64,000 nucleotides of DNA from Mytilinidion resinicola (taxonomy: Eukaryota; Ascomycota; Dothideomycetes; Mytilinidiales; Mytilinidiaceae), in the NCBI RefSeq assembly GCF_010093595.1, contig NW_022985446.1, positions 517,616 to 581,615 of the forward strand. The letters run 5' to 3'. Positions 1 to 64,000 of the stretch are shown piece by piece. A program made the position numbers and the translations under genes. The notes under the pieces are model-generated. The model was not told the origin of the DNA. It searched no databases and was given only the letters and a program-made list of their open reading frames with translations. Position 1 is the stretch's first letter. Every line of letters starts with the position of its first letter.

Positions 1-1382
1 CATTCTGGGCACGCGAGCTAGCACCAAAGAGATACGCAAATCTAGCCTCCTATACTGCAGGCTGGTTCGCATGGGCGGGCTCCATCTTCGCCTGCGCGAG
101 CGTCGCCCTTACCGTCGGATTCGCTCTCGTGGGCTGCTACCAACTCTCTCACCCAGACCTGTACGCCCCCCTTTCCCTCCCCCTAAACACCCTCTAACAC
201 CTCTCCCTAGCATCACCAAACCCTGGATGGTCGTCGTAGCCTACCAACTCGTCAACTTCCTCGCCTTCTTCTTCAACTGCTACGGCCGCGCCCTGCCCAC
301 CATCGCCACCATCGCCCTGTACACCTCGCTCCTCTCCTTCTTCATCACCCTCATCGTCGTCCCCGCCAAAGCGCCCACGCACCAACCCGCCTCCTTCGTC
401 TTTACCACCTTCATCAACAACACGGGCTGGTCCCGCGGCGGCATCGCCTTCATCACCGGCCTCATCAACACAAACTGGGGCTTCTCCTGCCTCGACACGG
501 CCGTGCACATGGCCGAAGAAGTGCCACGCCCCGAGCGCAACATCCCCATCGCCATCTTCGGCACCATCGGCATCGGCTTCGCGACCAGCTGGTTCTGGAT
601 CATGAGCATGCTGTTCAGCATGACCGACGTCGCCGGCATCGCCGCCACGGCCACCGGCGTGCCCATCCTCGAGCTCTTCTACCAGGCCCTCGGGCAGAAC
701 AAGGCCGGCGCCATCGTGCTGGAAGCCTTCATCATCGCGACCGGGTTCGGCTGCATGATCTCGTGCCACACGTGGGCGTCGCGCCTCTGCTGGAGCTTTT
801 CGCGCGACAGGGGCATCCCCGGCCACCACCTCTGGGTGCAGATCCACCCGGCGCTCGACATGCCGCTGCACGCGCACGCGCACGCGCTTAGCAGCTTCCT
901 CGTTGCGTGTCTGGGGCTGCTGTATCTCGGGTCCTATGCTGCCATCAACAGCATTGTGACGGGGTGCATCGTGCTGCCGTACATCTCCTACGCGATCCCC
1001 ATCTCGTGTCTGCTTGTCCGGGGCCGCGCGAACATCAAGCCCGGCCCGTTCTGGCTCGGGAGGTTCGGGCTGCTGTGCAATGTCGTCACTCTGGCCTGGA
1101 CGCTGTTTACGCTGGTGATGTATTCGTTTCCGACGGTTATGCCGGTGACGGCGGATTGTGAGTTCTTTTTTTTTTTTTTTCTTTTCCCTTTTCCATTTCT
1201 CGAGTTCTTGGCGTAGGGATGACGGGTTAGCTAATTGATATGCCGTAGATATGAACTACGTCTCGGCGTGCTATGGGATTATCCTGCTGATTATCGTGGT
1301 GGATTGGTTTGTGAGGGGCCGGAAGAGGTATAGGAATCAGACGATGCATCATGGGCTTGATGGGGAGCGGATTGGGCTTTGA
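1..1382 (+). CDS. APC-superfamily amino acid/choline-type permease, 5' truncated by window edge
   Basis: C-terminal part of a multi-pass plasma-membrane permease of the fungal amino acid/GABA/choline transporter group (APC superfamily), which takes up nitrogenous solutes; the substrate cannot be read from sequence. Exons are <1-160 (reading frame starting at base 3), 211-1157 and 1249-1382. Phases close and give about 412 residues. The visible protein alternates hydrophobic helices with short loops and has the family's conserved segment MAEEVPRPERNIP after a WGFSCLDTAVH stretch. The C-terminus is a last helix (GIILLIIVVDWFV) and a basic tail. The second intron starts with a long T run and contains CTAAT before its AG. 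The N-terminal helices lie outside the window. The family is clear; the specific transporter is not. Confidence 0.85.
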
Positions 1383-1771
1383 AGTGAACTGCTTTCTGTC
1401 GTCGCGGGCTACTTACTATGCACTGGCGTCCCCGTCGTGCGTTCTATTGCTGGGAATCGGATAATGGTGTTTAGGCTTCAGGAGATAGATACACACAAGT
1501 CTTACTATAGCACATTTAGCTTTAGGCAGGAAAAGGATATCGTCATTTGAATACCCCCATAAAGTCTCTTATGAAGAACTAGTGAAAGATGTACAGTGAA
1601 TGTGCGAATCTGACGCAGCCTTCCTCCGTTCTGCGTTGCTGATGCTGCAAATCATTGGCGGAGCGAGAGATAGCGGTAGAATACACGTAGATAGAAAGAA
1701 TCCGGCCTACTACTCCAACGAGACTCCGCATCACGATCATAACGCCATAAGTCTGCACACCGGCTGTCCAC
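1383..1771. other. intergenic, between convergent genes
   Basis: Shared 3' region of the permease and the methyltransferase, which run towards each other. Short ORFs here are antisense to the methyltransferase tail or lack coding character. I see no repeat or RNA gene. Confidence 0.6.
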
Positions 1772-3881
1772 TCAATGCGCTTGCGGTTCCGCACCCGCGC
1801 TCTCCTTGGGTACCTCCCCAGTGACTGGGTCTGGAGCCGCAGGCGTTGCCACGCTAGAGGCAGTGGGCGAGATAGTCTTCCCTGGTAGATCGGGTTTCCC
1901 CTCCGGCGCCGTCTCAAACGTCTCCCGACTCTCATTCGCGCTCGGATCCACCGCCGGCAGATTCGCCTCCTTAACCACGATCTCAACATCCCTCTCGCTA
2001 CTCTCAACCGTGGAGGACGAGTCCCCGAGCGACGTTTTCTTAAACTCCAAAGACTCGCGCTCGCTGTAGTTATCCTGACCCCCTGCGCCCTCGGCGGCAG
2101 GATCGAACGGCTCGTCCTCCTCGAGCATGACTTCGTCACGGACGGGGTTCTCGTCGCGGGAGGGGGAGGTGTCGAGGGGTTTGCGGGCGTACCAGAAGAC
2201 GCTGGGGGATATCAATATCTTCGATTGAACCGCAAGCACGGCAGTGAAAGGGACGAGAAAGGGGGTAATACTCACATATTAGCCCAAAAATGCCGCTCCT
2301 TGTGCTCCTTCAACTCCCGCCTTACACCCGCGAGGAAGACCTCGACTTCCTCCCTCGTCCACCTACACGCACGTCAGCGCTTTCCAGATGTATCCAAGAG
2401 CCATCGCACTCACCCATGCACCCTCGTAAACATCCCCAACGCCGAGCTGGGCAGCCAATCCATCAGATCCTCTTTCGCGAAGCGGCCGAGGAGCTTGTTC
2501 TTGTCACCCTTGGCCCACGGCCCCATAGGCCACTTGTAGTGCTTACTGTGTATCTCCGTGAAGCCGGCTGCCTTGAGGTGCTCGCCAAGATGGCCCGGTA
2601 GCAGCATGTCGATGCCGATTTTGGCGCCGGCGGAGACGAGCAGCTCGGCCCATTGCATCATGGGGCTGTTGGTCGAGTTTAGAGAGGGGTCGGTGGAGCA
2701 GCAGGGGAAGTAGAAGTCTTGGATCTCGAGGTAGCCGCCGGGTTTGAGGTTACTGTGGGTAGTCGTGTGTTAGTGGAGTCGAAATGGGGGGGTTGGGTTT
2801 AGTGAAGGTTGGCGTACGCGTAGGCTTGCTCTATGTATCTGGGCCAGTCCTTGAATGCGGCGATCATTGCGCGAGAGTGGATGAAGTCGAAGGGTTCGCG
2901 GAAGAGCCATTCGCTATCTGCGTCGTCGATGAGGAAGCTGCAGTTTGGAGGCACACTGGTGGTATTAGCTCCATCTGTTTTCGACGACCTCAGGATCCTT
3001 ATGGGGCTTACTCAGTTGGCTGTATAGGACTGTACATCATCAGCAATGGGACGAGTGATGGTGAATTGAAGTCAAGATGGGGCTTGCATACCTCAAATCC
3101 GTTCCCAACACCTTCGCAGAAGGGTGCTCTTCAGCAAACTCGATGGACCATATCCCAGTGCCACACCCAACATCGAGAACATTCTGCACATTCTCGGAAA
3201 TGGGCGCACGGTATAAAGCTCCGTCCAATGTTAATCGAAAGGCGTGGTGTTGAAGATCTAGTCATAGTCAGTTCAATTGATCATACTTCAGGCTTCGTCA
3301 CTCACCAAGGCGATCCTTCTCTACCTGCCAATGACAATCCGATCAGTTCCATTACCATCTAATGTCAGGAACAGGCAATACCTCATCGTTCGGGACAGGA
3401 TATTCTATATTTCGTTAGCAGAGTACCCCGCAGTGTGTTTTGCGCTACTAACTCCCGTCAGCATACGCATGGTAGCGTCGCCCATTTTCATAACGGTAAT
3501 TGTAAACCGAGTCGGTGACACTCATGGTGAAGCTACACAGCGTCAACTCGTCTCTTCCAGCGCAAGTGTTATGCACGCCGCCGTGCTGGGCAGCGGAGGG
3601 GTTATACATACATAGAACTGTTATCGTCGCCGAGGGCCGAGTCACGGTCGTCGCTCTGTCAGGGTCGGGCCGTCAGCACGTGCTGCGCCGCAAGGCAGGA
3701 ATGCAGGGGACGGTCGCGGGGAAGCGGGCAGGCGGGATGGACGGGACGGCTAACTCACATCGGCCTCGAGCGACTGGCCCGAGCTGTTGTAGACCTCATC
3801 GTCAGCCATGGAGGGCTGCTGGAGAGAAAGAGGCGGCGCGCCTGTGATGTCTTGCACCGTCGAGCGCGAGCTTGCGTCCAT
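1772..3881 (-). CDS. LaeA-like SAM-dependent methyltransferase, 11 exons
   Basis: Fungal TAM-type class I methyltransferase, related to the LaeA group of nuclear or cytosolic regulators; the methyl acceptor is unknown. Exons in transcription order: 3881-3759, 3655-3612, 3532-3453, 3404-3382, 3324-3306, 3257-3092, 3029-3012, 2955-2818, 2752-2414, 2362-2276, 2201-1772. All phases close and give 488 residues. The order is: Ser/Asp-rich N-terminus; YENGRRYHAY; SAM motif I VLDVGCGTGIW; an acidic residue in KVLGTDL; SPIQP; VPPNCSFLIDDA; the FDFIHSRAM block; LKPGGYLEIQDF; then WPMGPWAK and VFWYARKP, as expected for this family. Exons of 23, 19 and 18 nt are unusually small. Unlike short homologues it ends in an acidic, Ser/Thr/Pro-rich tail of roughly 125 residues that looks disordered. 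The start is the first in-frame ATG of exon 1. Confidence 0.88.
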
Positions 3882-4775
3882 CCTGGTGAGGCCCGCCCGA
3901 CCGGTGACAGAGTGCGGCAGAGGAGGCGCAGATCCATATTTAGCCGTCCAAACAGGCAGGTCAGGCGTTGTCGAGTTGCATCCCGCAGATGCGATTACTG
4001 TTGCCAGGTTGATTCGACCAATCTTTTGTTGGGGATGGACACACCACACGTGTGGAAAGGGTGCCCCGTATCTCAAGGGCCAGGGGTTATTTCAACGTCA
4101 GAAGCAAATCTGGTGATGCTATACTCGCGCCTTTCCAGCCCCTGCGCAGGGAGGAGGTCACGGCACACACAACTCTTGTGACGGCGGGGGTGCTGTGGCA
4201 TCGCGAGACCCCCAATGCCGACCCCCACCCAACCCCACGCAATGTGGACCTATTGAGTTCTGTACCCATTACTGCTTCCCAGGTGACTCTCGCAGGAATC
4301 CTACCAAAGAGGGGAGTGGTCTTATCAGCCCATGAGCGCTCCCTAATCAGAAAAAATCAGGAAATTCTAACCGCAGCATGGTAACAACACTGTCATTCAC
4401 GCAACTGTGCACGCTTTCAGCCTCCTCGAAGCCGCCCGACTCTTGTCTCATTTCTGCAGCCACCCCATCTACAAACTCGTTGCAGTGTCCAAAATCCCAT
4501 CCGACTCGATCAACATGCTGCATTTCTTTCGTATGCTTCTGTAGAATTCGGAAAACGAAAAAGATAGCATTCAATCTAGATACATGAGCTCGTTATGTAT
4601 GAGGACCACACAATCGTAAGCGAATCAAACACAAAGGAAACTAAACAATCACTGCATCAATCATCACCTTTTTGGTGATGGAGATCATGGTAGAATATTC
4701 CAACAGCTTCTCCAGAATGGATTTGAGAAGACGTTTTTGTTCTTGATACTGTTCTGACGTACCATAAAGCTGGTC
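3882..4775. other. intergenic, upstream of the methyltransferase
   Basis: Holds the promoter side of the leftward methyltransferase and the 3' side of the next leftward gene. An E-box-like CACGTG-type core lies near 4046-4052. The short ORFs at 4347-4587 on both strands overlap each other and show no recognisable domain. Confidence 0.5.
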
Positions 4776-5946
4776 TCACGTACCACGAGACCAGTTTGTC
4801 TCAAAGAAGAACACACCACTGCGCAAACGAGGAATCAATTGCGGAAGTGTCAGCCACATGTCTTCGCCTACGAGGTCCCCAATCAGGGTAAGAATACGAT
4901 AATCGGAGCTCGGCCTCATCATCCATTCCATTTTCTTGATCATGCTTCGGTATCGAATATCTAGATTGGCCAGGAATCCGATCTCGCGAATCGCAGGAAC
5001 ATTTTCAATCTCCAAATCCCTGCCAATGCATAGAGATCTAACGATGAATGTATTGTATCCGTAGAATACTGCCGCTGCCTCGTCGTGAATAGATCGCGAC
5101 ACTGTAAGGAGGGACATGAAGAACCTCAGGCCGCGTAACTGTTCGTTGGTTTTGTTTGGGATGGGAATGGCGCGGTCGGATGTAAGGAGGTGCTCGTATA
5201 TCATGAGCCGAATGTCCTTGGGAAGATATAAGAAGGGGAAAGGTTTCACTATAAAGATTGTAATGTCAGCGCAATGTTATAAGTAGAAGGGCTAGACGGT
5301 CGTACCAGATTGCAATCGCTTTTGTATCCTCAGAGCATGCTGGGTCTTCAAGATTCTGTCTATCTCAGGCAAAGCTGCCAGGACACAAGAGCAATTGATT
5401 CCATCTTTGTTCCCGACCCCGAAGTGTTCGATACTGTCTCCCCGAGGCGAGTTCATGTATTGTTGACCCATGACAGCTTACCTGTATATCCTCTGTAGTG
5501 CTGGCAAAAATAGTGGGACTGTTGATGAGAAACTGGCGAGATGAGTAACAGCCTTGGCTTGTTCACGATTGTTGCGGTAGAATTTATGTCTCTCCAAGAC
5601 GGCAATCCACCTTTCCAGGCCTAGGTTTGCGATGCGTAGATTTTTGTATCTGGGTATATGCTTCTCCAACTTCTTTGCTAAGGTTATGGCGGCGATTTGT
5701 TCGTCGGAGGGTATTGTCCAATATACGATCGAGTTCTAGAAGGGCGTACGCCAACGTGGTAGTTGGGGCGTGCCAAAGTGATGTATCCGGCGCGTCTATA
5801 TCATCGTCCGTACTTCCAGTGCGTAAGATGTCGTCAGGTTCTAGACTCCGAGCGTCGACCTCATCTATTGCCAGGGTCGGTATGGACCTGCATGGGTTGA
5901 CATCGATGAAAGTGCTAACGATGCGATTGAACTCAGGGATGTCCAT
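4776..5946 (-). CDS. F-box/2EXR-like fungal protein
   Basis: Exons in transcription order: 5946-5814, 5677-5482, 5355-5306, 5248-4776. All four join in phase and give 283 residues. The N-terminal half is charged and helical (a KKLEKH...RYKNLRIANLGLERW segment). The C-terminal half opens with FLYLPKDIRLMIYEHLL, the typical start of fungal F-box/2EXR-like domains, followed by SRSIHDEAAAVFYGYNTF, which is also typical. Proteins of this kind are numerous in filamentous fungi and mostly unstudied; some act as substrate adaptors of SCF ubiquitin ligases. The F-box role is inferred from the motif only. The first intron (5813-5678) has CATAACC close to its AG, and without it the two halves lie in different frames. 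Splice sites are reasonable but not transcript-confirmed. Confidence 0.6.
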
Positions 5947-7061
5947 CTAGAGAGCGTTGTAGGAGCGTTAGTCGTTGGTGAAAGAGTGATGGAGACTTCC
6001 TAAAGCTGAGCGGACGACTACAGGTTAGGTGTAAGTTGTGGTGACATAGAAGCACGGCTCATTGGATCAAGTTGCGGTTGTATAATATTGAAGTACTGTG
6101 CTCTTGGGAGCTACGAGTTAGACGTGAGCAGTATCTATTTCGTCTAAAAATCGGTGGAACTACAAAGCTATACGAATGATAGCCTCGTGAAGGAATTGCG
6201 TTATAGATGGACGAAGTAGATGGGAGCTTGGTAGGCTATCGGAGAGGATTTTCACGGACTTCAAGAACGGAGCGAGAGTTTCGCCGAATCGCCGAATGAC
6301 GGTCCAAGGGTCCCAAGGAAGCCAGCCTGCCAGGAACAATTCATCAATCCTTATCCTAACATCATTAGAACAACTCGTCGATGGAAGAGCATCAATTGTT
6401 CCTTCTCATTAAGGACTTTTCTCGTTCCCAATTCGTCGCTTACCTATGAATATGCTGTCTTTGCCTGCAAAGCCCTGAGAAGACTGGTAGAGGAAGGACA
6501 ACAATACCGACTATCTCTCTAGGGACTCATGAGAATGTAAGTTCTCATAGAACCGGATGGCAAGTGTAAAACTCAACAAACGTCAATCGCCGGGAGCTTC
6601 TATTTTCTCGATGCATCTCCCGCCAAGTCCAAATATCGCGAATGAGCTATAGGTTAGATTGTCCCGGGTCTTTCGCAGGCTCGCACGTCTCGCCATTGCC
6701 GTCGTACAGCTATCTAAAGAAGCCAATACCTACACTAGATATAAACGAATGCTTAGCTTCCAAACGCTTGATAAGATGAAGGACGCGTTGTGGTGAAATA
6801 CGAGAAGCTGTTCAAATATAGTCTCTTCCTGTCGAGTTCGGGCCATCCCGATGTTGCAAGCTGCATATTTACCAATCGGGTACTGCATGCTTTATTGCCT
6901 CACCGTGTTGCTGTCAGGCCCCATAGGCCGCCTCATCCGTCGCACCACTCACACCGCACAACCATCCCATCCAATCCCCGCACGCTACGTGCAGCCCCCC
7001 TGCAACACTAAAACTTCGGACCCAGGGCTCTTCTCGTCTCAAACAAACATACGAGCTTCCC
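5947..7061. other. intergenic, no gene seen
   Basis: Divergent spacer between the leftward F-box/2EXR-like gene and the rightward DUF7923-like gene. No open frame above 60 codons lies between 5951 and 6789 on either strand. I see no tRNA, repeat or terminal inverted repeat. It must contain both promoters. Confidence 0.6.
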
Positions 7062-8450
7062 ATGGCCGAGGTCCCAGACTCATACCGCGGCCGTCTGGCC
7101 CAGTATCGCATACTCGAAGAGTCTCGACATGCTTTAATCGAAGTAATACATCTACTCCATCTGTCCGAGTGCTTCACTAACACTGGCAACCTGCAGGAGC
7201 TTCTTGACAAGCTCGAAAAGACCGAAGCCAAGCTTCAGCAGACCGAACTCGACCTTCAAAGTGAACAGAATGTCCGCAGACGCTTGCAGTCGGAGGTGGT
7301 AGAGTCCACGGAACGGGAGGCAGCTTTGGTCGAGAGAACCGTATGTTTCAGACTCAGCCTTCCGGAACATCCCACATGGCCTAACGACTCTCTAGTCTCG
7401 ACGTCCATATGCTATGGTTCTCATTGAGGCAGATCCGGACGGATTCATGGTACGCATCTGTCCAATTTTAGGCCTTGCACCCCGCCTACCGCATAGAGTC
7501 ATACCACCAGCCGTACTAATTCGAACTTCCTCCTAGTTCCTGGATAAATACACAACGAAAGGTACAAAAGGCGGCGAGGCCCTAGCTGACGAGCTTTCTG
7601 CCCGACTCCAAGAATACTTCCGACCGCTTTATGATGACGCCGACAAGCTTGACCTCCTCGTCCGTGTTTACGCAAATCTTGAAGGCATGGCAAACGCGAT
7701 GGTGCGTGAAGGGAAGGTCCGAAACCTTGGTCAATTGAGAGCATTTGCGACTGGTTTTTGTGCGAGAGTGCCTGGGTTTGACTGGATAGACGTGGGTGTT
7801 GGAAAAGAAGGTGGTGCTGGGAGAAAGATAAGAGGCATGTGTAATTTAGATCTTCATCATTTCGTCCGTTTTTTTACTATGTCAAGCAACCATCCAAATT
7901 CATCAAGTTTTCTTTATTTTTCTCTCATTCTCTATTCGTTCTCTCACTTCCTCAAAATCTGATGGGAATTCCATACCCTATTCCACATAAATCACTGACA
8001 CTTACACCAGAAAATCTCACCCTCTCAACCTCCCACCTCCAATGTCGCCACCTCATCCTAGCTACCACACCCGGCTCCGTCCCCGCAACTTTCTTTGCAT
8101 CCCTCTCTTCCACGCCGCTCACCCTCTTGGACCATCCATCCTTCAAGCCTCTCGCCCTTCCCAACCCAACCACCATCCTCCCGTCCATCTTCCTTGCTCC
8201 ACCGCCTCCTCGTCCATCCCGGAATGGCCGTCCTCAGTTGCAGCTGGCGAGCAAAGAAGAAGGGAGGGACGGATCCACGTGGCTGGTAATTCGACCGGAG
8301 CGTAGTAAGAGCCAGGGCGCTCGTAGTCGCAGTCGCAGAGGTGGTGGGAGCGATGATGAGGACAGCGCTTTGAGTATCAGTATTGGGCCAGACAATACGG
8401 TCAGCGTTGGGAGAGACGGTCCGAACGGAAGAAAGAGGATCCTGAACTAA
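7062..8450 (+). CDS. DUF7923-like protein of the fungal CCCH zinc-finger group, no zinc finger seen
   Basis: Exons 7062-7142, 7197-7340, 7396-7449, then 7537 to about 7810-7840, and a last exon from about 8011 to 8450. The first intron is 54 nt, has CACTAAC as branch site, and is a multiple of three without a stop, so a retained form would add 18 residues. The protein has a coiled coil (LLDKLEKTEAKLQQTELDLQ), then the domain found at the N-terminus of many fungal tandem-CCCH proteins: RRPYAMVLIEADPDGFMF, LLVRVYANLEGMANAM, and later HLQCRHLILATTPGSVP. Family members usually continue into CCCH fingers that bind RNA; here the C-terminus is a basic, Ser/Arg-rich tail ending GRKRILN with no Cys cluster. 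The donor of the last intron is unresolved: the donor at 7841 would create TAA, and the one at 7811 keeps the frame. Confidence 0.65.
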
Positions 8451-9555
8451 GTAGACACAAAGTTCTTGAATATTACCTATGCTAAATCCAGAGGCCTCCC
8501 CGCCAATATCCAAGAGAAAGGTCATGGTATCTGCAGAGAGCTTGACACTGCGAGAGATGTATGCATGGACCTGGCAGAGAAGAAAATTGCATGGCTGGTG
8601 GGTTGCATTTGCATCGTATGGTTAAAAGCTTCGTAACAGGACTCTGAATCAGAATAGCTTTCAAACTAGAAACGTTACCGTCTTTCTATTCACGTCAAGG
8701 AACAGTAACTCTTCCCAGGTCAACTAAATTCCGGAGCTCCTCCAATCTTCTAGATATGGCGGCAGACGGTGTTCAGCTTAGCCCCCATTTCAAGTCTTCT
8801 CCCCAGCCCTTCGCCACTCGGCATCCTTTTGATATGTTTGCATCCCTCCCCTCAAATCTCGCACACGTATTACCATATCCTCCTGAGTTCCGCCTTACCA
8901 CTTAGCCGCACATCTGCCTCCACGTATCTCCCCATATACTCGAACCTCTTACACGACTCGTCCTCGTCTACGATATCTCGGCCCTACGTGCTCGATCTAC
9001 TCTCTTCTCCTCGACGTAGCGTCTCTTCGCCACCATACCTCTTCACTTTTCTACCTCCTTTAGCCAATCCTACAGAGAAGACACTTCGGCGTGTCTTCTC
9101 CAGCACATCTCGTAGCGATATGACGAAGCCTAGGTCCCATTTCCCTCGACGTAGCGTCCCCCGTCACCTTGAACACCTCCGATCTCGTCACTTTCCGGCC
9201 CTCTCGAGCCAATCCAAGAGAGAATCCGTGACGCCAGTCTGCTCCAGCTCATCAAGGCCGCGAACTACGCTGTCTATACCAGCGCACGCTTCGTTTTCAC
9301 TGTGGCACAGAGAGGTGCAGATGGGGTATATCGGAGCCAGTTCGCCTCCGCCTCTCCCCCATGACTTCTACACTCTACTTTCTACCGCCAAAACTGCAAG
9401 GAACACAACTTACACACTACTTGCGCTCTAATTTTGCCACAAGAACCACAAGAGCCACAAGAACTCCAATAACTACAACCAAAACACCACCACCTCAACA
9501 AACCCAACTCTCCACCCCGCGACCTCCTCTCATCGCCCCTCAAAGCCCCACCAAA
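8451..9555. other. intergenic with a diverged tandem duplication
   Basis: No confident gene. Two copies of CCTCGACGTAGCGTC sit at 9009 and 9144. Each is followed by a related stretch ending in AGCCAATCC(A/T)A(C/G)AGAGAA, so this is a decayed direct repeat with a unit of about 135 bp. Frames through the block are broken by several stops. The frame from 9206 (PIQERIRDASLLQLIKAA) looks protein-like and could be a remnant of a lost gene. Confidence 0.4.
9009..9240. repeat. degenerate direct repeat, two units about 135 bp apart
   Basis: Unit 1 starts at 9009 and unit 2 at 9144. Both share the 15-base word CCTCGACGTAGCGTC and a downstream GCCAATCC..AGAGAA block, with many substitutions and small indels between. 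Confidence 0.45.
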
Positions 9556-9789
9556 ATGCTCTGGCCAAACCACCCCTACGGCCCTCCCTACGCCAACGGC
9601 TCCTACCTCGCACCCCTCGGCCAGATGTGGTCCCAGCCTCCCACGCCGCCGGGCACGCTTATCGGCTGGGTGTGCTGCGCGTGCAAGACGCACCACCATG
9701 AGCTCTGCGGCTGGTGCGTGGGCTGCGGCCATGTGCGCGATGAGTACTGTGGTAGTATGCGGCAGCTACGCGGCGACGGGGCCGGGTAG
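9556..9789 (+). CDS. small Cys-rich, probably zinc-binding protein (77 aa)
   Basis: A 77-residue frame starting at an internal ATG preceded by CCAAA. The N-terminus is Pro/Tyr/Gly-rich (NHPYGPPYANGSYL). The second half carries closely spaced cysteines and histidines, GWVCCACKTHHHELCGWC and then VGCGHVRDEYC, which fits one or two zinc knuckles. Small fungal proteins with the pattern W-C-C-x-C...C-x2-C-x-H-x-R...C are common and unstudied. The frame extends upstream to 9361 without an obvious start of better quality, so the true start or an upstream exon is uncertain. Function unknown; the zinc-binding role is inferred from residue spacing only. Confidence 0.5.
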   Translation: MLWPNHPYGPPYANGSYLAPLGQMWSQPPTPPGTLIGWVCCACKTHHHELCGWCVGCGHVRDEYCGSMRQLRGDGAG

Positions 9790-10375
9790 GGTGGTGCTGC
9801 TTCTTCGCAAGCTCGCGGCGGGGGGCGGAGGCGGGCGGAGGCGACGGGGCCTTGAGGGTCGAGGGACGAGATGGGGTTATACAGGGCTAATGCAAATGCA
9901 ATCCTGGGTTGGTTGGTCTTAGGAATTGGCGAGGCTTAGGAGGTGATGGGCTGGAGAATTGAGGGACGACGAGATGGGAGGTTATATAGGGATAATGCAG
10001 ATGTAATCCTAGGATGCTGGAGTATGTGCTCTTGATGGACCCGTATGCACATGAGGTGATTACATCAGATAAAGAGTTAGCCACGTACACACAGGCGTAT
10101 GAGGCTGCTAAGACGGTATCAGGTGAACCAGGCTTAACAGAACAAGGAGCTCGTGAGACTCCGTAAACTCTTGATGTGAGGTTGTCTTTGACACTTGTGG
10201 TAGAGGATGTCACGTTATACTTCGAGCTTCATGCAATGCATAGGTCTAGGATGTGCGAATAGGTACTGAAATGCTGTCTATTGATATTCCTCTGAGACCG
10301 ATATCATGTACTGCATAGCCCGGAGGCCTTAGAAACGAAAGGGAAAGTCATTCCGAAATAGCGACCAAGGAGCGA
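9790..10375. other. intergenic with a short diverged direct repeat
   Basis: A block at about 9858-9915 (GAGGGACGAGATGGGGTTAT...) recurs with changes at about 9960-10020 (GAGGGACGACGAGATGGGAG...). Both copies contain a TAATGCA(A/G)ATG(C/T)AATCCT core. This is a decayed tandem duplication with an offset of about 102 bp. No gene seen. Confidence 0.45.
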
Positions 10376-12007
10376 CTACTGTGATAAAAATCTGCACATA
10401 ATCGAATTGCAACAAGTACCCAGAGTCGTAAAGAAAGAATCGGAGTCTTCATCAAACTCGGAGTCTTCATCAGACTCGGAGTCTTCATTAGACTCGGAGT
10501 CTTCATCGGACCCGGAGATATCTCGTCCCGCCTGGCAGCGTCGCACGCCACAGTCTTGGTGCGTTTTCATGAAGGCATCCAGGTCAAACTGTGGCACCAC
10601 CGCAGTTCTACGCAGTATGTAATCCTCGAAAGCTTTCCAGTGGCACTCTCGCTTGGCTCGGTGGTTGAGCTCCATTTCATATCTGAGCCTAGCCTCACAC
10701 ATACAAGACGCTGCCACCATGCGCGTGCCACTTCGACCAGCAGGTTTACCCGCTAGAACCATGCCACCATGTTCCGTTAAAAGGCTCAGATGCACTTGTT
10801 CCAAGTTCAGATTCTTTGGGAGCGCCACGAGAACGTCTTTTAGCGCTACAAGAACTGATAGATCTGAACCTGTATACCTGGCATTTATCGACGCGAGATC
10901 CAAGGACCGTAGGCTTGGTGCAATCGATTGTAGGAACATTGACAAATGCTTCGCAGTTGTATCAAAACTGGCCAGCGCCACTTCCTTAAGTCGTGGCCAA
11001 GTTCCGGTGTGAAGGCTTCGTGAGTTGTCCGAGAGAAGATGCTGCAGTAGATCGTATCTACTGTCGTGGGACAATCTAATCGCCAGAGTTTCCAAGGAGA
11101 AAACACCAAGCAAGAATGGAGCCAATTGGTCAAGAGCAGATACTGATCGTGCGCCGCGCTCGGGATAAAGTCTGTCAAGGTCGACTTCGAGCTCTGATAA
11201 CACTTTGAAAGCAGGACTTCTCGCGAGAAGACCGTGTATTCGGGGCAGGTTTGGCACGTCATCACCCTCACGGTTCATGCTTTGAAAGACAAGCTGAGCA
11301 CTCTCGTTCGAAGAAGGACTGCTGACGGTCGTGCGTCCAGAAGAGTCTGCATTGTTCGGTTTTCCCGTCATAGCTAGGCTGTGAGGAAGGCAACTGAGTT
11401 GAGCGTTGCCGCCGTATCGATGATCAGAACTGTCCGGCCCATGCGTGGATTCCAGGTGTGAAATCGGGCAGTAGGTCACGGGCTGAACCCTACCCCCATA
11501 TGTATGTTCGTATGATCCCTCTCCCATGGTAAGCATGGTGTCGTCTCGATACTTCATTTCTGCTGAACACCTAATACAGTCCTGCGAATTCCTTCGACTA
11601 TTGAATTGCTGCAGGGAACCATGAGAGTAGACCACTTTCTTGACATATTTGGCCAACCTCTCATCAGAGGAAATCGTGATGAGCCACTCCAGATTCTCTT
11701 TTATCGGTGCGATATGCACGGTATGGAACACGTAACGAGCAGAAACCCGAGCAAAGGATTTGCACGTCTTTCGCAGCCGCTTGACTGAGGCGAAGTCGGA
11801 TGCAGCATGCATAGCAACACGCTCCAGCAGTTCTTCAGGGAGATAAACACCAGAAAGGTGCAGGCCGGTTTGTTCTGGCTGTTTAAGGACGACCGGTCTT
11901 TCTTTTTGTGGCTGTATCGCAACATGTAAGCCGGAATGTTCAGAGTAGAGATAGTAGGTCCACGTACGTCCATGATGTCCGATACCAGTCAATAGTCCAG
12001 GGTACAT
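10376..12007 (-). CDS. F-box-like protein with acidic repeat tail (543 aa)
   Basis: Single-exon gene. The frame is open to 12091, but the first ATG is at 12007. About 55 residues in, YLPEELLERVAMHAA...VKRLRKTCKSFARV matches the start of an F-box/cyclin-like domain, suggesting an SCF-type adaptor. The middle part (LPRIHGLLARSPAFKVL...LETLAIRLSHDS) has irregular Leu spacing as in fungal F-box proteins with degenerate Leu-rich repeats. Near the C-terminus lies an acidic repeat (SDEDSESNEDSESDEDSE), encoded by four 18-bp units at 10443-10514, then a short hydrophobic end. The substrate is unknown. The F-box call rests on the motif and is moderately sure. Confidence 0.7.
   Translation of the reverse strand: MYPGLLTGIGHHGRTWTYYLYSEHSGLHVAIQPQKERPVVLKQPEQTGLHLSGVYLPEELLERVAMHAASDFASVKRLRKTCKSFARVSARYVFHTVHIAPIKENLEWLITISSDERLAKYVKKVVYSHGSLQQFNSRRNSQDCIRCSAEMKYRDDTMLTMGEGSYEHTYGGRVQPVTYCPISHLESTHGPDSSDHRYGGNAQLSCLPHSLAMTGKPNNADSSGRTTVSSPSSNESAQLVFQSMNREGDDVPNLPRIHGLLARSPAFKVLSELEVDLDRLYPERGARSVSALDQLAPFLLGVFSLETLAIRLSHDSRYDLLQHLLSDNSRSLHTGTWPRLKEVALASFDTTAKHLSMFLQSIAPSLRSLDLASINARYTGSDLSVLVALKDVLVALPKNLNLEQVHLSLLTEHGGMVLAGKPAGRSGTRMVAASCMCEARLRYEMELNHRAKRECHWKAFEDYILRRTAVVPQFDLDAFMKTHQDCGVRRCQAGRDISGSDEDSESNEDSESDEDSEFDEDSDSFFTTLGTCCNSIMCRFLSQ
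10443..10514. repeat. 18-bp tandem repeat, four units, inside the F-box-like gene
   Basis: Units start at 10443, 10461, 10479 and 10497 with consensus GAGTCTTCATCAGACTCG and one to three changes each. On the coding strand each unit adds six residues (Glu/Asp/Ser), so copy-number change keeps the frame. Confidence 0.85.
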
Positions 12008-12656
12008 GCGGCAACGATCCCTATGCTGGAATGAGGGATCAGGTCTGGCATATGGCTCCTGAGGATTACTCCCAAAGACGGTCAAGGGCACCCAGAAGTA
12101 ACTTTGGGGGGAAGGAGCGAATTTCGGAAGAATCTGAAGGTGGAAAGAGAGCTTGTGCGGGGAAGGGAGGTTGGAGCTGTACAGATGCTTTTTAGCGTCA
12201 GGTACACGTGATGCCCGAAGAAAGTCTTGGCTGTGAATATCTATCTCTTCCTACTTGAATACTAAGAAGAGGTTTCGTGCTTCTGGAAAATCTGTATCGC
12301 TCATAAGCAACTGGCAAATGATTCATGCAGTGGGAACTTAAGACTCACGTGACTATATTATGAACCCTTCTTTTTAGGCGCCAACTTGAGTAGCTTACTG
12401 ACACGATAATTCATATCACAAAACGTTATATACACTAACAAGAATATCGTATACGCCGCGCTAACAAACATCTACAAGACCGACCGTGCACTCTCATGAC
12501 GAAGTTTAACCAGCGCCTAATGCAGTCCTGTTCGGTGTAGTCCAGCACCCCTCATATATACATCCTGGGTCTTCCATGATGCATTAACGACGCGAACCGT
12601 GAAACCAACCCATCCCACGAAACTCCAGAAACGCCACTGCCCCGACTCTGAGCTAT
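12008..12656. other. intergenic, no gene seen
   Basis: Spacer between two leftward genes: promoter of the F-box-like gene and 3' region of the DUF3405 gene. CACGTG cores occur near 12206 and 12347. No ORF with domain character. Confidence 0.5.
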
Positions 12657-15119
12657 TTACCCATCCTTCTTCTTGTCTCCATCTCCAGCTTCATGCTCAA
12701 ACACCAAATCGACCTGCTTGACGGGATGTAGCAGCATAGCTGGCACACACATCCGCCCCTCCCCAGAAGTCTCGTATTGTTCGCCCCCGTCGTTATCGAC
12801 CTTATAGCCGAGCCACCTCTTCCACAAGTTCGGCGCGAAGCCCGCATCGTAGTACCAGGTCGTGCCTCGGAAATTGTGCTGTCGCTCATCGCTGAAGACA
12901 GACAACCGGGCGCCACCCGCAGCTCCATTACGCCCACCGTTGAAGATAGCGGCGAGGTAAGATGTAGGCCAGCGTCGATCAATGAAGACCGGGTGCGGAG
13001 CATAGACAACCTTGTAGCCGTGATGTAGAGCGCAGGAGCCCGGCCACATCTCAGAAAACATAGTGTGGCGGTAGATTGCAGTCTCTCTGTGCATCGTCTC
13101 AAGCAGCTTTCTTGATAGCCTGCTTGCAGTCACGATGGCGGTTCGACGAGGCGGAGGTTCGCGCGTGGTGTTGTAGCCGGTGACATCGTCAGCGAGGATC
13201 CAGTTTGTACCGGCAGGGTCAAAGAGAGGATTGAATGTGATGAAATCAGCATCCTCGCCGACGCCCCAAACATAGTCGTCGTCCTTGTAGGCGGTTGGAG
13301 GCTGTGGCGCGTCGGACAAGTCCAGCTCATCGTCCAACGGAGGTTCCGGACCCCAGATTGGCTTTTCTGGCTTACTAGGCTCGGTGATCGATTCGGGTAC
13401 ATTGGGGTTTGCGGGGAGTTTCTTGGACCAGTTGTTGGCCTGGGAATTTGTGCCATGCTCGGTTTGAACGCGAACCATCTGCATGAAGTCCTCCCAGCTA
13501 CCATGCTCTTCGGGGATGTAGAAGCGGGAATTGCGTTCCCACAGACCCTTTCGCGGTTGTGCGCGAGCGAATGCGGCAATGCGGTCGAAAAGATGATAAA
13601 AGTGGCCGGTATAACGCACGTCCATCTCCCATTGCCAGATGTATTCAAACTCGGGGTGCTGGTGTGCAAAGTATTGCACAGGCATGTATGTGCTCCGATA
13701 TGCCCCGTGAACGGGAAGGCTGCGGTAGAAGGACTCTGAGACACCTCCATAGATGAGGCCCATTTGCCTCTCCGACCAAAGGGTCCCCATGCCGGCGAAC
13801 TCGGCAGGCAAAGCTGCGGAGAGGACAGATTGGTAAATAGACTCGTCGGCCCATATCTGCTTGTTGTCGTCTTTGACGTGGATCAGGAAGTGCACGGTAT
13901 ATTCGCCTCCGGAGTGGATGCTGAGTTCGGAGATGAGAGCACGCAGGTAGAGGAGGTCTTCCTCGTCGTAATTATAGTCCCACCAGGTACGAATCAAAAC
14001 AACGGTACGAGGAAGTTTTGTGAGGTTTTCAGTAGACGTAGAATTGGCAGATGGAGTTGCCTTTACTTTCGCTTCTCGCGTTTCGATGGAGTCAGCCGTT
14101 TCATCCTCAGGGCCATTCATGGCCATGGTCTCGAAAAAGTGGTTCCTGCCCTTCGGTTTTGGTTTGAATCGGAGATGATTCTTCTCCATGCATCGATCTT
14201 GCGCTTGCTTCCAGCTGATGTTGCGGTAATCGACCTCGGGGATGTCTTCCCAGACCTTCTCTGCCATTTCTCGGTCGCCTTCCATGCCAGCGCCAGTGCC
14301 ACCCATCTTTCTGCTGTAGCCCAAGCCATATGGTCCCAGTCTTCCATAACGCTCGAAGCATACATCGTTGTTGATCCCTAGAACGTCGTATGACCCAATA
14401 ACATTATCCGGGAATCCTTGCGTGACCCCGGGGAAGGCTCGTAGTGGCGGAATCATTATCGTTTTTGCTTCGTCCAGATAACATGTCTGAACTGGGGCGT
14501 ATTTTGTGAGGTAATCAGCCGACTCGTAGTTGGGATAAGGATTGAAAGTGTTCCCAGCTGGTACATTCCCGCCTTCCATTCTACGCTCATTCTTCTTTGT
14601 GTCCGGCGCCTCGGGCACTTCTTCTCCATTGGGATACTCTGGGACGTTTTCTTTCCGCGATGTCAATGTCCGTATGCCACCGTGGTATCTCTTCAAGAAC
14701 GGGAAGGCTTCCCAAACCGCAGGTGGTGGCGGTGGCTTCGCCAATCCCAACTGCACATTTTTCGCGCTCGACACGCCCATCTTCGCCAAGAACAGTATAA
14801 AGAGCAACACTGTCGACGCCAGCGCTACGGTAAAGTAGCGCGAGAACGCTCTCGGATTTCGATACGAGTAGGCATTTATGGTCGGTTTCGATAGCGATCG
14901 GCGGCGCAGAGGCGCATGCACCCCCGACGAGGCGCGGGAGGAGAAAACGGAGGAGGGAGAGGAGAGGTAGTCGGTGTCGAAATCGTTATCGTCAACGGCG
15001 TAGCGCTTCTCAACGTCGTCGTAGTAGGCTGAGTCGTCTTCCGTCTCGGCGGGCACCCGCGAGTAGGACTGGAATTTCCGCTTGGCCACCTGGAGGGGCC
15101 TGAAGCTTAAGGCGGCCAT
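12657..15119 (-). CDS. DUF3405 family type II membrane protein (820 aa)
   Basis: Single uninterrupted frame with a true ATG. The N-terminus is cytosolic and Ser/Arg-rich (about 90 residues). One membrane helix follows at about residues 95-113 (TVALASTVLLFILFLAKMG), then a long lumenal domain. Family landmarks of the fungal DUF3405 proteins are visible: TVVLIRTWWDYNYDEEDL, a mid-domain FEYIWQWEMDVRYTGH, and DADFITFNPLFDPAGTNW; then VVYAPHPVFIDRRW and TTWYYDAGFAP near the end. The layout (short cytosolic tail, signal anchor, lumenal D/E-rich motifs) resembles Golgi glycosyltransferases, but no activity is established for the family that I know of. A variable Pro-rich insert (SKPEKPIWGPEPPLDDEL) interrupts the domain. 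Confidence 0.92.
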   Translation of the reverse strand: MAALSFRPLQVAKRKFQSYSRVPAETEDDSAYYDDVEKRYAVDDNDFDTDYLSSPSSVFSSRASSGVHAPLRRRSLSKPTINAYSYRNPRAFSRYFTVALASTVLLFILFLAKMGVSSAKNVQLGLAKPPPPPAVWEAFPFLKRYHGGIRTLTSRKENVPEYPNGEEVPEAPDTKKNERRMEGGNVPAGNTFNPYPNYESADYLTKYAPVQTCYLDEAKTIMIPPLRAFPGVTQGFPDNVIGSYDVLGINNDVCFERYGRLGPYGLGYSRKMGGTGAGMEGDREMAEKVWEDIPEVDYRNISWKQAQDRCMEKNHLRFKPKPKGRNHFFETMAMNGPEDETADSIETREAKVKATPSANSTSTENLTKLPRTVVLIRTWWDYNYDEEDLLYLRALISELSIHSGGEYTVHFLIHVKDDNKQIWADESIYQSVLSAALPAEFAGMGTLWSERQMGLIYGGVSESFYRSLPVHGAYRSTYMPVQYFAHQHPEFEYIWQWEMDVRYTGHFYHLFDRIAAFARAQPRKGLWERNSRFYIPEEHGSWEDFMQMVRVQTEHGTNSQANNWSKKLPANPNVPESITEPSKPEKPIWGPEPPLDDELDLSDAPQPPTAYKDDDYVWGVGEDADFITFNPLFDPAGTNWILADDVTGYNTTREPPPRRTAIVTASRLSRKLLETMHRETAIYRHTMFSEMWPGSCALHHGYKVVYAPHPVFIDRRWPTSYLAAIFNGGRNGAAGGARLSVFSDERQHNFRGTTWYYDAGFAPNLWKRWLGYKVDNDGGEQYETSGEGRMCVPAMLLHPVKQVDLVFEHEAGDGDKKKDG

Positions 15120-15758
15120 GCCAGACAGGGCGCAGCAATGCTATCGCATGTATCGGGGAATTCTTCGCGTGGAGTCTCAGGAGGGAGCGCAAGGGGGAAT
15201 TTCGAGCGGAGTGGTACAGGAATCCTTCTGTCTCAATAGCGTAGAGCAATTGTGGTGGCAACGAGTTGTAATGAAATATTGAGTGTATGCCAGGGAGCGC
15301 TGAAGGCGGTTTGGATGAAAATTGCAGAGCAGACCTCGGGGAACGGGTGCGGAGTCGAGGTTGGGGTGGATTCGAATGACAGAGCCATGGATCTGTTTGG
15401 CGGCGTTGTCCAGGAGACAAGGCAGAGTCAACGGCGCTAACGCCCTATGTGCGGCACGTGATCCGCTTCGACTTCGTGCTGTCTCATTCACATTCTCATC
15501 ACCATCTCTATAATCTCTAACTAATTCGATTTACGACGTCAAATAGTTAACAGCACAGCAACTATTTTAAGAAATATGAAGCACCCCTGACGGTGGCTCC
15601 ATATCGTCCAAATTCAGAAGCCCTTGACCAGATTTGAGACTTCGCGGGTTTTAAGTACACCAGATACATACGAATCAGAAGGCAGGAAAAAGAGAAGATG
15701 GCCGCCTTTGACCGCCAACGTAATACCTCCGACCGCCCTCAGCACCGCTACCGCCTCG
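15120..15758. other. intergenic, no gene seen
   Basis: Upstream of the DUF3405 gene (leftward) and downstream of the first repeated-domain gene (leftward). Only short overlapping ORFs without domain character. Confidence 0.55.
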
Positions 15759-16946
15759 TCAATCAGGAAACACTGGTCTATACGGATTTGGAGCCTCGAC
15801 TTCTCCAGCAGGAAACACAGGCCGATACGGATTCTGGACTTCTTCTTGCTGTGCGACCCTTTGAATCGAAGCCGGATCCGGGGGATACACCGGGAGGAAT
15901 GGATTTTGAGGCTCGCGAGGAGCAGCGCTGGCAGGCGTTTGAGGCTGTTGAGGGCCTTCACGATGTTGCGAGATAGGCGCCGTACCAGATAGATCTCGCG
16001 GCAGATCTGCGGGCAATGGCTCCAGGTGCGGCGATGGTGCTCGCCCAAGATACAGACTCAGCGTGCGGTCATGAATAAGCGGAAAATGGTAGTTGAGAAG
16101 CACGCGAGCGGAGAGGGGATCGAGCCTCACAGAAGGGAATTGGTAGTACTTCAGCCGGCCGATTTCGATCCAATAAGACTTGCCTGTCTTTACGTAGACG
16201 TTTTGGCTCAAAGGAGAGGAAATTCGGTCGAGGTTTAGTACGGGCGTACCGTCATGGCCTACGACCGCTGTATTCGAAATGAGCAGGTATTGTTGTCGAA
16301 ATGCCCTAGCCTGGGCACCTTTTTGTATGCCCGTCTGACTAACATCTTTCGTCGTGGTGGGCAAGATACGAGCAAACTCGTCGCTGATTTCGACTACAAC
16401 CGCAAGATGGTTCAGAATTGAATATCCCTCCCTTTCGTCCCCGATTTGTGTATGGAGTATAGAGTCTGTCCCGATGCTCGTCTCGTCTGGCACTTGCATG
16501 ACCGCTCCCGGTGCTATATCCAGCTGTCTCAAACGCGTCCAGATTATATTCATGCCGTTTGCGTCAATCTCGATGGTTTTCCAGCGGTACTGTTGGAGGT
16601 TGAACGCCTCGATCCGGAAGACCTCCATCTTTATCCATGTCCTACCGTCCATCTGGGGTGATTCGGGCGTGACTTGAACTTTGACCTCATCGTCGGGTGG
16701 GCTGTTCAAGTCCTGGATAGCGATGTATTCGAGTCGTATGTCTGAAGGCGTTGGACCTGTTCCGTATATCCCTCGAAAAGTTGTCAAAGGTAGGAAGCGG
16801 ACGACGTTGGGGGTTTCGGCAAACTCGATGACAAGAACAGGATGATTGAAGAAGCCTCGGTTTCCTACGACTTGCTGATGTATGACTGAATCTAGCGGAA
16901 CGCTTTCGAATCTCGGGAGATAGTAAATATGGTTTGTAGTGACCAT
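15759..16946 (-). CDS. repeated-domain protein A, two domain copies plus NPYRPVFP tail
   Basis: Single-exon gene of 395 residues; no named family recognised. It contains two copies of a domain shared with the three rightward genes that follow (18371, 21506, 25049). Copy 1, about residues 5-140: IYYLPRFESVPLDSVI, FFNHPVLVIE, VVRFLPLTTFRG, WIKMEVFRIEAFNL. Copy 2, about 142-290: DIAPGAVMQVPDETS, LAVVVEISDEFARILPTTT, TPVLNLDRISSPLSQNVYVK, YWIEIGRLKYY. The C-terminal 100 residues are Pro-rich with three related motifs (NPFLPVYP, NPYRPVFP, NPYRPVFP). No signal peptide or membrane helix. It points away from its paralogues, sharing a 1.4-kb divergent promoter region with gene B. Function unknown. Confidence 0.8.
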   Translation of the reverse strand: MVTTNHIYYLPRFESVPLDSVIHQQVVGNRGFFNHPVLVIEFAETPNVVRFLPLTTFRGIYGTGPTPSDIRLEYIAIQDLNSPPDDEVKVQVTPESPQMDGRTWIKMEVFRIEAFNLQQYRWKTIEIDANGMNIIWTRLRQLDIAPGAVMQVPDETSIGTDSILHTQIGDEREGYSILNHLAVVVEISDEFARILPTTTKDVSQTGIQKGAQARAFRQQYLLISNTAVVGHDGTPVLNLDRISSPLSQNVYVKTGKSYWIEIGRLKYYQFPSVRLDPLSARVLLNYHFPLIHDRTLSLYLGRAPSPHLEPLPADLPRDLSGTAPISQHREGPQQPQTPASAAPREPQNPFLPVYPPDPASIQRVAQQEEVQNPYRPVFPAGEVEAPNPYRPVFPD

Positions 16947-18370
16947 TTTCCCTCCTGGAGAAATATCAGCTTTTGTTGGCTACTATGAAAGCTGAATGAA
17001 CGAAGTATTCAGTACGAGGGGGTATTCTGCCCCAGACGATTAGGAAAGGTGAGTGTAAGAAGCGGTGTCGAGGGTGTTCAGCTTGCTAGGAGGACGATAT
17101 TTGGAAGATTGAAGAGGTGAGGAGATAAGGAAGCACAGCCGTGGAAGCTGTTTTTAGTCTGGGGGGCTAAACGAGCGTCTAACATGTCAGAACAAGAGTG
17201 CACGTGCTCGAAAGAAGTTATAGGTAGAAGAGAGGAAGTTCCTTTACTCACAATTGTTCTCTTTCTATACCTTCAGGGCGCCTTTCCAGATTCCCGCCCT
17301 CCTCTACCCGGCTGTCTGTGGTTTCTTGGAGAGTGAGCCGCTTTCCAGTAGTATCAAAATAGAGGGGAGCATGAGTGCGAGCATTCAGGGCTAGGTAATT
17401 GTTAGAGTATCAGTGTTCAAACTGACCGAGTTTGTGACAGGCTAGCATGATGGAAGTCTCAGTGTTGTGGTGACGGGAGAGGCGCGCCCGGTTCAAGTGC
17501 TTACGCGTGTGTGTATCGCTAGGAGTAGTGAAGGGATCCACAGCAGTACCTCCAGGCTTGCAAGACAGTATGAACCTCCCTGTGTGCTACTTGGTCTGTG
17601 GTGATCAAGCGGCAGGGCTTATGGCCTGTCAAACGGTTGGTGTTAAGGCTGTAAAGCCGTTTTTCAACATCCACAGCAAATTGCTCTCGACCAATTCAAC
17701 TCGACGCCAACCCAACTCGGATGGACAATCAAATCTCGCTAATCAAGGGAAATAATAGTAATTATCTGCTATCTCGGGACAGAGGCAACACCGGCATGCT
17801 GTCCTTCTTAGGCTGTCAGTGGACGCCCATTCTCGCAGACGATGCAAAACAGCTGCTGTATATCGAAGAACTCATCGCCACCATCTTAACGAAGTGTACC
17901 CTCCACAGTGTCCTCTGCTGTTCTGCGTTGGAATGAATATGCCTCTCCAGCATTGCCTCATGAGTAACGACGATGGCCGCCAAACTAGGCAAGCAAAGCA
18001 AAAGCACATGGAGGCACCACGATGCGTTTCAGTGAACTTGGTACTTGGTGAATTTGAAGCTCGCTCTGGTTTCACTAATATGCCTAGGCGTGAATTCTCT
18101 CCCCTCGTACTTGTATGCCCCCTCTGTGTCTCCGCCATTGCCCAGTCTCTTTATAGATTCATAACCATAACTCCAGCGACCACATACGGCACAACAATTG
18201 GCTGCTACCCTTCCTGCTCGAAAAATATCCACTTCCATCACCATACGCCCAACGGCAAGCCACCAATCTGCGCCTCGTCTGCCACCTATCCGCGCCTCGT
18301 CTGCCACCTTTTGCGATCCTAGCATCACCACCCCAGCCTTACCTCAGAGAAAGCGACCATAGCACGCGAA
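16947..18370. other. divergent promoter region between paralogues A and B
   Basis: 1.4 kb between the leftward gene A and the rightward gene B. It contains a CACGTG palindrome at 17201-17206 and pyrimidine-rich stretches before the B start. Short ORFs on both strands (17507-18331) overlap one another and show no domain. Confidence 0.5.
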
Positions 18371-20368
18371 ATGGCCACTCAAATCGGCCAATTCTATATC
18401 ATCGAGGAGGAGGAAAACTTGAATAAGTCTATTCTTATCGCCCAAGACCTACCAAAGCATTACTATAAACACCCGGTAGTGATAGTAGGGTCTCATCCTG
18501 GTACTGGCAACCCGATGGTCTATCCCACCCTACGCGAGCAAGATGGACTACAAGACATTCAGAATAAACCAAATGACCGTCGCTGGTATTTTCCTCTTCG
18601 GAGCCTCCAGGCCCACCATGATGGCACTGAAACTGCCACCATGGAGATGACATTCGCCTTTTCGTCGAGGATACTTTGGACTCCGCGATGGATAGACGTC
18701 CGAAAACGATATGAAGTCGAAGAAAAGTTCCTACACCAATATATTGAATCTGACGGTCCCTTTTCCACTCCACCTACGATCTTGTCTAGCTACTTCCTAG
18801 AGCTACTAAAGGCGTACGCAGCGTTTATACCCGGGGTAATAGTCTGGCTTCCCCAGCCAGAGCTTATTCATCCCAGCTCCATCATCTTCCAACAAGTCAC
18901 CTCCTCGAAAATCTTTGGTCGACCTGTGGTAGTGACTGAATTCGATCGATCAAATGGTATTATTACATTCCACCTGTCCACGACGATGGGCAACAAGACA
19001 TTCAGGCAGATAAACGCGGAAAGGGCATCCGACAAGTTCTTCAACCGCGCTTTACGGCACGACTATCTTGTTCTGGTGGACAAAAAGGATGACAGCGTAG
19101 ATTACGGCTTCAAAGTCGCCACGCTGAGAGAGGATTCCGCTCCGTTGATCAAACAAAGCTTCATGAATGTAAAGGAGAAGTTTCAGATTGAATACGTTTA
19201 CCTCAACTGCAGTCTGTCTAAGAAGAACAAGTACCGTGTCATGCTCGACGATGCGTCCCTGGATCTGGTCAGGACAGAAGTTGCCGCTGCCCAAGCACAT
19301 CCCTTGATGTGGCCACTTAAGGACGTACCGTACGTGCCACCGAAATGGGAAGAAATCGAAGACGGCAAGGTCTATCTTCTACCCGAACAACTCCCTAATC
19401 CGACCGTTCTGCATGAACAAACTGCGCAAGATAAGATCAACATATACGGACGCGCATGCCTCGTCACTGGAAAAAAGAACGGAATGGTTCGAGTGCTTCC
19501 GATGCGGGAGTTCGGTGAAGTGCCAATTGCATCGGTGTTCTCTGGAGACAAAGTGACAGAGCGGCGAGAACGTAGCTTGCACCTTGCTGTTGAAGGTTAT
19601 GGTGCTAAATCTCACGATAATACCCCACTCTTGAACCTGAGACACGGATCGCCTCAGTTTTTGAAGCCGACCTTCGTTACAGTCGAGAAAGACTACTACG
19701 TCGAGTACACAAATCTACGAGCGTGGAGTCCGATTCCAATCTTTTTGGACGCCTCTGCGTTGGAAACTATTTTGGAATATCGACGAAGAAATCATCTCGA
19801 CAAAACGAACATACCCAAGTCAACGGAGGAGGCTCTGGCCGGTAACCATCCATTCTGCCACGGACTGGCAGTCTCAATGCCATACGGGCAAGAAAATGAG
19901 CAGCACCATGTCTCTACTAGAGTGGAGCAAACCCCGCCTAACTTTCGGGGCGCACTTCCTCCCCACAACATTCACTACAATCAGCACTTTCACCATGCCT
20001 ACATGGGGCCGCCGCAGCCGCCCGTCAGCATCCACCACCAGTGGCCTCAACAGCACACAGGGCAAGCGACATTTGGTCCGGGATCTATAGCTCCAAGGCC
20101 CACACACTTTCATCACCCATATACGCATACGCCTACGGCCCATCCTTATGCCACACACGGGGCCCCTTACAGGCCAGTCGGGATGCCAGTGTTCAACCAA
20201 GGCGGTCAACCTCCTCCGTATCCGACTGTTTTACCTCCACATAACACGCTCGCAACGAATCCTGGCGCTAGGATGCCATTCTCGGGCAATCAGCCAAGCC
20301 AAGCAGGCGCGCATTCTGGGCATCCATTTTTCCAAGAGAGGTCTCGAAATTTCTTCCAAAAGCGATAA
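18371..20368 (+). CDS. repeated-domain protein B, three domain copies plus Pro/His-rich tail (665 aa)
   Basis: Single exon, true ATG. Three successive copies of the array's domain. Copy 1, about residues 5-150: KHPVVIVGSHPG, WIDVRKRYEVEEKFL. Copy 2, about 155-315: FIPGVIVWLPQPELIHPSSI, FGRPVVVTEFD, FHLSTTMGNKTF, LIKQSFMNVKEKFQIEYVYL. Copy 3, about 325-490: GKVYLLPEQLPNPTVLHEQT, GRACLVTGKKNGMVRVLP, TPLLNLRHGSPQF, FVTVEKDYYVEYTNLRAW. It is closest to gene C in order and wording of all three copies. The last ~170 residues are Pro, His, Gln and Gly rich, low in charge, and probably disordered; they do not match gene C's tail. No enzyme motif, signal peptide or membrane helix. Function unknown. 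Confidence 0.82.
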   Translation: MATQIGQFYIIEEEENLNKSILIAQDLPKHYYKHPVVIVGSHPGTGNPMVYPTLREQDGLQDIQNKPNDRRWYFPLRSLQAHHDGTETATMEMTFAFSSRILWTPRWIDVRKRYEVEEKFLHQYIESDGPFSTPPTILSSYFLELLKAYAAFIPGVIVWLPQPELIHPSSIIFQQVTSSKIFGRPVVVTEFDRSNGIITFHLSTTMGNKTFRQINAERASDKFFNRALRHDYLVLVDKKDDSVDYGFKVATLREDSAPLIKQSFMNVKEKFQIEYVYLNCSLSKKNKYRVMLDDASLDLVRTEVAAAQAHPLMWPLKDVPYVPPKWEEIEDGKVYLLPEQLPNPTVLHEQTAQDKINIYGRACLVTGKKNGMVRVLPMREFGEVPIASVFSGDKVTERRERSLHLAVEGYGAKSHDNTPLLNLRHGSPQFLKPTFVTVEKDYYVEYTNLRAWSPIPIFLDASALETILEYRRRNHLDKTNIPKSTEEALAGNHPFCHGLAVSMPYGQENEQHHVSTRVEQTPPNFRGALPPHNIHYNQHFHHAYMGPPQPPVSIHHQWPQQHTGQATFGPGSIAPRPTHFHHPYTHTPTAHPYATHGAPYRPVGMPVFNQGGQPPPYPTVLPPHNTLATNPGARMPFSGNQPSQAGAHSGHPFFQERSRNFFQKR

Positions 20369-21505
20369 CCAGGCACGGCGTGGGGTAAGGACCGCTCGTT
20401 GTAGAGCCCGATTTCTAGAGTAAATCTGCAACTGCTACTACTATTAGTGCTGCAGCTGATCAAAGGACTATTTTGTTCTTTCTTTCTCCGACGAGGTAGA
20501 TTAGGCACTGAGTTGAGCAAGGTTTGATACACTAATATCTTTTCTATGGTTTCCTTCAGCCTCTAGCGTAGTATTCAGGTAACGTAGGATGTAAATAGAG
20601 TTTATACTCGTGTAATGTGTCGGTCTCACACAAGAACTTTTGTATCTCGGCTACTCTAATAGTGATATTTGACGTTTTCCAACCCATGTTTATTAATTTT
20701 CGTACTACGTACCTTTATGGTAGGCTGATTTTACAGACTTGAGCTTTGATTCCACATATGTCTTAACCCGAAATCTCATTTGCCTTAGAAGATGATCTCT
20801 ATAATCTGATTGCTACGTTCACAGTTCCCAATGTTTCCAATGGAACTAATTTACCGCTTGCTGTACCCCTTTCAATTCAGAAAATTGCTCGGGAAAGCCT
20901 TCTTCGAGAGCCTTTCTTATTGAAACATGGTCTAGTTTCTCCGTTCAGTCGAGGCCGTCCCTCCGTCACATTCGCATAAACGACGCCGTAAGGTCGTGAG
21001 AGGTGCTTTCGTACACCATAAAACACGAACACGAATATCTGCGACAGCGCATTCAAGTTGCTAGATCTCATATCAAAGGATACTCCCTGGATTGCTTCAG
21101 TGTTTATTCAGCTGCCAAAAAGAATCAAACGCATACTACTTCTCCACTCAAGCTAGTATATGGCTCATTCTCATGCCTTGAACGCGCCGTGTAGCACTCT
21201 AATACCGCATAACAGGCTCGGCTCCAGCGTTATATTCACCACGGTGCGTTTTAGTGGCTAATCAGAATCCATGGTGAAACGGCCCTTATTCAGCCATTCA
21301 CTACCTTGACTAACATGTGGACTAGTGTCCTGCATAAATAGACTGTCCTTTTCTACTTCCTTCCGCAAAGCCAACCACCTTCAGCACACCACCCAAACAA
21401 CTCACCACCCTCTCGAAACCCCTAGAACCACTTCGAAACCCCCACACATCTTCCCAGCATAAAACATTGCCTTCAAGCCTTCCAATAGCGCGACAACTCT
21501 CCAGC
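20369..21505. other. intergenic, promoter of paralogue C
   Basis: AT-richer spacer. A TATA-like CATAAATA lies at 21333-21340, about 170 bp before the chosen start of gene C, followed by a C/A-rich leader typical of fungal 5' UTRs. Short ORFs near 20877-21194 on both strands show no domain. Confidence 0.45.
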
Positions 21506-23605
21506 ATGGGAAACCGCATCAAATGCGGCACTGTCCACACGCTTGCGGCGAAAGAAGCAATCCACGAGCCCCTGCTACCAAGCCAAGAACTCCCGGACAG
21601 GCATTATGGGAGCCAAGTGGTTGTCGTAGAAGTTTGGGGGAAAGGCAACATGGTTTCCTTCCTACCAATCGTGGCCGGCGGTCCAGGAATAGACGAGGTA
21701 GCACAGAGCGGCCGGTGGTATCTTCCACTGGAGAGCCCAGACCACACTCCGGAGATTCAAACCAAGGAGCTGAAGTACGGCTGCTCGTCCAACAAGCCGT
21801 GGGCCGTGCGATGGGTGGATGTGCGGAAGCAGTATCGCGTTGAGACCGAGTTTCTCCTACCGTATACGGACTGGAAGATGTGGGAGTGGGGATCGACGGC
21901 GGCAGATCTTGCAGCGCCGTTGTCTCTCGAGAACCGTTCGCTGGAGTTACTTCAGTTGTACTACATGCTGGTTCCTGGAACCTTGGCTTGGCTTCCGACG
22001 AAAACTTCGATTGCGCCGGACTCGGTTATCTTCCGACAACAGACGAAACTGGACTTCTTCTATCACCCGGTGTTGATTGCGGATTTTGAAGTGTCGACTG
22101 GAATGGCATCATTCTACATCATTACGACCATGGGAAACAAGACTGTCCAAGAGGTGAACTCACAGACGCAAACTGATGGATTCTTCAACCGCGTGTCAAG
22201 ACAACAGTATGTCCTGCTTCAAGACAAAATCAAATCCAAGGACCTAGGGTTTGAGGTCATAACTCCAGGAGTAGGAAAAGGGATGTACTCGGGACGATTA
22301 ACGAAGCAAAGCTTTGTGAAGTTGATCACCAAGTATTGCATAGAGGGGAAGTACCTCAAACTCTTCCGCCCGGACGGTGATAGTTCAAAGAAGATAGTAC
22401 TTGATGCTGCGTCTTTGGAAATTCTGAGAGTCCAAGCCGCCAAAGCACAAGAACACCCACTCGGAGTGATAATCAGTGGCGAGGGGCGCCCACTTCGGTG
22501 GAAGGACTTTGAAGAAGGATTCGTCTGCTACTTGCCGCCCGTCTTGAGCGAACCGTCAGTCGTGCACGCACAGACCAAAGAGGACAGCATCAACATCTTC
22601 GGCCTGCCTTGCCTAGTAACGGGTACGGTCAATGGGATGGTGAAGATCCACGTGATTTGGAACAACGGCCAGGACCCCATCACGCGGATCAATCGTCTTG
22701 GTGAGTATGCCCCGGCATGTAGCCTTGCCATTGATGGATTTGGAGCCCAACCTCACGATGATGCGCCCATACTCAAGCTCAGGCCGGGGTCTCCGCAATT
22801 CCGTAGCCTTTGCTACGTGAAGGTCGACAAGGAATACTGGGTTGAGTACACAAACCTTAAAGCTTGGAGCACGGAGCCTATCCATCTGGACGCTGGTGAG
22901 GTCGAGACCCTCCAAGAATACCGAGTCCAGAATCAGTTGTACGGTTCCGACATGCTTCCGGAGACGATGAATGCGCTCCGAGGACAACATCCCTACATTC
23001 CTGGATTGGCAATTTCCATGTCGTTTGAGGAAGAAGGGAACGTCCCGGAGACGGTCGAGCATCCAGGATGGGCAATGCAGACTCGAACGGCCCAGCAAGG
23101 TAGCCTTCAACCACCGTGCCCGCATGGTCTACAAGCGCACTCTCCGACCCCTTCGATGCTCTCGGGGTCCACCCAGTATGCTCCTTTGCCTCGACTAACG
23201 TCTGCAGCGCCACCCGCAGGCTCTCCGACGAAGCCATCTTTACATGCTCATGAGCTGTCCAACAGCATTGACGCAACCCTTACCGATAGCACCAACGACG
23301 ACAACGCGGGCGGCCGCCGAATATATATCGGCAACCTCATCTACCAAGCAAAAGCATCAGACGTCCATGCTCTTTTCACCAAGAACGGCTTCACCGTCAA
23401 ACGCATACTGATGGATTGGGATCACGCCGCTGGCCGCAACCCATCGTTCTGCTTTGTAGAGCTACCGACCCCAGAGGAAGCCAATCGCGCGATTGCGACC
23501 CTCAATGGTCGCATGGTACTGGGTCGGCCGGTCAAGGCGGGGCCTTGTGTTCCGCGGAAGATATACCGACGGTCGGATGTCCGTTTTGGAGGGGATTTTA
23601 GGTAG
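21506..23605 (+). CDS. repeated-domain protein C, three domain copies fused to a C-terminal RRM (699 aa)
   Basis: Single exon. The frame opens at 21467 with TTG, but the first ATG is 21506 and aligns with the start of gene B. Three copies of the shared domain. Copy 1: YGSQVVVVEVW, WVDVRKQYRVETEFL. Copy 2: LVPGTLAWLPTKTSIAPDSV, YHPVLIADFE, FYIITTMGNKTV, LTKQSFVKLITKYCIEGKYL. Copy 3: CYLPPVLSEPSVVHAQT, CLVTGTVNGMVKI, APILKLRPGSPQF, YVKVDKEYWVEYTNLKAW. After a Pro/Ser-rich linker (about 530-600) comes a canonical RRM: RNP2 IYIGNL at about 606-611 and RNP1 NPSFCFVEL at about 645-653, then EEANRAIATLNGRMVLGRPV. An RRM binds single-stranded RNA, so the protein may bring the unknown domain to RNA; that is inference. 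It is the only family member here with the RRM. Confidence 0.87.
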   Translation: MGNRIKCGTVHTLAAKEAIHEPLLPSQELPDRHYGSQVVVVEVWGKGNMVSFLPIVAGGPGIDEVAQSGRWYLPLESPDHTPEIQTKELKYGCSSNKPWAVRWVDVRKQYRVETEFLLPYTDWKMWEWGSTAADLAAPLSLENRSLELLQLYYMLVPGTLAWLPTKTSIAPDSVIFRQQTKLDFFYHPVLIADFEVSTGMASFYIITTMGNKTVQEVNSQTQTDGFFNRVSRQQYVLLQDKIKSKDLGFEVITPGVGKGMYSGRLTKQSFVKLITKYCIEGKYLKLFRPDGDSSKKIVLDAASLEILRVQAAKAQEHPLGVIISGEGRPLRWKDFEEGFVCYLPPVLSEPSVVHAQTKEDSINIFGLPCLVTGTVNGMVKIHVIWNNGQDPITRINRLGEYAPACSLAIDGFGAQPHDDAPILKLRPGSPQFRSLCYVKVDKEYWVEYTNLKAWSTEPIHLDAGEVETLQEYRVQNQLYGSDMLPETMNALRGQHPYIPGLAISMSFEEEGNVPETVEHPGWAMQTRTAQQGSLQPPCPHGLQAHSPTPSMLSGSTQYAPLPRLTSAAPPAGSPTKPSLHAHELSNSIDATLTDSTNDDNAGGRRIYIGNLIYQAKASDVHALFTKNGFTVKRILMDWDHAAGRNPSFCFVELPTPEEANRAIATLNGRMVLGRPVKAGPCVPRKIYRRSDVRFGGDFR

Positions 23606-25048
23606 AGATCCGGAGGGGAGGTAGGCAGGGGCTGGTTGAATGTTCAAAGCGATGCGAGAGTTGCGGTTGAAAAGGCTGACGAGGGAGTTTTTGCGAAGGG
23701 CTCTTGATTTTTGACTGTTTGGCCAAATTGTACTTTTGATGTATTGCAGTCCTATCGTCCTTAGACGTAAGTCTAGGCACTCTTTTTTGCCACTGCTTCG
23801 TGGGCGCCAATGGGCTTTTGAGACCCAAAAAACAATGTAAAGGTCGATACAGTGGAAATCAGATTACGTTTTGACTGGCTCAATGCTTGCCAGCTGGGCT
23901 CCTCCTCACAGTGGCGCTGAGCGGGCAAGAGTGGAAACCGCGCGGCGGTATATCTGTGGACCCATACTCATGTCATATTATTTTTATTTTTGTGAGAGTC
24001 GTTCTTGGGGCCAGGCTGTGGGGACGTTTTCTGAATACGAGGACTCGACAGGCCGATATTTTATTCTAAATAGAAATTCTCACGCTCGTGACAAACTTTG
24101 AAACATTTAAAGACCAGTCAGTCATATGATAACGACACGAGTGGTGTTCGCCCTGCATGCGTGAAGCTGTTACGCTGCGGCGTCGCTTAAAGAGAAAGGG
24201 GTACCAGGGTACTGGCATCGCCAAGCCATGGTGACGGTAGATATCAAACCATGGATTCAAGTTTCTAGACACCACTCACTAACAGACACGTAGAGCTCGA
24301 AATCCCCACCTTAACCCATACCCCCTCTCCTCACAGTTAAAGAGGACAAGGACGCAGCTACAATGGCCGTTCGGTGACGCCTGTGTGCGACGCAGGCGAT
24401 ACAGGCAATAGGTCCATACATTGGTCCTAGGCCCATCAACGTCGACTGAAGACGACACTGGACTGCTATCCACCACTTACTGAACTATCGAGCTGCCTCG
24501 TGGTCTCCCATCATTACGACCACCCCAATTCACCAGAATGTTAGCTCATAGCATGTATCAATGAGCTCATGCGTAGGACTGCTTCATCCAATCCAGCGTT
24601 CTAGCAGGCGCGCGTTCGCAACCTCCAGATATACAGCCTCTTTCTTGCGTACGTACCTGAAGCAATTCAAACCCCGACTCTTGGGCCACTGAGCTCCTCG
24701 CGCACACGCATCTTGAGTAAGTCGTGCAGAGCTTTGATGTATCTTGTATCGTGCTCCAAAACTCCTTGACATCTTGTAGCACCCAACATCTTTTCTGCTT
24801 CGCTGACTCGATATGCATGCTGTAGCCGCTTGACAACGTTAGTCCTTGCGGATAACTACCTCGACCACCAAACATCTCCGTCACACCAGTACTTCCACCT
24901 CTTGAGGCTGTCACTCAACACACGGTTCTGGCCCTCCGGGGTCTGCTAGCTTGCTAGTATACCCGCCACCGGCCACTTGTATCCGCGCTCAATCAGCACC
25001 CCCGTCCACACTTGCCTCCTATACCATTGGTAAAGAAGCCTCGTAAAC
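23606..25048. other. intergenic between paralogues C and D
   Basis: 1.4 kb with no convincing gene. Short ORFs on the minus strand (24066-24914) are unlike any domain of the array. I see no extra domain copy here on either strand. Confidence 0.5.
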
Positions 25049-26959
25049 ATGGCTGGGCAAGAGCCCCAACCGCCTCGCTGGGTAACGCCACCTAAGCGTC
25101 TTGTAGCTCCTCTTTTTTCTCCGATGCTCTCCGACTGGCGTCAACTAAATGACGTTCAGCGTCCGTCCACTCCCCGCAACACACATCCGGTTGATTCGCC
25201 GTTCTCTTCGCGCGCAACCCCATCGCCTTCCATGCGCGCCACCACGGCCAGCTCTAACAAGCATCTAATTGATCCAACATTCCCTCCGCGCGCAACCCCA
25301 TCACCCTTCACGCACACCACGACGACTGGTTCCAACATAGGAACACCAAAACAAACAACGCAATGTTCCCAGAGCAAAAGCCTAGCAGCGATGCCATGGT
25401 CTGCTCTCCCTACGCCCCCACCTAGCCCCAAACCGGAAAGCAACCGCCGTAGTATGGCGCTGCAACCGCCTACGATTCGTGTCCCAACATGTCCTCCTAC
25501 GAACACTCTCCGCAATACCAAATCGATTATCCCCCCAGGGTCCTGGGTGGTCGTCCCGGAAGAAGGGCGCGTCTGCCAGCTGCGCAACGACGAGGAACTG
25601 AAGGACTCGATCTGCACAGACAGGGTAGACAAAACTACTCTCGCAGCGCTGGCAAACGGTCAGATCATTGTGGTAGAACGCGAACTTTTTAAGAAAAAAC
25701 TGGCGTTTTACCCACTACTGGACCTGTCGGTCGGGTGTTCTGACGGTCGGGAGACGGGGTGTCTGCTCATCCGGCGCGACTATGGAGAGAACGTGACGGA
25801 CGGCCCGCAAGCGATGACACTGCTACTGATTGACAGGTCCAAAAACCGCAGAATACGCTACCGGGTCGACCTGACGAGAAAATTTTGGGTCGACTTTAAC
25901 GCGGTTGAAGTATACCACTATGAAGACAAGTCGCGTATAGATATCGGCAAAAATGTTCTTGATGCCATCATAGCAGAGGCTGAATTGCTCGCACCTGGTC
26001 GGTCGAAGGAGCCGTGGATGGCTGGCGCGACTCAAGGAAAATATAAGGACGGACGATTCCAACCAGGACAACTTTCTCCGGGAACAGTTGCCAGGTTGTT
26101 TGAGGAACCGGAGGTCCCGATCGATTCCATGATTCGCAAACAAGTCGACGTAGATAAGTTTTTCGGCCGTCCCATCCTCGTGACAGAGGTTCATGAGGAT
26201 GGAAGCGTCTCGTTTCTCCCCATAACAACGTGCCGAGGGCGCGACCCACGAGCAAAGACTCGAGTGCTTAAAGAAAGGTTCATGATGTTCCACCGCAAGA
26301 ACGTTAAAAAGGAGGGGTTTCAGGTGATAAATTACGACCCCAAATACGACGAGCTGTCTCAATTAAGCTGGCTGAAGATCGAAACTACCTTTCGAATCGA
26401 ACAAAAGTACCTTCGCTATAACCTCTTCAACCATGATCCTGTGGATATTCGTGTTAGTAAGGAGTCGTTTGCTTTGATCCAAAAAGAAAACAAAAGAGTC
26501 GAGAGCTCACCGAAAGTCTGCCGCGAGGCGACGGGACCAAGTGCGCACCGTTGGATTCCTGGAGAGATCGGACGCATCCATCCAAATCTTCCGCCTGACT
26601 CCTTTCTGTACAGACTCAAAAACAAACCCATTCTTATCATGGGCGAGAGAAATGGGTGCATCCAAGGATATGAAGTTTGTCTCTTTGGAGATGACAGTGT
26701 CGATCAGCGTTACAAAAGAGACCCATGGAAATATGTTCGGCGCTTAGCCATCGAGGGCAATTGCAGTCATAGCCACGGCGGAACGCCACTGCTAAAGCTA
26801 CACGTCGGCTCCTTACAAATGCCTCAAATAGCATACGTAAACGTGGAACGGCTGTTGCACATTGAGGCAAACAATACTTTGCGCTGGAGCAAGACACCAG
26901 TGCGGTTGGCGGAGTCTGCGCTTCAGGAGATCAGATCCTGGCCATATGCCAAAAAGTAG
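25049..26959 (+). CDS. repeated-domain protein D, disordered N-terminus plus three diverged copies (636 aa)
   Basis: Single exon, true ATG. The first ~165 residues are Pro/Ser/Thr-rich, with a duplicated segment (FSSRATPSPSMRATT and FPPRATPSPFTHTTT). Copy 1 is the most diverged: IPPGSWVVVPEEGRVCQLR, a central part lacking the usual HPVLV, then FWVDFNAVEVYHYEDKSRID. Copy 2 is typical: LSPGTVARLFEEPEVPIDSM, FFGRPILVTEVHEDGSVSF followed by LPITTCRG, WLKIETTFRIEQKYLRY. Copy 3: GEIGRIHPNLPPDSFLYRLK, NKPILIMGERNG, TPLLKLHVGSLQ, YVNVERLLHIEANNTLRW. There is no C-terminal tail, unlike A-C. It has no RRM or other known domain. Function unknown; membership in the array rests on copies 2 and 3. Confidence 0.78.
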   Translation: MAGQEPQPPRWVTPPKRLVAPLFSPMLSDWRQLNDVQRPSTPRNTHPVDSPFSSRATPSPSMRATTASSNKHLIDPTFPPRATPSPFTHTTTTGSNIGTPKQTTQCSQSKSLAAMPWSALPTPPPSPKPESNRRSMALQPPTIRVPTCPPTNTLRNTKSIIPPGSWVVVPEEGRVCQLRNDEELKDSICTDRVDKTTLAALANGQIIVVERELFKKKLAFYPLLDLSVGCSDGRETGCLLIRRDYGENVTDGPQAMTLLLIDRSKNRRIRYRVDLTRKFWVDFNAVEVYHYEDKSRIDIGKNVLDAIIAEAELLAPGRSKEPWMAGATQGKYKDGRFQPGQLSPGTVARLFEEPEVPIDSMIRKQVDVDKFFGRPILVTEVHEDGSVSFLPITTCRGRDPRAKTRVLKERFMMFHRKNVKKEGFQVINYDPKYDELSQLSWLKIETTFRIEQKYLRYNLFNHDPVDIRVSKESFALIQKENKRVESSPKVCREATGPSAHRWIPGEIGRIHPNLPPDSFLYRLKNKPILIMGERNGCIQGYEVCLFGDDSVDQRYKRDPWKYVRRLAIEGNCSHSHGGTPLLKLHVGSLQMPQIAYVNVERLLHIEANNTLRWSKTPVRLAESALQEIRSWPYAKK

Positions 26960-28315
26960 AGCACGTGGAGATAATCTTGCTCTAGGCTCCTTAATTCACT
27001 TCGCAGGGTCTGCCAGCACCCTAATAAATGAGGTCAAGGATCCAGGCGCGGGAATCTCGATGCAACAACGCGACCGACCGAATATTCGTGAGAAACTTGA
27101 ATGTCGAACTATTGCCATATCTGGAGGAAGTATCGGAAAGAAAGAAAACTATACAGACTAAGAGAAGATGATCCAGAGTATGTGCGTAGCTCGCGCTAAC
27201 GGGAAAGAAGTTGTAGAGATTGTTCAAAGGGAGGACTGGAGACAGCGGTATGTAAGTCACGGAAAGATGACCACCGTCCTCCAAGAGAGGTCGTCATGAA
27301 GGTAAACCTGCTCATCTTTTCCCTCTCTTACGGAAGTCATCCTCGTGTTCATGTATTTTGGAGACCAATCCATATGCGAAAGGATTCTTTATCTTTCTGC
27401 TCTCTGGGTCGTTTGCCCCAGAGTCAAACGCGGCGCCCTCAAAATTTGTGCATGTGATAATCGAATTGAGCTCTGGTGCTACCAAACCTTCTGATGCAAA
27501 CGTGTAGTGCAAGTGTATAGGTCTGTTCCTGGGCAAGGGGTATTGCTGACTTAGATTTCCAATGAAAGGCCCCCTGGGCTTTTCTTCGACCAAGCTGCTG
27601 CATTCCTTGTTCGCCGATTAGTTGCGAGCATATCGTAGGGACTCCTCCAAGAAGCAACAACTTGGTCTGAACGGCACCCCAAGCACCACGCGTCGCCTCC
27701 ATTGCGTGGTCTACTACCTCCGATAATACGGAAAGACGATGTTCTCGTCCAGATCGTCCCCAGTGCCTTGTTACCCATATCCACAACATAGCATTATTCT
27801 CTCAGCCGTCTTTTCTAGTATATCGTTCTCAACTCCGTCATGGTTTCCAGGCGCGTATCGGCACGCGTCTCGCGCGTCGCCATAGCGAGAGACATCGAAC
27901 GGTGGTTGGCTAGGGATAAGAAGAACGCCGATACGTGCAGTTCGCGTGGTAGAGTCCGCTTCGTCTGGTTTGGCAGGCCTCAGGGGGGAGAAGTGTCGTC
28001 ATTAGATCGATCAGTTGGTGATACGACGTTGGATGAAAAGTAGAGCAAGGATACGACCGCGGCCTAGAGCGAGAAAGGACTAGCGTTCATCGCGTCCCAG
28101 CGCAGACCGCGGTTTCCCCAACCAGACAATCACCAACAGCAAACTCGAAGTGTTTCATTCATATCTGTTAAATTCATAATCTGAGTATAGAGTATCTACA
28201 GTGTCGCCAATCCCTCGCTCAATCCAAATCCATTTGAAGTCAAAAGTCCAGTTCCTGCATCGGGTATTTACAAAAGCAATCACCACCAATCACCTATCTC
28301 AAATTAGCATCCACT
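26960..28315. other. intergenic, with unexplained minus-strand ORFs
   Basis: 3' regions of gene D and of NADP-GDH. On the minus strand, two overlapping frames at 27312-27593 (FAYGLVSKIHEHEDDF near its end) and 27439-27789 (VLSEVVDHAMEATRGAW) read somewhat like protein but lie in different frames. No intron joins them convincingly. They could be a decayed gene. Nothing recognised. Confidence 0.35.
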
Positions 28316-29901
<1,586 letters not shown>

Positions 29902-30635
29902 TGCGAGTGTGTGTGAGGGTCTTGGGGTATAAGAATTGGTTCAGAGGATTCGTGGAGAAGAGCTTTGGAGTCTGAAAGAGAGAGGACCACGCGAATAAAT
30001 ACCTCCAGCGCGTCGAGATGGCGGGGTTCAAGAATTTATTATTCCGTGTCAAAAGCAACTGCTCCACGCGGGTATAGGCAAGCCATGCCTAACGTCACCA
30101 GCCCATCTCCAGGCCGACGAGGGGCCAGATGGTTCCCCGGCTGCAGGATTAGACGAAAGTCTGCTCATCGCGTCGCGTTATTGGCTCTATACGGGCGTCG
30201 CCGGAGGACCCAATTCACAGAGTTGCGTCGCGCGACAGACAGCTCGATAGAGATAAGCAGCACACCAATCACAGAGAACAGCAGCTGCCGACACGTGACA
30301 GCGGGCAGCGCGCAGGCAGCGCTGATGTGCAATTGCCCAGCGTCATGTCGGCCGCCTCCACGCCCTCGTTACGTACAGCCAGGGAGCGCACGGCAAGGCT
30401 GTGCGGGATGTGGAATGTTGAGCGATGCCGGGACAAGGGACGTGGGCACTGCAGAATCAGCATCCGAGGAGTTGTGGCTTTTTTTCACTATGCACACGGC
30501 GCAAATTTTCACTCTCGCACTCGTATCGAATCCATTGTGTCGGGTCCAGAGCCCCGCAGCCCTGCCAAGCCCTATCCACGCATCTGACTCTGCCCCCCAC
30601 GGCGCGCGCAACCTCACGACACCACACCACGTCCA
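29902..30635 (-). promoter_or_regulatory. gdhA upstream region with GATA and CCAAT elements
   Basis: Region between the GDH start and the next leftward gene's end. It contains a paired GATA element (GATA at 30246-30249 and GATAAG at 30252-30257), matching the HGATAR site of fungal nitrogen regulators such as AreA/NIT2. CCAAT boxes lie at 30210-30214, 30265-30269 and, on the minus strand, 30180-30184; these are sites for the fungal CCAAT-binding complex. They cluster within 90 bp, about 280-370 bp upstream of the start codon. Functional use is inferred, not shown. Confidence 0.5.
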
Positions 30636-31874
30636 TCATGGGCAGTCCGTCGGATCCCAGTCTGCACATACGCATGAGTCGAGTGCTCCGATTGCGGATG
30701 TGTGCGTAGCACAGTCTGGTGGTGGGCAGCTTACCGGTTACTAGGTACTCGTCCAGAGCGTCCATCGCAGCCATGTCCTCCGCCCCAATTGCGAAGCCAC
30801 CAATATCTGCATTTTCAACGATCCGCGTCTGCTTGACGCTCTTTGGCAGTGGCACATAGCCATGCTGGAGGCTCCCTTGATAGAATTAGCTGAGTCTAAT
30901 ACGTGGCAATTGAGCTGAAATAACTTACAACGCACTAGCAGCTGGCCCGGAGTGCAGCCATACTTGCCAGCGAGGGAGGCAATTGTCGGGTGCTTCATAC
31001 GAAGCGCGCGTACGAGTGGCGCATAGGCCTCGACGACGATACCATTCGCGGCGCAGAACTCAGTGATGTCTGTTCTGGTATTGAACGGGTGTACCTCGAT
31101 CTGGTTGACGGCAGGTAAAATGCGGGGTTTGGAGGCAATTAGCTCTTCCAGCTGAAGGGGCCGTCCCTGGGTCAGCTAGCCATCGGTGGCGACATGCAAC
31201 GTTATTTCAACTTACGTGCTTCACGCCGTAGTTGCTCACCCCGCCTATCTTGATTTCCCCCTCGTCGATTGCGTCTTCAATGGCTCGCCAGCTTTCCAGG
31301 CGTGCGCGTTTGCCACCATAGGGGGAGTGCAGCAGGAAGAGGTCGACGTAGCCCAGCCCGCACGCCTTCACACTGGCGGAGATGGACTTGCGGGCCGCGT
31401 CATACGTCGAGTTGCTGGCCAATTTGGTCGTGTAGTGGATGTCTTCGCGCGTTAGGCCAGTTGGGTTGGCATCACTGGCCAGGAAGCCCAGGATGGCGCT
31501 GCCAGACTCCTTTTCGTTGTGGTACATCTGAGCAGAGTCTATGGCTGTGTGGGGTCATCGTCAATTGTCGCACAGTGGCAGAAGCATGCACCCATTGGCT
31601 GCACCTCTGATGGGAGTGGCTACGCTAACTCACCCCGATATCCGGCCTGCCTATGTGAGCATGCACACGCTGGACTGGAGATTGCAGACGTACCTCCAAC
31701 GCCCACTTCACGGACTGTGCAGCCTCCTTGCCGCTGGCCAGGTACACGCCAAGGTGGATCTGCGGCATGGAGAGGCCATTAGCCAGCTGAAGCAGTCAGT
31801 ACGCGTGCGGCAGGTGCAACGGTGGCCCGACGTGCCTTGATGCGGGAGGCTAGCGAGAAGGTCTGCGACGCCAT
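30636..31874 (-). CDS. aldo-keto reductase, 7 exons including a 13-nt exon
   Basis: NAD(P)H-dependent oxidoreductase of the AKR superfamily (TIM barrel, probably cytosolic); the carbonyl substrate is unknown. Exons in transcription order: 31874-31836, 31786-31694, 31646-31634, 31544-31216, 31151-30929, 30875-30735, 30661-30636. Phases close and give 287 residues, within the family range. Catalytic residues: Asp and Tyr in [13 protein letters not shown], Lys in HYTTKLASN, His in [11 protein letters not shown]. Also [19 protein letters not shown] and [17 protein letters not shown], the usual cofactor-side motifs, ending [10 protein letters not shown]. The first intron appears to be GC-AG (AAG/GCACGT), because no GT donor keeps the frame; it has a GTACTGAC branch site. 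The third exon is only 13 nt (GCCGGATATCGGG) yet supplies the AGYR of the expected AGYRxIDSA. The start is the first ATG. Confidence 0.9.
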
Positions 31875-33478
31875 GGTGCAGCAGTGCGGCCCGGATCGGC
31901 TAAGATCGAGGATGGATTCGGCAATCTGACACAGGGCAGGCCGAACAGCGGAACCAGATTGGGTTGCGAGATGCGGGTTGCACGGGTCGTGGGAAAGGAG
32001 ATGCACAGATGTTGCTAAGGTGTGCTAGGGAGATGCTCGGGGCACACAGCCACACGTATCCATGACGTTGCCATGTGTGCGAGCTCGCTTCGCCCGGATG
32101 GAGATCCCGGCAGCACGGTTCCTGGTCGGCACAGGCAAAGGGGACGGCACGGCCACAGGGACCGCACAACTTGCAGCAAGACGGACGACGAACCCATTGA
32201 AGGGTAGGGCTGAGCGCGGCGTCGACCGCTGCAGCTGAGGCACCCAGCGCCACAGTCACATCGCGTCAAGGCCTCGCGCCGATTCGCAGACGCCAGTTCG
32301 AGCTGTGGCTGCAGTGACGTACTCCTCGCCGACGTGTGGCAGTGTGGCTTTGCGGCCTGCTATTGGGCGGCGCCGTGGATTGCAGCTCCATCGGGGCAAT
32401 CGCTGCTCGTTCGGGCGGGATGCGGTTGGATGTGCCGGCTGGAGATGCTTCGGTCCTGCGTGGATGCCACAATGCCTCCCAAGGTCCAGCTTGGATGGCC
32501 CTGCGACGCCGCGGCTTGCCGATGCAACGTTGCCCGACGAAGCCACCAGCCACTTGAATAACGTGCTGGCCGATGTTTGCTGGAATCTGTCTTTATGGCG
32601 GGCTGCTATTCGTCGGCTGGCACGGACTTGCGCCTTCTGTCCCAGGCTCGGCTCGACGCTCCGGTGTGTTCTGTGTTCCTGCACGTCTCGTCAGGCCATG
32701 GAAAAGCTACGGGTGGATCTCCGGCGGCCCTGGGCCTGGCTGTGCACTGCAGACTCGGCACCTCCGGTGCGGTTGGCAGACAAGCGAAGCCGCGCAACGG
32801 CCGGAAGCTGGCGCCTGCGTTCTGGGGTAGATTTCGGTGTCTCGCGCCATCTTGATTCTTGCACCCTGGAAGGCAAAACTTTTCGGTGGAGAAGTTGGCC
32901 GCCGCCAGCTGAGCACTGCCCACGCTCATACACTCATGGGATTGGGTGATTGGGCTCCCCTTGGTCCCTTTTCTGCAGGCTTCGCAAGCCTCAGCCGGGC
33001 AAAAATGTACATCTCCCACGCAGCCGCCCAAGCCACTTCCACCGCGGTATCCCCGTCCGCATTGTGCCCTGATGCGGCGTCTGCTATCCGTTGCCCTGGA
33101 TCCCGCTGCAGGAAGCTCGAGGCGTGATTTTCGCAAGGGTGAATACATCCAAGTGCACCACCATCAATATAACCTATGTCCTTGGAAACGCCCGAGGCCG
33201 ACCCGGAGCTCTCCAGGAGCCTCGACCTTATGATAAATCCGGCCTGGCCCTCACCTCTAATGCTCCCCACAGCCTGCAAGCTTGTAACCGTCATTGACCA
33301 TTACATTTGCACGTGTCCGTCCATGGTGGTCCAGAATAACTCCAAACCCCAAAGCCTCCCATATACTCGCCCTGTAAGCCCCGTACTGCGCATCTCTCGG
33401 CCAGGGTCCTCGCTGACGGCCTTAGATACTCTCCTAAATCGCGGAACACGACGTCACCACTTCCTGCAGGCCAATGCT
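31875..33478. other. intergenic, no gene seen
   Basis: 1.6 kb between the divergent AKR and the conserved fungal gene at 33479. GC-rich sequence leaves several overlapping ORFs open on both strands (32256-33148); they shadow one another and contain no domain I recognise. Confidence 0.5.
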
Positions 33479-34219
33479 ATGTCCTTTTTCGGAGGATTTC
33501 CCGGCTACCCATCCTATCCCGCACGAGGCGGCCCCTTCACGGGACCCTCATCGTCGACCGAAGCCTCGCCCGCGGGCATGACGGGCGACCCGCAATTTGA
33601 CATCTTCGAGTGGCACCCCGCGTACCAGAGCTGCCAGCGGTACTTCCTCGACCACGCGCAGCACGATGCGTCGGTGCAGGCCGTGGCCGCGCTCGTCAAC
33701 ATCTGCCTACCCTTCCAATGGAGCGAGAACCCCGTCGCCAACTCCCAAGGGCCCTCGCCGCACGCTGCGGGGCCTGGCGCCTACAATATGCCCTGGCCGC
33801 GGCACGGCGCGGTGCCGTCTCATCCACAGCAGCGCCCGTCGGTGCCCATGTGGGTGTCGCTAGTACCGTACATCCGCCGCCTCATCGTGACGGGCTTCGA
33901 CCGCGAGGGCGTGCTGCACGGCTTCTTCGGCGACGACTGGCGGAAGGGCATTGGGCCCGTGCAGGAGTGTGAGCGGCGGAACTACCTTTTTGCGGCCAAG
34001 AGCGTGGGCTGGGCAAAGGTCAAGTACCAGTACGACATGAGCCCGCATGAGTCGGTGCCCTTCCTGCGGCCGCTGCAGAACGTGCACCTGGCTGAGATTG
34101 AGGGCGCAGAGAAGACGTGGAGTCAGTGGCTGGCGATGGAGGACTGGATGGTCGGGCCAAGAGCGCCGGAGGTCGACGAGGCTGCGCAGGAGGGCGCTGG
34201 ACGCAACGTACAGCCTTGA
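33479..34219 (+). CDS. conserved fungal protein of unknown function (246 aa)
   Basis: The start is placed at the ATG giving MSFFGGFPGY; the frame stays open upstream to an ATG at 33176, but that extension has no coding character. The N-terminus is Pro/Gly/Tyr-rich. A globular part follows with WHPAYQSCQRYFLDHAQHDA and ALVNICLPFQW, then the best landmark VPYIRRLIVTGFDREGVLHG, then FFGDDWRKGIGPVQECERRN, AKSVGWAKVKYQYD and WLAMEDWMVGPRAP. I recall this pattern from uncharacterised proteins across filamentous ascomycetes, but it has no known activity. No signal peptide, membrane helix or metal-binding cluster is visible. Confidence 0.7.
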   Translation: MSFFGGFPGYPSYPARGGPFTGPSSSTEASPAGMTGDPQFDIFEWHPAYQSCQRYFLDHAQHDASVQAVAALVNICLPFQWSENPVANSQGPSPHAAGPGAYNMPWPRHGAVPSHPQQRPSVPMWVSLVPYIRRLIVTGFDREGVLHGFFGDDWRKGIGPVQECERRNYLFAAKSVGWAKVKYQYDMSPHESVPFLRPLQNVHLAEIEGAEKTWSQWLAMEDWMVGPRAPEVDEAAQEGAGRNVQP

Positions 34220-34739
34220 TGTTGTCGACGTCACCAAGAGAGGGGCACATTCAGGATCGTGCTCAATATGGGCTCACTCGCAGGGTCGAGCAAACAGGGA
34301 ATATGGGAAGGCGTTGGAAAGGGAGGTCATGTATCAGCACTCACTACTTGCGACGACACCGTGGCAACACTGCTACAACCTAATAGAAATGGTTAATACA
34401 TCACACCGTTTGTCCTATGTTGTGCAGCATTCGCTCTACCTTGTGCTGTCCTGATTTCTGTTCTGACTCTTTTCTCTATTTTGACCCTTTCCCTGCCCGA
34501 TGAACACCCGGGCACAGACCATCCAGGGGCATTGTTCTAGAATAGCGCCAAGCTCGTCCCACGCGGCGGGATCCGCCTCAACACCAGCTGCCAGCCTTGC
34601 TGTCTGTGTCGACATCCTTGCTGCTAACTACTGGCCCTCAGCGATCGACAACACACAAACCACACCTCATCTCATGCCCGCGCCTCAATAAACCTATCAT
34701 CCCAAATCACCACTCGATCACCGTGTCGATGTCGTAGGG
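34220..34739. other. intergenic, Med5 promoter region
   Basis: Short spacer between two rightward genes. Only brief ORFs (34500-34691) without domain character. It should hold the terminator of the upstream gene and the promoter of Med5. Confidence 0.5.
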
Positions 34740-37700
34740 ATGGAGTCCCCGCCTCAACAATGGTCGCTCTTCTTCTCCCGCTGCCTCTCGCAGCGCATCC
34801 GCGCCGACGTCTTCGAAGCCGCCGCCGGCCAGCTACACGCGCGGACTCCCATTGCGGGCCAGAAGCTCGCCGGCCTGCTGCTGCGCCCGCGGACTGCCTC
34901 GACTAGCACCATCGACCCGCTGCTCGTCGTCTATCTCGAGCGCTTACTCGCATTGAACCGCGTCGATGCAGCTGACGTCCTCTTAGCGGCCTTTCGGTGG
35001 TCGCGAGATCGGCCCTCAAAAAGTAGCGACGAGGCCCTCTCCCCCATGGAGCGCTGGCAAAACCCGCCTGAACTGGACGAGATCGTCTTCCACAGGTTGC
35101 ACAAGGCCTTTGCGACCCCGAGCGACCGCCCGAAGACGCGGATGGAGGCGCGCAAGGTGCTGACTGTGGTAGGCCAGTGGATGTCGGCCATGGTGACGGC
35201 GCACGCGGGGGATGCGGTCGTTCAGGCCATGACCGGGGTGCAACAGCTTCAACAGCAGTCGATCAATGTCCGGGAGGCGCTGGGGATGCTGGTCATGGGG
35301 ATCATTGATAATATGAGGATGGTCCAGCTGCTGAACGGACCGCCGCTCAAAGGTATGAGTGGACTTCCTGTTACCAAATATTCCCAATCTTGTTGATTGC
35401 AAGGGTGTTGAGACTTTTCTTCTTTTTGTTGTAAGACATCAATCATTGCTGCACGAGACTTACAATCTTCAGAGCTTCGAAAAGCATTCTCTCAATCCCT
35501 GTCTTCATTCATACCCTTGTTAGAGCAGACCTCTCCAACAATTGCCAGTCGACTCGAAGAATCTCAGAACAAGCATGGACTTCTTATCGACCCTAGCAAC
35601 GACCTCAACGGCGGGACCGGTGAGAATGGTATTGCGGTTGCAACTATCCAACTCGAATCTCTCATGGATCTACCTACCATCAACACAAGAGCTGGTCTCT
35701 ACATATTTCTTAACTCTTTGGTACGCCTACTTATCAATCTTTTCAGGATACCACTAATGACGGTAGCTTGTTGCTCGTCCGTTGACGGACGATGTCACGA
35801 TTCTTAACTACCTGCATGCCAGATACAAAGTATGTTCTTGAAACTTTGCTGAATGCAAATATCTAACCGAGTTAGCTTGATACCCAAAACCTTGCGATTG
35901 ATCTCATTACGGCCTCTTTCGATATCTTATCAAACGCTATGTATCGTAGCGAATCCAACGAGAGGATGAACTGCTTGAAATCTTTCCTGATTAACCGAAT
36001 ACCACCGCTTGTAGCGCAACTACAAGGACCATTGTACGGATTGTCAACGGAATTCTGTATCACACGAGCATTGAGCCACGTGGATTTGAATGCTTTTCCA
36101 ACACCATCTCAAGGGTTCAATGACGGCGGCGGCAACAATGTTCTCTCGGACGTTCGTCAAGATTTCCTTAACGCCTGCGCTCTCCACAATCTTATCCCAA
36201 TATCAAATATAGAGAGGCTTCTCGGTGAACGACCAATGCAGGAACCACCGGAAGTCAAGTATGTCAAAGAAGATCTATTGAAGCAATGCAAGGATAGCTT
36301 CGAGAAAGTCAACATGTTTATCGATGAAATTGAGAACATGGACGGCAATGCTGGGGCGATCGTATTGGCTCTTACTGAGGTATGTCAATGCATAAGACGG
36401 CATATTCTGTTATTGACAGTCATCTAGTTCATATCGTATCTTTGCGGGACCAACATGACCCCTTATCTCAAGTCCATATCTAATCTACTGTCAAAAAAGC
36501 CGCAAGCTCTAGATGTAATGCTTCTATTCACGTCTCCTGCGAGTATACTACAGCCACTGTGCGGATTCCTAGACAATTGGCAGTATGATGGAGATCAAGG
36601 TAAGATAACTCTGGACTTAGGACTTGGGTGAGCAAAGTTGACAATCATAGGCGAGTATCAGCCTGTATATGACGAGTTCGGGGCCATTCTGGTCCTAATA
36701 CTCGCTTTCGTGCATCGGCATGAACTTACATACCATGATCTTGGTATACAGCCTGGATCTTTCGTATCGCAAGTGCTTGAGCGCGGACATCTCAGTATCC
36801 CTGCAGACGAGCTTACCGATGAGCAAAGTAGACACCTAGGCGGTTGGCTTCGAGGTCTGCTCACTGAGGACTCGGCCGCGATAGATGATGTTATGAAGTC
36901 ATGCCGGATGCAAGAATTCTATCTGCTAGTGCCGACCTTGTTTAGTCAAATCATTTATGCCTGTTCAGCGGATGTGCTGTCCATGGACAGTGTCAAAGGG
37001 GCTCTAGAATGTAAGTTCGACGCAGAATTTGATCGATGGGTCGCTAACCTGGATAGATCTCCTTGAGACATTTCTATTACCCTCACTAGTCGGCGCATTG
37101 ACTTGGATGACATCTCATGCGCTTGAACAGAGCCACCAAGATGTCGATGTCTTGATGCAGATCTTCCACAAGCTCATTCGGCCAAACTCGATATCCGGTG
37201 ATGCACAGACCATGCACAGCACTATTCTCTCCATGGTCTCCACCCGACTAGAGAAATGTCTACGAACTCTCCGCCGCCGAGATCCAGCTCGCCCAGACAT
37301 CGGACCCCTCCTCGAGACCATCAAAGGCTATCTCCACTACGAACGCTCCTCCTATGCATCCATTACTGACCTCGACCATTGGACCAGCACCCCCGGCAAC
37401 ACCCTTCGCCTGGCTCTTCGCAACACCATCCGGGACCTCATCATCTGGTCCTCGAATGCATCGATCCACCTCTCCCCACCCAGCTACACCCACCGCCAAC
37501 TCTTCACCACCTCCGCCCTCCTCGGTGCCCACAAAACCCTCCACGCCATCCTCGACGAAGTCAAGTCTCAGACTTCCACCGGCAACGGCGCCGTGGCTCT
37601 CGACGTCGCCACTGCCCTCATCTGCGCCCCTAGCACCCAGAATTCTCCTCTCGAAGTTGTGTGGGTGGGTTCTCCGATTGCAGCCATCGCCCCCCCACAC

Positions 37701-38138
37701 ACCCGCATCAACCTCCGCGAAATGCTGAAAGTCGAGTACGACAACGCGGCCAGCATCTACCTCACCAATACCGCCACCGCAGAGACAATCGTACGCTTAC
37801 ACCGTCGCGTCGAAGCGCAGCTCGCAGCTGTGGGCGCGCACGCTCTGCCTGCGCTCAACGTCGACGTGCAGCACGCGATGCCGGATATCGACATGAGCAT
37901 GAGCGCTGTCAACGACGCGGCGGCTGCGGCGGTGGGATCTAATATGGCGATGGATCAGCAGGGGCTAGAGAGGGGGTTGGAAAGGCATTTAGATCTCAGC
38001 GTTGGAGGGGCAGGAGGTGGGCTGGATCTGGGAGGCGGGGCAATGGATTTGGGGTTGGATCTTGGGGGGGATATGGGAATGGGGATGGGGTTGGGTGATG
38101 ATGATGATGCATGGGGGTTGGATTTTGATAATATGTAG
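34740..38138 (+). CDS. nut1: Mediator of RNA polymerase II transcription subunit 5 (Med5/Nut1)
   Basis: Tail-module subunit of the nuclear Mediator complex, which links activators to RNA polymerase II. Exons 34740-35352, 35473-35720, 35767-35829, 35876-36379, 36428-36599, 36651-37010, 37057-38138. Phases close and give 1013 residues, normal for filamentous fungi. Landmarks: [18 protein letters not shown] at the start; [17 protein letters not shown]; the central [18 protein letters not shown]; an acidic-helical body; and [20 protein letters not shown] near the C-terminus. The end is Gly/Met/Asp-rich ([20 protein letters not shown], then [13 protein letters not shown]), a low-complexity tail typical of Med5. 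All introns are 46-120 nt. Confidence 0.93.
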
Positions 38139-38830
38139 GTCAGGTGAGGAGGGAGGGAATGTGGAGAAGAAGGCTGATTGGTGTGATGTTGGGTTGGATG
38201 TACCAAAGCAATATATCCAAATGTTGCACAAATATTGATACAGGAAGCCTGGGTTTGCGCCACTGATCTTCATGTGCGTGTCTTGAATGTTTTTTTGGCA
38301 GATCAATCTGTCTACGCTGGATGGGGTTAGGATGCACTAGCCACAGTGAAGAACCACCAGCCACCTTCCATCCCACCTTCCACCCCGCCTTAGGTACGAA
38401 GGAGCTCGTTTTTAGTGTGGCATAACCGAAGTAATGCCAAGCTGCTCTGAACTTCCGTGCACTGCACCCACACTCTAAAATAAAAGAACATATGACTAGA
38501 ATAATAGAGAAAGGTATGCCTTAGAAGCGTAGAGCCTTTTTCCACAATTTATTTGGCCGCGTGGTGGGCACTGGAGGTTGGTGAAATGGTTATGTGGTTT
38601 CGGTTATGCAACAACTAAAAACGAGCTTCTTCGTACGTAGGGAGGCAAGGCAACTCGACTCGAGTTACGGCCTTCAGACGGGGAAGGGGGGGGGAAAGCA
38701 TATGTACGACATCCTGCGTAAGCACGCTGCCACAACCAACTACCAATTTCTTCTCAATCCTTCCATCCAATTGCCCCGAACTTCGACACCCTCAATACCC
38801 TCCGCCCCCAAACACCAAAACCGCCCAAAA
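38139..38830. other. intergenic, no gene seen
   Basis: Spacer between Med5 and the SDR gene, both rightward. No ORF with domain character. A G-run at about 38688-38695 precedes the SDR leader. Confidence 0.5.
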
Positions 38831-40342
38831 ATGCCCTACGACCTCAAAAATCGCAACGTGCTAATCACGGGCGGCTCACGGTACGCAGTGCTCTCTCTCT
38901 CTCTCTCTCTCTCTCGTCTACCCCAGCCCCATCTCCCCCATGTTCGTTCCCCCATCAAATCCTCTCCAAAAGCCACATCTTACCCGTTCTACGAAGGTTC
39001 CGCTTCCGTTATCCTCCTCAACCATTCCCCATTATGCTCTCCTCTACTAGAAACTAAAATCTGCACTCCTTCCCCCCCCCCCCTCCCAAAACCCCAGCCG
39101 CGCTAATAATCGAATTTCGGTAATTCCAGCGGTCTCGGCGCCGTCCTAACGCGCCTCTTCGCCGCCGAGGGCGCCAACATCGCCATCAACTACGTGTGCG
39201 CGCGGGAGCCTGCCGAGTCTTTGAAAGAGCAGATTGAGAAAGAGTATGGTGTGAAGGCTGTGGTGGTGCAAGCGGTTCGTCAGCCCCCTCACGCCCTCAC
39301 CTAGCGAGTCGAGATGTGAAGAAAAGGGGGGGGGGGGTTTGATGGTAAGGCTGATCAACGTGCCCCTAGGATTGCGGGAACATGGCGGACTGCGCGCGGT
39401 GTGTGCGCGAGGCGATTGAGGGGTTGGGCGGGTTGGATGTGTTGATTGGGAATGCGGTGAGTGCGGGTTTTTTTTTTGGATTGTGTTTGGGGGGGGGGAT
39501 TTATTTCATTTGCTTTTGTGTGGTCTATTTTGTACAAAGCCTCGCGCTAGTTCGCTACTCCCCGTTTTTTGGTCTTCTTCGAATACGTGAAGGAGTAATG
39601 CTAATCACTACTGCTATTCTACAGGGCTGGACCAAGTTCGGCACCTTCGGCGACCTGGACGCGCTCACGGAGGAGGAGTGGGATAAAGTAGCTCTCTCCG
39701 CTCCTTGCATCCACCAGGAAGCCCGCTGATCAACGCAGTGCTGGGCCGTAAACGTGAAGGGGCAGCACGCCCTCCTGAAAGCCGCATTGCCGACGTTCAA
39801 CGCAAACCCCGATGGTGGCGCATTCATACTCACTGCTTCAGTCGCCGTGCGTACCCTAAGATCCCTTCTAGCTGTATTTTCATGTGTCGAGCGTGGATGA
39901 TGAGGCTAATGTAGCGATGATATAGGGCGTCTCCCAAGGCGGTTCCTCAATGGCATATGCTGTGACCAAAGCCGCGCAGCTGCATCTTATGAAATGCCTA
40001 GCGAGCACGCAGGGACCGAAAGTGCGGGTGAATGCTGTGCTGCCTGGGTTATTGCTGACGGAATGGGTGCGTCCTTCCTCTTATTCGTTCCAAAACTGGG
40101 GTAATCGCTCACAGCCCCAGGGTCTCCAATACTCGCCCGAAATGATCAAAGCGATCGAGGACCGGGCGGCGTTGAAAATGGCTACGGATCTGGTAGACTG
40201 CGCGAATGCGTTTGTAATGCTGGCCAAGAATTCGTCCATGACAGGCCAGAAGATCCAAGTTGGTGGGTGCTCTGGTCTCTCTTTTCTCTTCGTGTGGTTG
40301 CTGATTTTTGTAGATGCCGGATTGGTCATCTCGTCTCTATAG
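38831..40342 (+). CDS. short-chain dehydrogenase/reductase, 8 exons
   Basis: NAD(P)-dependent oxidoreductase of the classical SDR type; substrate unknown. Exons 38831-38880, 39130-39274, 39370-39456, 39625-39687, 39739-39846, 39926-40066, 40121-40262, 40314-40342. Phases close and give 254 residues, the standard length. Cofactor motif LITGGSRGLG is split by the first intron after the Arg codon. Also LDVLIGNAG (the NAG-like element), CWAVNVKGQHALLKA, FILTASVAG with the catalytic Ser region, YAVTKAA (Tyr-x3-Lys) and VRVNAVLPGLLLTEW. Introns carry simple sequence: a CT run (38891-38915), long C runs near 39070 and long G runs near 39325. The gene converges with the MCT gene, with only about 80 bp between the stops. 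Confidence 0.9.
38891..38915. repeat. (CT)12 microsatellite in SDR intron 1
   Basis: Uninterrupted CT dinucleotide run ten bases after the first donor site of the SDR gene. It is in the intron, so length change would not alter the protein. Confidence 0.9.
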
Positions 40343-40423
40343 AGGTCCCGAGATATGGCGATTGAGCCCATTCTCGGCGCGTTCCTAGCTGTAAAAAATT
40401 GACCGTCTGTTGGCAGTTTGGAA

Positions 40424-41693
40424 TCATTCCTCTTCCTCCTCGTCTATGTGCTCTGTGTCGTCCAGTGCTCGCATGACCTCTTCCGCTTCCTTTGGCGATG
40501 TGATGCCCCAGACTCCTCCGCCTTTGACAGCACCCTTCATTCCCACCTCTTTGCCCACCAAGTTCCTGCCAACTTTGCCTGGGCCGATCCCCACCCATCT
40601 CCTGACCTTCTCTTCTTGATCTAGATACCTGACAGAATTCCACCATCTGACAGTGTCCACGCATCCTCTTGCCAGCAAATCCTTGAGCTGATCCTCCGAC
40701 TTGAACGGCCTGGCCGAAACATTCGAAATGCACGGCACAGTCCCCGGCCACGTGATGATATCCTTCCCCTCCTCCGTCGGCTCATACAGCAACTTCTTCA
40801 TCATCTCCTCGGCCGGCTTCATCAGCGGGCTATGAAACGGGCTATCACTCTTCAACCTCACATGCCTCGGATCGTGACCCCCAAACTGCCTCAAATTCGT
40901 CATGAGCGTATTAATCCGCTCAATACTCCCACTTAGCACAATCTGATTCTTCGAATTGATATTCGCAATCGACACCTGCTCGACCGCCGGCAAGTCATTC
41001 GCCGAATCCGACTTCGACCCCGCGCTCGACAGCCCCAAGAACTCGTAGATCCCCTTGATGAGGTCCCGCATGTGCGCCTCGCTCTCGCACACCAGCGCCA
41101 CCATGCCGAACTCGCCGCCCTCGCTCGCGCTCGCGTCCGCGCTGCACCGCGCCATGACCTCGGCGCGCCGCCGCACCATCTTCAGCGCGTCGTGGAAGGT
41201 GAGGTAGCCGCCGGCAACTAGCGCCGCGAACTCGCCGAGCGAGTGGCCCAGCGTGACGTCGACGCGGGCCGGGGTGTGGAAGCCGAACTCGCGCTCCAGC
41301 ACGCGCAGGATCAGGATGGATGTGGCCATGATGGCGGGCTGCGCGTTCTCGGTCGCGGTGAGGGCTGCGTTGGGCCCGTCTGCGATGATGCGCGAGAGGG
41401 GCACGCCGAGGGTGCTGTCGATTTCGTCGAGGATAGGCGCGACGGTGCGCGGGAAGGCGGCGAGCCAGGGCGTGACCATGCCGATGCGTTGGACGCCTTG
41501 GCCTGGGGTTGGGGTGTTAGAAGGGGAGGTGCTGTATAAAGAGTGTAGGGGGAGAGATACCTGGGAAGAATAGGGCTGTTCGAGGTTTCTTCGTTGCTGT
41601 GCTCATCCATCGCCGTCGCCGACACGGCCGGATCGCGCTGGCCCGCGGCTGGCTGGCCACGGGCGCAGCTGCGCGCAATCCGTTGTTCAGCAT
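40424..41693 (-). CDS. mct1: malonyl-CoA:ACP transacylase, probably mitochondrial
   Basis: Transfers malonyl from CoA to acyl carrier protein for type II fatty acid (and lipoate precursor) synthesis; FabD/Mct1 family. Exons in transcription order: 41693-41561 and 41502-40424. They join in phase and give 403 residues. The frame extends to 41783 but begins there with TTG; the first ATG (41693) gives a basic, Ala/Arg-rich leader ending CRRRRWMSTATKKP, as for a mitochondrial targeting peptide. Motifs: ALFFPGQGVQRIGM, the nucleophile Ser in GHSLGEFAALVAGG, VMARCSAD, the catalytic His in SDSPFHSPLM, and WVGIGPGKVGRNLV. The C-terminus is acidic (HIDEEEEE). Standalone with no FAS domains, so not the cytosolic multi-enzyme. 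Convergent with the SDR. Confidence 0.92.
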
Positions 41694-42961
41694 TGTGGCA
41701 ATGCCTCCGACAGCTTCGCGGGCATCAGTCGAGGCGTGGTGGAGGATCGGCGGGGGTGTTCTCAGGGTGATGGTGGGGAGCAAATGGAGGTGAGGTTGCG
41801 GATGGAGCTATGTCACCGGTAAGCTTCCTCGGCTGGCCGGGTTCGCTGCACGCGCAAAGGCTGGACTTCTCCCCGCAAACGCGACTATGCTTTTCCGCGC
41901 GACCAAGCGGCGGGAACGGGGTGGGATGGATGCGTGGACGATGTGTGTCAGCCTTTGAGCCTCTCCCGCTCTCGAGATGGGGTGGAATAATAGAATCGAG
42001 TTTCTGTACCACCGGCCGAACGGGCGATCCCGCCCCCGTAAATACCGCGTGGGTTGGACAGGGTGGGAGACGTGGAGAGCGGCATGTTGTCGCGGCTGCT
42101 GCATATACGGGTATTGCTGATGGGGTAAAGTAGGGTGAGTGTCAGTTGTTTTGCTCTTCATAGTGGAACGAGCTCGCTGGGTCTATTTCTTCCAGTACCA
42201 TGGATGGCTGAGGAGACAACCGTAAGACTATTTCCAATTCGACATCTTCAAAGGTGCACAAGACCCTTTCACAGGGTTCAGGCTCGTCACACTTTCTCCA
42301 GTTCGTCAAATGCATATTCCTGTACTATTTTTCACAAGTTCTCAGTCGTTAAACATCTTTCGTTACGCGCCAAGAAGATCACCAACACATTCATCCCTTT
42401 TAGACCTCTCACCATAGAAAACTCATCCATCTGAATCGATCTTCCGCTCGTTGAAGTCCCAGGAAATGAAATCATATAGACCAAGATAATCCCCCGATCC
42501 CTTTCTTCAAGGCTCAGTTTCCCGTTCTATCCGGCCTTCTATCCGGCTTTCTATCATCCAGTATGCTGCTTGTGATTAGAGGTCGCGGCGTAACCCCTAA
42601 AAAAACGCCACCATTGGGTCTCGGATCGGGAGTTTTAGCAATGAGGCCTGACGAGAGCCGAACCACCCTTCCAGGAGGCAGTCTCGGGTTTTTCGCGCAA
42701 AACCTCTACCATCGAGAATACTGACGACGAAAAGGCGGCTTGTAGGCACTACATACGGCTCGGGCAAACCGATTTTCGGGGAGATTGATGGGCTCTGACG
42801 AATGCTGTTCAGTTGAGGCCCGTCTAGCGGACGCAGGTCGATGAGAACCTGGTTTCGTCGGCTAGAAAGCCTCTCGCTATCCGGTAGATAGTGAAGACCA
42901 TAGTAACGTAGGTTCGCTAGACTCAAGAGAATGCCGAAGTCCTAAAACTTCGCCAAATCAA
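41694..42961. other. intergenic, with a 12-bp tandem repeat
   Basis: Upstream of MCT and downstream of the large leftward regulator gene. TTCTATCCGGC(C/T) is repeated at 42525-42536 and 42537-42548, with a partial third unit. A minus-strand ORF at 42597-42926 (109 codons) has no recognisable domain. Confidence 0.45.
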
Positions 42962-45900
42962 TTATGGCTTTCTTTGAATGAATTCTCGATCAAAGGTCTG
43001 AGCCGCCTGTCTCTTTAGGACACGATGTTGGGGTGAAGAACTCGGGTGGGTTGCATCCTCGAACTCATAAAATGGATGCATCCCATTGCCAAGACCCGGT
43101 GTCGGTGTCGAAGTCTCAGGAGACTTTCGACTCCCGCCAAATGCACGGCAACCGGTGTGTATCTCGCTGCTGAGCGTCGCGTTCTTCGATCTCTTGTTTG
43201 GTTCGGGAAAGAGAGAGTGTCGATTTGGTGCCACCAGGCTATCGCAAGACTCATCTGGAGGCCACGATCGTTTTCGCGACCCACTAGGTTCAAGCTCCAG
43301 GCCAGTCATACTCACATCTTGGTTGCCGAAGTCATCCTCGTTGGTGTACGATGTGATACTTGACGACGGTGTGATGCCAGTGCCATCCGAGTCCGTTTGT
43401 CCCACTGTTTCGCTGTCCGATAGGCTTTCGTCCGGATCCTGGCGTATGATAATGGGAGTGAGGGAAACGTTCGGTTGACTGAAGAGTCCTTTAGTCGACT
43501 GAGCTTTGGAAGCAGGCGTGAGCCTTTGTAACACAGAACTATGGTGCCCGAAGATAACAGCACCGTCCATGACCTCTTTTAGGGGACCCGGGGGTACGAT
43601 AGTGCCAATGGCAGGTTTAGGGACTAGCTGCTGTAATCTGACGCACTTGCACCTGTATGCGCCCGGCTCGGTACATGATTCGAAGAGAGATGAGCCTCGA
43701 TGCCATTGTATCCGAGTAGAAGTGAGGTATTTCCGGTTGAGCCTGCACTCTGCAACATCATAGAGGTCGTTCAAGATCTTGATGCTGGCAGCCAGATAGT
43801 CTTTCCCTTTCGGCACTCTTCTCCAGGTATTGCAAAGGGCCCGATCGCGTTTTTTGAGTGGATGAATGAGATCTTCAAAACCATTTGCCAACAGTACCAA
43901 GGCGTCAATGTCGCGAACAAGTCTTGGCCATCCCCCGCAAGTCTTCATAATACTGGTCTGCTTCTGCCGAAGGGGCGAACGCTCTTCGACAATGGCTTTG
44001 AACTCGAACCCTTTCAGGATCTCTTGGCAAGGTACCTCGATGGTTGCCCCAGGTATTTCATCGGCTTTTACATCCTGATCTATGAGGAACTCAAGGAGAG
44101 ACCAGATACTGACGACCAAATCTCGGAATGTGTAGTTGTCATCGTCTAATTCTGTCGATGCGCTTTGAAGTAGCTTCTCTTTGGCGGTCAAGCCTGTCGA
44201 TGGGGTCGAAAAGAGCTTGATAGGGTGACCATCGATTTCAAAAGGCTCCAGCCAATTCCGGTGTTGTGCTATATGAAGAATAACACTTGAAGCTGGCACA
44301 AGCCATGCTCGATTTTCTGCTGTGTCATATAGAGCAACTGGTGCCTTCTCTGCGGCTGACACGATGCGCTTGTAAGGTCCATCTCTTTTGAAATGGCATT
44401 TGCCGTCTTTGGGCCCGAGATTGAAGTTGGCCTGAGCTACGCCGAACTGCTGAAAGCCGAGTGTACCTCCCGCAAGTTTCAGGGAGCTTTCCGCATCCTT
44501 TGCTCCAGAGTAATCGATGTTCTCGTAGTTCGCCGAGCCAGACCCCAGCGCAGTAGTTGCCTCGCTACACCAGCCCACAATAGCTCGAGTTGTGCGAAGA
44601 GATTCTAAGCTCACATCTTCCAAGGTGGCTCGGTTTTTGCATCTTTCGAGGACGTCCTTATAGCTCAGCCGAGTCTCGCAGTCCGGACTGGATATTAGAT
44701 GCCATTGTACAAGATTTCCTAGATTTTTGATGGGCACAAACATGGATGAGAACCCTTTCATGACGACTCCGCCGGCATACTCTACTGCGTGTCGAACTCC
44801 AGCAATACCTGCCATGATATCTATAGGTATCTCTAGTCCTGTCTGGTCTTGACGTTCAGGTATGGGGAAGTTTCGTGCAATAGTTGCACCAGAGAAGAGT
44901 GGAAGCCAGCATGGATTCTCGGTAGGATGTAAAGCCGTACTGCGAAAGGATAGATTCAGGCTGGATGGCCCCTGGGTGATGACAGCTTCTGAGTAGGCTA
45001 TTTGCTCATCTACACTTGAAGAATTCAATGCAGATCCAATCCACGATATTTGCTGAGTGAATTCAAGGAGCCTTTGTGGAATTCCCTTTGCCCGGATCTC
45101 CATTCTGCTAATACCGCCCTCTTCAGGGGACGTTGGAGGCAGAGTGATACCAATGCGGAGTCCTGCGGAGGTGTCTAGGGCAATATCGTTAGTAAAAGAC
45201 ATGAATGGCAAGTGGAAAAAGTGGTGATGAAGGGGTGTACAAAGGCTCGTGGCTCCGACATTTAAGCCAAGTAAAGATAACTCGAGTTCGTGAAACGTGC
45301 AGCTACTAAGGAGCCGAGTCCGAACTTACAGTCAGAAAAGACGCGTTCCTCGGGTTTTGCGGCAAACCTTCTAGCTAATACATCTTGCAGAGAGTCCAGG
45401 AAGAACTGGCCGCTATTGGGCCATGTTGATTGAAGGTATTCCGAGCAAGTGGCTGCCTGAGTGTATAGAGCTGAGCCAGTCAGTGTAATCAAGGATCCCA
45501 GTGGAGGTATTCGTCGGCCAAATTGTGATTTTAAAAATTCGGGTAAACTCCAGTCAACGAGAAATTCTAACGGAACCTCAGTGGTGTTACAAAGCGCACA
45601 TTCCTGGAGCACATCGGGGCCATTGCTAAGAGGTAGCCCTGCGCGGGAACAAGCGCCTGAGCATTTAATCGCCAACGCCGCAAAGACATTTTGTCTGGCT
45701 TGTTCTATTCCGGAAAGATCGTTGTAATATAGATTTCGGCGCACCGCCGTCAACAGATGTTGAAACGGTTCCCCAGAGATTAATAAGTCCCGAATGGGCG
45801 CCAGGTCAGCTGCATACTCGCCATCATCAGCGTCATCTTCGTCGTCTTCTACTGGTCCGTCATCAATGCCTTCACTCGGATCAGGAGTGAATTGTTTGCT

Positions 45901-46185
45901 CATCTCCTGTAAACGTGAAGAAATTGACTCGGGTGAGATCGTGGGCGTAGTAACGTTGTCTCGAAAGTAACGTGTGATTTTTGGGCGGTACCTGCGAATC
46001 AATTTTGTTGCACCAGTTGCGATTCGTACATCTGTTCCTATGGCTCGAGCGGGGGTCCTGTTCTTCAAGTAATCTTCTACGAGGATATCCTTTGTCTGTA
46101 ATAATTCTATGGCGTAGTCTTTGAGTAGCAAACTGAGTCTCTTCTCAATGACCTCTGGAGATTGTTGCGCAAGGGCGTGTTCCGC
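42962..46185 (-). pseudogene. C-terminal region of the large zinc-finger/HMG/ARID/PHD gene, after an in-frame TGA
   Basis: Two exons, 46185-45330 and 45174-42962, join in phase (1022 codons) across an intron with ACTAAC shortly before its CTAG. The frame is the same as that of the upstream gene, whose stop is the TGA at 46186-46188. The first part (ALAQQSPEVIEKRLSLLLKD, then TKLIRRYRPKITRYFRDNV) reads as continuous protein, but no ATG occurs before the QEMSKQ segment some 80 residues in. This part therefore does not look like an independently started gene. The rest holds SAGLRIGITLPP, a Cys-containing ECALCNTTEV, RAWLVPASSVILHIAQHRNW and a long Ser/Pro-rich end with SRKRSWPPDES. I know this kind of region only from large uncharacterised fungal proteins. 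It is a nonsense-truncated, readthrough or mis-sequenced C-terminus; I cannot tell which. Confidence 0.6.
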
Positions 46186-48887
46186 TCAATTTCGTGCGCC
46201 TGCTCTCTCGATGAGCACATCTCCGAAGAAAGCAACAAACTCTTGGAGAAAGTCTTGAGAAAGGCCGAGAGAGCTTCCGACGGACCCCATCGAACAGGCA
46301 GACTCGGTGTCTGTCCCTAGACCGCTTTGGTATCCGGAATCCGAAGGAAGAGAGAGCCTAGGAGCGTCAACCGTTTGGTCTGAGTGCTGAGCGGCTGATT
46401 GTGCGTGGCTAGGATCCAAATGCTCATTTGCTAGGAAAGATGTGCGTTCTCCGACCTTAGGCAAATTCCGAAGCTGACGTTGGAGTGCAGTGGCCTTCTC
46501 TGAGTCGACCTGCCTGGGTGAGCAGTCTACGCACTCGTGGATGTCGGGCACGTCACGGTTCTCATAGTAGCAGACTATGTGCTGCGATCTGTCGCACATT
46601 TCGCACAAAATAACAGACCCGACATCGTCCAAGAAGCCGCAGATGCACTTGATGGTGCCTCCATCTTCCTCGTTGATGACGGCTTGGCGTATTTTCAAAG
46701 TTTGGAGATATTCCTCGTAAGGATGGAGCCATTTTTGATATGAGTTCTTAAGTGATGTGGAAAGCGAGGATATGATCTTGCCGCTGTAGCCCAGATCTCT
46801 TCCAATCTCGGCCCACGTCTTCTGCTTGCTTATTTCGAAAAATCCACCGCGCATTTCGACGGCCCTTTTGAGCTTGAACAGATCCAAAGGTCGTTTATCC
46901 ACGCTCGGGAATCGATCGAGGCTGCCACCATGCTGTTTATGGAATTCCGCTAGCTGATTCAAGTAATCAATATTTTCATCCGTGCCTGAAAGGGCTGGCT
47001 CATGTTGCCGTGCTAGTTCCTCCCGGTGTTTCTTTCCATGATTGTCATAATCATGGTCCTGTTGCCTCTTGGCTTTGAACTCCATTAAATATTTCTGATA
47101 TTCTCCATATTCGGGTGTAGTCTTGTACTCAGCCATTTGAGCAGTGTATGCCTCTAGGGCTGTGATGGCCTGACGCTCATAAGGCAGGCGTTCTTCTGAG
47201 GAAAGGGCTTGCCAGCGGTCTCCGACCCTTTTCGCAATATCTGTGAACGAAAGTTCCTGTCCCTTGAACAACTCACGAAATTCTATGTTCTATTAGTATG
47301 CTCTGGTAGAATGTGCAGTAGGAAAGGTACACTGACGATTGGAGAGGATCACGTAAGCGGATGGCGGTCTTTCGGGAGCGTGTTCATCGGGCTAAGATGA
47401 CGATCAGCAGCATTCCCAATTACTTCATATACTTGCTCTCGAGGGGGTAAGGGTTCAACAGCCTTACCTTCGGGTGCTTTGTATATTTGCGCTTGGTGGA
47501 CAGATCATGGTTATTAGTCTCAAGACTAGTATCATGACGGTCACTCTTGGGAGCCTGGTCGGGCGAAGGCGTCCTGAGACCGCCTGCGTAGCCATCCTGC
47601 TCGGGCGAAGGCGTCCTGAGACCACCTGCGTAGCCATTACCCAAGGAGAATTGAGGGGGCTTCCAGATCCAACTACTGCCAATCACGGAGAACGTGCCCA
47701 AGGGGTCGCCCCAAAGCGGAGACGAGTTGGAGGACGTGTTCGCGTGCGCCTGAATCTGGGGCAAAGCAGACAATCGCTCCGTTGGCACAGACGGTCGTAG
47801 CGCGCCTTGGGGAATTGCGATGTAGTAGTACACTTGGAGGTAGTTCCCATCGTGAATCGACCTTTGGAGCAATTGGGCGGGAGCCACGGGAAATGTGCTC
47901 TTGACTGAGGCGCATGAAACGATTCTTCAAGGGACGAGGCAGATGATCAGGGGAAGGAAAACCAGCGACATTGTGTTCGAGGTCCAGTATTAACCCAAAC
48001 TCATCTCTTGGTGGGTACGAGGATGGGTTTTCGTTGCTCGGGTTCGATAAGTTGACGGAAATCGCTGCCTGCGACTCATACGCGAGACTACTACGACGAT
48101 CAATTCTCTGCTGGATGGGTTTAGAGGAGTTTGGTACTGCGATTTCTCGGTGGGCTTCATCTCTGTCCTTATCGGTTGTGCCATAATGTGGCGCTAGTTC
48201 ATACGTAGATGACCTGATGTCCGTATCAAGGAAGCTAGGCCGAGGAAGGCCCGATTCAATTGCAGACTCTCTAGCATCGCAATCAGATGTAAAATCCGCG
48301 GTGGTCTGGTTGGAAAATATGAATTCTCGTAGTCCCGGTAATTGGTAGACAGAATATGGGCTTACATCTTTTGGTATAGCAAGCGTGCTAGAGCTTTCTG
48401 ACTGCGATGCTAGAGAACTGGCATTCGTCGTTGGAGGGAGAGTAATCCGCCGAATGCAGCATAGTTTTCTACTTGCGCAACGGGTGCAAGGGAATTTTTT
48501 GTCGCACTCGGCTTTGTCCTTTGCACAATTAGTGCAAGTAGTCGGTGTATTATTCGGCGTTAAGCCTTGGTCAGGAACATCGTGTTGATTGTTATAGTCC
48601 CTGCCATGGATAGTGGAGTGTTTTTGAAGCAAATCGCTGACGGCAAGTAAGCATAATAAGCTGACTTGCATTCAAAATGGGTAATGATATACCGGCGGGC
48701 AAAGGACATCTGGCAAGTGGTACATTTGAACGGCTTCACATTAGTGTCTGGTCCAAGCAAATATTGTTAGCCTTCCTAGGCCGAAGGATCTCAAGCAGAG
48801 GGTGGATGAAGACGTACGCGTGAGTATATGCCTCTCGAGGTGCTCGAGCTTTGCAAATGACTGACTACAGTAGGTGCAGAACGACAT
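46186..48887 (-). CDS. multi-domain regulator: 2x C2H2, Zn2Cys6, HMG box, ARID, PHD finger
   Basis: Probable nuclear DNA/chromatin-binding protein. Exons in transcription order: 48887-48818, 48747-48693, 48636-47468, 47391-47337, 47282-46186. Order: C2H2 finger 1 CTYCSQSFAKLEHLERHILTH; finger 2 CTTCQMSFARRDLLQKH; Zn2Cys6-like CTNCAKDKAECDKKFP then CTRCASRKLCC; a Ser-rich middle; HMG box RPPSAYVILSNQFRELFKGQ with RVGDRWQALSSEER; ARID around LFKLKRAVEMRGGFFEISK; PHD finger CICGFLDDVGSVILCEMCDR then CYYENRDVPDIHECVDC. Exon 3 is one base longer than the phases allow: frame 1 up to about 47.9 kb must switch to the frame ending TKRKYTKHPK. That implies either a +1 frameshift near 47890 or an unrecognised intron. 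The protein stops at TGA 46186 while the same frame continues for about 1000 codons. Fungal proteins starting with C2H2-C2H2-Zn2Cys6 are familiar to me; the full combination is rarely discussed. Confidence 0.75.
47556..47639. repeat. 42-bp tandem duplication in the regulator gene
   Basis: Copy 1 is 47556-47597 and copy 2 is 47598-47639, with only a few base differences. On the coding strand each encodes a 14-residue unit (GYAGGLRTPSPEQ-like), so the duplication keeps the frame. Confidence 0.9.
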
Positions 48888-51800
48888 AATGGCGGTGGCG
48901 GCGAAAACCTGGCGAGATTCAACTTCGATAACTAGTGTCCCGACTCAAGGACATATTCTACCGCTCGCTAGCGGCAATCTCCCAAGCCCTTCGCAGCATT
49001 ACCGTAAAAGATATAGACGCTCAGAACCTATATTCGTAGATGGATGACTTGGTGCAAGACTACTACTATATAGAGCGATATGAGAGAGGACACATGGAAA
49101 GAGAAGGAAAGAGAAAAAGGCCTCTTACGATGAAGGCTGAACACTCCCCGCTCACCGTTCCACCTACACGACCTCAGCTTGGCAGCCTTACACAGCCACA
49201 GCCACGCCAACGCATGTGCGTCCACCTGCATGGGCATCAGGCTGAGAGGGAAACACATCAATCATGGTGTAGGAACGCCCTTTCGGATATTGACTTCAAT
49301 GCAGGCACCCCGAGGTTGACTGGAGTGGCGACTCGTCTGCGGAAATGACCTTTGATTTTGTAGTTGGTCTTTCAAGTTAGTGGTGTAGTTAGTACGAATA
49401 CATGGACTATCGCTTAGAGGCTGAGAGGGTTTGCGTTTGAAGAATGATTGTTTGGCCCATCAGGGGTCTGGGGGATGATGGGATGAAAACGAAAAGTTGG
49501 TGGCAGGGTGGGTGGGAAGATGTGTCGTCGGCTTCACGAAAGCGGTTAGCGCTTCACGTGACATTTCAGCAACCCTCACATTGAAGTCGAGATCGTGAGG
49601 TACTGGCTTTCATGGAAACTGATTTAGGAAATATTGCTGTATTGATATTGATTGGCCCGTGACTAGATCTTAGAAGGTTACAGCAATCGGTAAATGCATT
49701 GCCTCCCTTATGATCTTAACCTGTGAGAACGCAGGATGATGCGAGGACAGTATTATTATATTCAGGTGGATGGATTTACTCTGTAGTTAGCCCTAATAGA
49801 ACTCTATGGTTACAAGGCTCTAGGTATCAACCTCGAGCATCGCCAGGTTATGTCGATGCACTTACCATGAAGAGTTTGCCGTGCCCATGGTGAGCGTTAA
49901 AAGGTGCTAGAGAACGCTGGTTTGCAGTGGCACAACTGCATGTAGCACGACAGCTCCAGTTCTAACCCGACTTCTTCCGCTGTGAAGCTCCGACATTGAA
50001 TGACAAGTCCCGACGACAGTGTATTAGGTAGTGGCTAGGAGGGGGAGCCGAGTTTCGGTAGTCCAAATCTCGATATGGCAACCATCAATGAATCTGATTC
50101 GAAGACCAGTGATCCTTCAAGGTTTTGAAGGGTGCAGGGATTGCATCCCTTGTGACTCCTCTTAGATTGCGGCGAGGGCGGCGAGGGCAGCGGGGCAGAC
50201 CGCGCAGCGCGGCACAGCAACCCACCAACAACCAATCCGTCAAGATTTCCTGCAGCAGCTCACATACGCATTGATGGCAGGGTGACTTAGTGTTTCGTCA
50301 CCGAAGGATTCTATTGGAGGGGGCGATTGTGTGCACCAAAGAGTAGTTATCTGCGCCCCCGTCCTATGCTCTGTATCGTTCGCGTCCACCCTCTCTACTC
50401 ACTGTGTGGGCGCTCCGCCCCTCGCTCGCTTCCTCTTGCGATACGTCCTACCGAACGCGCCAGTAGAAGAACGAGAAGAAGGAACAAGATACGCACGGAG
50501 TCTGATGCGAACGCCCTGGTGATAATGGCACAAATGCCGCAGATACTCAATGCCAACGAGGCATACTGTGATGAATAGCGAGACTGCGGACGCCGCTTAG
50601 TTCTAGCGAGCATTTTCGAGGGAGCCTATTGGCGGGAAGAAGCGGCATTCTTCAGCCCATTCCAATCAAATGCAAGCGATGATCAGGTTGAGTGAGAGCA
50701 TCAAGATTTTGACGTATATGACGATGTTTTTGCGAAGAATGTTGTATGTAGAACGAGAGGTTCCTGGAAGCGCCACGAGACCCAGGAAACAGCTCATCCG
50801 TGTGCTCGGGACACTCTCCCGCTAATCTTGGGTAATTCCAGCGCGGCTGGAGACCTAATGGCTGTTGATGCTCTCGTTTTGCCGGACGGCTCGGGAGCGG
50901 CGCGAACCTAAGACGCACTTTTGGAACTGAAGCAAGGAGAGCAGAAGCGTGAGAGTTGCGGCGCAGAGTCGCGGTGGATAGAGGGTCAATCAATAAACGA
51001 GGAAGTCCGCTAGTCACCTTGCATACAACGGGCGTGTCGGCGGTCATGTGGTTCCTGGCGGCTCACTGCCCGCGGCTGCACCCTGCCGGGTAAGCTGCCA
51101 GGGGCCATGTCGGTTGCCTTTGCCACCGGATGCAGGATGCGTTCTCGAGGCTCCTCAAGCAGCTGGCTGTGATGCCCAATCCCGACGTTTCTTGGCCGGG
51201 GCCAACTGGCGCTTCATTCAGCGGCGCGAGGGAGCGCATGTTCGGGAAACGACACTAGCAGCCTGGGCAGGCAGCGGCTGGCTGTTGCTGGGCAATGTTT
51301 CACAGCAGCCTCCCACCACGTTCCCTGGTGTGACGAGCAAGCAAGATGGGCGGTTGAGGGCGCGTAAAGGGTCGCAGAGGACGGCTCGAGGCGAGGGGCG
51401 CCTTGGGAGCGAACAGAGGCGGGATCTGGAGGAAGCTTAAAGGGTCGCTGGCGTGTGGAGAGAGCGGGCCGTCGGATAGGCCAAGTTCTGGGCGGCGTGG
51501 GAGGCGATGAAAAGTGGGCGACGGCGTGGCAGCCCTAGAAGAGAGGCACCTGAGCAGGCCGTGAAACGCCTCTGAGGGCCCTCAGGCAATTTCCACCCGC
51601 TGGAGAGAGTTGGGCGCGTCGCTGCACTGCCTCGCGGCTTCGTCGTGCTACAAGCAGATCACAGGCGTAAGCGCCAGCGCGCGAGAGGGCGCGAGGTGGG
51701 CGCTAAACGTTCAGGAGAGCCCGGGAGGCCAAATCGATGGCTGAGGCGCGAGACGTGCGGTTCCCGGATGGCTCCCCGTCTGCTGCTAAAGGATCGAGTT

Positions 51801-52970
51801 GTAGGCGAGAGTGCGCGGACCGACGGGCTTCGAGATGGAGGGCGGCTGGCGAGCCTGGCGCGGCTGTCGCAAAAGCAGTCGGCTCGCCGGTGGCCCTCGA
51901 TGCAAGGCGGCCCGGGATGCTGTCCGCGACGGCCAACCAGCGGCGTGGGTGGCGTCGTCGCCCGCACCCGAACCGCCTCGCGCAGGGAGTCTCCGCCGGG
52001 GACGTGCTGCCGCTGCCGGTGCGCGCGGCGCTGCGCTGCATCTGTCTCACAGGCCCCCGTCGTCGAGGGCCCTCTTCGGCCACCCATCTCGTGCGGCGGT
52101 GCTGTGAGGTGCCTGCTGCGGTGTTTGTGTAGATGTGGGTTGCAAGCCATGGGGTGGGGTCTGGCTCGTGGTGCCCGTTTTCCACGGCCTCCCTCGACCA
52201 CGTTCAACCACCATCCATCGATGCGCGGCGGGACAGCGCAAGCCCACTAGCGATCGCGCTGCTCTTGCCCCTAGCCGCCTGCACTCGCCAGGCCCCCGCC
52301 CAATGAGCGTCCGCGACGGGGATCAAGCTGGCGCCCGCCCGTGCTGAGGACAAGAACAGCCGCCGCCGTCCACCGCGACGTGCGACCTGCCCACGCTGCG
52401 CCCCTCCCCGAGCCTCTGCAGGACTGCCCGCGCTCGCCGCGCTTTATACACTGCGCTGTCTGCCCCCGCCCTCTGCGCAGCCCTCTCCACCGCCGCCGTC
52501 GCCCTCATTCCGCCTCCTCCGTTGTCCAGCGCGGCTACCACGTTCTCTCTCCCCCACCATCAACGTTAAACGAGTCGAGCCATCCGCAACAACCCCGCCC
52601 TCACCACCACCACCGCTTTGTCGCCGCGTGAGAGTACTGGACCCAGCTCGAGACATTCGAGGCGACTTGTGCAAAGCGTGCGTTGGCTGTTTTGCGGAGA
52701 GACCCAGCTTCATCGCTCGCCCTAAGCGCCGAAGCCGCCCTCTTGTGCGGCTTGCGCGTTGGACTCTGTCCTACCGGACAATCGCCAGCGAGAATAGATT
52801 GCCACCTGTGTATAGCCTGGACTCAACTTCCGATAGTGGCTCAAAATACCGCGCCCGAGCTAAGATCAGACGCGTGAGCCCCACATAACAGGCATATATT
52901 CACTCTTTCCACGCTCTCTGCCGACCCTACTAGGCTGGCGGGTCTCCCTTCCCTCTCTGGGAGCTCTACC
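48888..52970. other. 4.1-kb gene-free region, GC-rich in its second half
   Basis: Divergent spacer between the large leftward regulator and the rightward Zn2Cys6-acetyltransferase. 48.9-50.6 kb is ordinary and has no ORF of interest. From about 51.0 to 52.7 kb the sequence is strongly GC-rich, so several frames on both strands stay open and overlap (51645-52250 plus, 51659-52207 minus, and others). None shows a domain, and their Arg/Ala/Pro bias is what GC-rich noise gives. It may be a long promoter and 5' leader, or a non-coding RNA locus. Confidence 0.5.
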
Positions 52971-55202
52971 ATGCCGTCTGTTGCCCAGCCATTTATTAAC
53001 GGAGTCGAATTCGGCCACAAGGACAAGCTCGGAGAGCCTGTGCGGACTGGATTTACCGCTGTGAATGGACGAGGCTCCCCTCCGCAACACAAAACCAACG
53101 GCGTGAACGGGACCAACGGCATGCCCGCCAGTGACACCATCAACGTAACCCCGATCTCGCGAAACAGCTCCGAGGAGCAGGATCGCAAGATCCCAGTGCC
53201 CCAGAGAGAGGACTGGCAGTATAGCACGACCAACGGACACGGCCACAGAATCGTGACCCCTCCCAACGGAGCTGAGAGACCCTCCACGGGTAGCCCAGGG
53301 AAGAGGAAACTATCGGATTCTGAGGAGGAGGCCAACGGCTATCACACCTACGAGAGTTCCACATCTCAGGCACGGAGACGCGTTGCATCTTACGACTCGG
53401 TTCAGGAGGACGACTCGCCCAACACCGTTTCTCATAGCGTGCCTGTTTCAATTGAGCACACGACCGAGCGAAGCGGGAGTACTTGGCAGCCTCGCCAACG
53501 GGCAGAAAGCATGAACGATAGTCAATTTGCAGAGGCGTTACAGCGCGATTCACGACAGCGCGATTCACGAAGCATGGAATCGGAGGACAGGAATGGTAGC
53601 CCTGATGGTGGATCTATGACGGCTGATGGCGACACCCGAAATCAAGGAGACCGGAGCAGCACTACCGAACTCACTCGCGCTGGTGTCCAGGTTGATCCCA
53701 AGAAGAGGAAGAGGGTAAGACCAAGAACGCCAGACTTTCAGTAGTCATAATTAACATGTTTTAGCAATTTGCGAACCGAACAAAGACTGGCTGTCAGACT
53801 TGTAGGAGGAGGAAGAAGAAATGCGACGAAGCAAAACCTGAATGTGCGTATTCGTGCTTGTCCTTGCGTGGCAAAATACTAATCTTCCACAGGCAGTAAT
53901 TGCATTCGCGGTGGCTTCATCTGCGAAGGTTATGCGCATAAAGCTACCTGGACGAAACCCAGTCTTTCCAAGACACACGTCCCGTTGCAAGCGAAAGACC
54001 GGTTTTCTGAACAGTCTGGACTCTATCACACGTAAGAACTTCGTTCTATTCTCATTCAATTTTGTGTTAATATATAAGTAGTCATGGTCATCCCCGAGAA
54101 AGCTATACCGAGCCACATGCATCATCACATGTCGACGGAGCTCGAACGAGACCTATAGTAGTTGATGAGATTGAGCGTCCGACTCCAAGACCCGCATGGA
54201 ATAACGGGTGGCCAGAGCAACCCAGGCCATACGCCCAAGAGCCTCCGCCACTTCATGATTACCAACAGCCGCCTCCAATGGCACCACGCCCGCGACAGTA
54301 CACACATGAGTACGAGCACAGCATGCAACCTGCAGCAATTGCCCAGCGGCCTCCCCCTGCTCCGCAAGGCTACGGCCAAAATGTGCAAAACATCAGCACT
54401 TCCCAGTCCGCGATGACCGCACAACTTGCTCTCCAACATCACACTCAGGGTGTGCATCCGCGCCCGGCCAAGCAGCATGTCGCGCCGCCGCCAGAAGTCA
54501 AGCAGCCCAAGTCTGAGAAGGAGAAGATGTTAAGTGGGGAGCATTATATGCTGTTCAATCCTCAACTGGTCGACGAACGCGAGCAGTGCAAGGCCTCTCT
54601 ATTCCGCTTTAACAACGGCAGCAATCCTGGCGGCGGAATCTCTCGTGAGGAGCGCGCCCGGCTCTTCCGAGAGGTCCTCGAACCAAAATGGGTCAAGAAT
54701 CTCCGATCTCCTCATAATAGCCCGATTGGAAGCCTTGGAAAGGACGTTTGCGTCGATGCACCGTTCACTTGTGAATACGGCTATAACATCAACATTGGAG
54801 ATGAAGTAGTTCTCGGCTCCAATTGCACGATTCTCGATCCTTGCCGGATTATCATTATGGCAAGAACGATCATTGGCCCGAATGTTAACATCTTCGGTAA
54901 CACGGTCTCGACTGATCCAAGGGCTCGGAAGGGGAGCAAGGGAACTGCAACCGGGAAAGAGATCATTATCGAGGAAGATGTCTACATCGGTGGTAATGTC
55001 ACTATTCTACCTGGTGTAACGATTGGGAAGGGCGCCACAGTCGGTGCTGGCTCAGTTGTAACACATGTAAGTTCAATTCCATCCGGTCCAACTTCTATCG
55101 GACATGAACTGACAACATCTCTAGAGCGTTCCCAAGTTCGTCGTCGCCGTCGGCAATCCCGCCAGAGTGCAGCGAGGCATCTGGGTCGAGCAATCGAACT
55201 AA
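52971..55202 (+). CDS. Zn2Cys6 factor fused to a maltose-acetyltransferase-like domain (674 aa)
   Basis: Exons 52971-53714, 53765-53843, 53893-54031, 54082-55066, 55125-55202; phases close. The first ~245 residues are Ser/Gln/Asn-rich and end in a basic KKRKR. Next comes a fungal zinc cluster GCQTCRRRKKKC, then CSNC and GGFIC (C-x2-C-x6-C-x6-C-x2-C-x6-C), then a Pro/Gln-rich linker (EQPRPYAQEPPPLHDYQQPP). The Mac-type segment follows (KEKMLSGEHYMLFNPQLVDE), then a left-handed beta-helix of hexapeptide repeats (NINIGDEVVLGSNCTI, VYIGGNVTILPGVTIGKGA, TVGAGSVVTH) ending VAVGNPARV. Such acetyltransferases move acetyl from acetyl-CoA to sugars. Here the usual catalytic His (in ...ATHP...) appears replaced in NTVSTDPRARKG. 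The fused protein could be a DNA-bound sensor rather than an enzyme; that is inference. Fusions of this type occur in other ascomycetes to my knowledge. Confidence 0.88.
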
Positions 55203-55741
55203 ACCGGAAGCCAAGTACATGATAGGCCATACGTGTTTGATTTGTTTTCCAGATGCTTGTTTTGAGCTTTACGGAAGTCCAGCATACTGCATGCGTCACC
55301 TGGACTGTGATGGAGGTTAACGGCCACGGGCGGATATCCTGCGTTTTGAAGTACTGCCTTTATTGTCCTTCTTTTCTCTTCTGGCTATCCGTCTCCTTAT
55401 GTATATATGAGATCACGACAGGTGCATACACGGCCTTTCACCTACGATTCTAGCCGCTACTGCTATGTGAAGATCATGCACAAAGATGAGTTGCCATATC
55501 ACGGCGAAGTCCTCCGATGAAATTACAGATGATCGCTACAATGATCTAACTAACCGCATAGCTCCAACATTTTGTATAGCTGTTTTACATTACATCTCAT
55601 CATGTCGCTTTCGCGCACCCACTCCCATCCCAAAAAGGCCCATCACGTGACCGTCTTGGCAAAACCCAACCGCGTCCCAAAAACTTCAACCTCACCTCCC
55701 GCCCATCCCATCACCACCACCAACCGCCCAAAACCGCCATC
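55203..55741. other. intergenic, no gene seen
   Basis: Spacer between two rightward genes. Only short ORFs. C/A-rich leader just before the uL3m start. Confidence 0.5.
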
Positions 55742-56819
55742 ATGGCGCCCAAACCGCCCCAAGGGCTCAATTGCACCGCGCTCCACCCTCCGCCCTTCCT
55801 CCTCCCCCGCTCCACCTTCCGCGCTCAATTCCTCCCCCAATCAACCACCCGCACCATTAAATCAACCTTCACGCCGCGCCCCTCGCGCTTCGCCCCGCCC
55901 ACCACCGGCCTGCCCACCCTCTCCGCCTCCTCCACCGCCGCGCTCGCCCGCAAAGCCGCATCCAACACCCTGCCCCTGCGGCCCGGCGCGCTGGCCATCA
56001 AGAAGGGCATGACGGCCATGTACGACGCCGAGTCCGGGAAGCGCACGCCCTGCACGGTGCTGCAGCTCGAGCGCAACGAGGTCGTCGCGCTGAAGACGCG
56101 CGAGCGGCATGGATATTGGGCCGTGCAGGTGGGCGCGGGCTGGAAGCACCCGAGCAATGTGACGCGGCCGATGCTGGGGCATTTTGCGCAGGCGGGCGTG
56201 AGCCCGAAGCGGTGGGTGGCGGAGTTCCGGGTGCGGGATGAGGGGGGGATGGTGGATGTGGGGGGGAGGATTGGGGCCGGGTGGTGGAGGGAGGGCGGGT
56301 GGGTCGATGTGAGGAGTACGGGGAGGGGGATGGGGTTTGCGGGGGTAAGTTTTCTGCGTTGTAATTATTGGGGGGTGGGAGGATGAGGCTAATTCTGGCA
56401 ATAGGGAATGAAGAAGTGGGGGTTTAGCGGACAGCCGGCGTCGCATGGGAATTCGCTCACGCATCGGGCGATGGGGTCGGCGGGTGGGAGTCAGGGGAGT
56501 GGGTCGAGGGTGCTGCCGGGGAAGAAGATGGCGGGGCGGATGGGGAATGAGAGTGTCACGGTGCAGAATTTGAAGGTGTTGAAGGTGGATGAGGAGAATG
56601 GGATTGTGGTGGTTACTGGTATGCTGTTTTTTTCTTACGAATGCTGATGCGACTGGAGCGGACGCTGACATTGCTGCAGGTTGTGTTGGCGGCCCCAAAG
56701 GATGTATCGTCAAGATTCAGGATGCGATCAAGAAGCCTTGGCCGGAATTCACGATGCCTCCGTTTACTGGGAAGATATCGGGAGCACCGGTGCTCGAGGC
56801 GGAGGTGGAAGCTGCGTGA
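55742..56819 (+). CDS. mitochondrial large-subunit ribosomal protein uL3m
   Basis: Bacterial-type L3 of the mitochondrial ribosome (yeast Mrpl9 group). Exons 55742-56344, 56405-56618, 56680-56819; phases close and give 318 residues. The N-terminus is basic and Ser/Thr/Pro-rich without acidic residues, as for a mitochondrial targeting leader. The body has [33 protein letters not shown], the central Gly-rich [20 protein letters not shown] of L3, [16 protein letters not shown] and [18 protein letters not shown], ending [18 protein letters not shown]. The second half of exon 1 is strongly G-rich on the coding strand ([18 protein letters not shown]). Identity secure. Confidence 0.95.
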
Positions 56820-58623
56820 ACACAAAGGCGTGGTTGAGTGCGCGGTGGAAACATACTGTACTATACGGATGAAGCCAGATGGCGTCTAGAGGGTTCATTG
56901 CATTGGGATGGAAGCGTCCTGCGTACCACATACTTGTATATATGCAGTGTAACAAAATCAAGGTAGAGATGTGGAAGAAATTTATCAAAGAGCTGGAACA
57001 GGTGATAGCGCCATGCTGTTCTTCAAGGTGATTTTCTAGTCTATCTCCTTATATACCTCTATCCTATTTCGTCTCCCGTCTCTCACAAATCGTGAGCGAA
57101 GGAATTCTGTTAAGACCTTTAATGCGAAATTGATTTTCTTCCTTCCCAAGACCGGGCGCTCTCGCCGTTTCGCCATTTCGCCATTTCATATGCAATCATC
57201 CCCCGCGCTCTTTCCTCAGAGGAGAAACAATTTGTTATGAAGAGAAGGCATCAAGACGAGTTCTACGCCAACCTCCCACTCAAAGCTCAAAGAAATCCCA
57301 TAAACACCGCCCTCTCAGCGGGAGAGCGTAGCCACCTCTCACAGCCTACACAACGAGCCGACTATGAGGTTTCTATCCGCGACTAGTAAGAAACTATAGG
57401 CTCGAGCCAGATTCGAACTCTTGAGCCACGCGAGATTGGCGACGGGATGGCGGGGTCCCTAACGGTGTTGAGGGATGCCAAATTTCGTGCCATTAGGCAA
57501 GCGTGTCAGGTGGTCGAGCTAGTTGAGCGGTCGGTGGTGTTTTTGGGTATGCTTGGATTCGGTATGTTTGGATTGGGTTGGGTGAGGTCTCGTCCAGTAA
57601 AAGATTTCTGTTGGGGCCCGAGCGGTGGGAGGGAGGAACGTCTTTGAGTGGGATATTTATCTCGAGGGCGATGTTGTGGCAGCACCACTGCGACAAGCCA
57701 CCTGGGCAGCTGCGAACGCCACAAGGTGTTTGTGGCTTGACAGCCTGAGTGAGTCCATATATTTGGTTTAATTCTGCCAATCTGCTAACTAATTCGAACA
57801 GCAGGTCGGTCGGCTCAGTTGGTTCAGCGCCACCAACGAGCCCCCCTTTGCAAGGGCGCTGGGTTCGAATCCCGCCCTTGTCAGGAATTGACATGGCTAT
57901 GTCCTAGAGATTCGACTGAAAAGTCGCGCGGAAGCAGTAAGTCCATCCTCACGGAGTAAACTGCCCGGGGTTTCTACACTATCCCTCGAGGAGAGTGGTC
58001 TTTTGCTCTTTGGGTGTTCTTTTTGGGCATTCTTAACGCTCCTCTTGCTTTGTTATTCGCCTCACTTCCAATATTCTCTTATGTAACTCCGCACTTACGT
58101 TAAGATTACATCATGCTGTTTGAATTTTTGAAATCGTATCGAGCCGCTTTAGACAATGACAGCTAAGGGGCTCTGAGGAGGTCGAAGCCAGCGTGAACAT
58201 GTGATTGTTGTGAGAATGCGCGCGAAAAGCCGAGGGTTTTGTCTTGGAGCTCGGTGCGCAACCGAGCAGCACAACGGTAGTCTCATATCAATTCGACGGG
58301 GCTTTCACGCCAATGGCTGGGAATCGGCTTTGCGCAACGTTGCTTTTTTCATCTCTAAGCCATAAAGGGTTGGAGAGTGAGACATCTTTATCCTCGAGGC
58401 AAAGACGATACGCGCTTCTTGTCGAAATACAACACGCCAGCTGGTTCTTTCGAGAATGCGGACAAAGGCCAGCAGTACTTAAGAATTGGGTTTCCCGCGT
58501 AGACAATATATCATCCGCAAGGGTAGTTTTCTGGTACCCGCGACTCTCGATATTTCCAACCAAGTTGAGATCACAGTTTCATAAGCCACGATTCTACCGG
58601 AACGATCACGATCTACTAAGCCG
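56820..58623. other. intergenic with tRNA-like sequences
   Basis: 1.8 kb without a protein gene. It contains a tRNA-like segment on the plus strand near 57803-57884 (separate entry) and a lone B-box-like GAGTTCGAATC on the minus strand near 57410. TTTCGCCA is repeated three times near 57165-57185. ORFs at 57447-57894 shadow the tRNA-like segment. Confidence 0.5.
57803..57884 (+). other. tRNA-like sequence, probably tRNA-derived remnant
   Basis: A pol III A-box-like CGGCTCAGTTGG (57811-57822) and a perfect B box GGTTCGAATCC (57862-57872) are spaced as in a tRNA gene. The T-arm is almost intact, and a TTTGCAA loop between CCC and GGG would read as a TGC (Ala) anticodon. However, the acceptor strands pair poorly and the variable region is too short, so I cannot fold a standard cloverleaf. 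It could be a degraded tRNA, a tRNA-derived SINE end, or an odd intron-containing tRNA. Confidence 0.35.
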
Positions 58624-60453
58624 ATGGCTCTCTCAATCAGCCCGAGAACCCGCTGCTGCCCATGTTGGGTCAAGTTGGCCGCCGACATAACAAATTGCAA
58701 GTCGCCAGAGGAAATCCGCGAGGTACTCAACATCAAGACCGACGTCACACCAGAAGAGGAGGAACAAACTGATCGCGAAAATGAATGGATTCATGACCCT
58801 GCAGAGAGGACGTCGAATTCAACAACGCCCAGTCACTACATCCCGCCATGCCCATGCCCATGCTCATGCCACCTCGACTCATCAAGCCCGAAGACCTCAG
58901 CGCCCCTCTCATCCCACGAGCTCGTCGCCTCCGGCACCCTTCGCGACCCTTGTGTCTTCTACAATCCGTTCACGAACCACGAAACGCCTGTAGAGCGCGA
59001 GCGCCTAAGAGAAGCGTTCCAGATCCATCCGCCTGGCCAAGAACCCAAATCAACAGCCGGCTTCTTCAAGAAGCACGACAAGTTCGTACAAGACAGCATC
59101 AGCAAAGAGGGCCCATACATCTCGCGGCGAGCCGTAAATAGAGGCCGACCGCGTGAGCCGTTCAAGTCTCAGTGGGTTGGTGTTGCGCTGCCGACGACAC
59201 CTCCAGAATCTACGACAAGTGGACCAAGGCGGCCGCTCAAGCAGCCGCGTAGGTTTTCCTCTACTGATGAGGAAGGAGAGATTCCGGAGCGGTACGTGAA
59301 GAGGCCCAGAGTGACACGGAATATCTCGCCGAGCGATGGGGACGACGAACCGCAGACGCTGCTTCGGGGCGTCGACGAGGAGTCCGACGAGTACCATCAC
59401 CATCCGCTGCAAGAGCGACAGGGGTTCCGACTACATAGTGCGCCCAAGTGGTACAAAGAGTCCTGCGTGAAGTATCACTATCCGCGAGCAGTGCGAGCTG
59501 CTAGATCTGTGCGAGACTGTTATACAAGCGACCGCTATGCGAAAGTGGGGAGTCTCCTGAGGCGGAGGCGGATGGAGAGGAAGCGTCGCGCTAAACTGGT
59601 TGAGCGACATGAGCCGGAAGATTACTTCGGACGCTACGAGGCAGAGGAAGACGAGCCACGAGCTTTATGCCGCCGATGGGATGATGACGATTCGGAGGCA
59701 GGGTCCGAGACGTCCCGGCGAAATGAAAGGTATCGGCACCGCCAGGATCTCCAGGACCGGGATTTGGAGGAGTACCATCTCCACCGAGAGCATCTCCGAC
59801 ATCAGCATGTCATAGATAGTCGGCAGGCGGCTGAAGATAGGGAGATCGAAATCCGGGAGATTGTTGAGCGGGACTTGGCAGCCAAGAGGACAGCGCTGCA
59901 TGGGGATGCCGATGCGTTCGAAAGCGAAGAGTTGGAAGACCCTAAGGAAGTCCGAAGTGGCTCGACCTCTAGCAGCTACTCAGAGAGCGATCGGAATGAC
60001 GCTGAAAGCGTAGCGGAAGATGCTCACGTGGATAGGTTTGCAGCCGCTGCAACTGCTATATTTCAGGGAACTTCACTCACCGACGAGCCGTGCTCTCCTC
60101 TTCCCGCTACTGAACGACCCTCTTCTGCCGAAGCGAGACCATCTGAGAGCCAGCCTAGACCGAGCGAGCAGTCAGCCACCGATCATGATGCCAATGCTAC
60201 CACACAGCGTCCATATCCTGAAGCAACTCCAGACAATCGCGGGGAAGGCTCCCGCATCACCATGGCACGCGCTCAGCACCGGAGAGATCGTCTGATAATG
60301 CCGGGAAAACGCGACGATGGCCGTGCCTCGAGACAGATTAAAGACCGTCAGATCAAACAGCAAACTAACAACAAGGACAAGAACTACCTTAGGTTCAATG
60401 GGAATGGTGACAACAAACGGAGCTTTGGAGGAAATAAGCACGCCTCGAGATGA
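58624..60453 (+). CDS. protein with Skp1 C-terminal-like segment and long charged region (609 aa)
   Basis: Single frame with true ATG. Residues about 24-60 (CKSPEEIREVLNIKTDVTPE then ENEWI) closely follow the C-terminal helices of Skp1, the part that binds F-box proteins in SCF ubiquitin ligases. The preceding POZ-like half of Skp1 is absent and is not readable upstream on this strand. After that the protein differs from Skp1: Cys/Pro-rich SHYIPPCPCPCSCHLDSS, an FYNPFTNHETPVERERLREA stretch, then long Arg/Glu/Asp-rich helical and disordered segments (RRRRMERKRRAKLVER; EIEIREIVERDL) and a polar tail. No other domain recognised. It may be a captured Skp1 fragment used as an F-box-binding peptide, or simply a retained pseudogene piece in a new gene. 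An upstream exon cannot be excluded. Confidence 0.65.
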   Translation: MALSISPRTRCCPCWVKLAADITNCKSPEEIREVLNIKTDVTPEEEEQTDRENEWIHDPAERTSNSTTPSHYIPPCPCPCSCHLDSSSPKTSAPLSSHELVASGTLRDPCVFYNPFTNHETPVERERLREAFQIHPPGQEPKSTAGFFKKHDKFVQDSISKEGPYISRRAVNRGRPREPFKSQWVGVALPTTPPESTTSGPRRPLKQPRRFSSTDEEGEIPERYVKRPRVTRNISPSDGDDEPQTLLRGVDEESDEYHHHPLQERQGFRLHSAPKWYKESCVKYHYPRAVRAARSVRDCYTSDRYAKVGSLLRRRRMERKRRAKLVERHEPEDYFGRYEAEEDEPRALCRRWDDDDSEAGSETSRRNERYRHRQDLQDRDLEEYHLHREHLRHQHVIDSRQAAEDREIEIREIVERDLAAKRTALHGDADAFESEELEDPKEVRSGSTSSSYSESDRNDAESVAEDAHVDRFAAAATAIFQGTSLTDEPCSPLPATERPSSAEARPSESQPRPSEQSATDHDANATTQRPYPEATPDNRGEGSRITMARAQHRRDRLIMPGKRDDGRASRQIKDRQIKQQTNNKDKNYLRFNGNGDNKRSFGGNKHASR

Positions 60454-61046
60454 ATTGAGTGGAATGTCCTGCGAGGTTGAGGAGCGACAAATTTAGAAAA
60501 GAGTGGAACTTGTGATATGGAGTTGATGGATTTGGTTTTCAGGTATGCTGGCGTGTGTGTCTTGGGTAGTTGGGCTTTGTCATTTTGGTTAGCTTATAGG
60601 TACAAGTGAGTTCTTTTGAAACTCGTTTTTTTGAGAATACGCGAAAGTGATCTAGAGACGAAAATGGCAGAAGTATCGTAGCCCTTTATGGCTTCGCGAG
60701 ACTCCTAGAGGATCTATCTTGACGTCGACGCATCATGTCGGATCCAAGACAGAATTATGTTAGATGTTGGAATAAGGTTGAATGACGACGTTGTGAAGCG
60801 ATCGGTGTACGAAACACGTGACCTTCGTACGAAAATTGTACGAGGCGTCGAACATAAAAAGGTACACCACTTGAGGGCGAACTATCATGACTGTACATAT
60901 CAATCATCTCTCAAAACTCTTTGTATCGGTCTGATCTATATAATTTCTCAAATTGAAGAATCTCCGGCTTTGTTCTCTCCATTTCCTGATTTATATTCCA
61001 TCTCCAAATTCCCAAAACTTCAAAGCAAACTTCAAAGCAAATCATC
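60454..61046. other. intergenic, no gene seen
   Basis: Spacer between two rightward genes. The CT/AT-rich leader with short repeats just upstream of 61047 (CTTCAAAGCAAACTTCAAAG) is a tiny tandem duplication. Nothing else noted. Confidence 0.5.
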
Positions 61047-61965
61047 ATGTCAGAAGCACAATTCGAAAAGCCAAGTTCCAGCCTGACAGTATACCGCGGC
61101 TGGCCCACCGTAGGCGCATACGTCTGGTCCCCCTTCGTCATCAAGCTTGAGGCGCGCCTACGCTTCTCCGGCACTCCCTACACCACCGACTCAGGCTCTC
61201 CCCTGAAAGCCCCGAAAGGGAAGATCCCCTACATCGAATATACAGACGAAACAAACCGTACAATTACGCTAGGAGACTCAACCCTCATCATCAATCACCT
61301 TACCGACTCTGGCACTCTCCCAGACCTCAACGCCACGCTCTCTCCAGGAAAGAAGGCAATAGATCTCGCGCTCCGTGCGCTGCTGGAAGATAAGCTATAT
61401 TTCTACCACGTAGGCACTTTATTTTCTCGCTTTTCTCAAACCTCTCTTCCTTTGTTCTAACGTCTCGACCGCAGACATGGGAGCGCTGGACCCAAAACTA
61501 CTACCGCATGCGCGACCACGTCCTCTCCGCCCTCCCCTATCCCATTCGCGTTCTTGTCGGCCTCCTTGCCTACCGCAAAACGGTCCAGACCCTGTACGGG
61601 CAAGGCACAGGACGCTACTCTGCGGATGAGATACGCGCGTTCAGGCTCGAGATCTGGGAGAATATCAATGTTCTACTCGCCGCCTCAAAGGCTGCCTCCA
61701 CCGTGGACAATCATTCGCCGTTCTGGATCCTTGGGGGTGAGAGTCCGTCAGAGGCCGACGCAGTGGTCTTCGGATTTGTAGTTTCAGTGCTTGTTTGCAC
61801 TGCGTGAGTCCTCTCCTACCGTACGCTTGGACGGAGAGAGACGGGATGCTAATTGACTACAGGTCTCCGGAGTCGAGGGCAGTCGTGAGGGGGTTTCCGA
61901 TGCTGGTGGAGTATGCGAAGAGGATCCACGAGAAGTTTTTCCCGGATTATGAGAGGTGGGAGTAG
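61047..61965 (+). CDS. glutathione S-transferase-like protein (Fax-like)
   Basis: Exons 61047-61409, 61475-61803, 61863-61965; phases close and give 264 residues. The N-terminal thioredoxin-like half carries LTVYRGWPTVGAYVWSPFVI, then KIEAR-like helix LEARLRFSGTPY and the cis-Pro region GKIPYIEY, followed by TLGDSTLIINHL (Glu/Asp-Ser-like glutathione contact replaced by DS). The C-terminal half is helical: LALRALLEDKLYFYHTWERW, PFWILGGESPSEADAVVFGF, and FPMLVEYAKRIHEKFFPDY. This is the pattern of the metaxin/failed-axon-connection type GST fold rather than classical detoxifying GSTs. The cellular role in fungi is not established; some relatives associate with membranes. Fold assignment is confident, activity unknown. 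Confidence 0.85.
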
Positions 61966-62377
61966 GTTTGTTATGGCGAAGACTTGAAAAAAGGGTGGGG
62001 AAAGTGGACGTGAGATTTTGAGGTGTTCGGGGCGTTACATAAGTTTCTGTTTGAAGTTGGGTCTAGAGGGGACCCCTGACGGTGTCAGGTACTTCGAAAA
62101 AGAATAAGAAACTTGGATGTACTTTCAAAAGTGTTGATATCGCCGCATTGGATCTTGGAATAGCCGACTCTCATGGGCCGAAGGCCTTCACGTGATTTCG
62201 TACATGCGTGGTATCACAGTGGAGTTTTGATTCCTTTGAGATAGCGCTTGATCAGCTTGAGCCGGAGACGGGGACACACACTCGGAGATTTCCGAAACGA
62301 GTGGCTCACATGCTATCACCCCTGATTTGATACCATTGCTTTGAGGGAACTCTTTTACGTTTATTTCGCGGAATTGA
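61966..62377. other. intergenic between convergent genes
   Basis: Shared 3' region of the GST-like gene and the leftward transcription-factor gene. No ORF or repeat of note. Confidence 0.55.
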
Positions 62378-64000
62378 TCAACCCCAACTATCCTGGATCT
62401 CGGTCATCTCCTCCCACAAGGCACTAGATCGTGATTTACAGAAGCCATCCAACCACAAAACACTCTTCAATGCTCCTTCAAAAGCCCCAGCGCTCTCAAC
62501 TGCGACGGCTTCGCTTACTTGAATCAGACCCGCTACGAAATACGCTCGATCTGCCCTTTTCCGCGAAGCGGCGGCTCCCATGAAGTAAATCCAGAGCAAC
62601 AGCCCCAGACTAAATTCAGAAGCCACCATCTCTGCAACATTCAAATACTCGGGTAGCGCATTACGTAGCCTTCTTAGAAGCCCATCGTGCATCTTCGCCT
62701 TCCCAGGCAACTCCCGTACCGCCATATGCAAAAAGAGATGAGCCGCGTACCGCAGCGGTTCGGAGAGGTCGAACTCCGCCGAGGGCTCGAAGAAGGTTGA
62801 CCACGCCTCGGACTTGACGGAGATCAGCCGCCGCTCGACGAGGTAGATTGCGTTGCTGATGGAGATTCGCTCGGGAAGGGTGCCTTGGAAAGAGGTGATC
62901 GCTGCTGATATTCTATCGAGAGAGTCCATGATTTCGAGGACTTCCCAGCTGGTTACGGCAATGGTTGAGAGCTCTGGGCTTGCGAGATCGGCGATCGAGG
63001 CGGATATGAAGTGAGTGGATGGTTCGAGGTTGCTTGAGAGTTTAGGTAAGATGCCGAAGCGGGGACTATGGTTGTAAGTTGCTGCGAAGCTGAAATCGGT
63101 CCTAGATGAGTATTAGCCGGATGTAATTAGGGTGTAAAAAGGTTTATCAGTATCACCTACCACGTGAGTACTCTCTGAAGAACGGCATTCTCCTCAAAAG
63201 CCAAGATTCCACCGCGGAGTTGCACCATCTGATTCAACCCGTTTATGTGAATAGACGAGCCTTCTGCAGACCCGTTCGAAGTCTAGCAAGCATGAGTTTT
63301 AGCAATTAAATAAAACAAGAGAACTAGAATATGACACGAACCTCACAGTTCGCAAGCAATGCAACGGCGCCGATAAGCGCATCGTCTGGCGGAGCATCTC
63401 CTGCGACTAACCGCTGATTTATCATACGGATAGCTTCATTCCGATAGTATGAAACCTCTGCAGTCTCATCCATCCCGTGGCTGAGGTGGAAATGCTGTGC
63501 TACCATCGTCAAGATGGCGTTAAGGATAGTAGCATCCGATATGGCGAATGCGAAGAAGCTTCCTTCTGGATTAACGGCGAATGAGTTTTGGGTGAAATTG
63601 TTATGATCTGATAAATGTATAAGATATATAAGCCAATGACAGCATGTTAGACTTCACACGGACGAACGTACAATGATAGAGCAGCTCCTGAGTTTTCGAC
63701 GATAGTGGAATAGGTAATACATTGATGACCCCTAGTTCTTTGATGCTCTTTACATTATGTACGCCACGTTCATCGGCCCTGATTCGCGGCGACGCTATTT
63801 TTCTTTTCCTGCTCTTCCGGGACCAGCTAGCCAGCTTGAACCGACCGGTATTCTCTTTCAAAGACGCAACTGGCGTCACGTGTTTATGACTGTCCGCTGC
63901 TGGGTCCGGTATAGCGGCCCCTTTCTGCCATAAGAACGACCGCATGGCCTGGACTCGCACAAGCTTTCGAGATTGCGGATCATGATTAGAATTTGGCGTC
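62378..64000 (-). CDS. fungal-specific transcription factor domain protein, 5' end beyond window
   Basis: The N-terminus is cut by the window edge. Exons in transcription order: >64000-63672, 63607-63342, 63282-63161, 63101-62378; phases close. The first visible exon has KLVRVQAMRSFLWQKGAA, matching the conserved start (a K-x-VR-x-H/Q-AMR block) of a large family of fungal proteins that often carry, but may lack, a Zn2Cys6 cluster. It is followed by basic SRKSRKRK. Later exons show ILTMVAQHFHLS, ALIGAVALLANCE, the INGLNQMVQLRGGI block, and helices typical of the regulatory middle-homology domain to the end (LWLDGFCKSRSSALWEEM). No zinc cluster is visible in the part present. It probably acts in the nucleus on unknown targets. 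Confidence 0.8.

What the first reader, a model, noticed from the sequence alone, without database searches (positions are those of the whole stretch)
15759..26959. Four-gene array built from about eleven copies of one unnamed domain
Genes at 15759 (-), 18371, 21506 and 25049 (+) contain 2, 3, 3 and 3 copies of a ~140-residue module. Recurrent elements appear in order: (P)GxVxxLP...; (H/R)PVLVxE; xFLPITT; PxLxLxxxSp; (S/T)(F/Y)VKVxxxYxIExxxL(x)xW; (I/V)xLDxxSLExL. All four are intronless in a region where nearly every other gene is intron-rich. They carry different ends (NPYRPVFP repeats, Pro/His tail, RRM, disordered N-terminus). This looks like local duplication followed by tail swapping, a possible undescribed protein system.
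Basis: partly seen in the sequence, partly recalled or inferred. Interest (0 to 1): 0.88.

Follow-up and report, generated by a model that had tools for sequence, protein, structure and literature searches.

The report
Fungal tandem arrays of MazF-fold modules
Four neighbouring genes of a bark-dwelling fungus are built from eleven diverged copies of one domain whose predicted shape is that of the bacterial RNA-cutting toxin MazF, so they may be RNA-handling proteins of a kind not yet described in fungi.

The parts
15759..16946 (-). Gene A, 395 aa, modules A1 and A2 and a proline-rich tail
   Evidence: Open frame; Lophium orthologue 76%, metagenome relative 49%
16508..16946 (-). Module A1 (residues 1-146); has H35 and T55-T56, the MazF-like pair
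   Evidence: Profile tests; AlphaFold model pLDDT 86.2; MazF fold
16071..16517 (-). Module A2; keeps His and two Thr
15765..15905 (-). Three NP(F/Y)xPV(F/Y)P repeats in the tail of A
   Evidence: Residues 348, 372, 387; also three in the Lophium orthologue and one in P0008
18371..20368 (+). Gene B, 665 aa, modules B1-B3 and a Pro/His-rich tail
18371..18826 (+). Module B1; His kept, Thr pair not aligned
18818..19309 (+). Module B2; Arg and two Thr kept
19343..19807 (+). Module B3; Arg kept, Thr pair replaced by Arg-Glu
21506..23605 (+). Gene C, 699 aa, modules C1-C3, linker and RRM
   Evidence: Lophium orthologue 82% with RRM
21506..21970 (+). Module C1; pair lost; MazF fold in the model of C
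21968..22462 (+). Module C2; His and two Thr kept
   Evidence: same order of strands and helix as A1
22502..22954 (+). Module C3; pair lost (Leu; Trp-Asn)
23321..23533 (+). RRM of gene C
   Evidence: PF00076, E 1e-9, residues 606-676; 53% to a separate gene on contig C2, reciprocal best
25049..26959 (+). Gene D, 636 aa, Ser/Thr/Pro-rich N-terminal part and modules D1-D3
25526..26005 (+). Module D1, the most diverged copy; pair lost
   Evidence: 13.4 bits leave-one-out, 0 of 2000 shuffles as high; no pairwise BLASTP match below E 1
26051..26515 (+). Module D2; Arg and two Thr kept
26516..26956 (+). Module D3; Lys in place of His/Arg, Thr pair lost

Best explanation
Each ~150-residue module is a very diverged PemK/MazF-type barrel (shown on predicted structures). 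The four proteins string two or three such barrels together. MazF works as a dimer that holds single-stranded RNA between two barrels (family knowledge, recalled). I infer that neighbouring modules of one chain form such a pair internally: one module keeps the H/R + T pair of the MazF active site, and the others, most of which have lost it, serve as RNA-gripping or structural partners. The separate ends (RRM in C, proline-rich repeats in A, Pro/His tail in B, disordered N-terminal part in D) would set target, partner or place. So: a small family of RNA-handling proteins, with RNA cleavage by A1, B2, C2 and D2 possible but unproven. My odds: MazF/PemK fold 0.9; common descent with that superfamily rather than convergence 0.75; function on RNA 0.5; actual RNA cleavage 0.25.
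Against: All structures are predictions, and the model of C is poor overall (pLDDT 58, pTM 0.44). No sequence search reaches PF02452. The profile alignment is weak (probability 7.5%); with the A1/B2/C2/D2 rows alone 5 of 200 shuffles score as high, and rows of position 1 do not match. The Thr pair is lost in 6 of 11 copies, and three of the five others have His in place of Arg. E. coli MazF Glu24 has no like residue in the alignment. No antitoxin of the two families tested. Cis pairing, RNA binding and cleavage were not tested.
Confidence: 0.5

Rival explanations
1. The module keeps the MazF-type barrel only as a scaffold. The proteins bind other proteins or chromatin through tandem barrels, as many SH3-like repeats do, and have no RNA function outside the RRM of C.
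For: The Thr pair is lost in 6 of 11 copies; no antitoxin of two families tested; a Ser and a Glu outside the pair (A1 S96, E113) are the best-kept polar residues, 17 of 18 rows each; only C has a recognisable RNA-binding domain.
Against: The pair is kept in one module of each of the four genes, where P36, T55 and T56 are among eight invariant columns.
Confidence: 0.35
2. The cluster is a fungal recognition or incompatibility locus: diverged toxin-like paralogues that act on growth or on invading RNA.
For: Tight cluster of four diverged paralogues found at one locus only; toxin-like fold.
Against: Orthologues of A and C are well kept in another genus, modules 75-85% identical, which is not the mark of rapid turnover; none of the four proteins matches a PADLOC model at E 1. 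Population data were not available.
Confidence: 0.08
3. The likeness to MazF is convergent or a modelling artefact: an unrelated small beta-barrel domain of fungi.
For: Only predicted models; sequence link marginal; Foldseek E-values no better than 1.4e-3.
Confidence: 0.07

Closest known systems
PemK/MazF mRNA interferases (Pfam PF02452), with Kid, ChpB and CcdB
   Same: Predicted fold; order of core strands; H/R-P and TT at the places of the catalytic Arg and Thr in one module of each gene, and in A2.
   Different: No PF02452 match; two or three modules in one chain instead of one; most copies without the Thr pair; fused ends; no MazE- or RHH-type antitoxin above cut-off; eukaryotic chromosome.
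RRM gene on contig C2 (612389-613096) of the same genome
   Same: Its RRM is 53% identical over 98 residues to that of gene C, reciprocal best.
   Different: No module match in it.
Hypothetical proteins BU16DRAFT_543094 and BU16DRAFT_565723 of Lophium mytilinum
   Same: Orthologues of A (76%) and C (82%), the latter with RRM.
   Different: Unnamed there too. Orthologues of B and D were not found, but B and D were not used as single queries.

Membership tests
PemK/MazF mRNA interferase | MazF-type barrel fold | tested here: met
PemK/MazF mRNA interferase | Match to the Pfam model PF02452 | tested here: not met
   No PF02452 match in 4 proteins at E 10, in 18 module rows at E 5, or in the genome at E 10, while 3 of 14 control genomes ring
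PemK/MazF mRNA interferase | Catalytic Arg and Thr | tested here: inconclusive
   Arg + Thr in 2 of 11 copies (B2, D2), His + Thr in 3 (A1, A2, C2), Thr lost in 6; register from a weak profile alignment
PemK/MazF mRNA interferase | Neighbouring antitoxin gene | tested here: not met
   MazE_antitoxin and RHH_1 have no match above cut-off in the whole genome. Other antitoxin families were not tested
PemK/MazF mRNA interferase | Sequence-specific RNA cleavage | not testable with these tools
   Needs purified protein
RRM proteins (PF00076), gene C only | Pfam model above its cut-off | tested here: met
   38.5 bits, cut-off 20.7, residues 606-676
Known anti-phage defence proteins (PADLOC) | Match to a PADLOC model | tested here: not met
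   0 families for 4 of 4 proteins at E 1

The most novel reading that the evidence does not exclude
Fungi possess their own class of multi-barrel MazF-type endoribonucleases: one active barrel per chain paired in cis with barrels that have lost the active site, restrained within the chain instead of by a separate antitoxin, and aimed by exchangeable ends such as an RRM shared with another gene.
Probability: 0.2. Interest if true: 0.85.

Novelty: new variant of a known kind. Interest (0 to 1): 0.6.

Why it matters
[quoted passage not shown] A chromosomal fungal gene family built from tandem copies of this fold, without the usual antitoxins and with one RRM fusion, would be a domestication of a toxin fold in a eukaryote. 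It names single residues (A1 H35 and T55 and their counterparts) on which to test whether such copies still act on RNA.

Tried and rejected
Other copies: six protein searches of the own genome (P0001-P0004, modules C2 and D2) found only the four genes, RRM matches for C, and one weak place (C21:190560, E 0.375, one stop inside) whose open frames show no module that I could see; I count it as noise. The searches are six-frame and single-sequence; an alignment query was not accepted.

Distant relatives: three searches of about 5.8 billion proteins gave only proteins of this genome, two Lophium proteins and one metagenome protein, out of 7995, 4975 and 7996 scored candidates. This is not evidence of absence. 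One search did not return gene B (665 aa, within its length limits), though I do not know whether B is in that collection. From memory only: hypothetical proteins of many filamentous ascomycetes carry a similar order of motifs, which would make this family much wider; no tool here could test it.

By sequence the module profile has no meaningful PDB match (best E 0.56), and PHROGs gives nothing better than E 0.029. D gives one sub-threshold Pfam match in its disordered part (E 0.061). Tree: the three position groups are single clades in 35%, 2% and 0% of 200 bootstrap trees (positions 2, 3, 1) and D1 is a long branch, so 'modules multiplied before the genes did' is likely but not shown. GC3 of the four genes (0.53-0.61) lies within that of seven other frames of the window (0.50-0.88): no sign of recent foreign origin.

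Literature: seven searches bear on a fungal or eukaryotic MazF/PemK family; their listings show none by title or abstract start. Listings were partial (15 of 183; 20 of 23). Of three papers I read passages only: PMC2446400, PMC2701414, PMC10893535. Searches were searches for the two species and for MazF residues.

Full report
What was claimed and what is there. The window lies on contig C10 (517616-581615) of a 47.1-Mb genome in 44 contigs. Gene A is deposited under Mytilinidion resinicola (BDZ99DRAFT_476881), a Dothideomycete of the Mytilinidiales. The four open frames are as described. Splitting them gives 2, 3, 3 and 3 copies of a module; my pieces are 146-165 residues long. Pairwise BLASTP among the copies runs from B3-C3 (46%, 2e-47) and B2-C2 (40%, 3e-37) through A1-D2 (27%, 4e-10) to no match below E 1 for D1. 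In leave-one-out profile tests all 11 copies exceed all 2000 shuffles; D1 is weakest with 13.4 bits. The 18-row profile finds exactly 11 copies in the window and nothing else below E 2.9.

Where else it occurs. Six protein searches of the own genome return these four genes, RRM genes for C, and one weak place that I count as noise. Against Lophium the modules (C1 79%, C2 84%, C3 85%; A1 75%, A2 83%) are better kept than the linker of C (71%) and the tail of A (67%); the RRM has 81%. Lophium has one extra residue beside the TT of C2. The search is limited to relatives sharing short words, so the true spread is unknown.

No known family by sequence. Pfam gives only the RRM of C above cut-off, and no Pfam family matches any of 18 module rows better than E 0.035. 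NCBIfam lists RRM models only, below their cut-offs; PADLOC lists nothing. The module profile has no meaningful PDB match by sequence.

Sequence support for the register. Profile alignment of the 18 rows with nine MazF/ChpB proteins (the one dropped) scores 22.3 against a maximum of 17.0 in 200 column shuffles and 8.9 for the reversed alignment. It is weak (probability 7.5%). With the A1/B2/C2/D2 rows alone 5 of 200 shuffles scored as high, and against MazF and ChpB only, the rows of position 1 show no match. The alignment pairs A1 H35-P36 with E. coli MazF R29-P30, and T55-T56 with T52-T53. In MazF-bs Arg25 and Thr48 are essential and widely conserved, and the matching Arg29 and Thr52 of MazF-sth are needed for cleavage (PMC10893535, passages). 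E. coli Glu24 has no like residue here.

Pattern of the pair. Seven of seven rows of A1, B2, C2 and D2 (with relatives) have H or R and the two Thr. Three of three A2 rows have H and the two Thr. Eight of eight rows of B1, B3, C1, C3, D1 and D3 lack Thr at both columns (B1 has a Thr one place earlier, so this depends on the alignment); three of the eight keep H, R or K at the first place. In the alignment of seven tandem pairs the invariant columns of the first module are S20, Q25, P36, T55, T56, I112, E113 and L117, so three of eight lie in the active-site-like motifs. S96 and E113 are kept in 17 of 18 rows each and have no role that I can name.

History. B and C are the closest pair (40% over 506 residues). 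Modules at corresponding places cluster on the tree (4 changes, shuffled mean 8.5, 0 of 200 as low), but no place is a supported clade and D1 is a very long branch. On this reading A lacks a first-place module. The RRM of C and that of a gene on contig C2 are reciprocal best matches (53% over 98 residues; next 29%), and the Lophium orthologue has the RRM too. The simplest reading is capture of a copied RRM by C; the direction was not tested. The origin of the other ends is open.

How it may work. MazF cuts single-stranded RNA held between two barrels of a dimer (family knowledge, recalled). Chains of two or three modules could pair in cis, one module carrying the pair and the partners degenerate. 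No MazE- or RHH-type antitoxin above cut-off is found in the genome, so restraint, if needed, would have to lie in the chain itself. Shown: repeats, predicted fold, motif register (weakly), shared RRM. Inferred: RNA binding, cis pairing, cleavage, roles of the ends.

What weighs against. The Thr pair is lost in 6 of 11 copies, three of the five others have His in place of Arg, there is no usual antitoxin, and the sequence link is marginal. All this allows a barrel kept only as a scaffold; I put that rival at 0.35.

The intron contrast is overstated: the neighbouring DUF3405 gene is also one uninterrupted frame, three more stop-to-stop frames exceed 600 codons, and the deposited model of A implies introns in its 5' part.

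Novelty. Seven paper searches list no fungal MazF- or PemK-like family (two listings partial). A 2008 survey found no eukaryotic sequence meeting its full criteria, while naming eukaryotic sequences, ascomycetes among them, in looser ParE and Doc classes (PMC2446400, passages). A 2009 survey names this superfamily among toxins without another evident role (PMC2701414, passages). I file the finding as a new variant of a known kind: the fold is known; the fungal tandem form with an RRM fusion is not described in what I could search.

Noticed in passing
58585-60450 (+): A 622-codon stop-to-stop frame with a Skp1 dimerisation domain (PF01466, E 7e-12) near its start, far longer than an ordinary Skp1.
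   Followed up: no
42965-45325 (-) and 10379-12250 (-): Long open frames (787 and 624 codons) without any Pfam match at E 0.001.
   Followed up: no
16947-17450 (-): The deposited model of gene A (445 aa) has a 50-residue N-terminal extension that maps upstream in pieces, which implies 5' introns; the Lophium model lacks it.
   Followed up: partly
15765-15905 (-): The tail repeat NP(F/Y)xPV(F/Y/W)P of gene A is kept three times in Lophium and once in the metagenome relative, and looks like a short peptide ligand.
   Followed up: partly
modules of all four genes (A1 residues 96 and 113): A Ser and a Glu are kept in 17 of 18 module rows each (the odd Glu row has Asp), also where the active-site-like pair is lost; their role is unexplained.
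   Followed up: no
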